64,000 nucleotides of DNA from NCBI GenBank assembly GCA_021794655.1, contig JAJYQJ010000068.1:1-64000 (forward strand), written 5' to 3'. The translations under genes were made by a program, and so were the position numbers. The stretch comes from Actinomycetes bacterium (GTDB lineage: Bacteria; Actinomycetota; Acidimicrobiia; Acidimicrobiales; RAAP-2). Of this stretch, positions 1-64,000 are shown in pieces; positions within the stretch are counted from its first letter, which is position 1, and the number at the start of each line of letters is the position of its first letter. The notes beneath the pieces are model-generated. The model made no database searches. It worked only from the letters and a program-made list of their open reading frames with translations, and had not been told where the DNA came from.

Positions 1-79
1 TCTTGTAGCGGCCCATCAGACCATCATCGCGCAAGGGTGTATTATTCACGTGGACCGGGTGTGCCTGGGTTCGCTCGAC

Positions 80-99
80 CCCACGACTAAAGCCGGGGG
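80..99 (+). repeat. mobile-element end hairpin, copy A
   Basis: CCCACGACTAAAGCCGGGGG. It differs by one base from the hairpin at the 3' end of the IscB element (29292-29311, read on the minus strand). Such imperfect hairpins mark ends of IS200/IS605-, IS607- and IscB-type elements. No nuclease gene is visible beside it, so it is probably the end of an element lying mainly to the left of the window, or a relic. Confidence 0.5.
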
Positions 100-134
100 C
101 TTGCGCTCGCCGTCTTGGTCAACGGTGTACCATT

Positions 135-260
135 ATGTCTATGGGACGACTGCTGGCCGACTCCATGACGCGAGTAGAGGCCCTCGAGATGGAGGGGATC
201 GGTTGGGACGGTGACCTAGACGAGATGCGTCGGGATCACCTGATAGCTGCAAGAGCCTGA
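135..260 (+). pseudogene. VapB-type antitoxin remnant (C-terminal part)
   Basis: A 41-codon frame whose end, ALEMEGIGWDGDLDEMRRD, matches the C-terminal toxin-binding tail typical of actinobacterial VapB antitoxins. The N-terminal ribbon-helix-helix DNA-binding half is absent: VapB proteins are usually about 70-80 residues. The stop overlaps the downstream toxin frame, as in normal vapBC operons. It lies next to the element end at 80-99, and an insertion or deletion there may have removed the promoter and the first half. Whether the stub is still translated cannot be told. Confidence 0.55.
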
Positions 261-370
261 TCGACACCTCGGCGTGGGTCGACTTCCTTCGAGGCACCGA
301 CGTCGTAATGATGGAAGTCTTGGCCGGTTCTCGTGCTGAGGACCACCGCCGACGGCTCCTCGGTACTTGA
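257..370 (+). pseudogene. VapC-type PIN-domain toxin remnant with internal deletion
   Basis: The frame reads LIDTSAWVDFLRGT, the start of a PIN-domain RNase with its first catalytic Asp, and then jumps directly to DVVMMEVLAGSRAEDHRRRL, which in VapC proteins normally lies some tens of residues further on. It stops at 368-370, long before the remaining catalytic acidic residues. Frame is kept across the deletion. Bases 371-590 hold only weak echoes of a VapC C-terminus and no intact gene. An active RNase is not expected. Confidence 0.6.
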
Positions 371-591
371 AAACGATGGGAGCGTCGTGCCTCGAGTCCA
401 AACTGTCGCCACTTGGTTGCCGACTTATCGGTCGTGCCGACGTTTGGAAAAGGCGAGTCGACGATCGGACGGTCGGCGCTGGTGGACCAAGGAAGACCTG
501 GGTACGGGCTCGACAGGCTGTCTCACGAGCGGTCATATCGGATCTGCGGTCATGACGCCACCTGCCGGGCGGAAATCGGTTACAGCTAGGC

Positions 592-597
592 TATACT
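592..597 (+). promoter_or_regulatory. -10-like box ahead of the TIGR04255 cassette
   Basis: TATACT lies 32 bases before the ATG at 630. No good -35 hexamer is seen 16-18 bases upstream. It would start the three-gene transcript with a short leader. Weak evidence from sequence alone. Confidence 0.35.
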
Positions 598-629
598 ATT
601 TGCTTACTGTCTAAGTTACACTCTGACTG

Positions 630-1478
630 ATGAAAGGGAGGTCGGTGGCCGATACGCATGAGGTGTACCCGAACGCGCCGTTGGCGCTCGTCGCCGTCGA
701 GGTGCGGTTCCCGAACAGCGCGGGCACCCGTCCCCTGCCGATGAACCTGCAGCGCTCGTTCCGGGACCTGCTCGGCGAGGGATGGGTCATCGAGTCCCAG
801 AAGATCCAACAGGTGTCAGTCGCCGTTAGCGCGGCGGGCGCCGTACCTCAAGCGACGTCGATGCTGACCATCCAGAGGTTCACCGTGCGCGACCGCACGC
901 TCGCAGTTGCGATCACCGAAGAGAGCCTGACGATCGAGGCCACCCGCTATCGCCATTACCCCGAGTTCCGTGAGACCGTGGCACGTGCTGTGGCCGCTGC
1001 AGCCGAGGTCCTCCTGCCCGATGGGATCGTTCGCGTAGGTATGCGCTACATCGACGAGGTTCGCGTGCCCGACATTGCGGAAGAGGCTCCTTCGGCCTGG
1101 CAGGAGTGGGTCGATGCCTCGCTCATCGCCCCCGAGCTCGGCGCGATGAGCGACGCCGGCTTCGTCTCAACCGGATGGGAAGGTGTGGCACAGTACAGTA
1201 CCGGACCCGACAAGAAGCTGGTACTTCGCTACGGACCCCGGGCCGGTTACGTCGTCAACCCGGTCGGCCCGCTCAAGCGGCCCGCTCCGCCCGGCCCAGG
1301 GCCTCTGTTCGCCCTGGACTTCGACTGTTTCTGGGAGCCACCAGATATTCCTGAGTTCGACCCTGGGATCATCATGAACACATGTGACCAACTCAGAAGG
1401 CCCATTCGGGCGTTGTTCGACATGCTGGTGACCGACAAGCTCCTCGCCGAGTTCACGAAGGAGGGCCCCGTTGGCTGA
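630..1478 (+). CDS. TIGR04255 family protein
   Basis: A 282-residue soluble protein without signal peptide or membrane segments. The opening YPNAPLALVAVEVRFP, the central region around GIVRVGMRYIDEVRVP, and the C-terminal LDFDCFWEP segment followed by a helical tail resemble the sporadically distributed TIGR04255 family, whose function is unknown. The start is uncertain. ATG 630 has no ribosome-binding site, while GTG 645 has AAAGGGAGG only three bases upstream. The last eight bases overlap the next gene, so the three genes to 2822 form one translationally coupled unit. Its position between toxin-antitoxin and transposase debris fits an accessory module. The family call is from memory of the sequence pattern. 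Confidence 0.7.
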   Translation: MKGRSVADTHEVYPNAPLALVAVEVRFPNSAGTRPLPMNLQRSFRDLLGEGWVIESQKIQQVSVAVSAAGAVPQATSMLTIQRFTVRDRTLAVAITEESLTIEATRYRHYPEFRETVARAVAAAAEVLLPDGIVRVGMRYIDEVRVPDIAEEAPSAWQEWVDASLIAPELGAMSDAGFVSTGWEGVAQYSTGPDKKLVLRYGPRAGYVVNPVGPLKRPAPPGPGPLFALDFDCFWEPPDIPEFDPGIIMNTCDQLRRPIRALFDMLVTDKLLAEFTKEGPVG

Positions 1479-2136
1479 CCTAATCACAGCGGATCGCACC
1501 CGCACCAGCTCGGCTACGGAACTGCCGACGCAGCTCTCGCGGACCCGAACCATCGACGAGCTGGTCGAAGATGTCGGCCATCTACGTAATGTCACCCGCC
1601 TCGCTGGCGATGACGTCGCGGAGGCCAGTCGCCAAGTAAGCGAAGTCCACCACCAGGCATTCCAAGCACAGCTCAATTCCAAGGCCCGGGACGTGGCGAA
1701 GCGGCCGGCGATCGAGATGCTCGACGAGCTCGCCAGACGAGGCTTCGCCTGGCGAGACATCGCTCGGCTGGTGGGCGTGTCGGTTCCCGCAGTCCGCAGG
1801 TGGCGTCAAGGAGAGTCCCCAACCGGCCCGCACCTGTTGGCCATCGCGCGTCTCCTCGCGTTCACCGAGATCCTCCGCGTCGACCACCTCGTATCCGATG
1901 TCGCGCGGTGGTTGGAGATGCCGCTCGTCGCTGAAGCACCCTTGACCGGGATCGACATGGCTGCCGACGGTCGCTATGTGGACCTGCTCGATCTGGCCAC
2001 GGGACACGAGACGCCCGAAGCAGCGCTCGACCGCTGGCAGCCAGGTTGGCGTGAGCGCTTCTCCTCGCAGTTCGAGGTGTTCGAGGCCGCCGATGGGGAG
2101 CTCGGTCTTCGTTCGACGGCCCGAGACGACGATTGA
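1471..2136 (+). CDS. helix-turn-helix protein of the TIGR04255 cassette
   Basis: A 221-residue protein starting with TTG inside the end of the previous gene. Residues about 90-130 (FAWRDIARLVGVSVPAVRRW, then LLAIARLLAF) form an XRE/MerR-like helix-turn-helix. Residues 25-75 look helical and may dimerise. The C-terminal third (IDMAADGRYVDLLDLATG, then AALDRWQPGWRERF) resembles the tail of Xre/MbcA-type antitoxins, though I cannot confirm homology. It overlaps the next gene by four bases (TTGA). Likely roles are autorepressor of the operon or antitoxin-like partner; both are inference from gene order and the HTH. Confidence 0.6.
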   Translation: MADLITADRTRTSSATELPTQLSRTRTIDELVEDVGHLRNVTRLAGDDVAEASRQVSEVHHQAFQAQLNSKARDVAKRPAIEMLDELARRGFAWRDIARLVGVSVPAVRRWRQGESPTGPHLLAIARLLAFTEILRVDHLVSDVARWLEMPLVAEAPLTGIDMAADGRYVDLLDLATGHETPEAALDRWQPGWRERFSSQFEVFEAADGELGLRSTARDDD

Positions 2137-2822
2137 GCCTCGAGACCTACGCGGTAGCGGCCGACTTGTACCTGGCCCGAGGTCAGGACGTGAACAGTAG
2201 CCGCTCAGCCTTCACCGGAGATGTCTTCGCCGGCGTCCCGATCCCGGGTGTTCAAGACGACGGGATGGCGATCATCGTCGCCCATCCATGCACCATGCGG
2301 GGACCGGAGGCGCGAATGCGCGAGCGCGTCCTCGTCGCAGCGGTTAGCGAGCATCACATAGTTCCGCGCGAGGTTTGGAGGAAGGGCTTCTACGGCCTAA
2401 TGCCACTTCCCGGGCTGATCAATGCCAACTTGCATGTGGGTTGCTTCGACGACCTCGGGAAGGCCCTGTCCGCCGATCTCACGACCGACAAACGAGTCGC
2501 GTGCCTCTCGGAGTACGGGGTGAACCTTCTCCAGCAGCGGCTCATCTGGCACCTCACGCGCCTCGAAGTCGAGACTTTCCGCATCCAAGAAGCGTTCGCG
2601 CACACCTTCGAAGAAGCCGACCTTCTCGAAGAGTGGACCGAGACGCTCTTAGGGAGCGGCGTGTCCCCCGCTGACGCCGCCGCAAGCTTCGAGGCGTTCA
2701 TCAGAGTGGATCACGGGAACGGCCGTACGCTGCAAGACGACCTCCGGGACGTCCAACGGCGGTCGGCGGTCCGTGTTGCGTGCCGAAATGAGGCCCGGCG
2801 CCTCTCCGCAGCTTCTACCTGA
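2133..2822 (+). CDS. unknown protein, third gene of the TIGR04255 cassette
   Basis: A 229-residue soluble protein with a TTG start overlapping the previous stop (TTGA). Residues about 27-60 contain FTGDVFAGVPIPG followed by MAIIVAHPCTMRG. A small beta-barrel-like start followed by a His-x-Cys or Asp-Cys motif is seen in some uncharacterised proteins of mobile toxin-antitoxin-like modules. The rest is charged and mostly helical. I do not recognise a named family. Strict overlap with the HTH gene suggests the two products act together. A toxin-like effector is possible, but no catalytic motif proves it. Confidence 0.5.
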   Translation: MSLETYAVAADLYLARGQDVNSSRSAFTGDVFAGVPIPGVQDDGMAIIVAHPCTMRGPEARMRERVLVAAVSEHHIVPREVWRKGFYGLMPLPGLINANLHVGCFDDLGKALSADLTTDKRVACLSEYGVNLLQQRLIWHLTRLEVETFRIQEAFAHTFEEADLLEEWTETLLGSGVSPADAAASFEAFIRVDHGNGRTLQDDLRDVQRRSAVRVACRNEARRLSAAST

Positions 2823-2889
2823 GCTCTTACATGGGCAACGTTTGTCGGGACGGCTTCACGGGGCGAGCGGTTGGCTGGACCATGGTGAT

Positions 2890-3009
2890 GTGAAGCTGGC
2901 CGACTGGGCTCGGGCGAACGGGGTGCATCCAAAGACTGCGTATCGGTGGTGGCGTGCTGGCACGTGTAACCATTCACGTCCTTTTGACCAGTTCAAACAT
3001 ACCGTGTGA
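2890..3009 (+). pseudogene. IS607-type serine recombinase (TnpA) N-terminal fragment
   Basis: From GTG 2890 the frame reads VKLADWARANGVHPKTAYRW and then WRAGT, the N-terminal helix-turn-helix that opens IS607-family TnpA recombinases. After about 26 residues the similarity ends and an unrelated tail runs to a stop at 3007-3009. The catalytic serine domain is missing and no tnpB is near, so this is a dead relic. The rest of the gene-free stretch 2823-3169 shows nothing else that I can identify. Confidence 0.6.
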
Positions 3010-3169
3010 GGCAAGAGAAGAAGTGGATCCCAACTTCGTGACGCTCTTTGGGGACATGACGACCTCGTGGATGAAGAGTTGGCGGATGTTCATAGCTACC
3101 AATACACACAGTATGGGTTCGCCGTAACGTAGTGGTATCCCAGCGAGATCTTGTGGACCGGTATCGATG

Positions 3170-4882
3170 TCAAGGCATGAAGAGCAAAGACGCCTTGTGG
3201 GCGAAGTCTGCGAGGGGCGCGGGGAAGACTCCGAACCCGACGGTCACCGCTATACATATACCGATCGCGACCACGGCCAACACGGGTACGTTAACCACGT
3301 CGCCTTCACGTTCGTCGGGCACTTCGATCGTCTCTGGTGAAGACTCTAGAAGCAAGGTTGCGTTCAGTTCGTTGACGAGAGCCGTCTGGCGACCACTTCC
3401 GCTCCAAAGCGGCTCTCTCGCACTCGTCGATGCGACAGCGTCACCGCTCGCGTCGAGATTCTCGAGTCGATCTCCTTCCTGGTCACTGACGAACTTCTTG
3501 GGTGAGTACATGAGCAACACGACTCGCAGGTAGAAGAACGCGGCGACCGCCGCGCTCACCATCGCTATCACGGCCAAGGGGACAGAGTTGGCGTCGACGG
3601 CTGCCGCGACGACTTGAAGCTTTGCCCAGAACCCGGTCGTAAAGGGAGCACCGGCCTGGGAGAGGAGCAGTACCGCGAAGGCGAGCGCCAAGAACGGTTG
3701 GCGCTTGCCAAGGCCCTTGTAGTTGGAGATCTCGTGGGCCGCGTCGCCTCTTCCGCCGAGTACGCTAACGATCGCGAAGCTACCGATCGCCATGAACGTG
3801 TAGGCGAAGAGGTAGTAGAGAGCAGAACTCACCCCTCGTGCACCGACCTTCCCGAGTGCTCCCGCGGCTTCCAAGCCGAGCAGGACAAATCCTGCGTGGT
3901 TGATCGAGGAGTACGCGAGCATCCTCTTGATATCGGTCTGGATGAGTGCGAGCACCGCCCCGACGAGCAACGTGACGACAGCCAACGCGTAGATGATCGG
4001 CTGCCAGTCGACTCGAAGGACCCCGAATGAAGAGACGAAGACCCGGATCAGCGCTGCGAATCCCGCCGCCTTCGCGACTGCGGACATGAACCCGGTGATT
4101 GGAGTAGGTGATCCCTGGTAGACGTCTGGGGTCCACATGTGGAACGGGACCGCCGCGACTTTGAAAGCGAAGCCGACCAAGAGCAGGGTTAGCCCGGCGA
4201 GGAGAAGGCCGTCGCTCACGACGACGTTCTTCGCCAAGAAGTCCGCTATCTGGGTAAGGTTCGTCGTACCGGTCGCCCCGTAGGTGAGCGCTATCCCGTA
4301 GACAAAGATCGCGGACGAGAACCCTCCGAGCAAGAAGTACTTGAGCGCCGCCTCACCCGACTCAGCTCTGCGCCTGTTGAACGCGGCGAGAACATAGAGC
4401 GCGATCGAGAGGATCTCGAGCCCCAAGAAGACGATCACGAGGTCGTTCGCCTCCCCCATTAGCATCGCGCCCGTTGCCGACACCATCGCCAAGACGTTGA
4501 ACTCGGGACCAGCCAAGCCTTCACGTCGCTGGTACCCGTCGCCGACGAGCGCGGTCAGTGCCATCGCGCTCGCGACGAGGACCGTGACGAGGACGCTGAA
4601 CCCGTCCAAGACGACCGCGTGGTCGAGTGTCGTGTACGCGCCGTGGCTCTGGACGTCAAAGAACTGCCATAGAGCGGCGGCTAACGACGCGAGTGAGATA
4701 ACCAACGTGGAAACCGTGATGACCGTTACGTTGAGCGCGCTCCTCACAAGCGAGGCCACCGCGAGGAGCAGGATCGCACCACCGAGCATCACTATCTCGG
4801 GCAAGATGGCGAGATAGGCGATGTGGGGCATCGCGATGCCGCCGTGAAGCGACGCTGAGGCTATAAGTAGCGCTACTCTCAT
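3170..4882 (-). CDS. nuoN: NADH-quinone oxidoreductase subunit N
   Basis: Membrane subunit of complex I, one of the three antiporter-like proton-translocating subunits; last gene of the operon. The 570-residue product has about 14 membrane segments and the core PFHMWTPDVYQGSPTPITGF, with the proton-channel lysines and histidines of the proton_antipo_M family. The ATG at 4882 overlaps the nuoM stop (ATGA); a second ATG at 4831 (MPHIAYLAIL) is an alternative. It is longer than the usual ~480-500 residues because of a hydrophilic insertion at about residues 460-528, rich in Asp, Glu and Ser, before the final helix. No terminator hairpin is apparent downstream. Confidence 0.95.
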   Translation of the reverse strand: MRVALLIASASLHGGIAMPHIAYLAILPEIVMLGGAILLLAVASLVRSALNVTVITVSTLVISLASLAAALWQFFDVQSHGAYTTLDHAVVLDGFSVLVTVLVASAMALTALVGDGYQRREGLAGPEFNVLAMVSATGAMLMGEANDLVIVFLGLEILSIALYVLAAFNRRRAESGEAALKYFLLGGFSSAIFVYGIALTYGATGTTNLTQIADFLAKNVVVSDGLLLAGLTLLLVGFAFKVAAVPFHMWTPDVYQGSPTPITGFMSAVAKAAGFAALIRVFVSSFGVLRVDWQPIIYALAVVTLLVGAVLALIQTDIKRMLAYSSINHAGFVLLGLEAAGALGKVGARGVSSALYYLFAYTFMAIGSFAIVSVLGGRGDAAHEISNYKGLGKRQPFLALAFAVLLLSQAGAPFTTGFWAKLQVVAAAVDANSVPLAVIAMVSAAVAAFFYLRVVLLMYSPKKFVSDQEGDRLENLDASGDAVASTSAREPLWSGSGRQTALVNELNATLLLESSPETIEVPDEREGDVVNVPVLAVVAIGICIAVTVGFGVFPAPLADFAHKASLLFMP

Positions 4883-6476
4883 CGTGATCCCCTCGGACTC
4901 GGTCCAGTTCCGCCGTCGGCTGCGGTGTCCTTTACGACCGCCGGCCCAGATCGCGCGACGAGCGGCTGTTTCGTATGGGTAACCAACTCCACCCTGTCAA
5001 CTAAGCGATTGACCGCCGGTGTAATCCTGTCCAAGACAGGCTTTGGGTATACCCCCAAGAAGACGATCAAGACGATGAGAGGAGCGATTGCGGCTCGCTC
5101 GGCCCAACTCAGGTCGCGTGTCTTTTCGTTCGCTCGATCCGTCTTGCCGTGGAAGACCTGTTGGTAGGCCCAGAGCAGGTAAATCGCGGCTATCACTACT
5201 CCGCCGGTCGCAACGACCGCCCACCACCGGTGCGTCAGGAACGTTCCCGACAGGACCAAGAACTCACTCACGAACCCGTTCAGGCCCGGCAGGCCGATCG
5301 ACGCCATCGTGACGACCGTGAAGACCGCGGCGAGTACCGGGGCAGGCGCCTGGAGCCCGCGAAGCTCTGTCACCTGCCACGTCTTCCTTCGTTCATGGAT
5401 CCAGCCGATCAGCAAGAACAGCGCCGCGACGATCAGCCCGTGGTTCACCATCAACAAGACGCCACCGGTAAGACCCTGGGTCGTGAACGCAAACGTACCG
5501 AGCGCGATGAACCCGATCTGAGCCATAGACGAGTACGTCACGATGCGCTTTAGGTCGCGCTGAGCGCACGCGACGATCGCTCCATAGAGGATCCCGATGA
5601 CCGCGATCGTCAAGATCCACGGAGCCATCGTCTTGGAGGCCTCGGGAAACAGGTTGAGATCGAACCGCAATATCCCGTAGGTCCCGAGCTTCGCGAGCAC
5701 CGCGGCAAGGATCATCGATCCTCCAGTCGGTGCTTCCGTGTAGGCGTCCGGGGACCAGGTGTGAAACGGGAAGAGAGGCGCCTTTACCGCGAACGCCGCG
5801 GTGAACGCCAAGAACAACAAGATCCCATCTACTGATGAGAAGTGGGTGTGCTCGAGGGCTGGAAGCGCGAAGGTGAGTCCTGACCCCGGGTGTTGATGCT
5901 GATGGATAAAGGCGACCGCCAAGATCCCCACCAGTAAGAACACCGACCCTAAGAACGTGTAGATGAAGAACTTGAGAGCCGCGTACGCTCGCCTCGCATA
6001 GCCCCAGCCGGCGATTATGAAGTATGCGGGCACGAGCGTGAGCTCGAAGAACAAGAAGAACAAGATTAGATCTAATGAGACGAAGCTCCCGATACACGCT
6101 GCCTCCAGAAGCAGCATCCACGCAGCGAACGCTCTTGCGTCCAGTCGGCGCCCGATGCCGGACGCGAGGACTATCGGAAACAGAACCGTCGCCAAGAGGA
6201 CCAAAAATATCGATATTCCATCGACGCCGACGTACCAATGGACGCCGAGCGACGCCACCCACACGTGATTCGAGACGAACTGGAATCGACCGTTTCTTGA
6301 ATGGAGCAACACGAGCACCACGACCGACAGCGCGAGCGTCGCTAACGAGGTCACCATCGCGACCGCGCTCAACGCCCATTTGGGAGCCTTCATCATCGCA
6401 GCGACGACGAGCGCACCTCCGGCGGGAAGGAGGACGAGAACGGTCAGGTAGGGAAACGCTGGGGTATGAGACATCG

Positions 6477-6486
<10 letters not shown>
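4879..6486 (-). CDS. nuoM: NADH-quinone oxidoreductase subunit M
   Basis: Antiporter-like proton-pumping membrane subunit of complex I, 535 residues. Visible hallmarks are the helix-5 glutamate in FFELTLVPAYFIIAGWG and the channel region VKAPLFPFHTWSPDAYTEAP followed by the lysine in LAAVLAKLGTYGILRF. GTG 6486 overlaps the end of nuoL by ten bases; ATG 6474, five bases after the nuoL stop codon begins, is an equally good start (MSHTPAF). The stop overlaps nuoN. The tail after the last helix is polar and ends SPRGSR. Confidence 0.95.
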
Positions 6487-8369
<1,883 letters not shown>

Positions 8370-8376
8370 TCTCAGC

Positions 8377-8682
8377 TCATCCCTTCAGTACGTGTAGATC
8401 GTCTGCGACGGTGCTCGTGCTCCGCCGGAAAATTGCGACCACTATCCCCAGGCCGACGACTACCTCCGCGGCGGCGACGACGAGAACGAAGAACACGACT
8501 ACCTGGCCGCCGATGTCCCCCAACATCCGCGAGAACGTGACAAAAGTGAGGTTCGCCGCGTTCAGCATGAGCTCGATGCACATGAACATGACGAGCACGT
8601 TCCTCCTCACGAGCACCCCAACGGCGCCGATGCCAAAGAGCACCGCCGCTAGCGTCAGGTACCACCCTCCGCTGAGGCTCAC
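8377..8682 (-). CDS. nuoK: NADH-quinone oxidoreductase subunit K
   Basis: Small three-helix membrane subunit, 101 residues, the usual size. The conserved membrane glutamates are visible in [18 protein letters not shown] and in [18 protein letters not shown]; they belong to the proton channel next to NuoJ and NuoN. GTG start with a four-base GTGA overlap with the nuoJ stop. Confidence 0.95.
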
Positions 8683-9335
8683 CTGAGCACCTCCTTTTCG
8701 CTCGAGTCTGAACTGGGTTCATCGTCGGGGCTCTCAACACTTGGCTTCTCCAAGTCGCGACGCTCTCGGCGCGCGAGTACGACCGCACCCACGACGGCGA
8801 TGACCAACAACGCGGCCGTCGCCTCGAACGCGAACAGATACGTCGTGAAGAGCTGCTTGCCCAGTTGTGCAACTTCTCCTGACGGAGCGCCCGGACTCCC
8901 CGGGTTAACCGACCCGTTGATCGGACCGACAACCCCGTGAGCACCCGTGACCCAGTGCGAGGAGACGAGAAGCGCCACGAGCGAAGCGACCGCTACTCCG
9001 ACGAATATCAGCGCGAGCGGCCGCTGGCCGACGAGCGGCTCTGCTTCGATGTTCTCACGCCGGTCGACGCCGAGGAACATGATCACGAACAAGAACAGGA
9101 CCACGATCGCCCCTGCGTAGACAATTACCTGCACCGCGGCGAGAAAATTCGCGTCTTGTTCGATAAAGAGCACCGCGACGCCAAAGAGCGTCATCACAAG
9201 ACTCAACGCAGCGTGTACGGGATTACGTGACGTAACCACACCGAACGCTCCCATGATTATCACCGCGGCGCTGACCGCGAACACGATGATGTCAGGGATC
9301 GTCGCACCACCTGCCGCTAGGAGCGTGAGCGTCAC
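8679..9335 (-). CDS. nuoJ: NADH-quinone oxidoreductase subunit J
   Basis: Five-helix membrane subunit of complex I, 218 residues. The conserved segment [22 protein letters not shown] carries the pi-bulge helix region that couples quinone reduction to proton pumping. A periplasmic loop between helices 4 and 5 and a charged Ser/Glu/Asp-rich tail ([18 protein letters not shown]) are additions at the edges. GTG start overlaps the nuoI stop (GTGA), and the stop overlaps nuoK. Confidence 0.95.
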
Positions 9336-10183
9336 TTGGGGCCTCGCATCTCAGTCTGTGGGCGTCGGCTCTCTTCGCGTGCGGCCTTGGACGCCCTGTG
9401 GCGGCTCCTCGCCTCGTCCAGGTGCTTCTTGTGACGTGCAGCGGAGATCTTCGCTCTCCAGATACGTCCCTTCATCCCACGGTGTTCAAGCGGTATGTCT
9501 TCTTTGAGCAAGTGGGCCTCTAGCACCTCGCGCAACGGCTTCGTACCCGTCGCTTCATCGTCGCGCCGACCAGACTGACCACCTTCGGGCGGGCGCAGTC
9601 CGTAGCCGAGCTCTCCTGACCACTGGACCTCGCCCTCGTAGGCGGCGTTCCCCGCCGGAGCGGTCGCTCTCATCCAGCCCGAGCTGTGCAAGTCCTCCCC
9701 GTCCCTCCAGTCCTCCCACGGGAGATGGCGTGGCAGGCCCTCGTCGTCGACTAAGAGCTCGGACTTCGTGTAGATCGCGTCAGCTCTGTTCGTAAACGAG
9801 AACTCAAACAGCTTCGACTCGGTAATCGCCTCGGTCGGGCAAGCCTCTACACAGAGGTCGCAGTGGATACATCTTAGGAAATTGATCTCGTATACGTAGC
9901 CGTATCGTTCGCCCGGGGACACCGGGTCGTCGGGCGGGTTGTCGAGCCCTCTTACGTATATGCAGTCAGCAGGACAGACGCCGGCGCATAGCTCGCAGCC
10001 GATGCACTTCTCCATCCCGTCTTCGTATCGGTTCAAGACGTGGCGGCCATGCTGGCGTGGCTGCTTGGGCTTCTTCTCGTCTGGATACTGGCGTGTGACC
10101 CTCGGCCGGCTCAGATGCTCCAAAGTCAGCTTGAAGCCGCCGAGAAAGCTCAACTGGCCCTTCAGCCCCTCGCTAGAACTCAT
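9332..10183 (-). CDS. nuoI: NADH-quinone oxidoreductase subunit I
   Basis: Peripheral-arm subunit carrying the two [4Fe-4S] clusters N6a and N6b, which pass electrons towards NuoB. Both ferredoxin motifs are complete: CIGCELCAGVCPADCIYVRG and CIHCDLCVEACPTEAI. At 283 residues it is longer than most NuoI (about 160-220). The extra length is a basic, Arg/Lys-rich C-terminal extension after about residue 200 (ISAARHKKHLDEARSRHRAS), perhaps a membrane or subunit contact. ATGA overlap with nuoH, GTGA overlap with nuoJ. Confidence 0.95.
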   Translation of the reverse strand: MSSSEGLKGQLSFLGGFKLTLEHLSRPRVTRQYPDEKKPKQPRQHGRHVLNRYEDGMEKCIGCELCAGVCPADCIYVRGLDNPPDDPVSPGERYGYVYEINFLRCIHCDLCVEACPTEAITESKLFEFSFTNRADAIYTKSELLVDDEGLPRHLPWEDWRDGEDLHSSGWMRATAPAGNAAYEGEVQWSGELGYGLRPPEGGQSGRRDDEATGTKPLREVLEAHLLKEDIPLEHRGMKGRIWRAKISAARHKKHLDEARSRHRASKAAREESRRPQTEMRGPK

Positions 10184-11478
10184 CTTGGACCACCCTCATC
10201 TCCTCGCTCAGCGTCGACGTCGCTGCCAGAGTCGCTCGCTGAAAGCGCCCACACCCTCTGGCCGACGGGAGGAAGGATCGCGTGCTCTTCTTCACGCGTC
10301 GCTCCGACTGCGAAAGCACGGTTCAAGAGCACCGCGGCAGCGACGACCCCGACCGCGACGAGTAGCCCCCACCAGTGCCACACAACGATCGCCGCCACGA
10401 TCATCAGCCAACCAAGGGTCATCGGGATAAGGCGCTTCCAGCCCAGATCCATCAGTTGGTCGTAGCGGAAGCGGGGGAGGGCCGCACGGAACCATACGTA
10501 GATGAACAAGAACACTAAGACCTTCAAGAGGAACCACACCACCGGCATCCATATCTCAGCCGTCGGTATGAATCGAGGAATCGGTCCGTCGGGCCCACCG
10601 AAGAACAACGTGACGACGACCGCAGACATCGTGATCGTATTCATGAACTCCGCGAGGAAGAACAACGCAAACCGGATCGAGGAGTACTCGGTGTGGAACC
10701 CACCCACCAACTCCGATTCAGCCTCCGTGAGGTCGAAGGGGGGACGGGTCAGCTCCGCGGTTATCGCGATCATGAAGAAGATGAACGGCAGGAATCCAAG
10801 GCGGATCAGGTTCCAATCCCAAAAAGCCGCTGCTTGCGAATCGACAATCGCCCTCGTCGACAGCGACCCCGAAATCAAGACGACTGTCACGACGGTCATA
10901 CCCAACGCGGCCTCGTAGGAGATCATCTGAGCGGACGCCCGCACGGAGCCCAAGAGGGGATACTTAGAACCTGAAGACCATCCGGCGAGCATCACTCCAT
11001 AGACCGCGATCGAGGACATCGCCAGCACGAAAAGTATGCCAATTGGTGGATCGGCAACCTGGAGCTCGAACGTGTGTGAGCCGACCGTTATCACCCCACC
11101 GACCGGCACGACCGTAAAGATCAACAGGGCGGGAATCAGCGAGAGATAAGGGGCCAACTTGAACACGAATGAGTCGGCTCGCTCGGGAAGCAGGTCCTCT
11201 TTGAAGAAGAGCTTGATCCCATCGGCCATCGTCTGGAGAAGTCCCCACGGGCCGGCTCTGTTCGGCCCAATCCTGCTCTGCATATCCGAGATGACTTTGC
11301 GCTCAAACCAGATCATCAACATCACCGAGACGAGGAGCGCCGAAAACGCGACGAGCACTTTGATCGCGACGATCAGCCACACCTGCCAGTTCAGCCCGTG
11401 GACAAAAAGCGGATCGCCGCTCGACGCGAGTGCGCCGAGCGTTCTAAGATGCGCCGTTGGATCCAAGAGAGATCTCAC
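10180..11478 (-). CDS. nuoH: NADH-quinone oxidoreductase subunit H
   Basis: Eight-helix membrane subunit that forms the quinone chamber with NuoB and NuoD; 432 residues. Visible signatures are WFERKVISDMQSRIGPNRAG near the start, the KLFFKEDLLPERAD loop, and the acidic quinone-site loop LTRPPFDLTEAESELVGGF. The C-terminal tail beyond the last helix, about 50 residues rich in Asp, Glu and Gly, is not part of the core family. GTG start overlaps the nuoG stop (GTGA). Confidence 0.95.
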   Translation of the reverse strand: MRSLLDPTAHLRTLGALASSGDPLFVHGLNWQVWLIVAIKVLVAFSALLVSVMLMIWFERKVISDMQSRIGPNRAGPWGLLQTMADGIKLFFKEDLLPERADSFVFKLAPYLSLIPALLIFTVVPVGGVITVGSHTFELQVADPPIGILFVLAMSSIAVYGVMLAGWSSGSKYPLLGSVRASAQMISYEAALGMTVVTVVLISGSLSTRAIVDSQAAAFWDWNLIRLGFLPFIFFMIAITAELTRPPFDLTEAESELVGGFHTEYSSIRFALFFLAEFMNTITMSAVVVTLFFGGPDGPIPRFIPTAEIWMPVVWFLLKVLVFLFIYVWFRAALPRFRYDQLMDLGWKRLIPMTLGWLMIVAAIVVWHWWGLLVAVGVVAAAVLLNRAFAVGATREEEHAILPPVGQRVWALSASDSGSDVDAERGDEGGPR

Positions 11479-14423
11479 AACGACTCCATCCTCACGTCGT
11501 TTACCACCGAAGAAGCGTCGATCAACATCGACACCGCATTGATCACTCCGTCTTCATCGTCGCGTGCACCGCCTGCGCCGCCTGAACCGTTTGAACCGTT
11601 GGAACCGTTGGATGCAGCCAAGGGGAGGTTGAAACCGACGACGGCGACACCTCGTGGAACCTGCGAATCTACGTGGGCCTCTAGAACGAGTGAGCCACGC
11701 GCTGAACGTAACTTCACCAAGTCCCCGGTCTTCACGCCGAGGCGATCGAGGTCGTAGCCGTTCGCACGTACCCTGGCGAACGAGACGAGAGTGCTGAGCG
11801 ACGGGGAGGAGGCGACCGCGCTAGAAGAGTCGTAGAGGCAACGTTGCGCAACCAGCCTTAGTGAGTAGCTGTCGGCCGGTGGGGTCTGAAAGCCGGTGAC
11901 ACCGCTTGAGTTATCCCTCCGGTCTCTACCGACTATCTGAGGGACCTCAACCGGGTCGCGAGCGTCTCGTCTCGGCTCTTCGCTCTCTGCGACGGGTGGC
12001 CCGGCAGACCCGACACGTGGCGGAGCTCCCTGACGCTCGACGGAGTCGACTCCTGGAAGTGCGACGGGGTCGACCAAGAGGACCTCGTGACGGTTCGAAC
12101 GAACGCTTTCGTCGTTCACATCGATTGGAACCACGACGCCGTCGCGCGCCCAGCTCGACGACATAACCTCATTGCTCAGACCCAGGTACGCGGGAGCGAG
12201 GTTCGCTATCTCGTTCCTGATCCCCTCTACGCTGTCGACATCCAGGTCCCCTCCAAGAGACCCGGCCAGCTCTGACGCGATCATCCAGTCCGGCCAGGCG
12301 TGACCAGGCGCAACTACCTTGTGCCCGAGCCTCGTGACCCTTCCCTCGATGTTCGTTGTCGTGCCAGGACGTTCGTGGCTGACCGCGACCGGCAACACTA
12401 CGTCTGCGATAGAGGCGAGCTCACCTCGATGCCCCGTCACCGCTACGACGAACTCCGCCCGATCTATCGCGGCCACTGCGAGTGCGCGATCTGGAAAGTC
12501 CGAGAGCGGATCGGCCCCGATAGCGAGTAACGCTCTCGTCGGTGAGATCTCGTTACCTTCCTCAATCGACTCATCGCCGCTCAGTGACATGAGCATCGAG
12601 GTCGTGTCGCGACCGCGCCTATCTGGAACAGCGCCCCACGCCGCCTCGAACCACCTACGACCCGCGTCGAGCTCGACGCGACCGGGAAGGAGGCCGGGAG
12701 CGAGGCCCATATCAATCGCACCGAACACGTTGCCACGACGAAGAGCAAAGAGAAACTTCGCCTCGGGTAGCTCCCTCGCCAGGATCCGAGCGGCTTCTTC
12801 TACCGGCGCCGAGCCCTCCGCCATCGATTGGCGTCCGACAACTACGACGACACGCCGGCCGCGCCCACGCTCTTTGTCCGTACCCGTCGACGCGAGAAGT
12901 CTCGTCGCGATCCCGAGCGCGTCTGCGCTCGCGGCGGCCCCTTCGGGATGGTTGCTGAGCGCGGCGTCGAGCCTGCCGTCTCGGGTCAACGCTCCAGCGA
13001 TAGCTGGGGCGTCTCCGGGACGGATCGCAATAAAGGCCTCCGCGAACTTCGTCAGCTCTGTCGGGCAAGGCGCTATCTCTATCAACGACGTCTTGTGCGC
13101 GACGACGGACTCTCGCAACCTGAGGAACAAGACCGGAAGCTCCTCGCGGATGTCGCCGCACAACGTGACGACGACCTCTGCGTTTGAAGCCTCGTCGATC
13201 GTCGCACGGGGTAGAGACAACACCAGCTCTGAAGAGAGGCCGTCACCGATCTGGGCGTCCACGGAGTCCGTGCCGATCACACCCTTTGCAAGCTTTGCCC
13301 ACGCGTATGCACTCTCGTTTGTGAGCCTCGCCCCTCCGATCACACCTATCGCCTCTGGTCCTCCCGCCTCCTTGGCCTTCAAGAGACCCTTCGCTGCCAC
13401 GCGAAGAGCTTCGTTCCACGAAACGGGAACCAACGTGCCGTCTTTCTTGACTAACGGCTCAGAGATCCTCGTAGCGAGATTTGACCCCGTCTCACGAACC
13501 TCGCCTTCGTAGCGACCACCCGATACTTCGTCGCCGTTCACCGACTCGAAGACGAAGCGACCTTTGTCGCAGAGCCAACCGTGGTTCACCGGCTCCGAGT
13601 CGATACCCAAGATCCGTGTCAAACGGTTCAACGACGACTGCACTGCGACCCTGCAGCCAACAGAGCACGTCGTGCACGTCGACTCAACTTGATCGAGATC
13701 CCAGGGTCTCGCGCTGAAGCGATACGGGCTCGCAGTTAGGGCGCCGACCGGGCATATCTGAACGGTGTTCCCGCTGAAGTACGACGTGAACTTCGTATCT
13801 GGAAACGCTGCGACCTCGACTTGCTCGCCGCGTCCTGCAAAGTCAATCTGGGCCTCTCCGGCGACCTCGCTCGCAAAACGCGTGCACCGGCTGCACTGGA
13901 TGCAACGCTCCCGATCCAACAGGACTAGGTCCGAGAGCACTACCGGCTTCTCGAAGTGGCGCTTCTCTTCTATAAAACGACTCTCGCCTGGGCCGTAGGC
14001 GAGGGTCTGGTCCTGGAGCGGGCACTCACCACCCTTGTCGCACACCGGACAGTCGAGCGGATGGTTGACCAAGAGGAACTCGAGCACCCCGTCTTGAGCC
14101 TTCTTGACCTTCTCCGACTTCGTGCTCACCTCCATCCCGTCAGCGACCTCGACATAGCACGACGGCTGGAGCGTCGATCCTCTCGGCCCGCTCACCTCGA
14201 CGAGACACATCCTGCAGACACCGACCGACTTCATCCTCGGGTGGTAGCAAAACCTTGGGATGTAAGTGCCCGCGCGTTCGGCCGCCTTGATCACGACTTC
14301 GCCACGCCGCGCGCTAATCGTGCGTCCATCCAGCGTCATCGTGACCTCGCCCGGGTCCGGCGCGCCCTCGCCGTGACTCTCGCCGTGGTCGGAGTCGTTC
14401 CGTGTTTGGGTTTCCTCAGGCAT
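11475..14423 (-). CDS. nuoG: NADH-quinone oxidoreductase subunit G
   Basis: Large peripheral-arm subunit, 982 residues. The N-terminal [2Fe-2S] domain (FCYHPRMKSVGVCRMCLVEV) is followed by the His/Cys-ligated cluster (HPLDCPVCDKGGECPLQDQ), a [4Fe-4S] motif (ERCIQCSRC) and a further cluster motif (CTTCSVGCRV). The rest is a molybdopterin-oxidoreductase-like domain that no longer needs the cofactor. Near the C-terminus lies a low-complexity SNGSNGSNGSGG stretch encoded by 9-bp repeats (11584-11610). Its first eight bases overlap the end of nuoF. Confidence 0.95.
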   Translation of the reverse strand: MPEETQTRNDSDHGESHGEGAPDPGEVTMTLDGRTISARRGEVVIKAAERAGTYIPRFCYHPRMKSVGVCRMCLVEVSGPRGSTLQPSCYVEVADGMEVSTKSEKVKKAQDGVLEFLLVNHPLDCPVCDKGGECPLQDQTLAYGPGESRFIEEKRHFEKPVVLSDLVLLDRERCIQCSRCTRFASEVAGEAQIDFAGRGEQVEVAAFPDTKFTSYFSGNTVQICPVGALTASPYRFSARPWDLDQVESTCTTCSVGCRVAVQSSLNRLTRILGIDSEPVNHGWLCDKGRFVFESVNGDEVSGGRYEGEVRETGSNLATRISEPLVKKDGTLVPVSWNEALRVAAKGLLKAKEAGGPEAIGVIGGARLTNESAYAWAKLAKGVIGTDSVDAQIGDGLSSELVLSLPRATIDEASNAEVVVTLCGDIREELPVLFLRLRESVVAHKTSLIEIAPCPTELTKFAEAFIAIRPGDAPAIAGALTRDGRLDAALSNHPEGAAASADALGIATRLLASTGTDKERGRGRRVVVVVGRQSMAEGSAPVEEAARILARELPEAKFLFALRRGNVFGAIDMGLAPGLLPGRVELDAGRRWFEAAWGAVPDRRGRDTTSMLMSLSGDESIEEGNEISPTRALLAIGADPLSDFPDRALAVAAIDRAEFVVAVTGHRGELASIADVVLPVAVSHERPGTTTNIEGRVTRLGHKVVAPGHAWPDWMIASELAGSLGGDLDVDSVEGIRNEIANLAPAYLGLSNEVMSSSWARDGVVVPIDVNDESVRSNRHEVLLVDPVALPGVDSVERQGAPPRVGSAGPPVAESEEPRRDARDPVEVPQIVGRDRRDNSSGVTGFQTPPADSYSLRLVAQRCLYDSSSAVASSPSLSTLVSFARVRANGYDLDRLGVKTGDLVKLRSARGSLVLEAHVDSQVPRGVAVVGFNLPLAASNGSNGSNGSGGAGGARDDEDGVINAVSMLIDASSVVNDVRMESL
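11584..11610. repeat. three 9-bp tandem repeats inside nuoG
   Basis: GAACCGTTT, GAACCGTTG, GAACCGTTG on the plus strand; on the coding strand they give repeated Asn-Gly-Ser. The unit is a multiple of three, so copy-number change keeps the frame. Confidence 0.75.
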
Positions 14424-15720
14424 ACGGGCAGGCTCCGTCTTTTACGTGATGGAGGAATTCATCTCGGAACATCAAAATGGCAGAGTGAATAGAGGACGGT
14501 ATCGATGGACCAAGAACACAGATCGTCGTCTGCTGGGGCGGCCACGTCAAACCCGGCGCGATATTGTCACAGACGTCGAGGAGGAGGTCCAGATCCTCTT
14601 CACGCCCCTCGCCGCTCTCGATCCGATTGAGCACTCTCTTCAACCAGCCGGACCCCTCTCTACACGGGGTGCACTGCCCACACGACTCTCTGGCGAAGAA
14701 CTTCGTGATACGAAGCGCAGCTCTCACCGCACACGTCGACGAGTCCATCACCACGATCGACCCCGACCCGAGCATCGAGCCGGCCTCTCCAACTTCGTCT
14801 TGGCCAAGAGGGAGATCCAAGTGCTCGGGCCCGAACCACGGCGCCGATACCCCTCCAGGGATAAAGGCCTTCAGATCGTTTCCGTCGAGAATTCCGCCTC
14901 CGAGAACCGGTGCGTAAATCAGGTCGCGAAAAGTCGTCTTTACCATCTCCAACTCGTAAACTCCGGGGTTCTTCACACGCCCTGAGAGCGCAAAGAGGCG
15001 TGTCCCGGTTGAGCGACCAGCTCCGAGGGCCGCGAACGCGGCGCCTCCGTTGTTGATAATCCAAGGGAGATTCGACATCGTCTCGACGTTGTTGACGACG
15101 GTCGGCTCACCGTAGAGGCCGATCGCGGCCGGAAAAAACGGAGGCTTTATCCGGGGAAACCCACGCTTTCCCTCCAACGACTCAAGCAGAGCGGTCTCTT
15201 CGCCACAGATGTACGCACCGGCGCCGGGGTGGACGACGACGTCGACGGAGTACCCCGAATGAAATATGTCAGAGCCGGCAGCCCCCTTGTCGTAGGCGTC
15301 GTTCAACGCCTGCTGGACTCTTTCCAAGCCGAGCGCGAACTCGCCTCTTAGGTATATGAACACCTTGGTCACCTGGAGTGCGTACGCGGCTATCAGCACG
15401 CCTTCGACGAGCTGGTGAGGGTCACGTTCGACCAAGAGATGGTCCTTAAAGGTTGCCGGCTCGCTCTCGTCGCCGTTGACGACCAGATAAGTCGTCTGAG
15501 CCTTGCGCAGCATCGACCACTTCCTGCCCGCCGGGAACCCTGCACCGCCCCGGCCAAGGAGGCTCGCCGCGTCGACTTCGGCCGCGACGGCTTCTGGAGT
15601 CATCTTCACCGCCTTGCGAAGGGCTTCGTAACCTCCGGTCGCAAGATAGCGCTCGATCGTATGGGAGTCTTCATAGCCCATACGTGACGTAACGATCTTT
15701 GGAGCCTCAGTTATTGCCAT
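14416..15720 (-). CDS. nuoF: NADH-quinone oxidoreductase subunit F
   Basis: NADH-binding flavoprotein that takes electrons from NADH to FMN and cluster N3; 434 residues. Visible are the FMN/NADH glycine-rich segment LLGRGGAGFPAGRKWSML, the second nucleotide-site segment (GAGAYICGEETALLESLEGK) and the [4Fe-4S] motif ESCGQCTPCREGSGW. The ATG shares one base with the nuoE stop (TGATG) and is preceded by GGGAG, a fair ribosome-binding site. Confidence 0.95.
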   Translation of the reverse strand: MAITEAPKIVTSRMGYEDSHTIERYLATGGYEALRKAVKMTPEAVAAEVDAASLLGRGGAGFPAGRKWSMLRKAQTTYLVVNGDESEPATFKDHLLVERDPHQLVEGVLIAAYALQVTKVFIYLRGEFALGLERVQQALNDAYDKGAAGSDIFHSGYSVDVVVHPGAGAYICGEETALLESLEGKRGFPRIKPPFFPAAIGLYGEPTVVNNVETMSNLPWIINNGGAAFAALGAGRSTGTRLFALSGRVKNPGVYELEMVKTTFRDLIYAPVLGGGILDGNDLKAFIPGGVSAPWFGPEHLDLPLGQDEVGEAGSMLGSGSIVVMDSSTCAVRAALRITKFFARESCGQCTPCREGSGWLKRVLNRIESGEGREEDLDLLLDVCDNIAPGLTWPPQQTTICVLGPSIPSSIHSAILMFRDEFLHHVKDGACPYA

Positions 15721-16262
15721 CAGCGACTCCCTACGTTACGACGCACTCTTATCAACGTGCCATGTGGTGGGATGGAGTCCGACAACTCTCCGGTGCGGAG
15801 CTTCTCTACCAACGAATCAAAGGACTCCGGCGTCTGGCTCCCAACGTAGCGGTGGTTCACCTGCACGCACGGCGCCCGACCGCAGTCGGCGAGGCACTCG
15901 GCCTCTTCTAAGGTGACCATCCCATCACTCGTCGTAGCACCCACGCCTATCCCAAGCGAGCTCTGTGCGTGGTTGAGAAGGTCTTCCCCACCACGAAGTA
16001 AGCACGCGATGTTGGTGCAGATCGAGATGACATACTTGCCAACCGGCTCTAGATGAATCATGTCGTAGAAACTCGCCGTACCACGCACCTCTGCCGGGGT
16101 GACGCCTACGATCTGAGCAATCTCTTCCATCGCCTCGGGACGGAGCCATCCGTCTTGTTCTTGTGCGAGATGGCACAACGGCACCAACGCAGAGCGAGCG
16201 TCGGGGTAGAGGGCGACGATTTCAAGTGCCCGCGCGCGTATCTCGGGACTCAGATGGTTCAT
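15720..16262 (-). CDS. nuoE: NADH-quinone oxidoreductase subunit E
   Basis: Thioredoxin-fold [2Fe-2S] protein (cluster N1a) that pairs with NuoF; 180 residues. The four cluster ligands are seen in two pairs: CTNIAC (C-x4-C) and CLADCGRAPC. The N-terminal helical bundle LSPEIRARALEIVALYPDAR is typical. ATGA overlap with the nuoD stop. Confidence 0.95.
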   Translation of the reverse strand: MNHLSPEIRARALEIVALYPDARSALVPLCHLAQEQDGWLRPEAMEEIAQIVGVTPAEVRGTASFYDMIHLEPVGKYVISICTNIACLLRGGEDLLNHAQSSLGIGVGATTSDGMVTLEEAECLADCGRAPCVQVNHRYVGSQTPESFDSLVEKLRTGELSDSIPPHGTLIRVRRNVGSR

Positions 16263-17596
16263 CGGTCCACCTCCCCCATCACCGGATCGACAGACGACGT
16301 CGTCGCGACCGCGTCGGCGACGAGCCCTCCTCGAAGCAGCAACGGCAACGACTGGAGGTTCACGAAGCTCGGGGCCCTTATGTGCATGCGAAGCGGTTTC
16401 GAAGTTCCGTTCGATACGAGGTAGCAGCCGAGCTCACCCCTCGGTGACTCCACCGCTACGTACGCCTCACCTTCTGGAACCCTGAACCCCTCGGTGAAGA
16501 CCTTGAAGTGATGGATCAACGCCTCCATCGACTCGTCTATTCGCGCCCTCGGAGGCGGGGTAACTTTGCGGTCCGCAACCCTGTAGTCACCGTCTGGCAT
16601 CTTCTCCGCCACTTGGCGGATGATGCGAATCGACTCTCTGATCTCGTTAAGACGAATCGAGTAGCGATCGAAGTTGTCCCCGTACTTTCCAACCAGCACG
16701 TCAAAGTCGACCTCGTCGTAGGCGAGATAGGGCATCGCCTTTCGCAGATCCCACGCAACTCCGGTCGAACGCAGTATCGGCCCGGTGAGCGAGAGTGCGA
16801 CCGCCTCTTCTGCCGTCAAGTTCCCGACCGCCTCGGTCCGCTCCCTGAAAATCGGCTGTCCGGTCAACAACTCGTCGTACTCGTAGGTGCGCGCGAGCAC
16901 CGTCTCACAGATGACCTCGACGTCGTCTTGCCAACCGTCTGGAAGGTCCGCCGCGACGCCCCCTGGACGTATGTAGTTGTGGTTCATCCGTAGGCCGGTC
17001 GTCTTCTCGAAGAACGACAGCACCATCTCTCGCTCTCTGAATCCGTAGATCATCATCGAAGTCGACCCGAGGTCCATGCCGTTCGTCGCCATCCACATCA
17101 GATGCGACGAAACCCTATTCAACTCCGCCATCAACATCCGGATCCACACCGCTCTAGGTGGAAGATCTACTCCGAGGAGCTCCTCGACCGCGAGTGAGAA
17201 CACGAGTTCGTTGCTGAGTGGGCACAGATAGTCCATCCGGGTGACGTTCGTCGCGCCTTGAACGTAGGTCAGCTCTTCGGCGGTCTTTTCCATCCCGGTG
17301 TGGAGGTAACCGATGACCGGCTTCGTCCTCAAGATCACCTCGCCGTCGACCTCGAGCATGAGGCGTAGAACTCCGTGAGTCGAGGGGTGCTGAGGGCCCA
17401 TGTTGATGATCATCGTCTCATCGTCGCGACGCTCGACGTCGATGTCGTTCGAGTCAACCGACACTCCTTCGGGGAGCCTCAGGACTGCGCCGACCTCGCG
17501 CCTCAGCTCTCCGCTACCGGTCACGGAGCGACTCTCGAGCTCTTGGGCGCCCTCGGACGTCTCGCCCGTGCTCCACGTCGGACTCTGTTCGGTCAT
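16259..17596 (-). CDS. nuoD: NADH-quinone oxidoreductase subunit D
   Basis: The 49-kDa-type subunit lining the quinone site, 445 residues from ATG 17596. The conserved NMGPQHPSTHGVLRLMLEVD with its quinone-site histidine, the RMDYLCPLSNELVFSLAVE segment and the C-terminal VESPRGELGCYLVSNG motif are present. The frame stays open to 17656, but that start would lie inside nuoC; ATG 17596 is eight bases below the nuoC stop and fits the operon spacing. An extra ~40 residues at the N-terminus (Ser, Glu and Thr rich) precede the family core. Confidence 0.93.
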   Translation of the reverse strand: MTEQSPTWSTGETSEGAQELESRSVTGSGELRREVGAVLRLPEGVSVDSNDIDVERRDDETMIINMGPQHPSTHGVLRLMLEVDGEVILRTKPVIGYLHTGMEKTAEELTYVQGATNVTRMDYLCPLSNELVFSLAVEELLGVDLPPRAVWIRMLMAELNRVSSHLMWMATNGMDLGSTSMMIYGFREREMVLSFFEKTTGLRMNHNYIRPGGVAADLPDGWQDDVEVICETVLARTYEYDELLTGQPIFRERTEAVGNLTAEEAVALSLTGPILRSTGVAWDLRKAMPYLAYDEVDFDVLVGKYGDNFDRYSIRLNEIRESIRIIRQVAEKMPDGDYRVADRKVTPPPRARIDESMEALIHHFKVFTEGFRVPEGEAYVAVESPRGELGCYLVSNGTSKPLRMHIRAPSFVNLQSLPLLLRGGLVADAVATTSSVDPVMGEVDR

Positions 17597-17603
17597 CTCG
17601 TAA

Positions 17604-18074
17604 TCACCGCGGTCCCGGGGCTTCTTTGAACTGTATCGGAACTCGCCCGATTCCATAGTCTTTGCGCAGCGGATGTCCTTCCCAGTCTTCAGGCATCAGG
17701 ATGCGAGTGAGGTCAGGGTGGCCCAAGAATTCAATTCCCATCAAGTCAAACGCTTCTCGCTCCATAGCGTCGACTCCGGGGTATATCTCGATAATCGAAG
17801 GCAAGACCGGATCGTCTTCTGGCACCTGGACGCGGACGCGAGCTCTCGACTTCGAGGACAACGAGAGCAGGTTGACGACGACTTCGAAACGTTGTGGCAC
17901 GACGTCTACTGGAAGAGTGCGTCCCTCGTAACCCAGGTAGTCAACCGCGCATAGATCCACACACATCTCATACCCGTGCGACTTGTACTCTTCAATCACG
18001 CTTGAATACTCAGAGCGCGACGGGAAAGTCATCTCCGCCTTCCAAGAACCCCTCGAGCGAGTTTCCGCGGTCAT
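17604..18074 (-). CDS. nuoC: NADH-quinone oxidoreductase subunit C
   Basis: The 30-kDa-type peripheral subunit, 156 residues from ATG 18074. I chose this start because it gives the ATGA overlap with the nuoB stop used throughout this operon; the open frame runs further up to 18119. The family signature region is [20 protein letters not shown] followed by [19 protein letters not shown] and [11 protein letters not shown]. NuoC and NuoD are separate proteins here, not the fused form of enterobacteria. Confidence 0.93.
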
Positions 18075-18676
18075 CGCGGAGTAGATACCCGCACTGCCCC
18101 GGGAACTTCGGGCACCCACCCCGCCACGTCGCCGCTTTCACCGTCGCTCCCACCGACCGCGATCGCCGTTTGGTCACCCTCGCTTACCCGCGACTCTATT
18201 GGCTTTCGTCGAGTGATCTCTCCGTTTCTGATCTTCTCGTGAAGCGTCAAGATCGCATGCAGGAGCGTCTCAGGCGACGGCGGGCAGCCTGGAGCGTAGA
18301 CGTCGACCGGCACTATCTGGTCCACCCCCTGAACGATCGCGTAGTTGTTGAACATCCCGCCCGAGGATGCACAAACACCCATCGATATCACCCACTTTGG
18401 CTCCATCATCTGGTCGTAGACCTGCCGCAAGACCGGAGCCATCTTCTGCGAGACCCGCCCCGCGACGATCATCAAATCGGCCTGACGAGGGGAGGCTCGA
18501 AACACCTCCATGCCCATCCTCGAGATGTCGTAGTCAGCCGCCCCAAGAGACATCATCTCGATCGCACAACAAGCGAGGCCGAACGTAGCCGGCCACACGC
18601 TGTTACGGCGCGCCCATTTGACGAGATCTTCCAACGTCCCGGTCAAGAAGTTGTGTTGAAGGTCCTCGAGTCCCAT
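18071..18676 (-). CDS. nuoB: NADH-quinone oxidoreductase subunit B
   Basis: Carries cluster N2, the last iron-sulfur centre before quinone; 201 residues. The adjacent cysteines are in [18 protein letters not shown], with the other ligands in [10 protein letters not shown] and [15 protein letters not shown]-terminal extension of about 35 residues ([15 protein letters not shown]) is acidic and low in complexity. The ATG shares a base with the nuoA stop (TGATG). Confidence 0.95.
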
Positions 18677-19137
18677 CAGGCCGCCCGCTCCGGCGAGGTC
18701 GGCGGCGATGGGGTTGCGGTGATTCGAAGGATCGTCGAGTCAGAAGTTCGTGACGGCATCCCTTCGCTCAGGCGCTTCGCGGGGCCCCAGTTAAGGGCCC
18801 CGTTACTGATGAGGAACAAGAACGCGACGAACACGACGACCGCGAACACCAAGACTTCTACGAAACCAAACACGCGGATCTCGCGGAATATCACCGCCCA
18901 CGGGTACAAGAAGACTATTTCTATGTCGAAGATGATGAAGATCATCGCGACGAGATAGAAACGAACCGGGAACCGCTGAGGTGGTTCGTGGTCGGGCACT
19001 ATCCCACACTCGTACGGCGCGATCTTCGCACCCGTCGGCTTCTTCGCCGGTCCAAGCAGGCTCGATCCCACGAACGACCCAGCCGCGAACAGGAGGCCTA
19101 GCCCAAGGAGCAATACGATCGGTAGATACTGGTCCAC
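18676..19137 (-). CDS. nuoA: NADH-quinone oxidoreductase subunit A
   Basis: First gene of the nuo operon, 153 residues, GTG start. Three membrane helices and the signature [20 protein letters not shown] followed by [17 protein letters not shown] identify NuoA, which forms part of the quinone chamber wall with NuoH and NuoJ. About 30 extra residues follow the last helix ([18 protein letters not shown]). No strong ribosome-binding site is seen before GTG 19137; the promoter must lie in the 120-base divergent gap. Confidence 0.93.
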
Positions 19138-19206
19138 AGGTAGATGTTTTTACCACGGGTACCTTCGGCGAAGCACATCGGGACGCCAGCGGCTCACAAC
19201 ACGTTC

Positions 19207-19231
19207 GGTCGGGCGTTGCGATAACCCGACC
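19207..19231. promoter_or_regulatory. inverted repeat between nuoA and the reductase gene
   Basis: GGTCGGG (19207-19213) and CCCGACC (19225-19231) form a perfect 7-bp inverted repeat with an 11-base spacer. It sits in the divergent gap, 26 bases before the GTG at 19258 and 70 bases before nuoA. It could be an operator for both genes or a leader hairpin; the sequence alone does not decide. Confidence 0.4.
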
Positions 19232-19257
19232 CCGCCGCGTCGCCTACGATCTCGGTT

Positions 19258-20607
19258 GTGGAGCGAGAATCCTCGACGAACGAAGTCCACGACGTCTTAA
19301 TTGTCGGTGGCGGGCCTGGTGGATCAGCCTGCGCCTACTGGCTCGCGTCGGCCGGCTGGGACGTCGTCGTCGTCGAGAAGAAGCGGTTCCCAAGAGACAA
19401 GACCTGCGGGGACGGCCTGACCCCCCGGGCCGTTAAGCAGCTCGCCGACATGGGCCTCGAGGACTCGCTAACCGGAGCGCATCGCTACCGCGGTCTCATC
19501 GCGTACGGTTTCGGGCGAACGATGGAGTTGCCGTGGCCGGCGCACCCGATCTTCGGCGACTACGGATACACGATCACCCGCCACGACCTCGACGGTATCG
19601 TCGCGGACCACGCGGCCAAGGCGGGCGCGACCGTGCTCCAAGGTTCAGAAGCGCTCTCGCCGATCCTCGAACACGACGCGAGACCAGATCCGAGTTCGTC
19701 TCGCCCGAAGTGCGCTACACCGTCGACGATCCCCTACTGCGCCGGCGCCCGGGTACGAGACAGCGAGACCGGAGAGATAAAGGAGCTAAGGGCGCGCTAC
19801 GTCGTAGTCGCCGACGGCTCAAACTCCCGCTTCGGTCGGGCACTCGGCACGTCGCGGGATCGTCACAGACCTATGGGCATGGCACTTCGCACCTACTACA
19901 CCTCACCGCGCCACGACGAGTCGTTCATCGAGTCTCATCTCGATATAAGAGACGCCTCCGGAAACGTAGTTCCAGGATATGGATGGATATTTCCGATGGG
20001 TGACGGAAGGGTGAACGTCGGCGTCGGGCTCCTCTCGACTTCTGCGAGATGGAAAGGGGTGAACACGACTGAGCTGATGAACACCTTTGTCAACTGGGCA
20101 CCGAGATCCTGGGAGCTCACCCCTCAGAACTGTTGTGGTCCAGCTACCGGAGGAAAACTCCCGATGGGCCTGTCGGTCACCCCCTGGAGCGGGGAGAACA
20201 CCCTCGTCATCGGCGACGCCGGGGGTGCGATCAACCCGTTCAACGGTGAAGGGATCTCTTACGCCTACGAGACAGGACGCCTCGCGGCCAACTCGCTGGA
20301 CCTAGCGCTTGGCGGTGGGGGTCGAGAGGCTCTCGCGACTTACGCAAGAGACCTCGAAGAGACTTACTCCTCCTACTACGCCGTCGGTCAAGCGTTCGTG
20401 AGGATGATCAGCAACCCGAGCGCGATGCGCGTGTGCGTCGGCGCCGGGATGCACTCGGAGTTCTTGATGACCCAGCTCTTAAGAGTGATGGCGAACCTCA
20501 TGCGCCCGGACGTACTTGGACCCGCGGAGATCGGCTTCAAAGGGATGAAAGCCGCCTCGCGGACTCTCGATATCTACCGCGGCTTAAAGAGGCCACCGGC
20601 GACTTGA
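19258..20607 (+). CDS. geranylgeranyl reductase family FAD-dependent oxidoreductase (MenJ-like)
   Basis: A 449-residue flavoprotein. The N-terminal Rossmann motif VLIVGGGPGGSACAYWLASA is followed by RFPRDKTCGDGLTPRAV, the signature of the geranylgeranyl reductase family, and by the FAD motif GDAGGAINPFNGEGISYAYE. The family saturates isoprenoid chains; in actinobacteria one member (MenJ) partly reduces the menaquinone side chain. Divergence from nuoA-N, whose product uses menaquinone, supports that role, but archaeal-type lipid or chlorophyll reductases share the fold. GTG start with a poor ribosome-binding site. Its last 34 bases overlap the end of hemL on the other strand. Confidence 0.82.
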   Translation: MERESSTNEVHDVLIVGGGPGGSACAYWLASAGWDVVVVEKKRFPRDKTCGDGLTPRAVKQLADMGLEDSLTGAHRYRGLIAYGFGRTMELPWPAHPIFGDYGYTITRHDLDGIVADHAAKAGATVLQGSEALSPILEHDARPDPSSSRPKCATPSTIPYCAGARVRDSETGEIKELRARYVVVADGSNSRFGRALGTSRDRHRPMGMALRTYYTSPRHDESFIESHLDIRDASGNVVPGYGWIFPMGDGRVNVGVGLLSTSARWKGVNTTELMNTFVNWAPRSWELTPQNCCGPATGGKLPMGLSVTPWSGENTLVIGDAGGAINPFNGEGISYAYETGRLAANSLDLALGGGGREALATYARDLEETYSSYYAVGQAFVRMISNPSAMRVCVGAGMHSEFLMTQLLRVMANLMRPDVLGPAEIGFKGMKAASRTLDIYRGLKRPPAT

Positions 20608-21977
20608 GTCGCGGCCTCACCGGCCGCGTCGATCGCAACCTCCAAGTCGTCATCTGTGTGCGCGAGTCCCGGGAACATGACCTCGTAGGGTCCCGGAGGT
20701 AGCGCGACTCCACGTTCTAAGAGCGCGTGGAAGAACGCTCGATAGACACCGTTCTCACCGATCGCTCGAGCTTCGTCGTAGTTTCTCGGAAGCCGTACCG
20801 TCCGCTCGTCGACCTCCGGATCGTGACCCGGTTCGTGGCCCAAACCGTCACCCGGTTCGGCGACGAACAGCCCGACGAGGGGGCCAATCGAGATGACGCT
20901 CGCCGCGAGCCCGCCGTCGGTTATCGACGTCGTGAGCCGATCGGCAAACCTCGCCGCTCTCGCCGTGAGCTGAGCGTACGCCGCGTCGTCGACGTTCGAT
21001 AGAACCGCCAGCCCCGCGGCGGTCGCGAGCGGATTCCCCGACAACGTCCCCGCCTGGTAGACCGGCCCGTCGGGTGCGAGGTACGCGAGGATCTGCGCCC
21101 TGCCCCCGAGCGCGCCGACCGGTAGACCCCCACCGATCACCTTGCCAAAGCACCACAGATCCGGCCTCACCTCGAACGTCGCGCTCGCACCACCCGCAGC
21201 GAGCCTGAACCCGGTTATCACCTCGTCGAAAATCAACAGCGCTCCGACCGCGTCGCACGCTCGACGGACTCCGTCCAAGAACCCGTCGGCCGGCGCGACG
21301 AGATTCATATTCGCCGCGACCGGTTCCACTATCACCGCCGCGACCGTCTCGTCCAGGTCGGGAACTTCGTTGTAGGGAACGACGAGCGTATCCGCGACCG
21401 CCCCCGGCGGCACGCCGGCCGAACCCGCCAAGCCGAGGGTCGCGACTCCACTTCCCCCTCCCGCCAACAACGCGTCGGAGTGCCCGTGATAACACCCCGC
21501 GAACTTCACGATCCGATTCCGGCCGGTGTAGCCGCGTGCGAGGCGAACCGCACTCATCGCGGCCTCCGTCCCAGAGGAGACGAGACGAACTTGATCGCAC
21601 CCCGCGACGCGTCCACATATCGCCTCCGCCAAGAGGACCTCGCCGGTCGTCGGGGCGCCGTACGTCGTGCCGTCGGCCGCCGCGCGCTTAATCGCCTCGG
21701 TCACGACAGGGTGCGCGTGACCCAAGAGGACTGCCCCGTAGGACTGGATGAAGTCGACGTAGCGATTCCCTTCGACGTCGAAGAGATACGCTCCCGATCC
21801 CCTAACGACGGTGAACGGCGTCCCTCCGACGGCCGAGAACGACCGCACCGGGGAGTCGACCCCGCCCGCGATTACCTTTCGCGAGCGATCGAACCACGAC
21901 TCGTTCGTAGAACGCTGCGGGGACGTCTTCTCCGGTCCCGTCGTCCGCTTAAGCGGTAGTTTCGACGAGGTGAACAC
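20574..21977 (-). CDS. hemL: glutamate-1-semialdehyde 2,1-aminomutase
   Basis: PLP enzyme that converts glutamate-1-semialdehyde to 5-aminolevulinate, second step of C5-pathway heme synthesis; 467 residues. Visible are the N-terminal VIAGGVDSPVRSFSAVGGTP, IFDEVITGFRLAAGG, and the Schiff-base lysine in WCFGKVIGGGLPVGALGGR. It is somewhat longer than usual because of an N-terminal leader of about 25 residues and an Asp/Glu/His-rich insertion around residue 365 (GDGLGHEPGHDPEVDE). It lies about 10.6 kb from hemB and is convergent with the reductase gene, which it overlaps by 34 bases. Confidence 0.93.
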   Translation of the reverse strand: MFTSSKLPLKRTTGPEKTSPQRSTNESWFDRSRKVIAGGVDSPVRSFSAVGGTPFTVVRGSGAYLFDVEGNRYVDFIQSYGAVLLGHAHPVVTEAIKRAAADGTTYGAPTTGEVLLAEAICGRVAGCDQVRLVSSGTEAAMSAVRLARGYTGRNRIVKFAGCYHGHSDALLAGGGSGVATLGLAGSAGVPPGAVADTLVVPYNEVPDLDETVAAVIVEPVAANMNLVAPADGFLDGVRRACDAVGALLIFDEVITGFRLAAGGASATFEVRPDLWCFGKVIGGGLPVGALGGRAQILAYLAPDGPVYQAGTLSGNPLATAAGLAVLSNVDDAAYAQLTARAARFADRLTTSITDGGLAASVISIGPLVGLFVAEPGDGLGHEPGHDPEVDERTVRLPRNYDEARAIGENGVYRAFFHALLERGVALPPGPYEVMFPGLAHTDDDLEVAIDAAGEAATQVAGGLFKPR

Positions 21978-22045
21978 TCTCCTAGCTTAACTGCAGCGTT
22001 CCCGCCTCGGATACGGAGAGCAGTTGGTCAGTCTTATTCAAAACG

Positions 22046-22261
22046 TCAATTCTTTCGGACGGATTCGCAGGGGGCAATCCCTTGCCCGTATGAACTTTGC
22101 AGGTTATAGCTAGATCGCCCGATACCCTGCTTTCGGAGTTCGTCCAAGACGCGTAGCACGCGCTTCGTTTCGTCATCATCACGTTGGGTGGTGACGTTTG
22201 CTATCTCCTCTTCGATCTCGTCGAGACGGTGATGATTTCGCTCAGATTTCCTAGTGGCCAA
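22046..22261 (-). CDS. small helical protein coupled to the Clp-fold protease
   Basis: 71 residues from TTG 22261. I chose this start because GGAAGGGAGG ends five bases before it, inside the protease gene, and because it overlaps the protease stop by 11 bases. The first half (RKSERNHHRLDEIEEEIANV and on to RVLRVLDELRKQG) is a charged, probably coiled-coil helix; the tail is polar. I recognise no family. Tight coupling to the protease suggests an adaptor, chaperone or antitoxin-like partner. This is inference from position only. Confidence 0.5.
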   Translation of the reverse strand: MATRKSERNHHRLDEIEEEIANVTTQRDDDETKRVLRVLDELRKQGIGRSSYNLQSSYGQGIAPCESVRKN

Positions 22262-23135
22262 AGTAGCCTCCCTTCCAATCAATAGCGAAGTAATGATGCC
22301 CACGCACCATCCTGTAATTTAGCAATAGGCTGTTATAGCTCGACAGCGCATCTCTCACATCGGGAGTGTCATCGAGGTCGTCAATATGGAGTTTCAGCTC
22401 TCTGCGTGCCACTTGCATCGAGATACCGCGAGCATGGGAATGCCACCGCTTCGTGTCATTGAGCTTTCGAGCTATTTCCGCAGCCCGATCTTTCTTCATG
22501 GTGATGGTTACGGGCAAACCTCTGGCCTCAGTGCGCTTCCAGTTCTTGAACTTATACTTTACGAGCCACTCTTCGAGCAACGCAATCGACAAATCTCTTG
22601 CTTGCTCATATTGGTAAAGCTCGGCCGGATCAAAATTTTGAATCAAATAGGCCAATTCAGCGGCAGTTAGGGTGCCGTTTCCTGATTTCTTTATGAGCCG
22701 ATCGAACTGCTCCAAGTAACCGAGTGCCGGAACATTCATCAGACTGCCCGGCCTCGGTAGTTGTGGATCAATCGGTCCCAGCGTAGCGGAATAGTCCATC
22801 AATATATTGTCACCTGCCATCACAAGAACAGTCCCTGCAGACATTGCAAAGGTTGTCACAACAAAATCCACAGTTCGGTAATGGTGGCGCAGCGTGTTCG
22901 CAATCCGTTCGGCCGCTTCGATGTAGCCACCGTTGGTTTCGAGGTTAACGACCAAGCGGCGGCGTCGAGGTTTGATCGCCTCTACCGCGACTTTGAGCGA
23001 CGATCCGTGGGCTTCATCAATCGGACCAACATATGTCAAGAGATTGGCTTCCATGAGACGCTCGACCTCTTGCGCTCGCGAACGCAGTTCGGCTTCGATT
23101 AACTCATTCGGATCCGTATGGAGTTGCTCGGCCAT
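22251..23135 (-). CDS. SDH-family Clp-fold serine proteinase
   Basis: 294 residues from ATG 23135. It resembles the SDH_protease family (PF01972), ClpP/SppA-fold serine peptidases. The core is RLVVNLETNGGYIEAAERIA (about 61-80), the nucleophile serine is probably S99 in FAMSAGTVLVMAGD, and a conserved acidic site is D123 in LGPIDPQ. There is no signal peptide, so the protein is cytoplasmic. The C-terminal third is basic and helical. The frame continues upstream to 23315, but that part covers the preceding small gene, whose stop lies five bases before ATG 23135. Base composition is visibly poorer in GC than the neighbours, which points to transfer. Confidence 0.75.
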   Translation of the reverse strand: MAEQLHTDPNELIEAELRSRAQEVERLMEANLLTYVGPIDEAHGSSLKVAVEAIKPRRRRLVVNLETNGGYIEAAERIANTLRHHYRTVDFVVTTFAMSAGTVLVMAGDNILMDYSATLGPIDPQLPRPGSLMNVPALGYLEQFDRLIKKSGNGTLTAAELAYLIQNFDPAELYQYEQARDLSIALLEEWLVKYKFKNWKRTEARGLPVTITMKKDRAAEIARKLNDTKRWHSHARGISMQVARRELKLHIDDLDDTPDVRDALSSYNSLLLNYRMVRGHHYFAIDWKGGYFGH

Positions 23136-23139
23136 TTTC

Positions 23140-23379
23140 TTAGAATTCGTCCCATCGCGTCTTGGCAGCACGGCGAGGGATTTCAGAACGATTCTCGGCG
23201 GAGAGCCGTTCCGTTCGCTCCCTACCCCTTGTATTGCCACCGAGACGCCCCAGCTCAACGACAGCAGCGTTCTTGTCCCAGTAGAGGTTATCGTCCTTAT
23301 CCCCGGGGACGACACTCCACGCCAAGGTGGAGGTTGTCATCTGGTTCAGGTAACGGAGCTTGCTTGACCGCTTCGGCAT
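23140..23379 (-). CDS. small basic protein ahead of the Clp-fold protease
   Basis: 79 residues, ATG 23379 preceded by AGGA at seven bases. It opens MPKRSSKLRYLNQM, continues NAAVVELGRLGG and ends SEIPRRAAKTRWDEF. This is the pattern of a widespread family of small basic proteins (typically ...NPAAVALGRLGG...GGKARA...RSEIARKAAKARW) of unknown, possibly nucleic-acid-binding, function. Here the central glycine/lysine-rich repeat is degenerate. The stop is five bases above the protease start, making a three-gene unit 23379-22046. Overlapping frames on the other strand look like shadows. Confidence 0.55.
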   Translation of the reverse strand: MPKRSSKLRYLNQMTTSTLAWSVVPGDKDDNLYWDKNAAVVELGRLGGNTRGRERTERLSAENRSEIPRRAAKTRWDEF

Positions 23380-23982
23380 AACTCCATCCTAGGTTCTCTT
23401 CAACCCTACGTGAACCAGATTCCCACTTCGAGGCGAAGTTCGGGCTTCTTCGCAAGAATGGTCACCAAACCGGTCAAGCATCAGCTGGATACCTTCCTGG
23501 GTAATACTCATCCACCACCAAGAAGTGCTGCCGCGCGAGCGGACCTCGATGCTGAGTCGGGCGAGACCAGGCAACGACAGGCGGCGACAGGAAACGACCA
23601 CAACCCAGCTAGACTTGCAGCGTGGATCAAACCTGTAGCCAAAGCGCGCTCTTCCTGGTACTATAGGTTGAGGTCTAATAGCCCTGGTTCACCAGGTCGG
23701 CGAGTCGTCGACGCGGACCGTTAGACGACGGTTGACCCGGTCGCCACAAGGTTGGAGACCGTGGTGCCAAAACACGCTCAAGAACGCTCTGGAACGAGGC
23801 TCGAACGGGGGAACTATGACGGCTGGCAAGAAGGCCATAACACCAGGTGAAACGTCACAACTCCACGCGGGTGCAGGCGTCTTGTCGGCAGCGCGGGTGA
23901 CTCTCGTTCCTCCAGGTCCAAGAAAGATCTGCACAGCTCGGCGTCGTTGCGATACCGGGCTCGTCTCGGGGCATAATAGATC
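23380..23982. other. 603-base gene-poor divergent region
   Basis: This lies between the protease cassette (leftwards) and the radical SAM gene (rightwards). A 70-codon minus-strand frame (23389-23601) contains SITQEGIQLMLDRFGDHSCE and may be a decayed gene end, but nothing supports a working product. A small hairpin CCTGG-TTCA-CCAGG lies near 23690. The only clear signal is a promoter-like pair just before 23983. Confidence 0.4.
23947..23977 (+). promoter_or_regulatory. promoter-like pair for the radical SAM gene, perhaps leaderless
   Basis: TTGCGA (23947-23952) and CATAAT (23972-23977) are separated by 19 bases. The -10 box ends five bases before ATG 23983, so transcription would begin at or very near the start codon. 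There is no ribosome-binding site before this ATG. That fits a leaderless mRNA, which is common in actinobacteria. The spacer is longer than ideal. Confidence 0.4.
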
Positions 23983-26256
23983 ATGCGGGTAAGCCTGGGT
24001 CCGACTCGTTCGAAGACGTCGGCAGCGACCATCGGCGGTGAGCGCCCGGCGAACCACCTTCGCGTCTGGCTGGCCGATCTCACTCACTACGGGTCCGGCC
24101 CCGCCGCCGAGACTATGCCAATCGGAATCGGTTTCATCGCTGGCTTCGCGAGAGACCACTGCAACCTCGTCGAACCAGTTCGCCTCTTCAAGTACCCACA
24201 CCGGTTGGCATCTGCGATCGAGGGCGACGACCTCCCAGACGTGATCGGATTCAGCAACTACATCTGGAACTCTTCCCTGTCGATCGCGTTCGCGAGGATC
24301 GTCCACGAACGCTCCCCCTCTACGATTTGTGTCTTCGGCGGTCCCCACTTCCCCAAGGAACCCCACCAGTCCGAGGAGTTCCTTACAAACCACCCAGAGA
24401 TCGACTTCTACGTCGAAGGTGAGGGCGAGCAGGCCTTCGCTCGACTGCTCGACGCAGTCGCGTCAGCTAAGAACCGGGGCGAGAGCGTCGATACCCACGC
24501 GATCATCTCCAGCGAGGTTCCTTCGCTTCGTTGGATAGACCGCGGCGGATCGGGGGAGTTCCACGCGACCGCGCTCGCAGAACGCATTCGCGACCTCGAC
24601 ACAGTTCCGTCGCCGTATCTGAGCGGCATGCTGGACGAGTTCTTCGACGGGGAACTCGCGCCGACTCTCCAGACGAATCGAGGGTGCCCGTTCACCTGCA
24701 CGTTCTGCCTCGAAGGCGGTGACTACTATCGCAAACTCAGCTCTTTTAGTGAAGACCGGGTCGTCTCTGAAATCGACTACATGGCAGTTCGGATGCAACC
24801 GGTAATCCGTGCCGGAGGGCGAGACGATCTCCTCATCACTGACTCGAACTTCGCTATGTACACTCCAGATCGCGTGACTTGCGCCGAGATAAAGGCGTGT
24901 CGCGACCGCTTCGGGTGGCCGACGCGGGTGAACGTGACGACGGGTAAGAATCGCAGGGAGCGGGTCCTCGACTCGATACGGCTGACCGACGGGGCCATCC
25001 AGCTCTCCGGAGCCGTCCAGAGCCTCGAACAAAGCGTGCTCGAAAACGTGAACCGCCAGAACATCGACGCCGAAGGGCTGATCGCGATCGCCCAGCAGTC
25101 GAGCGAACGTGGAACACCGACGTACAGCGACGTGATACTCGGGCTCCCAGGGGACACCCGTGAATCGCACGTCCGAACGGTCTGCACCCTCGTCAACGCG
25201 GGGTTCGGGCGGATCAACACGTTCCAGTGTGCCCTGCTTCCCGGAACGGAGCTCTTCGCTGACTCTATGAGGAAACAATTCGGCATCTCAACGAAGTACC
25301 GTACGGTTCCAAGGGGTCACGGGCGATACAAAGTCGGTACAGACTCGATCTCTGCCGTCGAGATAGATGAGGTCTGCGTAGCGACGTCGACCCTCAGCTT
25401 CGAAGACTACGTTTGGTGCCGAGAGTTCGACTTGGCACTCTTCTTGCTCCACAACGACCAGATCATGGCGGCGACGACGGCGATCGCGTCACGCATCGGC
25501 ATAGATCTCGGCGCGTTCATCACGAGAGCCGCGAAGTCGACCTGGCCAGGAAGGCTCGGAGAGATCCGGGAGGACTACGTGACCGCGACGAGAGAGCAGC
25601 TCTTTAACACCCGTGAGGAGTGCGAAGCGTTCGCGTTGGAGAACCTCGACAACTTCACCGGCGGCCGCACAGGCATGAACCTTCTCTACACGTTCCGGGC
25701 GATCGCCGTGATCGAGGCGGTAGACGAGATCGGAAAGCTCGCCTTAGAGGCACTGATGGAAGATCCCGCGGCGGCGGGATACGAGGACCTCCTCGCCGAG
25801 GCGGTCCGCTTCGACGTCCTCTCGTTGTCTGGACTCTGGGATCCAATCGAGCGCGCCGAGTCGCCAACTTCAGAGTTCCGCTACGACATCGCCGGACTCA
25901 TCGATCATGGCAGCGACGAGACGGATCCAACTCGGCCGCGCGACGCTAACGCGAAGCCGGTCGAGATAACCTTTGAGCTAAGTGACGCTTCACGCTCCAC
26001 GATGGACGCGTACGCTCGTGCGATGGGCGACGATCCGAGCGGGATCGGAAGGGCACTCACGAGGGTGCCAATCGGAGATCTAAAACGGGTCCCGCGGGTG
26101 GCAGAACCAGGAGAGACCTCGAGTACCTCGCGAGCTTCGGTGATCGAGCGCGAGAGCGGGAGCGGGATCGAGAGCGATCCGTCGGTTATCACAAAAACGG
26201 TAGATGGATCAGAGAAGGCAGAGGAGCCGGTCAAGATCTCGGTCTCATCACAATAA
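23983..26256 (+). CDS. B12-binding-type radical SAM protein of unknown substrate
   Basis: 757 residues. The N-terminal third (VWLADLTHYGSGPAAETMPI, then DVIGFSNYIWN and CVFGGPHFPKEP) resembles the cobalamin-binding Rossmann domain of class B radical SAM proteins. The catalytic [4Fe-4S] motif is CPFTCTFC (about residues 232-239), preceded by TNRG. Later segments LITDSNFAMYTPDR and YSDVILGLPGDTRESH belong to the radical SAM barrel. The last ~110 residues are polar Ser/Glu/Asp-rich and look disordered. Such enzymes methylate or rearrange natural products, lipids or tRNA. The neighbouring glycosyltransferase-methyltransferase suggests envelope or glycolipid chemistry, but the substrate is open. 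Its end overlaps the convergent neighbour by 26 bases. Confidence 0.78.
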   Translation: MRVSLGPTRSKTSAATIGGERPANHLRVWLADLTHYGSGPAAETMPIGIGFIAGFARDHCNLVEPVRLFKYPHRLASAIEGDDLPDVIGFSNYIWNSSLSIAFARIVHERSPSTICVFGGPHFPKEPHQSEEFLTNHPEIDFYVEGEGEQAFARLLDAVASAKNRGESVDTHAIISSEVPSLRWIDRGGSGEFHATALAERIRDLDTVPSPYLSGMLDEFFDGELAPTLQTNRGCPFTCTFCLEGGDYYRKLSSFSEDRVVSEIDYMAVRMQPVIRAGGRDDLLITDSNFAMYTPDRVTCAEIKACRDRFGWPTRVNVTTGKNRRERVLDSIRLTDGAIQLSGAVQSLEQSVLENVNRQNIDAEGLIAIAQQSSERGTPTYSDVILGLPGDTRESHVRTVCTLVNAGFGRINTFQCALLPGTELFADSMRKQFGISTKYRTVPRGHGRYKVGTDSISAVEIDEVCVATSTLSFEDYVWCREFDLALFLLHNDQIMAATTAIASRIGIDLGAFITRAAKSTWPGRLGEIREDYVTATREQLFNTREECEAFALENLDNFTGGRTGMNLLYTFRAIAVIEAVDEIGKLALEALMEDPAAAGYEDLLAEAVRFDVLSLSGLWDPIERAESPTSEFRYDIAGLIDHGSDETDPTRPRDANAKPVEITFELSDASRSTMDAYARAMGDDPSGIGRALTRVPIGDLKRVPRVAEPGETSSTSRASVIERESGSGIESDPSVITKTVDGSEKAEEPVKISVSSQ

Positions 26257-28120
26257 CTACGTTCCACGTCAGGAACTCCCGGATCAGGGGAGTTCGCACC
26301 AAAGAACGCGTCCAGCTCGGGTAGTACCTCGGAAAGACGTCGACCAGATCGGCGTCCGCCTCTCTCGCCCACCCCAAGACCTCTGATATGTCGAGTCTGA
26401 ACAGCGTCTTACCGAAGCGATTCTTCGGCTCTCGACCGTGTTTCTTGAAGTACCGGCGCGCCGCGAACTCGCCGCCGACATAGTGAAACGGAGCGGTCTC
26501 GTGTCCGCCCCAAGGCGAGAACCAGTTCGTAAAAGCGAGTACGACGCACCCCTGCGGCCTCACGACACGCAGCATCTCGTCGAACAAGAGGCGCGGACTC
26601 TCGACGTGCTCGAGAGCGTTCGACGAGAAGCACACGTCGAGCGAGTCACTCCTAAACGGAAGGTGCTGCCCGTCCCCTTGCACTCCGTGTGTGAACCGTC
26701 TCCCCGGCCACTGCATCTCGGCCGGATCGGGTTCCAACGTGAACGCGTCCGCGCCGTGTTCGCGCAGCACCTCGGTAAGGTGTCCCCCGCTCCCACCCAC
26801 GTCTACCACAAGAGCGGACTCAATCGGGGCATAACGGGCTATCAGGCGCAGGGAGTCGCGGGCGGTCTCGGTCGCGTAACCCTCTGGATCTCGTGTCTCA
26901 CGCAGCGACGCCGCGAGCAGTTTCAAGACCTCACGTCTGCCATACGTCGGAGGCCCCACAACAACTTGGAGGTCCGATAGCTCTCTCGCGGTCACCTCGC
27001 GACCGTCTCGTTGAAGGCGGCGCGCCCTTCGACTGGGGCTCGCTCGGTCGTGTGCGCGTGCGACCGCCTCGTCGCAGACCTCCAAGTACCTGTCGATCGT
27101 ATGAGACCACGGACGCTCCAACGCCCGTTTCCTCGCCGCGTCCCCCAACCGTCGAAGCCGGGCCGGATCCTTCGCGAGTGCTATCCATGCGTCTACCAGG
27201 GAGTCCAAGTCCGGCGCAAGCACACCGGTTACGCCGTGGACGACCGAGTCACGGATCCCGGCGACGTCGAGCGCTAGCGCCGGTGTCCCGACGGCCGCCG
27301 CTTCCATGACGACCATTCCCCAACCTTCATGAAACGCCGTATGCACGAGCATCGACGCAGACAAGAGAACGTCTCGTTTCTCCTCTTCACCGACGTGTCC
27401 CAACAACTCGACACCAGGGCCGACGAGTGGGAGAAGTTTATCGCGATCGGCCCCGTCACCGATAACGAGAAGCCTTCCCCCGACGTGAGGCTGAACTCGC
27501 GCCCACGCCCGCAGTACGAGATCAACTCGCTTATGGGGAACGAACCTGCTCAACACGGCGAACGTCGGCTCTTCGCTTCGAGCCTTGACTAGATCCTCTG
27601 GCGCAACCGCGTCGACACCGGATTCGATAATTCGTATCGACGTCGGCGGTACTCCAATCCTCTCCATCGCATCACGAGTCGACTGAGATACTGCGACGAA
27701 GAGACGATTGCGATACACGAGTGGCATTGCGTAGCACTCAAGCGCTCTGCCTACCTCGGCAGTCGGACGAGAGAAGTGCATACGCCACTGCTCGTCGTGC
27801 ACGTGGTGCATAAGACATATTGACGCCCCCTTGCGCCACAACGGGGAGAAGTACGGGATGCCGTTAGCTACATCGATCACGACGTCAAAGTCTCTGAACT
27901 GCGAGGCGAGCACTGCGGGGGCTCTTAGATACTGGCTGAACTGACCACCAGCTTCTACAACACGATACGCCCGCTCACCGACGGGACCGCCGCATACCAA
28001 CGCGACCTCGTGACCACGAAGTTGCATCTCGGACAAGAGACGGTCCACGAGTATCTCGGAACCCCCCGAAATTGGATTTGCGAGATCCCGCCACGAGACC
28101 GCGACTACGCGCATGGCCAC
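26231..28120 (-). CDS. glycosyltransferase (GT4-like) fused to SAM methyltransferase
   Basis: 629 residues in two enzymes. Residues 1-~370 are a GT-B glycosyltransferase: SWRDLANPISGGSEILVDRL at the start, FAVLSRFVPHKRVDLVLRAW, and the donor-site segment FHEGWGMVVMEAAAVGTPAL. Residues ~430-560 are a class I methyltransferase: VVDVGGSGGHLTEVLREHGA, then FSSNALEHVESPRLLF. A linker of about 60 basic residues joins them. In mycobacteria a similar glycosyltransferase and a methyltransferase are separate genes (Rv0225 and Rv0224c) in the region of aftD, so the fusion probably acts on a cell-wall glycan or glycolipid. No signal peptide. Confidence 0.85.
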   Translation of the reverse strand: MAMRVVAVSWRDLANPISGGSEILVDRLLSEMQLRGHEVALVCGGPVGERAYRVVEAGGQFSQYLRAPAVLASQFRDFDVVIDVANGIPYFSPLWRKGASICLMHHVHDEQWRMHFSRPTAEVGRALECYAMPLVYRNRLFVAVSQSTRDAMERIGVPPTSIRIIESGVDAVAPEDLVKARSEEPTFAVLSRFVPHKRVDLVLRAWARVQPHVGGRLLVIGDGADRDKLLPLVGPGVELLGHVGEEEKRDVLLSASMLVHTAFHEGWGMVVMEAAAVGTPALALDVAGIRDSVVHGVTGVLAPDLDSLVDAWIALAKDPARLRRLGDAARKRALERPWSHTIDRYLEVCDEAVARAHDRASPSRRARRLQRDGREVTARELSDLQVVVGPPTYGRREVLKLLAASLRETRDPEGYATETARDSLRLIARYAPIESALVVDVGGSGGHLTEVLREHGADAFTLEPDPAEMQWPGRRFTHGVQGDGQHLPFRSDSLDVCFSSNALEHVESPRLLFDEMLRVVRPQGCVVLAFTNWFSPWGGHETAPFHYVGGEFAARRYFKKHGREPKNRFGKTLFRLDISEVLGWAREADADLVDVFPRYYPSWTRSLVRTPLIREFLTWNVVIVMRPRS

Positions 28121-28158
28121 CGATCAATCACAGTCGTCCAACGTTAACCCATCGATCT

Positions 28159-29267
28159 CTAACGCCACGCAACAGCGACCGGATCAGAGCCCGGTGGAAG
28201 AGAGATTATCCCCAGCACGGTCCCGTCTGGAAGCTGCTCCTCGACAACTCCACGACCCTTCGTCGTGAACTTTCCCCCAGTCGGACCCGGTCCGCCAGGG
28301 ATCGCAGGCTGGTACTTCAAGATAACCGTTACTGCGCTGGCGCCTGGAACCGCTACCACCGAGATCCTCCACCCGTTCCCCCCGGCTTGGTCGTGAGCAC
28401 CGATACTGGACTTGTTCCAACCGCGATAGGCGCGTTCGGTGTCGAAGTCAAGACGTTGATCGGCGTCACTGTCCCCGCGCTCTTGTTGACCACAAACGCA
28501 GTCTGGCCGTCGGGACTGAACGCGACGTCTACTGGATCCGCACCTGCTTGGATCGGTGGCAGCGCTACGTCACGCTGGAGATCAACCGGTACAACGGTCC
28601 CAGCTGCAGAGTTAACTACATATGCGAGGGAGTTGCTCGGTGAGATAGCAATCGCTCCTGGCGCCGGTCCAACGTTAATATCTTTAACCACGCGATTGTG
28701 AAGAAGAGAGATGACGGCTATGTAGTCTGCGCCGGAGACCGATACGTACGCATACGCTGAGTCCGGTGACACCGCGATTGAAGTCGGGTTCGGTCCAACC
28801 TTGATCGCCGGCTGCGGGCGATGCGTCGCGACCTCAATTGGCGTTATCGAACCAGCACTCGTATTAACCACGTAGAAGTAGTTACCAAGCGGTGCGTACG
28901 CTATCGCTGTCGGGGTCCCTCTGACTCGAATCGGTGGAACTATCAACGCCTGTGCCTGGACGTTGATGGCAATCACCGTACCTTGACTTGGGCAAGTGAC
29001 GTCGACCTCAGTTCCACCGGGCGAGGTCGCGAAGCTCGACGGGTTCGCGCAGACTGCGTGGATTGTCTTCACTTGGAGAGGCAAGACCGATGCTTGAACA
29101 ACCTTCGCAGGCGCGCGCTCGAGGACGAGCGCGCCGATAAAGGGTATCGTCTGCCCCGGCCGCAACGTCTCCGTCCTGTTAACACATGAAACGAGGAGAA
29201 GGGGGGAGAGCATCAAGAGCACCAAGGCGCCGCGTCGCACGGACACGGCGCGTATCAGATGTTTCAT
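28159..29267 (-). pseudogene. YVTN/YncE-like beta-propeller lipoprotein with a frameshift
   Basis: ATG 29267 opens a lipoprotein with basic n-region, hydrophobic core and lipobox LLVSC, followed by repeated blade motifs (AIAYAPLGNYFYVVNTSAGS, SIAVSPDSAYAYVSVSGAD, AIAISPSNSLAYVVNSAAGT and DVAFSPDGQTAFVVNKSAGT). The frame ends at 28353, just after a run of six G (plus-strand C6 at 28378-28383). In the next frame clearly related sequence continues without a break: ISVVAVPGASAVTVILKYQP and so on to a stop at 28159 ending PPGSDPVAVAWR. A seventh G would join them into one protein of about 368 residues. The cause could be sequencing error, decay or switching. The start is now coupled to the iscB stop (TGATG). 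Confidence 0.75.
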
Positions 29268-30751
29268 CAGAAGTGGGTGTGGGACGAGTTACCCCCGGCT
29301 TTAGCCGTGGGCTCGTAACGGAGGGATAGTCCCACTCGGGTCCTTGGCCCGACCTCCTTGTCCTGTTCGTATCCCCAGCCATCTGCGCGTTGTAAGAGCG
29401 TGCAGTGACGGTAACTGATTCCTTGCACGGTGCCTCCATTCGTCTTGATGTTGAAACTTCCAGAACTACGCACAGCCACCCGCCCTACGTGGGTTCCGCT
29501 GTGTTTACCTCTGGGAACGACTGCTCGTACATCGTCACCAGTTGCAAACCCGTGGTGAACCTTCATACTGGGCAAGCAGAGCCTTGGAAACCCATAGGCA
29601 TCAGGCGTTGTGCGGGAATAAGAGCCCCGTTCGGTCGCCTTTGAAGAAAGAAGCGTTCCTGGATAGGAGGAAACGCCGCTCATATCTCCCACGCACAGTG
29701 CGTCAAGTGTGTGGGACTTCGCGACAGAGAAACGGGTTCGGTTCCACTTCGTACGCCCACCTGATCCAGTAGAGACCGGTAGCCCTGTCGCTACCAGCTC
29801 ACGCCAGAGTGCCCACCTAGTTGAGTTGACCGCAGCAGCGTCTCTGAGCGGGACCTTCGCCTGGGCTGGGACCTTCTTTAGTCTTTCAGGCTCCCCGGCT
29901 AGGAACTCTTCGACAGTGTGGGCGCCTTTTCTTTGGTTGCAAGAGACACACGCCGGAGTGAGGTTAAAGACCCGGTCGCTACCCCCACGGGCCTTGGACT
30001 CGATGTGGTCGACGTTGAGCGGTACCGAGGCAGGTCCGACCCCACTCGCTCCACAGTAGGCACACTGCCTGTCCCACTTCTCCAGCAGGTACTCACGTAC
30101 CTCGTAACCCGCCAAGGCGCCTCGCTGGTACGTAACGCCTGTGATCTCAGGGTTCTCCATCTTTTGCATGTCGAAGCGCACGAGCTCTTGATGGATAGCC
30201 ACCACCGGCGCCCACCTGCGTAGCCGTGATACCACCGACATCGTGGTATCCACCCTGTGTTGCAGGCTCGGTGCGAGGCGGGTGTGGCGATTGCCGTTGT
30301 CCACGAAATGCCGATCACTGGCGCACGGGCGACAGTAGCGAGACCCACGGCGGGCGTTCTTCTTGCAGTTCGCACACGACTCGGGAGACCGGTTTGCCCA
30401 GCGGGGTTTGCGGTAGCGCAGGTTTGTCGTCCTGCGCCTGCGGCGGTAGGCCGAGCGCCGGCCCATCAACTTGTGGATGAGCCGGCCACGGTGTCCTATC
30501 CCAATGGAGATAAGTCCGTGACGCACTCGGTCGTCGTCTACTCGAAATACCGACACTCCCGTGAACTTAGACCCCGGGTCGATACCAACGTCTACTCCGG
30601 GTACTTCTGATTGCTCTACAACTTTGTCCACCAATCGGATCACGAACGGAGAGAGGTGGTGGACCCTGGCCCGTCCGGCGTGCAGGAGTTTACGGGCACG
30701 CGCCCGATGACACGGCATGAGCGGGTGACCGTGGTTATCAACCACGAACAC
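29267..30751 (-). CDS. iscB: IscB RNA-guided HNH/RuvC endonuclease
   Basis: OMEGA nuclease, ancestral relative of Cas9. From GTG 30751 (494 residues): N-terminal PLMP domain (HPLMP at 9-13), RuvC-I GIDPGSKFTG with D58, arginine-rich bridge helix about 98-118, RuvC-II with E189 in HQELVRFD, HNH about 230-275 (CAYCG, then PLNVDHIESKARGGSD with D248/H249, then CVSCNQRKG), RuvC-III SHTLDALCVG with H347/D350, then the C-terminal target-adjacent-motif region. All catalytic residues are present. A CANC...CRPC insertion at 126-143 is unusual. The frame stays open to 31039, and ATG 31018 has a strong GGAGG site, but that part covers the omega-RNA. The last codons read through the element-end hairpin. 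Confidence 0.9.
   Translation of the reverse strand: MFVVDNHGHPLMPCHRARARKLLHAGRARVHHLSPFVIRLVDKVVEQSEVPGVDVGIDPGSKFTGVSVFRVDDDRVRHGLISIGIGHRGRLIHKLMGRRSAYRRRRRTTNLRYRKPRWANRSPESCANCKKNARRGSRYCRPCASDRHFVDNGNRHTRLAPSLQHRVDTTMSVVSRLRRWAPVVAIHQELVRFDMQKMENPEITGVTYQRGALAGYEVREYLLEKWDRQCAYCGASGVGPASVPLNVDHIESKARGGSDRVFNLTPACVSCNQRKGAHTVEEFLAGEPERLKKVPAQAKVPLRDAAAVNSTRWALWRELVATGLPVSTGSGGRTKWNRTRFSVAKSHTLDALCVGDMSGVSSYPGTLLSSKATERGSYSRTTPDAYGFPRLCLPSMKVHHGFATGDDVRAVVPRGKHSGTHVGRVAVRSSGSFNIKTNGGTVQGISYRHCTLLQRADGWGYEQDKEVGPRTRVGLSLRYEPTAKAGGNSSHTHF
29292..29311 (-). repeat. element-end hairpin, copy B (3' end of IscB element)
   Basis: Read on the minus strand: CCCACGGCTAAAGCCGGGGG, with GGCTAAAGCC as the stem core. 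It lies inside the last codons of iscB (PTAKAGGN) and matches copy C upstream of iscB at 18 of 20 positions. Confidence 0.75.
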
Positions 30752-30754
30752 CCG

Positions 30755-31112
30755 TGACGCGGTAATGCTGGGTGGGGCCGTTTGGCCCCGATCTTCGTCT
30801 TCACCGGAGTGCTCCGGATTCGACGAGTGACGCTGTGGGGGAAGGTGATCCTCTACAGTCTCCCCTCGACGATGTTGTACACCAGTTGCCGGGTTACCCC
30901 GGTGTTCGCGCCCCGTTTCGTCCACACCCTTTAGGTTGTCTGCTGACACGAATTTAAGAGCAGCAGACTGAGGAAGCATCTGCTGGTGGGTCTTCTCGCT
31001 TGTGTACAACGTAGACATCTTGTTCACCTCCTTATTCAATGCCTTGGTCTGGTCAACCTGGGCTTGTGGGAGATTCCCTCAAGCCACCGGCTTTAGCCGT
31101 GGGTGGTTGACC
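30755..31112 (-). ncRNA. omega-RNA (HEARO-type) of IscB
   Basis: IscB guide RNAs lie directly 5' of iscB, with the guide at the RNA 5' end. Here this stretch has strong hairpins: GGGTGG/CCACCC (31101-31116), the end hairpin (31084-31103), CCGGA-GTGC-TCCGG (30804-30817) and GGGGCC-GTTT-GGCCCC (30774-30789), given as plus strand. The last sits 23 bases before the likely iscB start. The protein frame across this stretch is compositionally odd (HLPPQRHSSNPEHSGEDEDR), as expected for translated structured RNA. The guide should come from about 31108-31130. Ends are estimates. Confidence 0.65.
31084..31103 (-). repeat. element-end hairpin, copy C (5' end of IscB element)
   Basis: Read on the minus strand: CCCACGGCTAAAGCCGGTGG. 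It directly abuts the palindrome at 31101-31116. Same orientation as copy B, so the two are long direct repeats bracketing the element. Confidence 0.75.
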
Positions 31113-31116
31113 ACCC
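31101..31116. repeat. 16-base hairpin at the 5' edge of the IscB element
   Basis: GGGTGG-TTGA-CCACCC: 6-bp stem, four-base loop. It may be part of the omega-RNA 5' region or the cis-acting left-end structure. Confidence 0.6.
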
Positions 31117-31162
31117 TCCCAGCTCGAGTCGTAGCGTTTGAATCAGTCATCAACTCTTCACT

Positions 31163-31450
31163 CTAGTCGCCTGTTGCGCCTGGACTAATTGATCGCACCG
31201 ACAGTCTACCGTTTGGCCCGGCGAGTACTCGCTCAGCTGCGTGGGACCGATCCAGCGAAAAGGTACTCACGCTGAGTACGTAGCGACGATCGACGGAGTC
31301 GACCGTGACCGACACACCAGCTTGGAGACAGCCAAGCTCCACCTCGGCCGCGTCGGTTGCCGCCGTGCCCTCGAGGGCGCCGCGCGCGACGAGGGTGGCA
31401 CGGAAGGCGTCGACCGCGGTGTCAATCGCGCTACTCACGACCCAACTCAT
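31163..31450 (-). CDS. small unknown protein
   Basis: 95 residues from ATG 31450, preceded by GAGCGGG; a TTG at 31474 in frame is an alternative. The sequence alternates helical (VVSSAIDTAVDAFRATLVAR) and beta-like (VSVTVDSVDRRYVLSVSTFS) stretches and has no signal peptide. I recognise no family. Removing the IscB element would place it about 45 bases upstream of the frameshifted lipoprotein and on the same strand, so the two may once have formed an operon. Downstream of it now lies the IscB element. Confidence 0.45.
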   Translation of the reverse strand: MSWVVSSAIDTAVDAFRATLVARGALEGTAATDAAEVELGCLQAGVSVTVDSVDRRYVLSVSTFSLDRSHAAERVLAGPNGRLSVRSISPGATGD

Positions 31451-31534
31451 CCCGCTCAGGCGAAAGCTTGTCAAGAGTTGTCAAGATCCGGGGCGGGCGG
31501 GCCGACTTTGCGAATGGCGTGGGTCAGCTCCCAG

Positions 31535-31580
31535 CCCGCTCTTACTCCTTGCCCGCTCTTGCTCCTGGCCCGCTCTCACC
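31535..31580. repeat. imperfect 17-bp tandem repeats
   Basis: CCCGCTCTTACTCCTTG (31535-31551), CCCGCTCTTGCTCCTGG (31552-31568), then a partial third copy. They lie in the gap between the small gene and the propeller lipoprotein. Confidence 0.6.
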
Positions 31581-31591
31581 GAGCGACGGTG

Positions 31592-32581
31592 TCACAGGAT
31601 CGTTGAATTGGAGATGCTAGAGGCGATCCCTTGGGGCGTACCCGGCACCTTTATGACCTTCAAGACGGTGCCGCTGCCGTTGGACAAGCTCAGCTCGGCG
31701 ACGGCGTCCATCGACGGCAACGTCACGAACGCCTTGTTACCGGTCGGTATCGTAACTATCGAGTTCGGAACACCGGGAAGTTGGATCGCTTTTCCAACCT
31801 TGCCGCTCGCGACGTCTATGGGGACCACCTCGTTCAACCCGGCGACGGTGACGTACGCGGTGCCGTGCCGAACGGCGATCGAGGTAGGGTCGGGACCGAC
31901 CGTGAGATCTGCCGGCGCCTGGCCGGAGAGGAGGTTCGTAACGCTCACGGTGCCGGTTGTCGGGTGCGCAACTAACGCAAAGGCGCCGTCGGAGCTGAGA
32001 GCGATCGAAGATGGGTGCCCGCCTACGTCGTAGGTGTTGACCGCCTTCTCGGTTATCAAATTGATCTGAGTGATCGTGCCGCTACCGTGGTTTAGAGCGT
32101 AGGCCATCATCGAGTTCGGGGCGACGACGACTTGGACTGGGTCGATGCCGACCTTTACCGACCCGAGGACGCGGGGGGATCCGAGGAGGGGGACGACGGT
32201 GACTGAGTTCGCGGCGGAGTTCGCGACGTACACCGCTGAGTTGTTCGGTGCCTCTGCGACGGAGACGGCTCCGGGTCCCACCTGAAGTGGGGCGAGGGCC
32301 TTGCGGGTGAAGAGGTTCACGATTTGAAGTTGCGTGCCGCCGTTGACGACGACGTATAGCTCAAGTCCGTTCGGAGAGATCGTCATCGCTGTCGGGTTCG
32401 AGCCGACGATGAGCGGCCTGATCACGCCTCCACCGAGTCCGGGGATGCCGTAGACGGTGTTGGACGCGGGTATCGATACGAGGACCTTTGCGGCGTCGGC
32501 CTTTGGCACCGAGAGCGTCCCACATGCGCCCAAAAAAATCGAGATCACAACTAGGGCTACCGACCGCGTGTAACGAATCAA
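31592..32581 (-). CDS. YVTN/YncE-like beta-propeller lipoprotein
   Basis: 329 residues from TTG 32581. I chose this start because GGAGG lies eight bases upstream, because it overlaps the hemB stop (TTGA), and because it gives a clean lipoprotein signal: IRYTRSVALVVISIFLGAC. The body is at least six propeller blades (AMTISPNGLELYVVVNGGT, SVAEAPNNSAVYVANSAANS and so on). Exported and probably lipid-anchored; ligand unknown. It is translationally coupled to hemB, an odd partner for a surface protein. It is more like the frameshifted lipoprotein at 28-29 kb than the three lipoproteins at 41-56 kb. Confidence 0.8.
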   Translation of the reverse strand: MIRYTRSVALVVISIFLGACGTLSVPKADAAKVLVSIPASNTVYGIPGLGGGVIRPLIVGSNPTAMTISPNGLELYVVVNGGTQLQIVNLFTRKALAPLQVGPGAVSVAEAPNNSAVYVANSAANSVTVVPLLGSPRVLGSVKVGIDPVQVVVAPNSMMAYALNHGSGTITQINLITEKAVNTYDVGGHPSSIALSSDGAFALVAHPTTGTVSVTNLLSGQAPADLTVGPDPTSIAVRHGTAYVTVAGLNEVVPIDVASGKVGKAIQLPGVPNSIVTIPTGNKAFVTLPSMDAVAELSLSNGSGTVLKVIKVPGTPQGIASSISNSTIL

Positions 32582-33564
32582 TTCATAACCTCCGCTAGGT
32601 CCTTGGCGGAGTAGGTGACGATAAAGTCCGCACCTGCTCGCTTTACGACTGTGATCAGCTCGACTTCGGCGACCGGCCCGTCGATCCATCCCCGTTGTGA
32701 CGCGGCTTTTAACATAGAGTACTCACCGCTCACGCAGTAGGCGCCCAAGGGCACGTTTACGAGATCGCGAACGGCCGCGATCACGTCGAGCGAGGTCATC
32801 GCGGGCTTCACCATGACCATGTCCGCGCCTTCGCCGATATCGAGTGACACCTCTTCGAATGCTTCACGCTTGTTTCGCGGGTCCTGCTGGTAACTCCGCC
32901 GACTACCGCCGCCGGCTATCTCTACGTTCACCGCGTCGCGAAACGGCCCGTAGAGGGCGGAGGCGTACTTGGCCGCGTACGAGAGGATCGCGACGTCTCG
33001 GTATCCCGCAGCGTCGAGTGCGTTACGCACCGCGCGGACCTGGCCGTCCATCATTCCACTCGGCGCGACGACGTCGGCGCCGGCTCGCGCCTGGGCGACG
33101 GCGACCTGTTGGTAGCGCTCTAACGTCGCGTCGTTGTCAACCCTCCCGTCGGCGTCGAGTACCCCGCAGTGACCGTGGTCGGTGTACTCGTCGAGGCAGA
33201 GGTCCGATATCAACACGATCTTGTCACCGAGAGCATCCTTTAGATCACCGAGCGTTCTTTGTACGACACCGTCGGGGTCGAACGCCCCTGAACCGACCGA
33301 GTCCTTACTTGACGGGACTCCAAAGAGGATGAGCGCCGGCAAGCCCAACGAGGAGAGGTGCTTAGCTTCTACTAAGAGCGACTCCCGGCTGTGTTGGAAC
33401 TGGCCCGGCATCGACTCGATCGGAACCCGATCTTCGATATCGTCTCGCACGAACAAAGGAGCTACGAGGTCGTCGACGCTCACGCGGGTCTCGGCGACGA
33501 GTCGCCGCATTGCCTCACTCTGGCGCATTCGTCGCATTCGTCGCTCTGGAAACGGCACGGTCAA
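32578..33564 (-). CDS. hemB: delta-aminolevulinic acid dehydratase (porphobilinogen synthase)
   Basis: Condenses two 5-aminolevulinate molecules to porphobilinogen; 328 residues. Active-site lysines are in ILSYAAKYASALYGPFRDAV and in MVMVKPAMTSLDVI. The metal-site motif reads DLCLDEYTDHGHCG: Cys-Asp-Cys, between the all-Cys zinc form and the Asp-type magnesium form, a pattern I associate with actinobacteria. TTG 33564 is the likely start (MTVPFPERRMRRMRQ); no good ribosome-binding site is visible. 11-bp repeats lie just upstream. It overlaps the following lipoprotein gene by four bases. Confidence 0.95.
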   Translation of the reverse strand: MTVPFPERRMRRMRQSEAMRRLVAETRVSVDDLVAPLFVRDDIEDRVPIESMPGQFQHSRESLLVEAKHLSSLGLPALILFGVPSSKDSVGSGAFDPDGVVQRTLGDLKDALGDKIVLISDLCLDEYTDHGHCGVLDADGRVDNDATLERYQQVAVAQARAGADVVAPSGMMDGQVRAVRNALDAAGYRDVAILSYAAKYASALYGPFRDAVNVEIAGGGSRRSYQQDPRNKREAFEEVSLDIGEGADMVMVKPAMTSLDVIAAVRDLVNVPLGAYCVSGEYSMLKAASQRGWIDGPVAEVELITVVKRAGADFIVTYSAKDLAEVMN

Positions 33565-33582
33565 ATCATAACGGTTAATCGA

Positions 33583-33615
33583 TACTCTCTCACGACTCTC
33601 TCACGACTCTCTCAC
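33583..33615. repeat. three 11-bp tandem repeats upstream of hemB
   Basis: ACTCTCTCACG three times without a mismatch, filling the gap between the glycosyltransferase stop and the hemB start. The unit is not a multiple of three and lies in the hemB leader, so a copy-number change would alter spacing rather than protein. Confidence 0.8.
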
Positions 33616-34604
33616 GACCGGAAGCGACGCGGCGGGAGCGACACGAGCGCTCGCGACCGAGCGATCAGTGAAGAGACGGGCACTTCGTCCAAGGTAACGC
33701 CGGAGTGAGGGTAGGCCGCCTCGGCGCGATCTCTCAGCTCGAAGCGCTGCTCGGGGGTGCTCGCCGGCAAGAGGATTGCGACGCCCGTCAGTTGGAGGAG
33801 AACGAGCGCGCTATCAAGACCGAGAGCGTCACAGACCGCCTCGCACGCACCGTTGTCGAACGTCGCGGCGACGGTCGAGATAGTAACTGCGTGAACTGGG
33901 GCGGCGTCGTTCCATGAGGACCGGAAGCGGATCATGTCTTTGACGATCCTGAAGGGCTCACGCAGGAGGCTCACGGTGCCGCCGGGAAGATCTGTCCAGT
34001 CGACGGGAATCTCTGCGACGGAGAGTCCGAGTCGATACGATAGGTTGAGCACCTCGATGTCGAACGCGAACCCCTCGACGCGTGACGCCGCGAAGAGGAG
34101 CCGCGCGACGGGTGCCCTGAACGCCTTGAATCCACACTGCGTGTCGCTCACGCGGATGCCCGTCGACTGTCGTACGAGTCTGTTCAGCGCCCGGCCGAGG
34201 AACGCCCTACGGATACTGTGTGAGTGGACGTTCGACGCCGCGAGGGATCGTGATCCGACCGCGATGTCGTGGGTTTGAAGTGCCGAAAACAGCTCGCGCA
34301 ACAACTTGGGATCTGTCGCCATGTCTGCGTCGACGAACGCGACGACGCTCCCGCTTGCGCGCAGCACCCCCTCCCTGACCGCCGCACCTTTTCCCCGGTT
34401 GTTATCGAATCTAACCAGGGTGACGTGGGGAAGATCGGATAAGAGATCGCTAGCGACGTCGAAGGTGCGGTCGTTTGAACCGTCGTCGACGAAGACGATC
34501 TCGGTCCTGTCTCGCTCCAGGATGGACAAGAGGCGTCGCAGTCCGGTCGGGAGCCTGAGCTCTTCGTTGCGGGCGGGAATGACGATGCTGTAGTCGATGG
34601 TCAC
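33612..34604 (-). CDS. GT2 glycosyltransferase (polyprenyl-phosphate sugar synthase-like)
   Basis: 330 residues from GTG 34604, which overlaps the AftD-like stop (GTGA) after a GGAGGGG site; the frame is open further upstream but inside the other gene. GT-A fold: YSIVIPARNEELRLPTGLRR, VFVDDGSNDRT, FDNNRGKGAAVREGVL, and the metal-binding FVDADMATDP. It resembles dolichyl/decaprenyl-phosphate mannose or glucose synthases, which make membrane-bound sugar donors. Coupling to the AftD-like enzyme suggests that it supplies or modifies a lipid-linked sugar for the same glycan. The C-terminal ~85 residues, after the catalytic domain, are of unknown role. Confidence 0.85.
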   Translation of the reverse strand: MTIDYSIVIPARNEELRLPTGLRRLLSILERDRTEIVFVDDGSNDRTFDVASDLLSDLPHVTLVRFDNNRGKGAAVREGVLRASGSVVAFVDADMATDPKLLRELFSALQTHDIAVGSRSLAASNVHSHSIRRAFLGRALNRLVRQSTGIRVSDTQCGFKAFRAPVARLLFAASRVEGFAFDIEVLNLSYRLGLSVAEIPVDWTDLPGGTVSLLREPFRIVKDMIRFRSSWNDAAPVHAVTISTVAATFDNGACEAVCDALGLDSALVLLQLTGVAILLPASTPEQRFELRDRAEAAYPHSGVTLDEVPVSSLIARSRALVSLPPRRFRS

Positions 34605-37600
34605 GTCCCCTCCGAGCACGTTGCCCTCGGGCGCAGTGCGAGCTCGGCGACGACGGACATGCCGAGGAAGATCACGACGAACCAACCCAGAACGTTGGCC
34701 ACCCCCATCGTGGTCACCCACTCCCAACCACTCGGGACGTGCGAGAGATTCTCGACGAAGACGACGTAGGCGCCCATGACGAGAGCGGTGACTCCCGGAG
34801 CTGCCATGAGAACCCGGAGGTAGCGTCTATCTTGGAGGGCCGCGGCCATGAACGGAACCGTCAGCGCGGCGGCGAACAACATCGCTACGACACCTAAGAC
34901 ACTCCCCGCTACAAAGGGAGGGAGGAGTAGTGCGGCGACTACTCCACAGGCGACCGAGACAGAGAGTCGCGTGCGCCTCGACAGTTCGCGGTGATCTCGT
35001 GAGTCGCTACGATAAGGCCATCCAAGGGTTGGGGTCCAGCCGTCGATGGACGAGCCTGCAGCCTGACGCCGGCGTAGCCGGAGCTTTCGACTCGACGCTT
35101 CGGGGGCCCACGGCGACAAGAACACCAAGAGCGCGAAGAAGCCACCAACAGCTGAGACTCCAAGTGCGACGTCTTCGATCTGTTGCGGGGCCCACGTCAC
35201 TCTAAAGGTGGTCGTGGTTCCGATGGCCGAAGGGTTGACCAACCAACCGTTAGCGTATCCGTCGATCAACTGCGGTGGGCCAAGAGACGGCCCTCCAACG
35301 ATCGAAGCTCTCCATCCCGCGTTGTAGCCCTGGCCTACGACGAGCCAGTAGGGTTTCCCGCTCGACTTCACCAACACGCGGTAGCTGTCTTGGCTGGACG
35401 CGACGACGTGCGCGACGGGAGACGGCGGGGAAGTCGCGCTCTGCAGGGTCCCCGACGTGCTAAGCGGCATCGCTGAACCGCCCGGCGCCGAGTCGAGTGC
35501 CAAGGAGTTGATATCAAAACCCGTCTTGTTTCCCGGGGTGGACACGATGACGTTTGGTCCCGCGTTGAGCTGGACACCGTTCTTATCTGGTCCACACCCT
35601 TGAAAGTGCAGTGGCGCGTGCATCTGTGCTGCGGCGGTAGTGCCGGAGATACGTATAAAGACCGGCAACCCGTTGATCGAAAGGAGGTTACTTCGACAGG
35701 TTGAGGGGAGGTTCAACGGGGGATCTGGAACCGCGACACCTGGGATTCCGACCTCGGCTATGGCGACGGGGAGTGTGGCTCCCCGCGTCGGGGGAACCGA
35801 CGGCGCGTACTCAAACCTTACCGCCTTGATGGTCAGGCGTATCGTGGATCCGTGCAACGGGGCGAAGTTAATTGGCACTGAAACGACGTGGCCTCGCTGT
35901 CTTAAATCCGCGATCGGCGGCAGGTTCACGATACGTGCACCCGAACGGGTGCTTACTTCGACGACCGTTGGAACGGAGTGGCGTCCATCGGCCACGACCG
36001 CCAGATTGAGGTGATCAAAGGTAATCGGCTTAGGGAGGTGGGCTTGAACCCAAGAGTTGACCTGATTGCCCTTGCCAAACGGAGAGCTCCAAAAAGTTGA
36101 TAGGTTGCCGTCGAAGGCGGCAGACGCCCGGTTCGCGGGGCTACCGCTCAAGTAGCCCGACGAAGAAGCGACAACTCCGCCGGGGGCGTCCGTCCCGCTC
36201 AACGCTTGGTCTATCTGGCGATCGGCGAGAAGCGTGGACAGCCCTGCGGTTCCGCTCACCGAGAACGTCCTTGGCGTAGGCAGCTGCAGCGTCCGTGTCA
36301 GCGTGAGCTCCGAGTCGGTTGCTGGAGGGTACGGCGTGTTGCGATTCCGCGACATGAGAATAGTCAACCTGTGGTTGATCGATGCCGGACCAGCGGCGGT
36401 CAGCATATCTGTCGGCAACGCGATCGTATCGATCGCGTGATTTCCGACGACGGACACGTCGGAGAGACCAACTGGGGCTGCGGCATAAAAGTTAGCGCTC
36501 TTCGCGCCACTGAAGTTCGTAGAGTCGATAGTGACGCGAAGCGTTGTGAACGTCTTCGTCGGGAAGTAGATCATCTGGCCGAGACCTACCCGCGATCTCA
36601 TGTTGAGGTTGACCACCTCGGGACTGCCACCGTTGAACGTGAGGGTCACCTTTGTGATCCACCTGTTGGCCTTGGGTCCAGAGGGCTGGAGAATTCTAAT
36701 GTGGTTATCTACGATCGGGTTGAGAAATTTGACCTGCCACCACTGGCCGTCTGGATTCTTGCTCCCGTAGATCTCCCAAGCGGTCGAGTCGTTCTCGTCG
36801 ATCGCTCGTTGTGGCCTGAAGCTCGGATCCAGCGCTGAAGGAGTCGAATACGATGACGCGGTCACAGACTGTACTCCTGAGAGCTGCGAGACACTCCACG
36901 CGCTGATTGGCGCCCCCGGAAAGAGGTTCAACCTCGCGTCGTATGCGTTTGGCTGCGGTATCTCGTTGGCCGTCTCGGTATATCCGAAGTTACCTCGAAG
37001 CGAAGTCCAGATCTCGGCCCGCTTACGGTTCGTATCGGTGAGTACGAGTTGAGCGTTATCCTTCATCGCCGCGTTGAACTCCGCCGGGTTGTTGACGAGC
37101 GAACCCGAGTACAGGATCGTCGGCGAAGCGTTCAAGAGCCCGGTCGAAGCCGCCTCTACGAGCCCGCTCGAGCTGCCGTCCACGATCAGAGGTGAAGCGG
37201 TCGACTCTGTCCTCACTACCGGCCTCGGATTTGGAACCGGGAACACGGCCAACGCTGGTGGAAGCGGGGAACCGGCTGGAAGTGAGAGGTTCTGCTCGTT
37301 GAACGAGGGATACGAGTGGGCAGTGTGGTCGGGTGTGAGCGGTCCAAAGTATACCGGCTTGCCCAGCCCTGGCGGGGGTTTACCCGCACCCAGCATGAGC
37401 CAAGCGAGCCGAGGAAGTGGCGAGTTGTTCCTCTGCCACTCGAGGTTGGACTGCCACACCATATCTCCCGCGCTCATCAACCTCGCAATCGGAGCAAACG
37501 ACGCGGGGTTGAAGATCTCTTGTTGGACCGGTTCGTCAAGTGCGGTTTGGAGTTGAACCGAAGGCGTCGTGCCTTCGGGCACCTGGCGACGTTCGACGGT

Positions 37601-39094
37601 CGGCCTCTTTAGTAACGCCGGCCAAACCGAGTCCGCGGTGTACCCCCAGTTGTACGCCGAAAACGCGTTACCCGGCTCGATTAGCACTCTTGTGTGTTTG
37701 TTTCTTGAGTTCAAGTAGGCAGCGGCCTGGTTGTAGTAGGAGGGGACCTTGCCCGGCCACAAGAACGTCGGCGTCAACGCGTTGCCGTCCCAGATGGAGG
37801 GCAGGTTTGCAACGATCAGTCCTATTAGAACCACAAACACGACATGGCTCGTCCTTGGACGTATGAGTGACAACTTTTCGATCAGTACCTCGGCTCCGGC
37901 CCCGAAAAGCATCGCGGCGCCCAATGCAACCAACGGTCCAGCTCGATCGAGGTTGCGCAGCGCGGCGCCGACTCCAGCTGTCTGAGAGGTAAACGCCCGC
38001 AGGAGTGCCCCGAACACAGAAGGGTGTGAGTACGGATAGACCCCGACACTCACGATCACGCCGACGACGACGAGCGACGCGAAGTACGCGCGATGTCTCC
38101 AGCGAACGATCCCTGCACACATGAGAGCGAGAGCCGGGATGAGGAAGCTGACGATCAGGAGCCACGTAGAGGTCTCGTAGCCGATAGAAGGCAGGTGCCA
38201 TGGACCGACAACCTCTGAACCGTAGAAGTACCAGTATCCAAGGCCACGTAGCACCTCCGAGCTGAGCGAGGTGTGCGAGATCTGTGGAACGGTCTCGGTA
38301 ACGCTCAGTATGTTGAATCCATAGAACTTCTCGACGATTAGGTCTCCCAACCACCACGCGCTGAGCACCAAGGAGGCGACCGATAGCTTCGCGACCGTTA
38401 TGAGCGCGTCTCTGACGGACACCTCCTTTGTGACCCAGATCCCAAACGGGAACCACACGATGACCGCGAGGCCGACGAGGAAAAGAGCCGTCGCATTCGT
38501 CGACCCCGCCGCGGTCGCGACGAGTGCGAACAGCACTACCGGGCGCCACCGCCCGCTCTGCGACGCTGAGATCGCGAGACCGACGAGCCAGCCGAGCGCT
38601 GCCCACGAGAGAAGTACTACCGAAGTCTGGCCGGTGTACTGGAGCAAGTACGGACTCAGTTCGTACGCGAGAGCAGCGAGTGCGACGCCTTCTGGCTTCA
38701 GGCCACACTTTCGTGCCAGGTAAACGACTCCACCGCCGGCAGCGAAGAGGATCGACCCCATCCATAGCCGCTGGGCTATCCAAAGAGGCACGCCGAGTTG
38801 GTTCGTGAGCCAGAAGTACGGCCCGATTGGGAACAGGTAGCCGATCTGTTGATGGCTCACCGTTCCCATTCCCATGTCGGGATTCCAAAGAGTCGGGATC
38901 TGGTGGAGCAACCTCGCGGGGTCGAGGTATAGGTAGATCTTCGTGTCAGACGTTACTTTTCCGCGAGCTCCCAGAAGAAACGGCAGGTAAGCCAAGAGAG
39001 CGATCAGCGGCACCGTAAAGCGGCGAAGCCGGCGCTGTGCCCCGGTATCAAACGTGCGGCTTCGCACCTGACCTACAGCGTATGCCTCACTCAC
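34601..39094 (-). CDS. AftD-like alpha-(1->3)-arabinofuranosyltransferase family membrane protein
   Basis: 1497 residues, GTG start. Residues 1-~430 hold about eleven membrane helices of a GT-C glycosyltransferase with the acidic first loop GKVTSDTKIYLYLDPARLLH, and LRNLDRAGPLVALGAAML later. A long extracytoplasmic part follows with two discoidin-like carbohydrate-binding segments, near residues 750 (AIDENDSTAWEIYGS) and 980 (AAFDGNLSTFWSSPFG). At least four membrane helices close the protein after residue ~1300. This layout matches AftD (Rv0236c), which adds arabinofuranose in arabinogalactan or lipoarabinomannan. Whether this organism makes arabinan is not shown here. Confidence 0.85.
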   Translation of the reverse strand: MSEAYAVGQVRSRTFDTGAQRRLRRFTVPLIALLAYLPFLLGARGKVTSDTKIYLYLDPARLLHQIPTLWNPDMGMGTVSHQQIGYLFPIGPYFWLTNQLGVPLWIAQRLWMGSILFAAGGGVVYLARKCGLKPEGVALAALAYELSPYLLQYTGQTSVVLLSWAALGWLVGLAISASQSGRWRPVVLFALVATAAGSTNATALFLVGLAVIVWFPFGIWVTKEVSVRDALITVAKLSVASLVLSAWWLGDLIVEKFYGFNILSVTETVPQISHTSLSSEVLRGLGYWYFYGSEVVGPWHLPSIGYETSTWLLIVSFLIPALALMCAGIVRWRHRAYFASLVVVGVIVSVGVYPYSHPSVFGALLRAFTSQTAGVGAALRNLDRAGPLVALGAAMLFGAGAEVLIEKLSLIRPRTSHVVFVVLIGLIVANLPSIWDGNALTPTFLWPGKVPSYYNQAAAYLNSRNKHTRVLIEPGNAFSAYNWGYTADSVWPALLKRPTVERRQVPEGTTPSVQLQTALDEPVQQEIFNPASFAPIARLMSAGDMVWQSNLEWQRNNSPLPRLAWLMLGAGKPPPGLGKPVYFGPLTPDHTAHSYPSFNEQNLSLPAGSPLPPALAVFPVPNPRPVVRTESTASPLIVDGSSSGLVEAASTGLLNASPTILYSGSLVNNPAEFNAAMKDNAQLVLTDTNRKRAEIWTSLRGNFGYTETANEIPQPNAYDARLNLFPGAPISAWSVSQLSGVQSVTASSYSTPSALDPSFRPQRAIDENDSTAWEIYGSKNPDGQWWQVKFLNPIVDNHIRILQPSGPKANRWITKVTLTFNGGSPEVVNLNMRSRVGLGQMIYFPTKTFTTLRVTIDSTNFSGAKSANFYAAAPVGLSDVSVVGNHAIDTIALPTDMLTAAGPASINHRLTILMSRNRNTPYPPATDSELTLTRTLQLPTPRTFSVSGTAGLSTLLADRQIDQALSGTDAPGGVVASSSGYLSGSPANRASAAFDGNLSTFWSSPFGKGNQVNSWVQAHLPKPITFDHLNLAVVADGRHSVPTVVEVSTRSGARIVNLPPIADLRQRGHVVSVPINFAPLHGSTIRLTIKAVRFEYAPSVPPTRGATLPVAIAEVGIPGVAVPDPPLNLPSTCRSNLLSINGLPVFIRISGTTAAAQMHAPLHFQGCGPDKNGVQLNAGPNVIVSTPGNKTGFDINSLALDSAPGGSAMPLSTSGTLQSATSPPSPVAHVVASSQDSYRVLVKSSGKPYWLVVGQGYNAGWRASIVGGPSLGPPQLIDGYANGWLVNPSAIGTTTTFRVTWAPQQIEDVALGVSAVGGFFALLVFLSPWAPEASSRKLRLRRRQAAGSSIDGWTPTLGWPYRSDSRDHRELSRRTRLSVSVACGVVAALLLPPFVAGSVLGVVAMLFAAALTVPFMAAALQDRRYLRVLMAAPGVTALVMGAYVVFVENLSHVPSGWEWVTTMGVANVLGWFVVIFLGMSVVAELALRPRATCSEGT

Positions 39095-39132
39095 GCAGCA
39101 AGACTGTACATCACCTGGTTAACTAGAGAGTT

Positions 39133-40272
39133 TCAGCTCTGTGCGACGTTTACCCCGAGACGCCCTTCCCTCAGCTTCATGAGCCGCTTTTCAATTAGAA
39201 ACCACGACATCTCGGCAATCGCCACCGTCACCGCTAGTCTCACAGCGAACACTCCCCAGGAGTCGAGAAACGGCAACGCAGACTGGTTGAGGATTATGTA
39301 TACCGGCCAGTGGCATATATAGATCATGTAGGTGATCTCGCCGATATGAACGATGGGCCGTAACCGCAGTACTCGGGCGTAGCGCCCGTTGGGGCTCGCT
39401 ATGACGTGGGCGAGGATGAAGACACACGTCACATCTACAACGATCAGACCCCATACGTAGGGCGCCGCCGAGTACAGGCTCATGTACTGGGTTATCCACA
39501 CAAGTGTCAAGGTCGACAGCCCGCCGGCTACAGCTAGCCAGCGCCTGCCGTTCACACTCACGTCGGAGAGATGTCCCCACGAGAAGACCACCCCAAGGAT
39601 GCAGCCCGCAAACCACGCGTCCATCCTCGTGTCGAAGGCAAAATAGACACGCGGCACATAGTGGGTCGTGGACCATATGATCTCTCGATTGACGATCACG
39701 GCGACCATCCCTACGGCCGCGAACCACAGTGCGGCCTTGCGTCCCCATCGCCACAGGAGAAACGCCAAGACTGGCGCCCACATGAAGTAGAACTGCTCTT
39801 CAAGCGAGAGGCTCCAGGCGTGTCCGAAGAACCCGAGGAACGGTTCGTGCCCGAACGCCTGGCGGTAGTCCATGTAGTAAAACACGGTTGCGAGCACGTC
39901 CCCGTTGATCCGTTGACGGGCGTCTCCGACGTGTACAAACGCCGCGTAGATATATACTCCAATAATTGCCAGATAGAGGGGCGGCAACAGCCGAAGTGCT
40001 CGACGCAAGTAGAACTTCTTGATGCCGATGCGCCCATGAATCGCTCGGTCACGAAGCAGTATCGAGGTGATCAAGAACCCGCTCAGTACTGCCCACATAG
40101 TCACCATCGTCGGCGCCCCGACTATCACCGTCGGGTTCTGGTGATAGATCAAGACCGCAATCGCGAGCGGAGCGCGGAGCGCGGTCAGCTCAGGTCGGTT
40201 ACCGAGCGATATTGCCGTGAACTTAGCCCTGTCACCCAACGAGACCTGCGCAGGAGCATTAGAGCTTGACAT
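39133..40272 (-). CDS. acyltransferase family 3 (OafA/YrhL-like) membrane protein
   Basis: 379 residues from ATG 40272, which overlaps the end of the GT39-like gene by 14 bases; the open frame extends to 40302. About ten membrane helices. The opening LTALRAPLAIAVLIYHQNPT matches the family start (LRGxAxxxVxxxH, with His), and FFGHAWSLSLEEQFYFMWAP is the second signature. Members O-acylate cell-surface sugars or lipids. Position beside the AftD-like gene parallels the acyltransferase near aftD in mycobacteria. C-terminal membrane part only; no SGNH domain. Confidence 0.88.
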   Translation of the reverse strand: MSSSNAPAQVSLGDRAKFTAISLGNRPELTALRAPLAIAVLIYHQNPTVIVGAPTMVTMWAVLSGFLITSILLRDRAIHGRIGIKKFYLRRALRLLPPLYLAIIGVYIYAAFVHVGDARQRINGDVLATVFYYMDYRQAFGHEPFLGFFGHAWSLSLEEQFYFMWAPVLAFLLWRWGRKAALWFAAVGMVAVIVNREIIWSTTHYVPRVYFAFDTRMDAWFAGCILGVVFSWGHLSDVSVNGRRWLAVAGGLSTLTLVWITQYMSLYSAAPYVWGLIVVDVTCVFILAHVIASPNGRYARVLRLRPIVHIGEITYMIYICHWPVYIILNQSALPFLDSWGVFAVRLAVTVAIAEMSWFLIEKRLMKLREGRLGVNVAQS

Positions 40273-41626
40273 GTTCACTTTCGATCGCCCCTGTTCGAAC
40301 ACTGCGACGCTTCGTGATCTCCCGGACTCCCGCGTCGATCGCTACACCGGATAGGACTACGAGTGCAACCTGGCCCGAGGACAAGAACCTCGGGTCCGCG
40401 TAGAACAGCGCTACGACCACTACGTCGAGGACGATAACGCCCACTAGTGGCGAGAGCGGAGCTCGCTTTCGCCGAAGCACGACGACTCCGGCTGCGGCGA
40501 GCCCTACGATCACGTACTGGAACCACACCTGCGCATGTGCTGCAGTCAAGTTCCAACCGTCTTCCCCAAGAGCGTTCAACCGAGCCTGTTGAGACGGCTT
40601 GTAAAATCCCCAGGCTCTGCCTTCTCTGGCCCAGATCACATCTGGAAGCCGCGATAGGTGCGCTAGTGCATATCTTTCTGCCACATGAGCGAGCGCTATG
40701 TCGTATGCTGCGACATTGTTCTGAAGATCTGGCTGCTCCGCACAGCGAAGAGACCAGTAGCCGATGTAACTCCCATAGTACGTGTTGGGGCAGTTCGATC
40801 CTGCGAGTGTTACCCCAGCCTGCGTGGAGAGCAACTCGGGTTCGTGAAAGCGAAGAACGTTGCTCGCCATCCACGGTGTCATCACTACTAACATCGCGAC
40901 GCTCGCAACGATCGCGAGCCAAAGACGCCGTCGAATGGGGAGCTGTCTGAGCCGTCCAATCATCGGCCACACAGCTAGTGGCAACAAGAGCACCAACTCG
41001 CTCCTCGTCAGAGCGGCGAGACCGCACCCGACTCCAACCCACACCGCCCTCGACCACGCCGGCTTTCTGATCAGTCCGTAACAGGCGAGAGTCGTCACTG
41101 CGACCGTGACCATCGCGAGCGGTTCTGGCATCACCCTCGATCCCTGCAACCAAAACCCGGGGTACAACGCAGCGACTGCCGCTGCGATCAGTCCGGCACG
41201 ATCTCCTGCAATCTGGCGCCCGATCAGGCCAACTACGAACACGACGATCGTCCCGAGGAAGGCCACGAAAAGTAGTTGTTCCCCATAGGTCATCAACCGA
41301 GCTACGTCGGTAGCCGAAAGCACCAGTCCAAACAGCGGAGGGTGGTTTGATGCATTAAGAGCGAAGTTCGGATACCAGATCCCTTCGGCGATCTTGAGAG
41401 CTTCGGTCCGGTAGAAATCGACGTCGTTGAATGTCGGAAACGAAAAATGCCACTTCCAAAGAGTCGCATAGAGAACCCTTGTAGCAAGAGCCAGAACGGT
41501 GAGCGCCAACAGCCCCCACCAGAACCTCCCTGACGCGCTAAAGGCCGGCGCCAGCTCCCATTGCGACCCATCGGCAGCTCCCGACGATTGGACTGCCTCT
41601 GCCTCCTCGACCCTCGCTTCGAGCAT
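40259..41626 (-). CDS. GT39/ArnT-like membrane glycosyltransferase
   Basis: 455 residues with about ten to twelve membrane helices. The first periplasmic loop carries the acidic pair in FPTFNDVDFYRTEALKIAEG, and further on come NHPPLFGLVL and ALYPGFWLQGSRVMPEPLAM, the PMT/ArnT layout (aspartates in loop 1, ExxP-like motif). Such enzymes move a sugar from a polyprenyl phosphate to protein or lipid outside the membrane. First gene of the leftward envelope block; the 233-base gap to the plus-strand lipoprotein should hold divergent promoters. Confidence 0.82.
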   Translation of the reverse strand: MLEARVEEAEAVQSSGAADGSQWELAPAFSASGRFWWGLLALTVLALATRVLYATLWKWHFSFPTFNDVDFYRTEALKIAEGIWYPNFALNASNHPPLFGLVLSATDVARLMTYGEQLLFVAFLGTIVVFVVGLIGRQIAGDRAGLIAAAVAALYPGFWLQGSRVMPEPLAMVTVAVTTLACYGLIRKPAWSRAVWVGVGCGLAALTRSELVLLLPLAVWPMIGRLRQLPIRRRLWLAIVASVAMLVVMTPWMASNVLRFHEPELLSTQAGVTLAGSNCPNTYYGSYIGYWSLRCAEQPDLQNNVAAYDIALAHVAERYALAHLSRLPDVIWAREGRAWGFYKPSQQARLNALGEDGWNLTAAHAQVWFQYVIVGLAAAGVVVLRRKRAPLSPLVGVIVLDVVVVALFYADPRFLSSGQVALVVLSGVAIDAGVREITKRRSVRTGAIESEHVKL

Positions 41627-41859
41627 CCCGAGATTATCGCATGAAACTCCAAGTTGTGAGCGACTACCAGGTCAGATCCCAAGAGTCAGCCACCTCTTAC
41701 GTCCTTCCCTCGTGCGTGGCAAGCTCGGTTCCCCGGCTGGGCAAGCGAGGCTTGTCCGTGACATGGCATAGGACCCAGTTTGGAGCTATAGTCGTACATC
41801 TTGACCTGGCGGAATTCATTTCATCGCTCCACTGGAGCGTAAAAGGGGGTAACTGGACT

Positions 41860-42774
41860 ATGCAATTTTTGAGCAGGGCGCGAGGAGCGTTCTTGGTCGC
41901 TGCTCTACTGGCGACAGGTGCGCTAGCTGCTGGATGTGGCAGTAGCGCTTCTACGCCTTCTGGAACTCCGGCAACTTCTGGTGTCTCGACGAAACCGATG
42001 AAGATCTTTCCGGCCCCTGCGGGGCTCATTGCGGCGGGCCAGCCACAGTCGGATGGAACGATGTGGCTACTCGCTGGTACCTCGAGCGCTAAGACGTTGA
42101 CCAGCTTAAACGTTGCGACAGGAAAGCTAGGCCAGCCTGTACCTGCGAGCAGCAACGCTTCATCGCTCGCACAGGGCCAGCGCGGCCCGATTGCCATAGG
42201 ACTCGCGACACCTACTGGCGGGGCGGTCCAGTTCGCCAACCCACTTACCGGCGCAGTCACGTCTTCGGTGCCCGTTCCCGCCCAAGTTCGCCAAGTTTCA
42301 GTTGGCGTGAACGGCACGACGTTCTACGTCCTAAACGGTGCTCCGGGAGGCGCGGCAAACGTCGCGATAGTAAGTAGTACCTCTGGCGCTGTCGGTGCGA
42401 CCGTTCCCGTCAGCTCGAGTGCGGTGTCGGTCGTTCCAAACCCCGACGGGTCACAGCTGTTCGTCCTCCAGCCAACTGGAGTGGTCCAAGTCGTCTCTGT
42501 CCAAAATGGAACTATCCTCGGCCACTTCCCGGTCGGCGCGACAGGGGTGCAGCTCGCACTTAGCAGCGACGGCACCACTCTCTATGCGATGAAGAGCACT
42601 GCTGCTGGATGTAACGTCGGCGTCGTAAACGTCGTCTCACAGCAGGTCACGACGGTCATGGGCGCACCCGCTGGTTGCGTAGGCCTCGTCCCCTCCCCGG
42701 GTGGAACTACGATCTTTGACGCCGTAGGACTTCCGACCGTTGGCAACATCCAAGAGTTCCAGGTGGCTAGCTGA
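41860..42774 (+). CDS. propeller-type lipoprotein, group with IFPAPAG motif (1)
   Basis: 304 residues from ATG 41860; AAAAGGGGG lies about ten bases upstream, and a TATAGT box at 41787-41792 could drive it. The frame is open to 41641, but the lipoprotein signal begins here: FLVAALLATGALAAGC. After the anchor comes KIFPAPAGLIAAGQPQSDGT and then MWLLAGTS, followed by short beta repeats. This template recurs in the genes at 51138 and 55135. Exported and lipid-anchored; function unknown. Confidence 0.78.
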   Translation: MQFLSRARGAFLVAALLATGALAAGCGSSASTPSGTPATSGVSTKPMKIFPAPAGLIAAGQPQSDGTMWLLAGTSSAKTLTSLNVATGKLGQPVPASSNASSLAQGQRGPIAIGLATPTGGAVQFANPLTGAVTSSVPVPAQVRQVSVGVNGTTFYVLNGAPGGAANVAIVSSTSGAVGATVPVSSSAVSVVPNPDGSQLFVLQPTGVVQVVSVQNGTILGHFPVGATGVQLALSSDGTTLYAMKSTAAGCNVGVVNVVSQQVTTVMGAPAGCVGLVPSPGGTTIFDAVGLPTVGNIQEFQVAS

Positions 42775-42888
42775 ACCCTTCCGAGAAAGCGCTGTCAAGT
42801 GGAAAAGCTGTTGCGAGATTGCAAAAAAGGGGGGGTAACATGCGCCAACTGAACATAGACCGCGGTGGTCCTGTGGAAGGGGAGGTAC

Positions 42889-45800
42889 ATGAAGACTTCG
42901 ACCAGATCGGTATCCGCATATTCAAGGGTAAGTCGTGGCGCGTTTGGAAAACGATTTTCTTCTCGTCTCCTCATGGCCCTGGCCGTCCTTGCTGGAACCG
43001 TGGGTGCCATGGCGGGGATCTCCGCGTCCGCGGCCCAGGCGGCTGGAATCGAGCCAATCGCTTCCGGAGTCACCTGGGTGGCCAGCCAGTCTAACGAGGT
43101 CACCGGCTACAACAACGCGACCGGTGCGGTGACTGGCCAGTTCTCCTACACCTCATCTAACCAACTCACAGACCCCCATGCAGTAGCCGTCACGCCGGAC
43201 GGGACGACAGCGCTCGTCACCTCGACGAGTGGCAACGTGAACGTGATCACCGGAGCGTCGTCGAGTAGTCCGTCCATGACCAACGCCCAATCGGTGACGA
43301 CGTGTCCGACCCAGGCGACATGCGCTCCATACACGGCGGCTATTGGCCCATATGGAGGTCTCATCACAGACGACGTCAACTCGTCTGGCAGTGGATGGGT
43401 TATCCCGGTGTCGGTGAACGAGACGACCGGCACGGCAACCTTCCAAAATGCGTTACAAGTGGGATCGAACCCTGTAGCAGTTGCAATCACGCCCGATGGA
43501 TCTACCGCACTCGTCGTATCCAACAGTACGAACAGCATCTATCCGGTAGCACTGACCTCGAATAGTCCGCTGGTAACGAGCGGAGCGTGCTCGCCAGCCC
43601 CGTGTGTAGCTCCCCCAATCGGAAGCGGATCTGTATTCAGCAACGCTGTAGCTATCGCTATCACGCCCGATGGGACAACCGCTTGGGTAGTCAACAGCGG
43701 CAGCGACAACATTCAAGCTATTGCGATCAATGCTGGCGGTGCGTTCACTTGTACCACGTACCCTTGTATCCCCTCATCTTCTAATGCGACTATCAACGTC
43801 AGCTCTGGCGGTGCCTCACCTCAAAGCATCGCTATTTCAGGCGGCTACGCATACCTAGGCAACGCTTACTCGTCATCTGGGAGTGGCGACTCGGTAAGCA
43901 CTGTGACCCTTCCAACCTCTTCAAACGCCGGATCAGTGGTGCAAGACGCCTGGGGGACCACGGGTGGATCAACCGGGTCAGCTGGTGCGATCGCTGTTAC
44001 TCCGGACGGCTCAACCGTCGTCGTCGGTGAGTCTTCAACATCATGTTCCAGTTGTACCGCGACAGGTTCAACCTCCGCTGGTAACGCACAGGCCGGATCC
44101 AATGGAACCGGCTTCAGTGATGTCATCTTGGCTGGCTCACCGGCCGTCGCTGTGCCTGTGAACGCTATCTCCGAGGCGTACTCGCCCACTCCGGCGCTCG
44201 AGCTCTCGCAGAACGAGCGCGTGCCAAATAGGTTTTTCGCGCGGGACGACGGCATCAGCGTGCCTCTCGGAAATGGGAACGACCTGTGGCTATTCGGAGA
44301 TACTCCGGTGACAGTCGCAAATAGCTCTGGGTATAATTACACTTGCCCGATCTGCTTTGTGACAGGTTCGACCGCGGCCGAAGGTGGTTACACAGCTGGT
44401 CAAATCCCAACGGATCTAAACGAAGTGCCAACTCCGGGCCAGCCATTATCCCTGTCGCCCACGACCTCACCAGGCCAATTCATTGGTGCCCCGAATACTT
44501 ACCTGCCTGGGGGCGGAGGGTCGTGCGCCACTGCGAAGGGGGCGTACGCTGCACGATGGCTTAGCGGCGGTGCGTTGCTATCGGGGACCTCGGACGTCCT
44601 CGTGACCTATAACGATGTATGCGCTGGTCCTTCCACCGCACCAGTATCCTGTCCAAGCGTTAATACATGCTACTCAATCGGCGGTGCGGTTAGCGGGGCC
44701 ACACAGTCGCCAGCCCCGGCAGTCTTTCTTACCGAGAACGACGGCTCCACATGGATCCAAGAGGCGTTACCGTACGACCTCAATGTCTCCTCACTTACTG
44801 CAATCTCGTGCGTCTCGGCGGAAATTTGCTGGGCCGCGGGATCGACAATCGCGGGACCGACAACCAGGAGCCAGGGGATCATCGTCGTCTCAGGAAATGC
44901 AAACTCGAGTAGTCCGACATGGTCGGTTCAAAGTCCAGGATCGGGCAACCCGATGAACGGTGTCGAAACGTTCACGTCCATCTCATGTGTGTCGAATGGA
45001 AACAACGGAGGCTACTGTTACGCTGTCGGCACTTCTCCAGCAACAGCCTCCACCCCCAATGGCACGCCGGTGCTCTACTACTTCAACGGTTCGACATGGA
45101 CAAACGATACATCATACCTACCGACCCAAGTAGGCTCGTTGTCGTCAATTTCGTGCTTCTCGGACGCAGTTTGCTGGGCCGCAGGATCGACAACCGGGGG
45201 GCAGGGCATCGTCGTTGTGTCAGGAAATGCAAACCAGAGCAGCCCAACGTGGAATCCCCAGGGCAGCGTTCCACCGATTTCTGGTGTAACTCAACTCGGT
45301 TCTATCTCATGTGGGTCGAATGGAAATAACGGAGGTTACTACTGTTACGCCGCCGGAACGAAGGCGAGCGGTCACGGTGCTCTCATCTATTTCAATGGAT
45401 CATCGTGGTCGGACCAGACCCCAACTGGGGCACCGACCATTACTTCGGTCTCGTGTGCCTCTGCTACCTCATGTGAAGCGGTAGATCAGCAAGGCAACGC
45501 GTGGACACTCAGCGGATCGACATGGTCGAAGACAGCCGTGGACTCCAACGCTGCCTTGACGTCGGTATCGTGTACGACCGCTTCCTCCTTCTGTCTAGCC
45601 ACAGACTTGAACGGCCGGTCTTTTGCCACCCAGGACAGCGGATCTGCCTGGACCCAAGAAACGCCTGTGGGCGGCAGCTCGCGAAGTGGCTTTAGCGTTG
45701 AAGGTTGGGGCTTTGCTGAGTACAACTACCAAACGAACACTCTGGACGTCGCACCAAATGACGTGTTCCCGCCGTCACCCACTGGAGTCGCCCTTCCTTC

Positions 45801-46335
45801 GTCGCTAGGCTTAGGGAGTCCTGTTATAAGCGGCAACAGCAGCAACCAAACAGTCAGCTTGTTCTCCGACCGGTGTTCGTTAGGAGTATTTCCCGGGGTT
45901 TGTGAACCTGGATACGGCCAAGCCTACGAAACAACGATCTCAACCTCAACATTAGGCCTTTCAAATTCCACGAATTACACGCTCACCCCACTCACGACAG
46001 ACGGCTCATTCGGATGGGCTCCCGTTGGACCAGTTGCGGTCGCAAGTAGCGGCGCGGGTTACGTGATGATTGAGGCGACGTTGTTTGGCACCGGTAATTA
46101 CGATGTCCTGACAGCTGCCAGCGCCGCTGGACCATGGCACTTGGAGACAGCAGGAATCTTGCCAGACTGCTCTAATCCGACCAACTTCTTCGGGTGTTAC
46201 GCGTTCACGCCTCACCCAGAATTGAGCACTGCCAACAAACTTGCTATTACCTACTTCGATCCAAATGTCGGACCCACCACCACAAGCGGGTCACCCACAG
46301 GTCACCTTGTTGGCATCATGGCCAACCTGCCATAG
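42889..46335 (+). CDS. large secreted beta-propeller protein with BNR-like repeats
   Basis: 1148 residues from ATG 42889, preceded by GGGGAGG. A long signal peptide ends near AAQAAG (about residue 45). Residues ~64-424 are YVTN-type blades (AVAVTPDGTTALVTSTSGNV, AIAITPDGTTAWVVNSGSDN and others). Near 440-475 the segment NRFFARDDGISVPLGNG with LWLFGDT resembles DUF4185/DUF5005 sugar-binding propellers. Residues ~585-935 carry repeats of the type SISCxSxxxCWAAGS, each with paired cysteines. The end (VEGWGFAEYNYQTNTLD, then PHPELSTANKLAITYFDP) looks like the second half of the DUF4185-like domain. No anchor is visible, so it is probably secreted or bound through its repeats. Confidence 0.8.
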   Translation: MKTSTRSVSAYSRVSRGAFGKRFSSRLLMALAVLAGTVGAMAGISASAAQAAGIEPIASGVTWVASQSNEVTGYNNATGAVTGQFSYTSSNQLTDPHAVAVTPDGTTALVTSTSGNVNVITGASSSSPSMTNAQSVTTCPTQATCAPYTAAIGPYGGLITDDVNSSGSGWVIPVSVNETTGTATFQNALQVGSNPVAVAITPDGSTALVVSNSTNSIYPVALTSNSPLVTSGACSPAPCVAPPIGSGSVFSNAVAIAITPDGTTAWVVNSGSDNIQAIAINAGGAFTCTTYPCIPSSSNATINVSSGGASPQSIAISGGYAYLGNAYSSSGSGDSVSTVTLPTSSNAGSVVQDAWGTTGGSTGSAGAIAVTPDGSTVVVGESSTSCSSCTATGSTSAGNAQAGSNGTGFSDVILAGSPAVAVPVNAISEAYSPTPALELSQNERVPNRFFARDDGISVPLGNGNDLWLFGDTPVTVANSSGYNYTCPICFVTGSTAAEGGYTAGQIPTDLNEVPTPGQPLSLSPTTSPGQFIGAPNTYLPGGGGSCATAKGAYAARWLSGGALLSGTSDVLVTYNDVCAGPSTAPVSCPSVNTCYSIGGAVSGATQSPAPAVFLTENDGSTWIQEALPYDLNVSSLTAISCVSAEICWAAGSTIAGPTTRSQGIIVVSGNANSSSPTWSVQSPGSGNPMNGVETFTSISCVSNGNNGGYCYAVGTSPATASTPNGTPVLYYFNGSTWTNDTSYLPTQVGSLSSISCFSDAVCWAAGSTTGGQGIVVVSGNANQSSPTWNPQGSVPPISGVTQLGSISCGSNGNNGGYYCYAAGTKASGHGALIYFNGSSWSDQTPTGAPTITSVSCASATSCEAVDQQGNAWTLSGSTWSKTAVDSNAALTSVSCTTASSFCLATDLNGRSFATQDSGSAWTQETPVGGSSRSGFSVEGWGFAEYNYQTNTLDVAPNDVFPPSPTGVALPSSLGLGSPVISGNSSNQTVSLFSDRCSLGVFPGVCEPGYGQAYETTISTSTLGLSNSTNYTLTPLTTDGSFGWAPVGPVAVASSGAGYVMIEATLFGTGNYDVLTAASAAGPWHLETAGILPDCSNPTNFFGCYAFTPHPELSTANKLAITYFDPNVGPTTTSGSPTGHLVGIMANLP

Positions 46336-46365
46336 AAGTACCACGCGACACACGGTACATGCCGA

Positions 46366-48351
46366 CTATCCGAATTTGATCTTATAAACTTCCACCTTTT
46401 CGCCTCCAGGTGACCAAACGCGAACCTCAAAAACGTTCTGATCTATCGGCTCGTTTGGCAGAATCTGAAATGGGCCCCAGCCGGAATACGCTAGGTTCGG
46501 AGTCTGTGCACCTGTGTAAAAGGAGAAGTCAAGCGTCTTGATACCATTAGTCGGCGGAGGAGTACGCCGCGCTACTAATTGATTTGACGTCGTGTTCCAC
46601 ACCTCTATATTCACGGGACCAGAAGTGTTGAGCGTTACCCTTGCGTTGTACGTGCCAGCCTTTTCGCCCCAGTAAGCATACGCAACCACATAGCCTCGTG
46701 TGCCCGTCGATCCCGCGTGCCAGGTGCTTTCTGGTCCCTGTAGGACCGGCCGGCCGGCCGGTCCTACCGCCAACCATCCCGGGATCTCTGGCGCGGATAG
46801 TCCGGTCCGAAACCAGTGAAGATTTGGAGTCCTGTGTAGATCAAACACCCAGACGTCGCTACCGTGAGCGACGAGTCGCGCGTGTAGAGGGCCAGCTAGT
46901 TGTCCGATAGCGGCATAAGTAACCGACGGCGCAGCCAGCTCGATTCCCTGGCGTGAGGTGAGCACGAACCACACATTTGATCCATAGAGTGGAATATTCC
47001 AATCACTGATCAGAGGCACATAAAAGTGCACCCGTTTCGAAAATGGGCCTGCGACTCCCTGGGAAGCAACTACTTCAGCATTCGGTGGAATGTCATGAAG
47101 AGCTCGATCAAGGACGGCTGCAGCCTGTGGAGTCGTTCGGAGCCACTGAGATGGTGTGCGCGGAGCCCAGATCGAGAACCAAAACACGCTATTCATGAGA
47201 ACCGCGAGAATCACCACAATACTGGCGGTTTTCCAACGGCCACCACGCAAGATTAGGCCCGCAAGAGCGAAGACCGTTCCAACGGTCACGAACTCAAACA
47301 CTGGGAAGTTCTGGAACGCCACTATTGCGAACGCCCGCGATAGTACATTCGATATTATCAACACGACTGGTAAGGCAAATCCCCATTTAGTAAACACGCC
47401 GATCAAGCCGCCGGCCGAAAGAACAGCAAAAATGTTCGACCGCTCTACCCAGAATTGTTGGATCATCCGACCTGGCTTGCGTAACACCCCAAGGCCGATA
47501 GCGAGCAGTGAGAGATTCCCGTACCCGTTGTTCCGTATAAGATAGCCATAGACGCTCCCGGGGGTAGGAAGGTGCGTTGCAGCCTGTAAAACAAAGTCGA
47601 GTAGAAGAAACCAGACGACGCTGACAACGAGAAGCACGATCCCCGGCCGCCTGCGGCTCTTCCCAAGCACAATACCCGTAATGCCAATACAGGCACCGTA
47701 AATACATTCGATCATTCCTCCTGAAAGGGTGAGAAACGACCAGACGGCGAAGGATTTCCAACGTTCGTGATACATCGCGCGCGCTGCTAAGAGTGCAAAC
47801 AACGTGCCGTAGGGCTCTGAGTGAACATCCCAGGAGAGTGTCCAGTAGGTCCAAGGGTTGAGGAACAGTACGAGCAGTACAAAAATACCGATCCATGGAA
47901 TCCAGCTGTGCGTAGGTCCCAAACGGTCTCGCAGGATCTCGATCGCCCAGATGAACACCACGGCCTCGCTAGCGACAACAGCTATATCCTGGGTCCACAA
48001 CAGAACGGGACCGTGGGGATAAATTCGCGTCACAAATGCCAACCCCCAAAAGAAGGCCTGACCACTGTTACCCCAAAGGTTTCCAGTCAGGACGGTATCT
48101 GGGGGATTTAAATTACCGTGCCATATCTCCCAAATCGCCTGCTGGTACACGGAAAAGTCCCACGTCAACGCGAAACGACCGTAGAGGAGATTCGACCACA
48201 TAATGCATATCGCCAGTTGGATACCCATGGCAATGAACCCGACCCTGCGCACCAGCTTGAGCGTCCTCGTTTGAACTGCCAAGGGAGACACCCGAGGGTC
48301 CTCATGGTTGTGCACGTCAGTTTCTGGGTTGTCTAGCACACCAGTAGTCAC
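46366..48351 (-). CDS. DUF2079 membrane protein (1)
   Basis: 661 residues with about ten to twelve membrane helices. The signature FALTWDFSVYQQAIWEIWHG and the loop ending WDVHSEPYGTLFALLAAR are typical of DUF2079, a GT-C-like family thought to handle lipid-linked sugars. The C-terminal ~240 residues lie outside the membrane and are mostly beta. It pairs with the DUF2079 gene at 52055, sharing the WDF-Y-QA motif and layout. Convergent with the large secreted protein at 30 bases distance. Codon use looks less GC-rich than the surrounding genes. A 28-bp perfect palindrome lies inside it. Confidence 0.8.
   Translation of the reverse strand: MTTGVLDNPETDVHNHEDPRVSPLAVQTRTLKLVRRVGFIAMGIQLAICIMWSNLLYGRFALTWDFSVYQQAIWEIWHGNLNPPDTVLTGNLWGNSGQAFFWGLAFVTRIYPHGPVLLWTQDIAVVASEAVVFIWAIEILRDRLGPTHSWIPWIGIFVLLVLFLNPWTYWTLSWDVHSEPYGTLFALLAARAMYHERWKSFAVWSFLTLSGGMIECIYGACIGITGIVLGKSRRRPGIVLLVVSVVWFLLLDFVLQAATHLPTPGSVYGYLIRNNGYGNLSLLAIGLGVLRKPGRMIQQFWVERSNIFAVLSAGGLIGVFTKWGFALPVVLIISNVLSRAFAIVAFQNFPVFEFVTVGTVFALAGLILRGGRWKTASIVVILAVLMNSVFWFSIWAPRTPSQWLRTTPQAAAVLDRALHDIPPNAEVVASQGVAGPFSKRVHFYVPLISDWNIPLYGSNVWFVLTSRQGIELAAPSVTYAAIGQLAGPLHARLVAHGSDVWVFDLHRTPNLHWFRTGLSAPEIPGWLAVGPAGRPVLQGPESTWHAGSTGTRGYVVAYAYWGEKAGTYNARVTLNTSGPVNIEVWNTTSNQLVARRTPPPTNGIKTLDFSFYTGAQTPNLAYSGWGPFQILPNEPIDQNVFEVRVWSPGGEKVEVYKIKFG
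46740..46767. repeat. 28-bp perfect palindrome inside the DUF2079 gene
   Basis: Each half is GTAGGACCGGCCGG; the centre is repeated GGCC. It encodes a Gly/Pro/Arg stretch (VGPAGRPVLQGP) in the extracellular part. As RNA it would fold into a very stable hairpin on either strand. Confidence 0.85.
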
Positions 48352-48357
48352 GTGCCG

Positions 48358-49944
48358 CTAACTCTGAACCTGGGGACCGTCGCCCGGGACAACCTTTATG
48401 AAGTCAAACCGGTTGAAGTTGCCTCGTTTTGTCTCACGGAGCTCGAAAAGCAGTTGATAAGAGAACATAGACGGCCACACTCTCAAGAGTGACTTAGCTA
48501 GTTTCTCGAAAGCAACTGGAAACACCCCTATTTCACTAGCATGGCCAGAATCTCCAGCAGCACGGCGTCCTCGAGTTAGTACGTCGACAACAGGGGTGTT
48601 AGTGGAGGCCGTCTTCACGATCTCTAATCCCACAGAGCTGGCAGTGCGCCTAAAACTAACCGGCGTGAAAAAACGGAGATGACCTACATCAAATAGACCG
48701 CGACGATCGTAGGAGAACATGCCGCTACCAACCTTCAGACGACCATACCAGTGAGAAAGGTTCGGAACGCTTACAAGAATTATCCCGTCTTCTGACAGTA
48801 GGGCTTTCAGCTCAGCCAAGAGCATCTCAGGAGTTCGAAGATGCTCTAGGACATCGGCCGCGACAATTAGGTCGAATCTTCTACCGCCGAGTAGCTCGGC
48901 TAGTCCTTGGTCCAAATCTGTCTCGTAGAACTCCGAGATACGGGTCCGTACGCCCGGAAGTTCCATACCGTCGACTCCAACCACCGTGTGACCCATGGAC
49001 TCCACCAGCTCCCCAAAGCGGCCATCGGAACAGCCAACGTCAAGCACGCTGCCAGGTGGACATTCGCCGATCCACTGAAGAAGGTTTGCATGAGATGTAT
49101 TCTCTCTGAACTTCAGTTCATACGCTAGGCTATTAAAAGCAGTGCTACCCGTCCCAAAACCCATCTTATGGCTGCGATATCTCACGATGCTTATGATCGC
49201 AGCAAATGCAAAACTGGCACATTCGATCCAGTTAAATGCGTTGTCAGCTACGATGCTTACGGGGATCTCACTAACAGCAAAATTGCCCTCCAAGAGCTGA
49301 ACCATCATTTCGAAATCGAATATGTGGCCGTCCGAGTTACGGTCAAACGGTATGGCATCTAACGCCCGACACGAGTATGCCCTATACGCGCAGTGCCAAT
49401 CGTCGAACGACTTGCCTGTGAGCCTGTTGGTTAGGTCAGACAGACCCCTGTTACCAAAACGCTTGTACCACGGAGCATCCACATCCTTCGACACAATGCC
49501 GTCTCCAACCCGTGAGGCACTGACAACATCACACTCCCCAACGATGATCGGCTTCACGAGAGCAGCAAGGGAGCCCATGGGAAAATTCCCCGATCCATTC
49601 ACTATTGCGACAATGTCAAAATTCTCTTCGAGGGCCCATCTAAACGCTAATTTTTGTATCGATCCATATAGCGCATCCCCCACCTGCAACTCGACGGTTG
49701 TCACCGGGGTGGACGCGGCCACCGCGAGGGCCTCAATAGAACTCATCGGGGGATCCGAGGATCCGCGACCATCCAAACCGACCGGGCTAACGATCGACGG
49801 CACGAAAATTCCACCGATCATGCCTGACAGCCACTCGGGCAACTCCTTCATCGCCGCCTCGAAACACTTACTGTCGTAGGAGGAGATAACGACCAACGCG
49901 ATTCGCGCGCGAGAGATACCAGGAAGAGCCTTACGCCTACTCAT
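48358..49944 (-). CDS. GT2-like domain fused to SAM methyltransferase
   Basis: 528 residues from ATG 49944 (TTG 49977 is in frame). Residues 1-~270 resemble polyprenyl-phosphate sugar synthases: after WYKRFGNRGLSDLTNRLTG comes AYRAYSCRALDAIPFDRNSD, close to the intact GT2 at 50348 (GLRAYSRELLETLPLDRNSD). The donor/metal site is altered: where the intact enzyme has VMLHPDYQY this one has VAIVNGSGNF. Residues ~310-470 are a methyltransferase (SVLDVGCSDGRFGELVESMG, then VAADVLEHLRTPEMLL). It lies seven bases upstream of the DUF2079 gene in the same direction. The glycosyltransferase half may be inactive or bind another ligand. Confidence 0.75.
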   Translation of the reverse strand: MSRRKALPGISRARIALVVISSYDSKCFEAAMKELPEWLSGMIGGIFVPSIVSPVGLDGRGSSDPPMSSIEALAVAASTPVTTVELQVGDALYGSIQKLAFRWALEENFDIVAIVNGSGNFPMGSLAALVKPIIVGECDVVSASRVGDGIVSKDVDAPWYKRFGNRGLSDLTNRLTGKSFDDWHCAYRAYSCRALDAIPFDRNSDGHIFDFEMMVQLLEGNFAVSEIPVSIVADNAFNWIECASFAFAAIISIVRYRSHKMGFGTGSTAFNSLAYELKFRENTSHANLLQWIGECPPGSVLDVGCSDGRFGELVESMGHTVVGVDGMELPGVRTRISEFYETDLDQGLAELLGGRRFDLIVAADVLEHLRTPEMLLAELKALLSEDGIILVSVPNLSHWYGRLKVGSGMFSYDRRGLFDVGHLRFFTPVSFRRTASSVGLEIVKTASTNTPVVDVLTRGRRAAGDSGHASEIGVFPVAFEKLAKSLLRVWPSMFSYQLLFELRETKRGNFNRFDFIKVVPGDGPQVQS

Positions 49945-49977
49945 AACCGAGTAGAGCGCAGTTCGACTCCGTTGCAA

Positions 49978-50347
49978 TGTCCCATACTACGCTTGAATAA
50001 TACAGCGATACGGATTACTTGACAGAGCAATCGCATAGAAAATACTCAAGGAACTGCCCTCCCCCGCCTCTCGTTAGTCTCCACCATAGATAGCCCCCTC
50101 TGAGCGCAAGCCGTGCGATAACGGCAGGTTTCGTAGATCATAGCGGATTGCCCTCGAATCGGGTTTACGACGAAGAACCTTTCCACGGGGTCAGACAACC
50201 AATGGCGAGTTCGACGTGAGCCAGTTGAGAGTAGTATAAAGGCTCCAACCCAAGCAAGGGAAAAGCTGGAGTCAGGTGCCGCTGTGGACAGCAGTGGCGA
50301 CAGTTGGACTAGGTTGGCTCACCGAATCAAGCCAGGGGGAAAACGGG
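49978..50347. other. 370-base divergent region
   Basis: No gene is supported. It contains one good promoter (50019-50046, rightward) and a weak TATAAA box at 50235-50240. The rightward mRNA from the first promoter would have a leader of about 300 bases before the ATG at 50348, which is long for this genome and may hold regulation; I see no known riboswitch. Confidence 0.5.
50019..50046 (+). promoter_or_regulatory. sigma-70-type promoter
   Basis: A perfect TTGACA (50019-50024), a 16-base spacer and AATACT (50041-50046), which matches TATAAT at four of six positions. It points towards the GT2 gene at 50348. Confidence 0.5.
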
Positions 50348-51133
50348 ATGATTAACCAGAGGCAAGTAGCAGTTGTCCTGCCCGCTTACAACGCAACAGC
50401 TACGCTGCGCCGGACTGTCAACGAGATCGACCGCGAGGTAGTAGACGAGGTGCTCGTGGTAGATGACGCCAGCACCGATGACACCGTCGACGAGGCCCGG
50501 CGCCTAGGGCTGAATCCAATCCTCCACGACTACAACCGCGGTTACGGGGGAAACCAGAAGACCTGTTACAAACATGCTCTGGCCCACGGTGCGGACATCG
50601 TCGTGATGCTCCACCCGGACTACCAGTACTCACCACGTCTCGTCGTTCCAATGGCCTCGATGATCGCCTACGGAGAGTACGACATGGTCCTTGGATCACG
50701 CATTCTGGCTCAGAGTGCTGTCGCTCGAGGGATGCCACGATACAAGTTCATCGCCAACCGAGTGCTCACGCTCTTCGAAAACGTTTTGACCAACGCAAAG
50801 CTCTCGGAGTTCCACACCGGGCTTCGCGCTTATAGCCGAGAACTATTGGAGACACTTCCACTAGACCGCAACTCAGACGACTTCGTCTTCGACAACCAGC
50901 TGATCGTCCAGGCGATGGCCGCAGGGGCCAGAATAGGCGAGCTCTCGTGCCCGACTCGCTACGAATCGGAGTCCTCGTCGATCAACTTTCGTCGCTCGGT
51001 TCGCTACGGGATCGGCGTTCTCACTACCTCAGTTCAGTACTGGGAGCATCGCCACGGCTATCGCAGCCCTGCCTACCTGAAGATTCCAGAGAACCTGCGA
51101 AACGAGAACCTCGCCGCTAAGCGGTACTCTTAG
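50348..51133 (+). CDS. GT2 glycosyltransferase (polyprenyl-phosphate sugar synthase-like)
   Basis: 261 residues from ATG 50348, with an AGGGGG site nearby. The frame is open to 50276, but homology begins at QVAVVLPAYNATATLRRTVN. GT-A motifs: VLVVDDASTDDT, HDYNRGYGGNQKTCYKHAL, VMLHPDYQYSP and FHTGLRAYSRELLETLPLDR. No C-terminal membrane helices. It probably charges a polyprenyl phosphate with a sugar for the DUF2079 or GT-C proteins downstream. First gene of a rightward unit: GT2, lipoprotein, DUF2079. Confidence 0.85.
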   Translation: MINQRQVAVVLPAYNATATLRRTVNEIDREVVDEVLVVDDASTDDTVDEARRLGLNPILHDYNRGYGGNQKTCYKHALAHGADIVVMLHPDYQYSPRLVVPMASMIAYGEYDMVLGSRILAQSAVARGMPRYKFIANRVLTLFENVLTNAKLSEFHTGLRAYSRELLETLPLDRNSDDFVFDNQLIVQAMAAGARIGELSCPTRYESESSSINFRRSVRYGIGVLTTSVQYWEHRHGYRSPAYLKIPENLRNENLAAKRYS

Positions 51134-51137
51134 ATCC

Positions 51138-52058
51138 TTGGCACACCGTCTTGGAAAGATCTTGACCCGGGGACCGACTCACAGATCACGCACCTGTGCG
51201 GTCGCGATCGCCACGTTGATCGTTGCAGTCGCGTTGGCCGGCTGCGGAGGCGCCGTAACGTCGGCGCCAGCGGTCAAACCAGTCGCAATATTCCCAGCCC
51301 CCGCAGGGATGCTCGCTGGAGGCGCCCCACAGCCGTCGGGGGCGATGTGGGTGCTCGCCGGGCCCGCGTCGTCGAGGGCTGCCTACGAGATGAATCTGTT
51401 GAACGGGCAGCTCGTCAACCACTTCCCCGTCAGCTCCAACGCTCAAACAGTCGCCCAGCTCCCAGACGGACCAGTCCTGATCGGGATCTCAACGGCAACG
51501 AGCGGTGCGATCCAGGTCTTTAACTCCCAGACTCTCCAGATGACCGCAACTTGGCCACTGCCAGGCCCGATCCTCCAGCTAAGAGCGGGGCAGGGAGGCG
51601 CCTACGCGCTCGTCCAAGTGGGACGCACCGAGTCGATCGAGCAGTTCTCCGCCACAGGGACTCTCCTGCGGACGCTGCCGGTGCCATCTGACACCGTCGC
51701 TATCACCGCTGACCCCGTCAACGCTAAGGCCTACGTGTTAGAGGCCAACGGTGTCGTCTCCACGGTAAACGCCGCCGGGCAGACGACGACCGTCTACAAA
51801 GTAAGTGCCTCTGGAAGAGACATCGTTTCGGACCCGACGACGAAACAGCTCTTCATCTTGAAAGGCATTACCGCCCTCTCCAACATAAGCGTCGTAAGCA
51901 TCCAGACCCAGTCGACTATCGGCGTCCTTCCCGCACCCGCCAACTGCGTCGGCATCCAGATATCTTCAGACGGGAGCCAGCTCTACGCTCTCGTCGGCAG
52001 TCCCAACATAGGAAACGTTCAAGTATTCACGTTACCGCGAGTGACGGGGCTGGGTTGA
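51138..52058 (+). CDS. propeller-type lipoprotein, group with IFPAPAG motif (2)
   Basis: 306 residues from TTG 51138, four bases after the GT2 stop. Basic n-region, then CAVAIATLIVAVALAGC as the lipoprotein signal, then VAIFPAPAGMLAGGAPQPSG followed by AMWVLAGP, as in the paralogues at 41860 and 55135. The body is beta repeats. The last six codons (RVTGLG plus stop) lie in the first copy of an 18-bp tandem repeat whose other copies encode the start of the next protein. Lipid-anchored outside the membrane; function unknown. Confidence 0.75.
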   Translation: MAHRLGKILTRGPTHRSRTCAVAIATLIVAVALAGCGGAVTSAPAVKPVAIFPAPAGMLAGGAPQPSGAMWVLAGPASSRAAYEMNLLNGQLVNHFPVSSNAQTVAQLPDGPVLIGISTATSGAIQVFNSQTLQMTATWPLPGPILQLRAGQGGAYALVQVGRTESIEQFSATGTLLRTLPVPSDTVAITADPVNAKAYVLEANGVVSTVNAAGQTTTVYKVSASGRDIVSDPTTKQLFILKGITALSNISVVSIQTQSTIGVLPAPANCVGIQISSDGSQLYALVGSPNIGNVQVFTLPRVTGLG

Positions 52059-52112
52059 GTGACGGGGCTGGGTTGAGTGACGGGGCTGGGTTGAGTGACG
52101 GGGCTGGGTTGA
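52041..52112 (+). repeat. four perfect 18-bp tandem repeats across a gene junction
   Basis: GTGACGGGGCTGGGTTGA four times. In the upstream frame copy 1 gives VTGLG and the stop. In the downstream frame each copy gives SDGAGL and provides a TTG codon. Adding or losing copies keeps the downstream frame and the upstream stop, and changes the number of possible starts and the N-terminal length. Confidence 0.9.
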
Positions 52113-54085
52113 GCAACTCGCGCGGGGTCTCGCTCGTAAAACGTGCGGGGTGGGTGCTCTTTGGACTCCAGTTGGTCGCTATGTTGATCTTCAGCGCCTC
52201 GATCTACCGGCACTTCGCACTCACGTGGGACTTCGCTATCTACCACCAAGCGTGGTGGCTCATCGCACACGGAAATCTCGCGCCCTTTAACACGACCACT
52301 CGAACTTCGTTCTGGGGGCACCACGGTGAGGCGATCCTCTGGCCGCTCGCGCTCCTCACCTCGCCACTCCCATCCGGGCCCGCAATGCTCGCCCTCCAAG
52401 ACTTAGCCACCGTCGCCGCCGAGCTCGTCGCGTTCTTGTGGGCTTGTGACATCGCGACCTCTAGGTCGGATGCCGGCGCGAACGCTTCGATGCCCGCCGC
52501 CGCAGTCGCAGCGTGCGTCCTCGTCGTGCTCTTGGCTAATCCGTGGACTTGGTGGTCGATCGCGCAGGACTTTCACCTGGAGGCGTTCATGGCGTTCTTC
52601 GCCCTCATGTTCGCCTGGGACGTCGCACGGGGAAAGCGCCGCTACATCCTATGGGGACTCTTGCTCCTCTCCTGCGGCGACGTCGCCGCAGCGCTCGCAA
52701 TCGGTGTCGGGGCATCTGCGATTATCGCAGGGCGGCGCGATCGGGCGATCTTGCGAACGGGTCTCTTGATCGTCGTCGGCTCCGCGCTTTGGGCCGTCCT
52801 CCTCGTCTTGCTCGGCGCCGACCAGAGCCACACCCTCGCTGAAGGTTACGGCTACGTCGTCGGCCCCCACGGGAACACTTCGGCTGGGTTCTCTCAGATC
52901 GTCGCAGGCGCGCTCCTCCATCCATCTCGCCTGCTTACGACCCTCTACCAACACCGCCTCGACATCTACGGCGGGGTCGCCGCTGCGGGGATAGTCGGGT
53001 TGTTCACCCCGTGGGGAGCTGGGGTCCCAACCGTCGTGCTCTTGTCGAACAACTTGAACCGCTACCAAGGAGGTGTTTTTGCCGCCCCTGGATACCAGGG
53101 GTTCCCAGCTACCGGCTTCTTGGCCGTCGGGCTCGCGTCCGCACTCGGGTGGATCAACGCTAAGAAGGCCTGGCTCGCATGGGTAGTCGCAGGAGTCGTC
53201 GTCGCAAACGCTATCGGGTGGGCCGCCGTCTGGCTCCCCAAGACCGACTCGGAATGGATCCACACGAACCAAGCCGCCCTCCGCGTGTTGAACAGCACCG
53301 TCGCAACAGTTCCCAGAGGCGCCGAAGTGATCGCGTCCCAGGGAATCGTCGGTCGGTTCTCGTCTCGAAACTACGTCTATCCCTACCGGGCCGGCGCGCG
53401 CTTTCCCATCAAAGCCCGTATCGTCTACTTCATACTCACCGCCTACGAAGGAGTCGAGACGGTACCCGTATCGGGCTCACTCGGAGCAGTTTCAAAAGTC
53501 GCGACCGACCTTCACGCAAGCCTCCTCGGAAGCAGCGGGGGCATCTGGGTTCTCCGCTGGACTCCACCTAGGACCGCCAACTCGGTGACACTTCCGTCTC
53601 GTTCGAGCAGCGAACCCGCGTGGGCTCTCAACTCTTCGATAGGAAACCCGATGACTTCTGGCCCGCCGGCGCACTGGTCCATGAACGTCGCAAGCAACGC
53701 GCCGAGCGGGTACGCTATCTACGGCGCCTACTGGCGGGTCCTCCCGGGTCAGTACAACGTAACCGTGAATGCCACGACGTCAGCGCCGGTAAACGTCGAG
53801 GTATGGAACGACGCCTCCGGAACCCTCCTCGAGCGGTTCAACATGCTCGGTACCGCCTCAGCTCCTATCGTCGCTCCGGTCGACATCACGACCGTTCAGA
53901 ACTCGAACACTTTTTCGGGCGTCCCACCCTTTAGCGTCTCCCCGTTACCCCCCCCGCCCGGTGAACTCATCGAGGTCAGGGTGTGGGTACCCTCTGGAAC
54001 CACCGCCTCGATCTCCTCGGTAACCCTCCGAGCCGCCCCGGGTTCCCCGGCCCCAGACCCGCCCGGGTCCTTAGAGTCCCAGTGA
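52055..54085 (+). CDS. DUF2079 membrane protein (2)
   Basis: 676 residues from TTG 52055, overlapping the lipoprotein stop (TTGA). In-frame TTG codons at 52073, 52091 and 52109 could also start it. After three SDGAGL repeats the family begins: FALTWDFAIYHQAWWLIAHG and SIAQDFHLEAFMAFFALMFA, paralogous to the gene at 46366. About ten to twelve membrane helices, then an extracytoplasmic beta-rich C-terminal domain (YWRVLPGQYNVTVNATTSAP, VNVEVWND). Probably a GT-C-type transferase or lipid-linked sugar handler; the substrate is unknown. Confidence 0.8.
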   Translation: MSDGAGLSDGAGLSDGAGLSNSRGVSLVKRAGWVLFGLQLVAMLIFSASIYRHFALTWDFAIYHQAWWLIAHGNLAPFNTTTRTSFWGHHGEAILWPLALLTSPLPSGPAMLALQDLATVAAELVAFLWACDIATSRSDAGANASMPAAAVAACVLVVLLANPWTWWSIAQDFHLEAFMAFFALMFAWDVARGKRRYILWGLLLLSCGDVAAALAIGVGASAIIAGRRDRAILRTGLLIVVGSALWAVLLVLLGADQSHTLAEGYGYVVGPHGNTSAGFSQIVAGALLHPSRLLTTLYQHRLDIYGGVAAAGIVGLFTPWGAGVPTVVLLSNNLNRYQGGVFAAPGYQGFPATGFLAVGLASALGWINAKKAWLAWVVAGVVVANAIGWAAVWLPKTDSEWIHTNQAALRVLNSTVATVPRGAEVIASQGIVGRFSSRNYVYPYRAGARFPIKARIVYFILTAYEGVETVPVSGSLGAVSKVATDLHASLLGSSGGIWVLRWTPPRTANSVTLPSRSSSEPAWALNSSIGNPMTSGPPAHWSMNVASNAPSGYAIYGAYWRVLPGQYNVTVNATTSAPVNVEVWNDASGTLLERFNMLGTASAPIVAPVDITTVQNSNTFSGVPPFSVSPLPPPPGELIEVRVWVPSGTTASISSVTLRAAPGSPAPDPPGSLESQ

Positions 54086-54371
54086 CCGTTCGGTAAGAAG
54101 CTGCCGCTAATGGCGCCTGATCGGCTCGGTAGCCGTCCGATATCGACCTGCCTTGGGCGACGTTGATCAGTATAGTCCCTGGTAAGCAGGTATTTTAGGA
54201 ATTTATTGGGAGTTCGGCTGGGAACTGGCCCTTCTCGCTTGCATTCTTGCTCCGCCCAGTGTTAAGATTTCGTCATTGGTTTTCAAAATGCCAGAGTCGG
54301 CGGCATCAGATTGAGCGGCACAGGCAACTGCATAGATAACTGTCAAACTTCCGGAAACGGTAGGGGGAATA

Positions 54372-55079
54372 ATGAAAAATATCTCTAAGTTGGGATGGCG
54401 GCCACTCGTGGTCTTCGCCGTAGCAGCAGTCGCAGTGCTCACGCCGACCGCCGCGTTTGGTGCAGGGACCGGATACGGACCTCCGCCACCTCCGATACCG
54501 GTGCCGGGAACGTTTGGAACCGTCATGTGTACCCAGACCGTGAGTGCAACCGGGGGCACAGTCACCTGCACGGTTCAAGGCGCTACCATAACAGTCACCG
54601 TTCCGAGCAACTCGTTCACCTCGCCTATACAGATCGTCATCACCGCTGGGAACTGCCCCCAGATTGGAAACGCCGGTGTTCCTAACTACAACTGCTTCCT
54701 CGCATTCGGGGTTATCGTGGAGCAAAACGGGCAGAAGTACACGGGAACCATCAACCCTCCGGCGAACGTAACTGTCGCTCTTTCTTCGATCAATACCACA
54801 GACAAGGTTGTAGGGTTGAACACCTCCAACTCCACCTACGGTCCTATCAGTGGAGTTTCGATCAGTAACGGGAACCTCTCGTTTTCGATCAGCAGCGACC
54901 CCTACATAGCCGTTCTGGCGCCGGTCGCGGCATCTTCGACCACGAGCACGGTCCCAGGGGCGACTACGGTCACCACTGGCAAGCCGTTCCTCTTGGAGGG
55001 CTCGCTCGCAGGGTTACTGCTTCTCGTAGGTATCAGCCTCCTCGTGTGGTCAACCCGACGTAGCTCGGCAGCTCGCTGA
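54372..55079 (+). CDS. secreted protein with C-terminal membrane anchor
   Basis: 235 residues, ATG 54372 behind GTAGGGGGAATA. A signal peptide (RPLVVFAVAAVAVLTPTAAF, then GAG) is followed by a Pro-rich stretch, a beta-rich body with four cysteines, a Ser/Thr linker (ASSTTSTVPGATTVTTGKPF), one membrane helix (SLAGLLLLVGISLLVWS) and a TRRSSAAR tail. This is the order of a cell-wall sorting signal, but there is no LPxTG; class E sortases favour LAxTG-like motifs, and none is clear either. With a sortase gene 3.3 kb downstream it is a possible substrate or simply a membrane-anchored surface protein. Upstream, 54086-54371 holds a TATAGT box (54171-54176) and nothing else I can name. Confidence 0.65.
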   Translation: MKNISKLGWRPLVVFAVAAVAVLTPTAAFGAGTGYGPPPPPIPVPGTFGTVMCTQTVSATGGTVTCTVQGATITVTVPSNSFTSPIQIVITAGNCPQIGNAGVPNYNCFLAFGVIVEQNGQKYTGTINPPANVTVALSSINTTDKVVGLNTSNSTYGPISGVSISNGNLSFSISSDPYIAVLAPVAASSTTSTVPGATTVTTGKPFLLEGSLAGLLLLVGISLLVWSTRRSSAAR

Positions 55080-55088
55080 CGTGAACGT

Positions 55089-55115
55089 CTCGCCAGGTCC
55101 TAACGGACCGGCGAG
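55089..55115 (+). terminator. GC-rich hairpin, terminator-like
   Basis: CTCGCC-A-GGTCC, loop TAAC, GGACC-GGCGAG: 11 bp with one bulged A, nine bases after the stop at 55079. It is followed by GGGGGG and TT, not a U-tract, so termination may be partial or it may protect the mRNA end. Confidence 0.5.
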
Positions 55116-55134
55116 GGGGGTTCGCTAAGGCAAA

Positions 55135-56130
55135 GTGCCAGAGTTTCACTACCGCTTCCAACGCGGCCGCGGCCATGGCGCGCTACGACGACTGCGACGG
55201 TCAAAGCGCCGGAGGTCCGCTACGGCAAACGCAGCTTGGATCACGCTGATTGCAGTCGTCATAACCCTCTCAGGATGCACCAGCAACTCGGCTGGGACAA
55301 AGACGTCTTCGTCTTCCCAGTCGTTCGTTCCTGCCCAGATCATCCCGACCCCAGCAGGACTGATCGCGACGACCCAGCCCCAGCCCAACGGGACCGTGTG
55401 GGTCCTCGCAGGCACTCAAAGCGTCAAGACGCTTACAGATATCGAGTTCCACACCGGCGCCGTTGAAACAACCGTCGGCGTGAGCGCCAGTGCTACAGAC
55501 GTAGTCGAGTCACAGTCTGGCCAGCTCGCAGTCTCCACCGCTACCGCGACTACCGGGGCAGTAGAGCTGTACAACCCAACGAATGGAACTCTCCTCGACT
55601 CGATAGCAGCTCCTGGGCCTGTCACAAGCCTGACACCGTCGCTAGCCTCCAACGGCGACACGCTCTTCTACGCGCTCGTGAGGACGCCTTCGTCATATAA
55701 CGTAGCTGTCGTGGACGCAACGTCTCTTAGAGTGACCGCACTCTTCCCCGCCCCAAGTGGAGCTGTCGGGCTCGTCGTTGGCGCGGATAGACAGTCCCTA
55801 TGGCTGGTAGCCTCTGATGGGACCCTCACTCGCATGAACACTGGCAACGGGGCACTCACCGGTAACTTTAAGATACCAGGGGCGTCCGGGCAGGCCATCT
55901 CGATCAGCCCCAACGGCGATACCCTCTACGTTCTCAGCTCCAGTGCGTCCCAACAAGACGCTTCGCTCCTCATTGTTCGCGCCGCTAATGGACAGTTGGT
56001 TAAGGTCCTTCCCGCACCCACTAACAGCGTCAACATAACGGTGTCCCCGGATGGAACAATTCTCTACTATGCGGTAGGTACCACGAGTTTTGGAAACCTA
56101 CAGGCTTACCCCGTACCTCCTGGACCTTGA
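55135..56130 (+). CDS. propeller-type lipoprotein, group with IFPAPAG motif (3)
   Basis: 331 residues from GTG 55135, with AAGG just upstream. An unusually long basic n-region (RRLRRSKRRRSATANAAW) precedes the lipoprotein signal ITLIAVVITLSGC. Then QIIPTPAGLIATTQPQPNGT followed by VWVLAGTQ, the same template as the paralogues at 41860 and 51138, and beta repeats to the end (SVNITVSPDGTILYYAVGTT). The stop overlaps the following GT-C-like gene (TTGA), so each of two DUF2079/GT-C-type genes is coupled to such a lipoprotein. Confidence 0.75.
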   Translation: MPEFHYRFQRGRGHGALRRLRRSKRRRSATANAAWITLIAVVITLSGCTSNSAGTKTSSSSQSFVPAQIIPTPAGLIATTQPQPNGTVWVLAGTQSVKTLTDIEFHTGAVETTVGVSASATDVVESQSGQLAVSTATATTGAVELYNPTNGTLLDSIAAPGPVTSLTPSLASNGDTLFYALVRTPSSYNVAVVDATSLRVTALFPAPSGAVGLVVGADRQSLWLVASDGTLTRMNTGNGALTGNFKIPGASGQAISISPNGDTLYVLSSSASQQDASLLIVRAANGQLVKVLPAPTNSVNITVSPDGTILYYAVGTTSFGNLQAYPVPPGP

Positions 56131-58346
56131 AACCGATGAACAGATGGGGTGAGCGGGTCCTGTGGTCCATCGTCGGCGTGATCATCCTGCTCTGGGCTCT
56201 TAGGTTGTTCGGCTACGTAGACATCTACCCACTGATCAGCGTCGCCGTCGTGGTACTCGGGCTATGGGGGCTCGGGGTTCTGGCCGCTAGTTGGGCCCCT
56301 TGGCGATCTCTTGGACAGCGACCTCTTGGATCGCGACCTCTTGGATCGCGATCTCTTGGACTCAGGCACCCTCGTGTTGTGGCTCTGCTCCCGTGGATGA
56401 CCCTCGCTGTAGCACTCGGAGCTCTCGCTATATGGGCGTTCATGCAGATCTACATGGCGCCTGGATACGGCACCGATGAGATCGCGTTCGATCAGTTCGC
56501 TGCTCAACTCGCTCAACACGGCATCAACCCGTACGTTCACTCAATGGCTCCCGCCTTGGAGCTTTTCCACGTAGCTCCCGACGGATTCACGTTAAAGCTC
56601 AACGGCTCTCCCGTCACTGCTCTGTCGTATCCTGCAATGGCCTTCGAGCTCTACTTACCGTTCCTCGTCGCCGGTTGGTCGTCACAGCTCGCCGTAGTAC
56701 TCAACGTTGTCGCCTGGATCGTCTCGATAGTCATGCTGTTTGTGATGCTCCCGCGACGCCTTCGCCCCGCTGCAATCATCGTTGGAAGCTTGAGCGTCTA
56801 CATCGCCTACGCGGTAGGTGGCGTAACCGACTCGATGTTCGTTCCGTTCTTGATCCTCGCGGCCTACCGCTGGAATCGCTTCGGGACAGAGTACGGCTGG
56901 AAGACGTGGATAGGGCCTATCGCGCTCGGGCTCGCAATGGGAATCAAGCAGACCCCTTGGGTGCTGGTCCCATTTCTCGTCGTCGGGATATTCGCTGAGG
57001 TGAAGGTGAGGCGTGGAACGCGCGCCGCAGTTAGACAGGCCTCACGATACTTCGGAATCGCGATGACTGCGTTCATCGTGCCAAACCTCCCCTATATCGC
57101 GATGAACCTACACGCCTGGGTAAACGGGATCCTGACTCCGCTCGACTCACACACCGTACCCGCTGGTCAAGGCCTTATCGGGCTGAGCCTCTTTCTCGGT
57201 TTGGGCGGCGGCTCTCTCACCGCATATACCATCGCCTCCGTAGTCCTCCTCCTCGCTATATGGGCAACCTACAGCGCTTCCTATCCTCTCATGCGAGGCT
57301 GGACGTTCATCCTTCCCTCGGTCGTACTGTTCTTTGCGACGCGTTCGTACGGAAGCTACCTGGTCACGCTAGTTCCAGCAGCACTCGTCGCGGTCACCTC
57401 TATCGCCGAGCGGCCCGTGCCGTTCCCCGAACCGCTGCTCCAAGGCGACCCAGTTCAGGGCAGTCCCAGTCAGGGAGATCCCAGTGCGAGCGCTAACGAC
57501 GATCTTTCCGGGGATAACTCAGGTCGCGCCGGTCACTCAGAACGTGTCGGGGCGCTCTGGGGCAACTGGGCTTGGGTAGCTGGAATCGGATCCGCGGCGA
57601 GCGCGGTCGCAATTGCCGGGGCTCTCTTGATATCGGCGCCTCTCTCACTTTCGATAGTGTCGATCACTACGACCGGCCAGCTCGCGACCGTCGAGCAAAT
57701 CTCGGTCCGCGCCACCAATAACACCGCTAACTATCAAAGACCCGCGTTCACCGTGGAGTCCAACGGTACGCTGAGTGCGTTCTGGCTAGTCGGAAGCGGA
57801 CCACGCGTCCTACCCCCGCACAGCTCGGCTGTCTACAACCTCTTGTCTCCAGACTTCAGCTCCCAGCCTCCGATCACCGGTGGATTCCAGATGGTCGCGT
57901 TCACAGACAACCCCGGCACTGTAAGTGCGAGCGCCGCGTACCTGCCAAACACCTGGCACGTCTTCTTGGAACCCGACGCGGTACGTACTATCGTGCCGGT
58001 CGGCAAAACCATCGTAGTCCAAGCTCACGTCTTAAACCGCTTCAACCAACCGGTCAAGGTGGCCCAGATACCCGTCTACCTGGGCCAGATCATCTACGCA
58101 CAACGTGGGATCATCTATAGCGAGGCCGTGGTGAACAACTCCCAGATCGGCCAGACGCCAGTCAGCGCTCTCACGAACAGCAACGGTGTCGCGACCTTTA
58201 GGATCAGAGGCACACAGGTCACAGCGAACCCCGTCTACTTCGAGGGTAACTTGGTGAACTTCAAAGACTTCTACCCGTACGGATACTCCGAGATCCTACC
58301 GATCCGGTTCAAGCCGGCCATCCCTCGACCCCTAACACACAAGTGA
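56127..58346 (+). CDS. GT-C-like polytopic membrane protein with extracellular C-terminal domain
   Basis: 739 residues from TTG 56127 (overlapping the lipoprotein stop); ATG 56136 is an alternative. About twelve helices in residues 1-~440. The first large outer loop holds the acidic motif GYGTDEIAFDQFAAQLAQHG, as in GT87/GT39-type transferases. A cytoplasmic linker near residues 60-80 is built from the RPLGS repeats. After residue ~515 comes a further helix and a beta-rich outer domain (MVAFTDNPGTVSASAAYLPN). The sugar and acceptor are unknown. It meets the sortase gene tail to tail, three bases apart. Confidence 0.7.
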   Translation: MKPMNRWGERVLWSIVGVIILLWALRLFGYVDIYPLISVAVVVLGLWGLGVLAASWAPWRSLGQRPLGSRPLGSRSLGLRHPRVVALLPWMTLAVALGALAIWAFMQIYMAPGYGTDEIAFDQFAAQLAQHGINPYVHSMAPALELFHVAPDGFTLKLNGSPVTALSYPAMAFELYLPFLVAGWSSQLAVVLNVVAWIVSIVMLFVMLPRRLRPAAIIVGSLSVYIAYAVGGVTDSMFVPFLILAAYRWNRFGTEYGWKTWIGPIALGLAMGIKQTPWVLVPFLVVGIFAEVKVRRGTRAAVRQASRYFGIAMTAFIVPNLPYIAMNLHAWVNGILTPLDSHTVPAGQGLIGLSLFLGLGGGSLTAYTIASVVLLLAIWATYSASYPLMRGWTFILPSVVLFFATRSYGSYLVTLVPAALVAVTSIAERPVPFPEPLLQGDPVQGSPSQGDPSASANDDLSGDNSGRAGHSERVGALWGNWAWVAGIGSAASAVAIAGALLISAPLSLSIVSITTTGQLATVEQISVRATNNTANYQRPAFTVESNGTLSAFWLVGSGPRVLPPHSSAVYNLLSPDFSSQPPITGGFQMVAFTDNPGTVSASAAYLPNTWHVFLEPDAVRTIVPVGKTIVVQAHVLNRFNQPVKVAQIPVYLGQIIYAQRGIIYSEAVVNNSQIGQTPVSALTNSNGVATFRIRGTQVTANPVYFEGNLVNFKDFYPYGYSEILPIRFKPAIPRPLTHK
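56304..56363 (+). repeat. four 15-bp tandem repeats in the GT-C-like gene
   Basis: Unit CGACCTCTTGGATCG with few mismatches, encoding Arg-(Ser/Pro)-Leu-Gly-(Gln/Ser/Leu) four times, between the second and third membrane helices. In-frame, so copy number can vary without loss of function. Confidence 0.8.
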
Positions 58347-58349
58347 CCA

Positions 58350-59705
58350 TCACTTCACGCTCTGGACGCTCCAACCAGTAATTACGAGCTGTCCGTTCCG
58401 GACCGCCGCGGTCATCTGGATCTGCATAGGACCAGGTCTAAGTCCACCAACTACCGTCGGATACGTCGTCAGCTCTACGCTCGTCAGTCGTTCGCCGTTC
58501 AAAGTGAGCACCGGGCTCAGCTGTGCTCCATAGCCCGCAACCCGCGAACCTACGAGGCTTACCGCGTTCGAGAACGGCACACCTGGTGCGAGCTGCGCCC
58601 ACCAGAGCGGCTGGTTCTGCTCCGCGCTCTTAAGCGCCCCAAAGTAAAGCTCCAAGAGTGCGTAGTCGTCTTCCAACGGAGCTGGACTCTGCTGCCAGGC
58701 GGGCGAAACCGAACCTTGTAGGATCAGGTTTCCTTCCGGCGCAGGGTTCTCGTTAAGGGTGAGTCCTTGTGCGAGGAGCGCAGCGGGTGCGGACACCGAT
58801 GGCGGAGCCCACGGTGGGATAGCCGGTGGCTTCGTGCCCGTCGGGCGGATCTGCTCGAGATAGGCATCGACAACGTAGCGCTTCGACGTCAAGAAGAGCG
58901 CGTCGAGGGGATAGCAGGTTACGAGCACTAGGCGGGGTTGCGCTGTCGAGATAACCGGTGTTCCAGCGGAGACGACCTGTCCCGTTGTGACCCGGTAGAC
59001 GTAGGTGACACACGGCTCGACGACGCTCACGGTGTCCCCGGGTCGCAACTGGTCTATGTGGGAGAACCAAGTCACGTCGTGCGCTGCGAGCACGACCGTT
59101 CCCCCGGTGGTATTAGGCCACGTGCTGAGCGGATCGTGCCCTACTGCAACTGCTAGCTGCGCGTTGCTCTCTCCCTGGATGATCGGCGCCTTAAGAGCGA
59201 TGGAAGGTATCTCTAAGATGCCAGCTGGGGCGAGCCCGCTCGTTCCACCGGCTGGAAGGGAGCCGCTTCCGACCGCGGGGCTTGGAAGCGCCGAACTACC
59301 CGCCCCAAGAGGCACGGTGCTCGTCGTGGTGGTTGAGTGATTCGAGCAGATCGCCGGGTTGGACTGAGCTTGGTGGACGAGTGACTCGACTCTGTGGACG
59401 AGAGCCGCACCCTGGTCGTGGGAGTGGACGTAGAACAGACCGATGCTTCCAGCAATGAGCAGTCCAGCCACTATGAGTGCGATAGCGGCTAGCTGCGTGC
59501 TGCGTGTAACCAAGTGATCGCGAAAGCTCCCAGACTTAGCGTGAGCACCAGATCTCGGAGCGGGGGGCGAGCCTTGTTTCAAGTCACCGCCGACCTCACC
59601 ACCGGCCTCGTTGCCGGCCTCGCTTCCGGCCTCGCTTCCGGCCTCGCGAGCAGCCTCGGTGCCGGCCCCGTCGCCACCAGGTTGAACTCTATCTCCTGGT
59701 TCCAA
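58350..59705 (-). CDS. class E-like sortase
   Basis: 451 residues, TTG start. Residues 1-65 are low-complexity (repeated EAGS units), then one membrane helix (LAAIALIVAGLLIAGSIGLF), a coiled linker and the sortase domain about 155-285: ILEIPSIALKAPIIQGES, catalytic His in VVLAAHDVTWFSHID, catalytic Cys in LVLVTCYPLDALFLTSKRYV with the Arg close by. The TCYP motif is typical of class E/D sortases that link pilins or surface proteins. A further ~165 residues of beta-rich sequence follow the domain, which is unusual. The secreted protein at 54372 is a candidate substrate. Confidence 0.82.
   Translation of the reverse strand: MEPGDRVQPGGDGAGTEAAREAGSEAGSEAGNEAGGEVGGDLKQGSPPAPRSGAHAKSGSFRDHLVTRSTQLAAIALIVAGLLIAGSIGLFYVHSHDQGAALVHRVESLVHQAQSNPAICSNHSTTTTSTVPLGAGSSALPSPAVGSGSLPAGGTSGLAPAGILEIPSIALKAPIIQGESNAQLAVAVGHDPLSTWPNTTGGTVVLAAHDVTWFSHIDQLRPGDTVSVVEPCVTYVYRVTTGQVVSAGTPVISTAQPRLVLVTCYPLDALFLTSKRYVVDAYLEQIRPTGTKPPAIPPWAPPSVSAPAALLAQGLTLNENPAPEGNLILQGSVSPAWQQSPAPLEDDYALLELYFGALKSAEQNQPLWWAQLAPGVPFSNAVSLVGSRVAGYGAQLSPVLTLNGERLTSVELTTYPTVVGGLRPGPMQIQMTAAVRNGQLVITGWSVQSVK
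59605..59664. repeat. five 12-bp tandem repeats in the sortase N-terminus
   Basis: Unit GCCTCGCTTCCG on the plus strand, two perfect and three diverged copies, encoding Glu-Ala-Gly-Ser/Asn-like tetrapeptides in the cytoplasmic N-terminus. In-frame unit. Confidence 0.75.
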
Positions 59706-59840
59706 GATTCCAGCCCTTCCTCGAAGCTACTCGCCGCACACGTTGCCGAGATCCACGATACCGCTATTTGACGGCGATCAGCCGGTCGCCCTGGGGAAGG
59801 GTCATCTAACTCGGGCCATCTGGCAGGCCCATCCTCCGCT

Positions 59841-61373
59841 CTAAGCGAGCGGTCCCAGGTGGTTCGTTATTCCCTTCACGATGGAGTTCGGAGACAGGCT
59901 GTCAACTTCCACGGCTACGTCCAGGCCGGCTCTTCGAGCCGCCGCCGCGGTAGTACCTCCGACGCATACCACGTGTGCCGGTACCACCAGAGACGCCCCG
60001 GAGTCGTCGCGGGCCGCTAGATAGTTCTCAACCGTCGACGGAGAGGTAAAGATAGCCCACCCTGCGTCCGCTGCGGCACTAGCCTGATCCAAGGAGACCG
60101 GTGTGACAGGTGATGTCGTATAGGCGACTACTTCGTCGACTTGCCAACCTTTCCGGCGCAGCCCTTCAGGAACCGTATCCAAGGCGATCTCGGCTCTTGG
60201 AAAGAGCACTCGTCTTGACTTGTTCTCCTCTCCAGACTCCGAGCCGTCTACGAGTCGCTCTAACCCAGTGCCGCCGGGTGCGTCCGGCAACGCGTCGACG
60301 AGAGCTCGTGCACTCTGGGTCGCCGGTACGACGTCTGCGACCAAGTTGTACCGAGCTAGAGCGTCCCTAGTCGCTCTTCCAACTGCGGCCAGCTTCACGC
60401 CGGCCAAAGACCGGCCGTCTCGGAGTAGTGGAACGAAGCGGTGGACCGCGTTGGTCGAGGTGAAAACCACCCATGAGTAGCGTTGGACGTCTCGCGCTAC
60501 TGACAAGAGAGCCGATCCACCGTCAGGGGCGTCGCATATTCTTATCATCGGCAACTCGATCACTCGAGCTCCCGCGTCGCTGAGCGCGGAGACGAGCGGA
60601 CCTGCTTGATCAGAGGCCCGCGTCACCACGACGCTCAGCCCTGTTAGAGGACGGGGGGGCGGCTTCAACTCCAATCCCGCGACCGCCCCGACGACTATGA
60701 CGGAAGGAGAGCCCAGTTCGACGTCGCCGAGATCAGCTAACGTCGTGCGCACGTGGCGCTCTCTTGGAGTGGAGCCCCACTGGGTCACGACGACCGGCTC
60801 GTCCGGGCTTCGTCCGGCCCTAAGAAGCTCGGACGCAATCTCTTTTCTTCGCTCCATCCCCATCAGTATGACGAGCGTTCCACCCGCCTTTCCAAGCGAT
60901 ATCCAGTCCACACCTCGTGGACGCGCCAAGTCACCAACGTGTCCGGTCACGACCGTAACGCTGTTCGCGGTCCCTCTGTGTGTTACGGGAACTCCCGAGT
61001 ACGCAGGTACCGCGAACGCAGAGGGGACACCTGGAACGATCTCCCAGTCGACAGTTGCATCCGAGAGAGCTTGGGCCTCCTCCCCGCCTCTTCCGAATAA
61101 GAACGGGTCTCCTCCCTTCAGGCGCACAACTGTCGCGTCCCTACGTCCAAACTCTACGAGCAGTTGATTGATGTGTTCTTGACGCCTCATCGCGTCGTCA
61201 CCTGGCCGCTTGCCGACGTCGACCATCTCGGCCGTATCGGGCGCGAGATCCAACACGGAGGGATCGACGAGGCGGTCGTAGACGACGACGTCTGCCCTCG
61301 CCAAGAGCTCCGCACCCCTGCGGGTGAGAAGTCCCGGGTCACCAGGTCCCGCACCGACTAGGTACACGGTCAC
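59841..61373 (-). CDS. cobA-hemD: uroporphyrinogen-III C-methyltransferase / uroporphyrinogen-III synthase fusion
   Basis: 510 residues in two domains. Residues 1-~245 are the SAM-dependent methyltransferase (VYLVGAGPGDPGLLTRRGAE, then VVRLKGGDPFLFGRGGEEAQ) that makes precorrin-2 for siroheme and B12. Residues ~255-505 are HemD, which closes hydroxymethylbilane to uroporphyrinogen III (LTGLSVVVTRASDQAGPLVS, then VVFTSTNAVHRFVPLL). An insertion of acidic residues lies near 378-388 (DGSESGEENKS). GTG start overlaps the hemC stop (GTGA). B12 production would fit the B12-type radical SAM protein. Confidence 0.93.
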   Translation of the reverse strand: MTVYLVGAGPGDPGLLTRRGAELLARADVVVYDRLVDPSVLDLAPDTAEMVDVGKRPGDDAMRRQEHINQLLVEFGRRDATVVRLKGGDPFLFGRGGEEAQALSDATVDWEIVPGVPSAFAVPAYSGVPVTHRGTANSVTVVTGHVGDLARPRGVDWISLGKAGGTLVILMGMERRKEIASELLRAGRSPDEPVVVTQWGSTPRERHVRTTLADLGDVELGSPSVIVVGAVAGLELKPPPRPLTGLSVVVTRASDQAGPLVSALSDAGARVIELPMIRICDAPDGGSALLSVARDVQRYSWVVFTSTNAVHRFVPLLRDGRSLAGVKLAAVGRATRDALARYNLVADVVPATQSARALVDALPDAPGGTGLERLVDGSESGEENKSRRVLFPRAEIALDTVPEGLRRKGWQVDEVVAYTTSPVTPVSLDQASAAADAGWAIFTSPSTVENYLAARDDSGASLVVPAHVVCVGGTTAAAARRAGLDVAVEVDSLSPNSIVKGITNHLGPLA

Positions 61374-62344
61374 TTTCTAACTCCTGGCAACCCGACGTCG
61401 AAGCCATCGATCGCTTGAGCCCCGCACTCATCTATCGCGTAGTTGCCGGCCTCTGCTCCGAGGCTGACGGGGTCACTTCCGCGTTTGGATATCTTGACCA
61501 TGACCCGGCCGTCGCCACTGAGTAACATCGCGTCCAGTGTTATCTCTCCTCGACGATCGACGGTCGCGAGCGCGGCGAGTGGCAGGGAGCAACTCCCCGA
61601 TACTTGGTCCAAGAACGCCCTCTCCGCACTCAGCGTGATCCTCGAGTCACGGTCGTCGATCTCGGCCAACAACTCCGCAGTCACAAAGTCATCTGCGCGA
61701 CACTCGACGGCGATCGTCCCCTGTCCGACCTGAGGGAGCAGGACCGTCGTCGGCAAGATCTCGGCAACTCGATCGTTCCAGCCGAGCCTCGACATCGCCG
61801 CGGCGGCGACTACCACGCAGTGCGCACCCGATCCGGCCGCTTCGACACGCCGCGCCATATTCCCCCTGAGGTCGGCAAAGGTCAGGTCAGGCCGCAGGTT
61901 CGCGAGCTGTGCGCGACGCCTCGCTGACCCAGTTGCTATGACCGCCCCGGATGGGAGCTCGGAAAGGCACATCCCTACGAGTGCGTCCCTCGGATCTCCC
62001 CTTTCTAAGACCGCGCCGACTCTCAAACCGTCGATCGTTCCAGAAGGCAGGTCCTTTGCCGAGTGAACTGCCACGTCCGCTTCGCCTCTAAGGAGCGCAC
62101 CTTGGACTTCGGTCACAAACACACCTCGACCCCCGATGCGATCGAGTGCGACATCGATTAACGTGTCGCCCCTTGTGTGAACAGGGACGACTTCGATCTC
62201 AACCTCGCTGAGTACGCGAGAAAGCCTCTCTGCGACGAGCGAAGCTTGGCACAGAGCCAACGGGGAACGACGCGACGCTAACCGAAGAGTGGAACGCGAT
62301 CGCTCAAACCGTGTCGGCATTAGGACGAATATAGCTTTGTCCAC
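61370..62344 (-). CDS. hemC: porphobilinogen deaminase (hydroxymethylbilane synthase)
   Basis: Joins four porphobilinogens into hydroxymethylbilane; 324 residues from GTG 62344, or 316 from ATG 62320 (MPTRFERS). Visible are LRLASRRSPLALCQASLVAE, the catalytic-loop region VHSAKDLPSGTIDGLRVGAV, TGSARRRAQLANLRPDLTF, and the cofactor-binding cysteine in VSGSCSLPLAALATVDRRG. 13 bases separate it from hemA; it overlaps cobA-hemD by four bases. Confidence 0.95.
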   Translation of the reverse strand: MDKAIFVLMPTRFERSRSTLRLASRRSPLALCQASLVAERLSRVLSEVEIEVVPVHTRGDTLIDVALDRIGGRGVFVTEVQGALLRGEADVAVHSAKDLPSGTIDGLRVGAVLERGDPRDALVGMCLSELPSGAVIATGSARRRAQLANLRPDLTFADLRGNMARRVEAAGSGAHCVVVAAAAMSRLGWNDRVAEILPTTVLLPQVGQGTIAVECRADDFVTAELLAEIDDRDSRITLSAERAFLDQVSGSCSLPLAALATVDRRGEITLDAMLLSGDGRVMVKISKRGSDPVSLGAEAGNYAIDECGAQAIDGFDVGLPGVRK

Positions 62345-62357
62345 ATAGGCCGGTCAC

Positions 62358-63743
62358 TCAGAGATCAAACAGCGTTCTCAACGCTTCTACCAGGCGTTCT
62401 CCTCTAGCTGTCCCGGCAGCGTCTTTCAATTGAACCGTCGGCTCATGGAGAACTTTCGCCAATATCGAGCGCGTTAGAGCGTCGATCTTCTCCCAGTCCG
62501 CGTCCGAGAAGTTCGACAACCGCCTCCGCTGACGGTCCAGTTCGGTCTTTCGAATCTGCTCCAGACGAGCCCTGAACGAGGTAACAGTCGGGGTAGCCCC
62601 TCTCTCGCGCATCAAACTGCGGTATCGAGACACCTCTTCTACCACGATCTCCCGTGCCCGCACCGCCTCTTCCTCACGACCACTCATAGCTTCGTTAACC
62701 GCCGCTCCGAGATCGTCCATATCCAAAAGGGTCACTCCTTCAACTCCTCTTAACGACGGGTCAATATTTCTGGGAACGCCGAGATCTATCGCCAAGATAC
62801 GACCGCCCTCAGCCGTGGTGGTGTCGCATAACATCTCTTTGGTTATCACTAGACGATCAGAGTCGACCGCAGTGAAAACGACGTCAGCATCACCTAGTTC
62901 GTGGCTGACCCGATCAATGTTGGTAACCCTCATCGACGGTCGGGCAGACGTTTCCTCGTTGCCTTCGTTGCCTTCGTTGCCTTCGTTGCCTTCGTTGCCT
63001 TCGTTGCCTTCGCCGCCTTCGCCGCCTTCGCCGCCAGTTGAAGAGTTAGATAACAGATCGGCCAGTTGAGCGACGCGCTCTCGACTCCGGTTCGCGACGA
63101 CGATTTCCTTGGGGGCGGCGTCGACTGGTTGGTCGAGCAGAGCTCTCGAGACTCCAAAGCCCATCGCACCGGCCCCGACGACGAGCACCTTGCTCCCACT
63201 GAGAGTTCCCCCGAGACGATCCCTAGCTACCTCAACTGCGGCGTTCGAGAACGACGTCGTACCTCGCGCTATCCCGGTCTCGGAGCGGACTCGTTTCCCC
63301 GTCTCGACAGCGTGTCTAAACAGGTTGGAGAGCACCGGACCACACGCCTTCTCCTGTTGTGAGAGTTCACAGCTACGGCGTATCTGACCCAAGACCTCTG
63401 ACTCCCCGACGACGGCGGACTTCAGGCCTGCCGCCACCGAAAACACGTGCTCTGGTACTTCGTCATCAAAACGGACGCTCGTGTACTCCTCGACCTGTTC
63501 GAACGTGAATCCAGCTCTCGTGGCAAAGATCTGTTTCACGTCCGATACCGCATCGTGAAATCGATCGACGACCGCATAGACTTCTGTCCTCAGGCAGGTC
63601 GAGACGAGCACGGACTCTTCTAGATTCGGGTTATCCCTGAGCTCGGCTATGACCTTTGCGGTATCGGCGTCTGACACCGTAACCCTCTCTAGAAGATCCA
63701 GAGGGGCCCTCGTGTGCTCGATTCCAACAACTATGACAGGCAA
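62358..63743 (-). CDS. hemA: glutamyl-tRNA reductase
   Basis: First enzyme of the C5 pathway, reducing glutamyl-tRNA to glutamate-1-semialdehyde; 461 residues, TTG start behind GGGAGA. The catalytic cysteine lies in VLVSTCLRTEVYAVVD, where most bacteria have STCNR. The NADPH domain has KVLVVGAGAMGFGVSRALL, and the dimerisation helices follow near the C-terminus. An acidic repeat block (GGEGGEGG and NEG units) interrupts the NADPH domain at about residues 236-263; known HemA proteins are normally continuous there. Confidence 0.95.
   Translation of the reverse strand: MPVIVVGIEHTRAPLDLLERVTVSDADTAKVIAELRDNPNLEESVLVSTCLRTEVYAVVDRFHDAVSDVKQIFATRAGFTFEQVEEYTSVRFDDEVPEHVFSVAAGLKSAVVGESEVLGQIRRSCELSQQEKACGPVLSNLFRHAVETGKRVRSETGIARGTTSFSNAAVEVARDRLGGTLSGSKVLVVGAGAMGFGVSRALLDQPVDAAPKEIVVANRSRERVAQLADLLSNSSTGGEGGEGGEGNEGNEGNEGNEGNEGNEETSARPSMRVTNIDRVSHELGDADVVFTAVDSDRLVITKEMLCDTTTAEGGRILAIDLGVPRNIDPSLRGVEGVTLLDMDDLGAAVNEAMSGREEEAVRAREIVVEEVSRYRSLMRERGATPTVTSFRARLEQIRKTELDRQRRRLSNFSDADWEKIDALTRSILAKVLHEPTVQLKDAAGTARGERLVEALRTLFDL
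62956..63036. repeat. nine 9-bp tandem repeats inside hemA
   Basis: Six TCGTTGCCT followed by three TCGCCGCC(T/A) on the plus strand, without other mismatches. On the coding strand they give three Gly-Gly-Glu and six Gly-Asn-Glu units. In-frame 9-bp unit. Confidence 0.9.
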
Positions 63744-64000
63744 GTCGACAACGTCTCCCTACTATTGGCCAATCACGCTCATCGCGTCCTTCCACGTCGC
63801 CTCAGTCGCTCGGCGCAAGAGTGAAATTAGCCGTAGAACTTGAGCTGACCCATCAGCTCCAATGCCTATGTTAGGCGATACCGGGTTCACTTAGATTGCA
63901 CGGCCGCCTCGTATTCCGAATCTGATGTCTTCCGAATAGATATCGTGTGACTGGAAAAAGCTCATTACCTGGAGCTCGATCGAGAGGTCGACATATCGCA
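63744..64000. other. region upstream of hemA to the window edge
   Basis: It should contain the hemA promoter (leftward). A minus-strand frame open from the edge stops at 63891-63893 with ...SEDIRFGIRGGRAI and may be the end of an upstream gene, but 36 codons are too few to judge. No RNA gene recognised. Confidence 0.3.

What the first reader, a model, noticed from the sequence alone, without database searches (positions are those of the whole stretch)
29268..31130. IscB element inserted between the ribosome-binding site and ATG of a lipoprotein gene
Seen: the sequence just after the iscB stop is ATGAAACATCTG, the start of a lipoprotein with a normal signal peptide. The sequence just before the element's left hairpin ends in CTGGGAGGG, a good ribosome-binding site with no gene of its own. 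Excision would place GGGAGGG a few bases before that ATG, behind the 95-residue gene. The iscB stop and the lipoprotein ATG now share a base (TGATG). Known: IscB elements sit between a guide-matching left flank and a target-adjacent motif on the right, and HEARO elements are reported beside ATGA/GTGA. Inference: the motif here is ATGA, the guide is encoded at about 31108-31130, and lipoprotein expression now depends on iscB translation.
Basis: partly seen in the sequence, partly recalled or inferred. Interest (0 to 1): 0.8.

Follow-up and report, generated by a model that had tools for sequence, protein, structure and literature searches.

The report
IscB elements inserted at start codons
A small mobile element carrying an RNA-guided DNA-cutting enzyme has slotted itself exactly between a gene's ribosome-binding site and its start codon, and a survey of relatives shows that this element family often does this, with both ends in reading frames that supply the stop and start signals the insertion would otherwise have broken.

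Summary
An intact IscB/HEARO element (window 29268-31111, minus strand, 1844 nt) sits with its right end directly on ATGA, the start of a lipoprotein gene, and its left end directly after CTGGGAGGGTG. The iscB stop and the lipoprotein ATG overlap as TGATG.

It is not a one-off. All four copies in this genome abut the ATGA start of a downstream gene (lipoprotein, dprA, cysH, nuclease-like). Among 55 elements, 47% abut a gene-start-like codon, against 6.8% of background RTGA sites. Ten of 44 lie inside a 4-nt ATGA stop/start overlap (background 2.5%, P=2e-7). Element-free relatives show that overlap at comM-dprA and hutI-hutH; IncP-type Pseudomonas plasmids show an element-free start codon at traU-nuclease.

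In the ten overlap cases the upstream gene is stopped 4-37 nt (seven times 19 nt) inside the left end. Where iscB is open to the right junction, the target motif's own TGA stops it in 15 of 17 elements.

I found no empty allele for the window site itself. That the lipoprotein now depends on iscB translation is plausible but untested. About half of elements are elsewhere, including one proven mid-gene insertion. I found no held paper reporting the pattern.

The parts
29268..31111 (-). HEARO/IscB element, 1844 nt, first base G of GTCAACCACCC (31111), last base G (29268)
   Evidence: alignment of four genomic copies; RF02033 model position 1 at 31111
30854..31111 (-). omega-RNA (HEARO) scaffold
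   Evidence: Rfam RF02033, 90.6 bits, gathering score 83
31112..31127 (-). presumed 16-nt guide taken from the left flank (TCGAGCTGGGAGGGTG); contains the former Shine-Dalgarno sequence
   Evidence: sequence; guide position from IscB biology, length assumed
31114..31120 (-). GGGAGGG, Shine-Dalgarno-like, presumed former ribosome-binding site of the lipoprotein gene
   Evidence: rejoined-site analysis
29267..31039 (-). iscB open frame (longest, TTG); likely start ATG 31018 behind AAGGAGGTGAACAAG; conserved IscB core 29270-30760
   Evidence: NCBIfam NF040563 392 bits, cut-off 175; Pfam RRXRR and HNH
29280..29350 (-). right-end stem-loop region (GTGGGAC...GTCCCAC) with inner CCCACGGCTAAAGCCGGGGG
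29264..29267 (-). target-adjacent motif ATGA, which is also the lipoprotein start codon and completes the iscB stop (TG|A)
28353..29267 (-). downstream lipoprotein gene, 304 aa, signal peptide with lipobox, beta-propeller
31163..31474 (-). upstream small ORF (103 aa from TTG; 95 aa from ATG), no Pfam match

Best explanation
The window holds an intact IscB/HEARO mobile element that inserted 5' of an ATGA target motif which was the start codon of a lipoprotein gene, leaving the gene's Shine-Dalgarno sequence behind as the presumed RNA guide of the element. Elements of this family are strongly enriched at start codons and at 4-nt ATGA stop/start overlaps inside operons. Their ends often fit the local reading frames. 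(1) An upstream gene that used the motif's TGA as its stop is stopped again within 4-37 nt of the left end. (2) iscB, where its frame is open to the right end, nearly always reaches the motif in the one phase in which its TGA ends iscB, giving TGATG or ATGA overlaps. (3) The downstream gene keeps its own ATG and lies in the arrangement that supports termination-reinitiation, so it is probably translated by coupling to iscB. (4) The left-flank guide plus the ATGA motif would direct IscB to cut element-free alleles and favour retention of the element. Shown by sequence comparison: insertion position, frame fits, enrichment, element-free alleles at other loci. Inferred: coupling of expression and homing activity.
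For: Element ends fixed by 4 copies and RF02033. 4 of 4 own copies abut the ATGA start of an ORF: lipoprotein, DprA, CysH, 327-aa nuclease-like. comM-dprA: most of the roughly 20 relatives examined have an RTGA stop/start overlap exactly where the element sits. hutI-hutH: an element-free relative 87% identical joins at the predicted base with the ATGA overlap. Element-free IncP-type plasmids span the same ATGA in front of a nuclease-domain gene behind traU. Survey: start-like 26/55 vs 6.8% of background RTGA, P=9e-16, and against other intergenic sites OR 4.5, P=2e-5. Shine-Dalgarno in left flank 17/35 vs 9.8%. 4-nt overlaps 10/44 vs 2.5%, P=2e-7, with all ten upstream genes stopped 4-37 nt inside the left end. 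iscB stop at the junction: 16 of 17 open frames in the same phase, 15 of them stopped by the motif. TGATG/ATGA overlaps coupled translation in 13 of 14 tested gene pairs (PMC6728339). IsrB relatives need NTGA/NTG/NTGG motifs (PMC9581776).
Against: No empty allele for the window site. About half of surveyed elements are not at start codons; one with a proven seamless empty site lies at an internal ATG, codon 19 of a plasmid gene. In about two thirds of the sample iscB stops 22-91 nt before the end, so coupling by overlap is not universal. Right ends in the survey were set by hand at the first RTG after the right-end hairpin. The plasmid L205 element has an extra ATGA in its left flank. The rejoined window site has only 2 nt between GGGAGGG and ATG, a short spacing.
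Confidence: 0.77

Rival explanations
1. Survivorship only: the element inserts at any RTGA and we see the insertions that do no harm. In compact genomes harmless same-strand RTGA sites are largely start codons, so no adaptation of the ends is needed.
For: In-gene insertions are depleted (33% vs 80% of background RTGA), as purging predicts; a proven mid-gene insertion exists; the loop sequence that carries the left-end stop (CTRAAG) also occurs in the right-end hairpin and may be structural.
Against: Start sites exceed other intergenic RTGA sites (OR 4.5, P=2e-5); iscB frames open to the right end are in the TAM-stop phase in 16/17; left ends carry an early stop in the overlap phase in 29/41 against 16 and 4 in the other phases. 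The samples are partly related by descent.
Confidence: 0.4
2. The right end carries a portable structured ribosome-binding site: a conserved AAAGGAG lies 55-95 nt before the junction and the right-end stem-loops bring it close to the start codon, so the downstream gene is initiated by element-supplied signals rather than by coupling to iscB.
For: Shine-Dalgarno-like motif at -102..-48 in 36/48 elements against 12 expected from shuffles; in several it lies just after the iscB stop, so it is not simply coding; the window copy has ACAAGGAGG before its hairpins.
Against: No consensus fold was computed; the window right end does not fold better than shuffles (z -0.84); in the window clade the motif is also coding sequence of iscB.
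Confidence: 0.3
3. Not a recent insertion: iscB is simply an operon gene upstream of the lipoprotein with an ordinary TGATG overlap.
For: TGATG overlaps are common between genes (PMC6728339).
Against: Four copies with shared ends and unrelated flanks; Shine-Dalgarno-like left flank; element-free relatives at comM-dprA and hutI-hutH.
Confidence: 0.03

Closest known systems
IscB / HEARO (ISC) elements, RNA-guided nuclease IscB with omega-RNA RF02033
   Same: RRXRR/RuvC and HNH domains, PLMP motif, HEARO RNA 5' of and overlapping the ORF, left-flank guide, NTGA-type motif at the right end
   Different: The precise fit to start codons and ATGA gene overlaps, and the target-supplied iscB stop, are not described in the papers I could search
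IsrB OMEGA nickase (PMC9581776)
   Same: NTGA / NTG / NTGG target-adjacent motif, same RNA-guide layout
   Different: IsrB lacks HNH; the passages read do not discuss gene starts
TnpB / IS200-IS605 elements
   Same: single-strand transposition type, seamless insertion next to a fixed motif, RNA-guided retention (own knowledge)
   Different: guide at the other end, motif at the left end; no start-codon fit known to me
IStrons (group I intron plus IS, PMC4227781)
   Same: a mobile element made tolerable to the host gene it enters
   Different: IStron uses splicing of RNA; here the fit is in reading frames and translation signals
ATGA/TGATG overlapping gene pairs with termination-reinitiation (PMC6728339)
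   Same: identical overlap geometry at the junction
   Different: here created by insertion of a mobile element

Membership tests
IscB/HEARO element | IscB protein with RuvC-type and HNH domains | tested here: met
   NCBIfam NF040563 392 bits (cut-off 175), Pfam RRXRR 192.7 and HNH 40.2 bits; PDB IscB chains, TbaIscB E=1.6e-48 and OgeuIscB E=4e-21
IscB/HEARO element | N-terminal PLMP motif | tested here: met
   HGHPLMPCHRARA near the start of the conserved core
IscB/HEARO element | omega-RNA scaffold at the 5' end | tested here: met
   RF02033 90.6 bits at 30854-31111
IscB/HEARO element | ATGA/GTGA-type motif directly 3' of the right end, no target duplication | tested here: met
   four copies; seamless empty sites at related elements, with one related element showing an extra ATGA
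IscB/HEARO element | RNA-guided cleavage of the empty site | not testable with these tools
   needs biochemistry
IscB/HEARO element | mobilised by a Y1 (TnpA) transposase | tested here: inconclusive
   no tnpA inside the element; Y1_Tnp genes elsewhere in the genome at C36 and C66, relation to HEARO ends unknown
Cas9d (type II-D) | score above curated cut-off | tested here: not met
   31.7 bits vs 375
termination-reinitiation gene pair | stop and start codons overlap as ATGA or TGATG | tested here: met
   TGATG at 29269-29265
termination-reinitiation gene pair | translation of the downstream gene depends on the upstream gene | not testable with these tools
   needs reporter assay

The most novel reading that the evidence does not exclude
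HEARO/IscB elements have evolved ends that make them nearly transparent to translation when they enter an ATGA gene junction: the left end stops the upstream gene, the target motif stops iscB, and the downstream ATG is kept in a coupled overlap, so an RNA-guided mobile element can live inside operons, with the guide reading the target gene's ribosome-binding site.
Probability: 0.5. Interest if true: 0.82.

Novelty: new variant of a known kind. Interest (0 to 1): 0.7.

Why it matters
It gives a reason for the puzzling ATGA/GTGA preference of HEARO elements (start codons and stop/start overlaps), explains how a 1.6-1.8 kb element is tolerated in compact operons and phage genomes, ties expression of the nuclease to host translation, and means that guides of this class often read ribosome-binding sites. 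All of this can be tested with simple reporters and transposition assays.

Tried and rejected
Direct empty site of the window: none in 172 family genomes or viral contigs; the genus has a single held genome and lipoprotein homologues in relatives are distant (best matches 27-48% identical). Off-target copies of the guide plus ATGA in the own genome: the element's own flank (with GTCA in place of ATGA) and one 3-mismatch site, so no evidence of multi-targeting. Empty site of the pPNAP01 element: no relative. Relative of the L153 downstream gene: only itself. Fold of the window right end: not more stable than shuffles. Literature: no held paper with HEARO+IscB+ATGA; searches for IscB with start codon / operon gave nothing relevant; the original HEARO paper is not held.

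Full report
The observation. On the minus strand the window holds an intact IscB element whose first base is G31111 and last base G29268 (1844 nt). The HEARO/omega-RNA model RF02033 matches 31111-30854 with 90.6 bits, its position 1 falling exactly on the left end. The protein is a full IscB: NCBIfam guided_IscB 392 bits against a cut-off of 175, Pfam RRXRR and HNH, and matches to solved IscB structures. The right end abuts ATGAAACATCTG, the start of a 304-aa lipoprotein, and the iscB stop shares one base with that ATG (TGATG). The left flank ends CTGGGAGGGTG.

Ends are fixed by copies. The genome has four copies, 75-100% identical to the window protein. Their right ends all read ...YG|ATGA with unrelated sequence beyond; three left ends start with GTCA[AG]CCACC after unrelated flanks. 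The fourth (C147) has a diverged left end and an HEARO score below cut-off.

All four copies sit on start codons. The ATGA at each right end opens an ORF: the lipoprotein, a DprA homologue (378 aa), a CysH-type phosphoadenylyl-sulfate reductase (247 aa) and a 327-aa ORF that I read as nuclease-like from its sequence (no NCBIfam match). The left flanks of three contain GGGAGG, GGAG or GAGG close to the junction.

Proof of insertion at other loci. At the dprA copy the gene upstream is comM. In most of the roughly 20 element-free relatives that could be examined, comM and dprA overlap by exactly 4 nt as RTGA, and the element sits at that base. In Micromonospora an element lies between hutI and hutH; an element-free relative 87% identical over the rejoined 240 nt has hutI ending and hutH starting in the ATGA at the predicted base, and a second relative at 85% aligns across the same joint with ATGT. 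In a Pseudomonas veronii plasmid the element lies in front of a nuclease-domain gene behind traU; at least 13 other Pseudomonas plasmids (pCAR1, pDK1 and others) span the rejoined site without it, although this copy has one extra ATGA in its left flank. In p1160-VIM the empty site is seamless, but the ATGA is codon 19 of a gene, a clear exception.

Survey. I took elements from IMG/VR contigs, GTDB genomes and plasmids, setting left ends by RF02033 position 1 (or the GTCA motif where no model hit was run) and right ends by the right-end hairpin followed by RTG. The motif was ATGA in 30, GTGA in 5, ATGG in 6 and others in 2 of the first 43. Of 55 elements 47% abut a start-like codon, against 6.8% of 2790 background RTGA sites from the same flanks (P=9e-16); 33% against 80% lie in genes. 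Even against other intergenic RTGA sites starts are in excess (26:11 against 190:363, P=2e-5). This count is conservative: the verified comM-dprA and hutI-hutH cases are scored as in-gene by the simple rule. Shine-Dalgarno motifs lie 3-12 nt before the junction in 17/35 RTGA elements against 9.8% of background sites.

Reading-frame fit. In 10 of 44 rejoined RTGA sites the motif is a 4-nt stop/start overlap of two ORFs of at least 60 codons (background 2.5%, P=2e-7). In all ten the upstream gene meets a new stop 4-37 nt inside the left end, in seven of them exactly 19 nt. Across 41 distinct left ends an early stop occurs in this phase in 29, in the other phases in 16 and 4. At the other end, 17 elements have iscB open to the junction; 16 of these are in the one phase in which RTGA supplies the stop, either TG|A or NN|R-TGA, and 15 of them are in fact stopped there. 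The sixteenth, L115, has GTGG instead of RTGA and its frame runs on 343 nt into the flank. Overlaps TGATG and ATGA are the two arrangements for which coupled translation was shown in 13 of 14 tested pairs (PMC6728339).

A second signal. A Shine-Dalgarno-like AAGGA/AGGAG/GGAGG lies -102 to -48 from the right end in 36/48 elements against 12 expected from simple shuffles, followed by the right-end stem-loops. This could be a structured ribosome-binding site for the downstream gene, but the window copy does not fold better than shuffles, so it stays a rival idea.

How it most likely works. Shown: where the element sits, how its ends meet the frames, that this is enriched, and that element-free alleles exist elsewhere. 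Inferred: that the downstream gene is translated by coupling to iscB; that the flank just left of 31111, which holds the old ribosome-binding site, is the guide; and that IscB cuts element-free alleles. In the filled allele the guide match is followed by GTCA instead of ATGA, which would spare it. Related IsrB enzymes need NTGA, NTG or NTGG (PMC9581776), in line with the junctions seen.

Limits. No empty allele of the window site was found. Right ends in the survey were chosen by eye at the first RTG after the hairpin, which biases the motif count but not the ORF, Shine-Dalgarno or overlap tests. Elements are related by descent. Selection against harmful insertions explains part of the excess. 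I could search only openly licensed papers, and the original HEARO paper was not among them, so the claim of novelty is provisional.

Noticed in passing
window 31016-31040 (-): A perfect AAGGAGGTGAACAAG-ATG lies inside the omega-RNA and in frame with iscB, so the iscB frame overlaps its own guide-RNA scaffold in this clade; the ATG is deleted in copy C147.
   Followed up: partly
L015 (own contig C147), about 1-120: Copy C147 has a diverged left end without GTCA and a sub-threshold HEARO score: probably immobile, yet its iscB frame and right junction are intact.
   Followed up: no
L086 1971-8540: Three HEARO/iscB elements follow each other on one viral contig.
   Followed up: no
L088 left flank of 221; L089 left flank of 1203; L157 left flank of 4757: Left flanks look like ends of another HEARO element, suggesting repeated insertion at the same motif or remnants.
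   Followed up: no
L115 right junction: Where the motif is GTGG instead of RTGA, the iscB frame runs on 343 nt into the flank.
   Followed up: no
L205 2205-2212 and 3888: An extra ATGA lies in the left flank compared with 13 or more empty plasmids, either a 4-nt duplication or carry-over.
   Followed up: partly
own genome C36:1086-1448 and C66:1085-1447: Two Y1 (TnpA-type) transposase genes that could act on the elements in trans.
   Followed up: no
L209 2252-3874 (Deinococcus plasmid): An IscB element sits between parA and parB; the rejoined site is a 4-nt ATGA overlap.
   Followed up: partly
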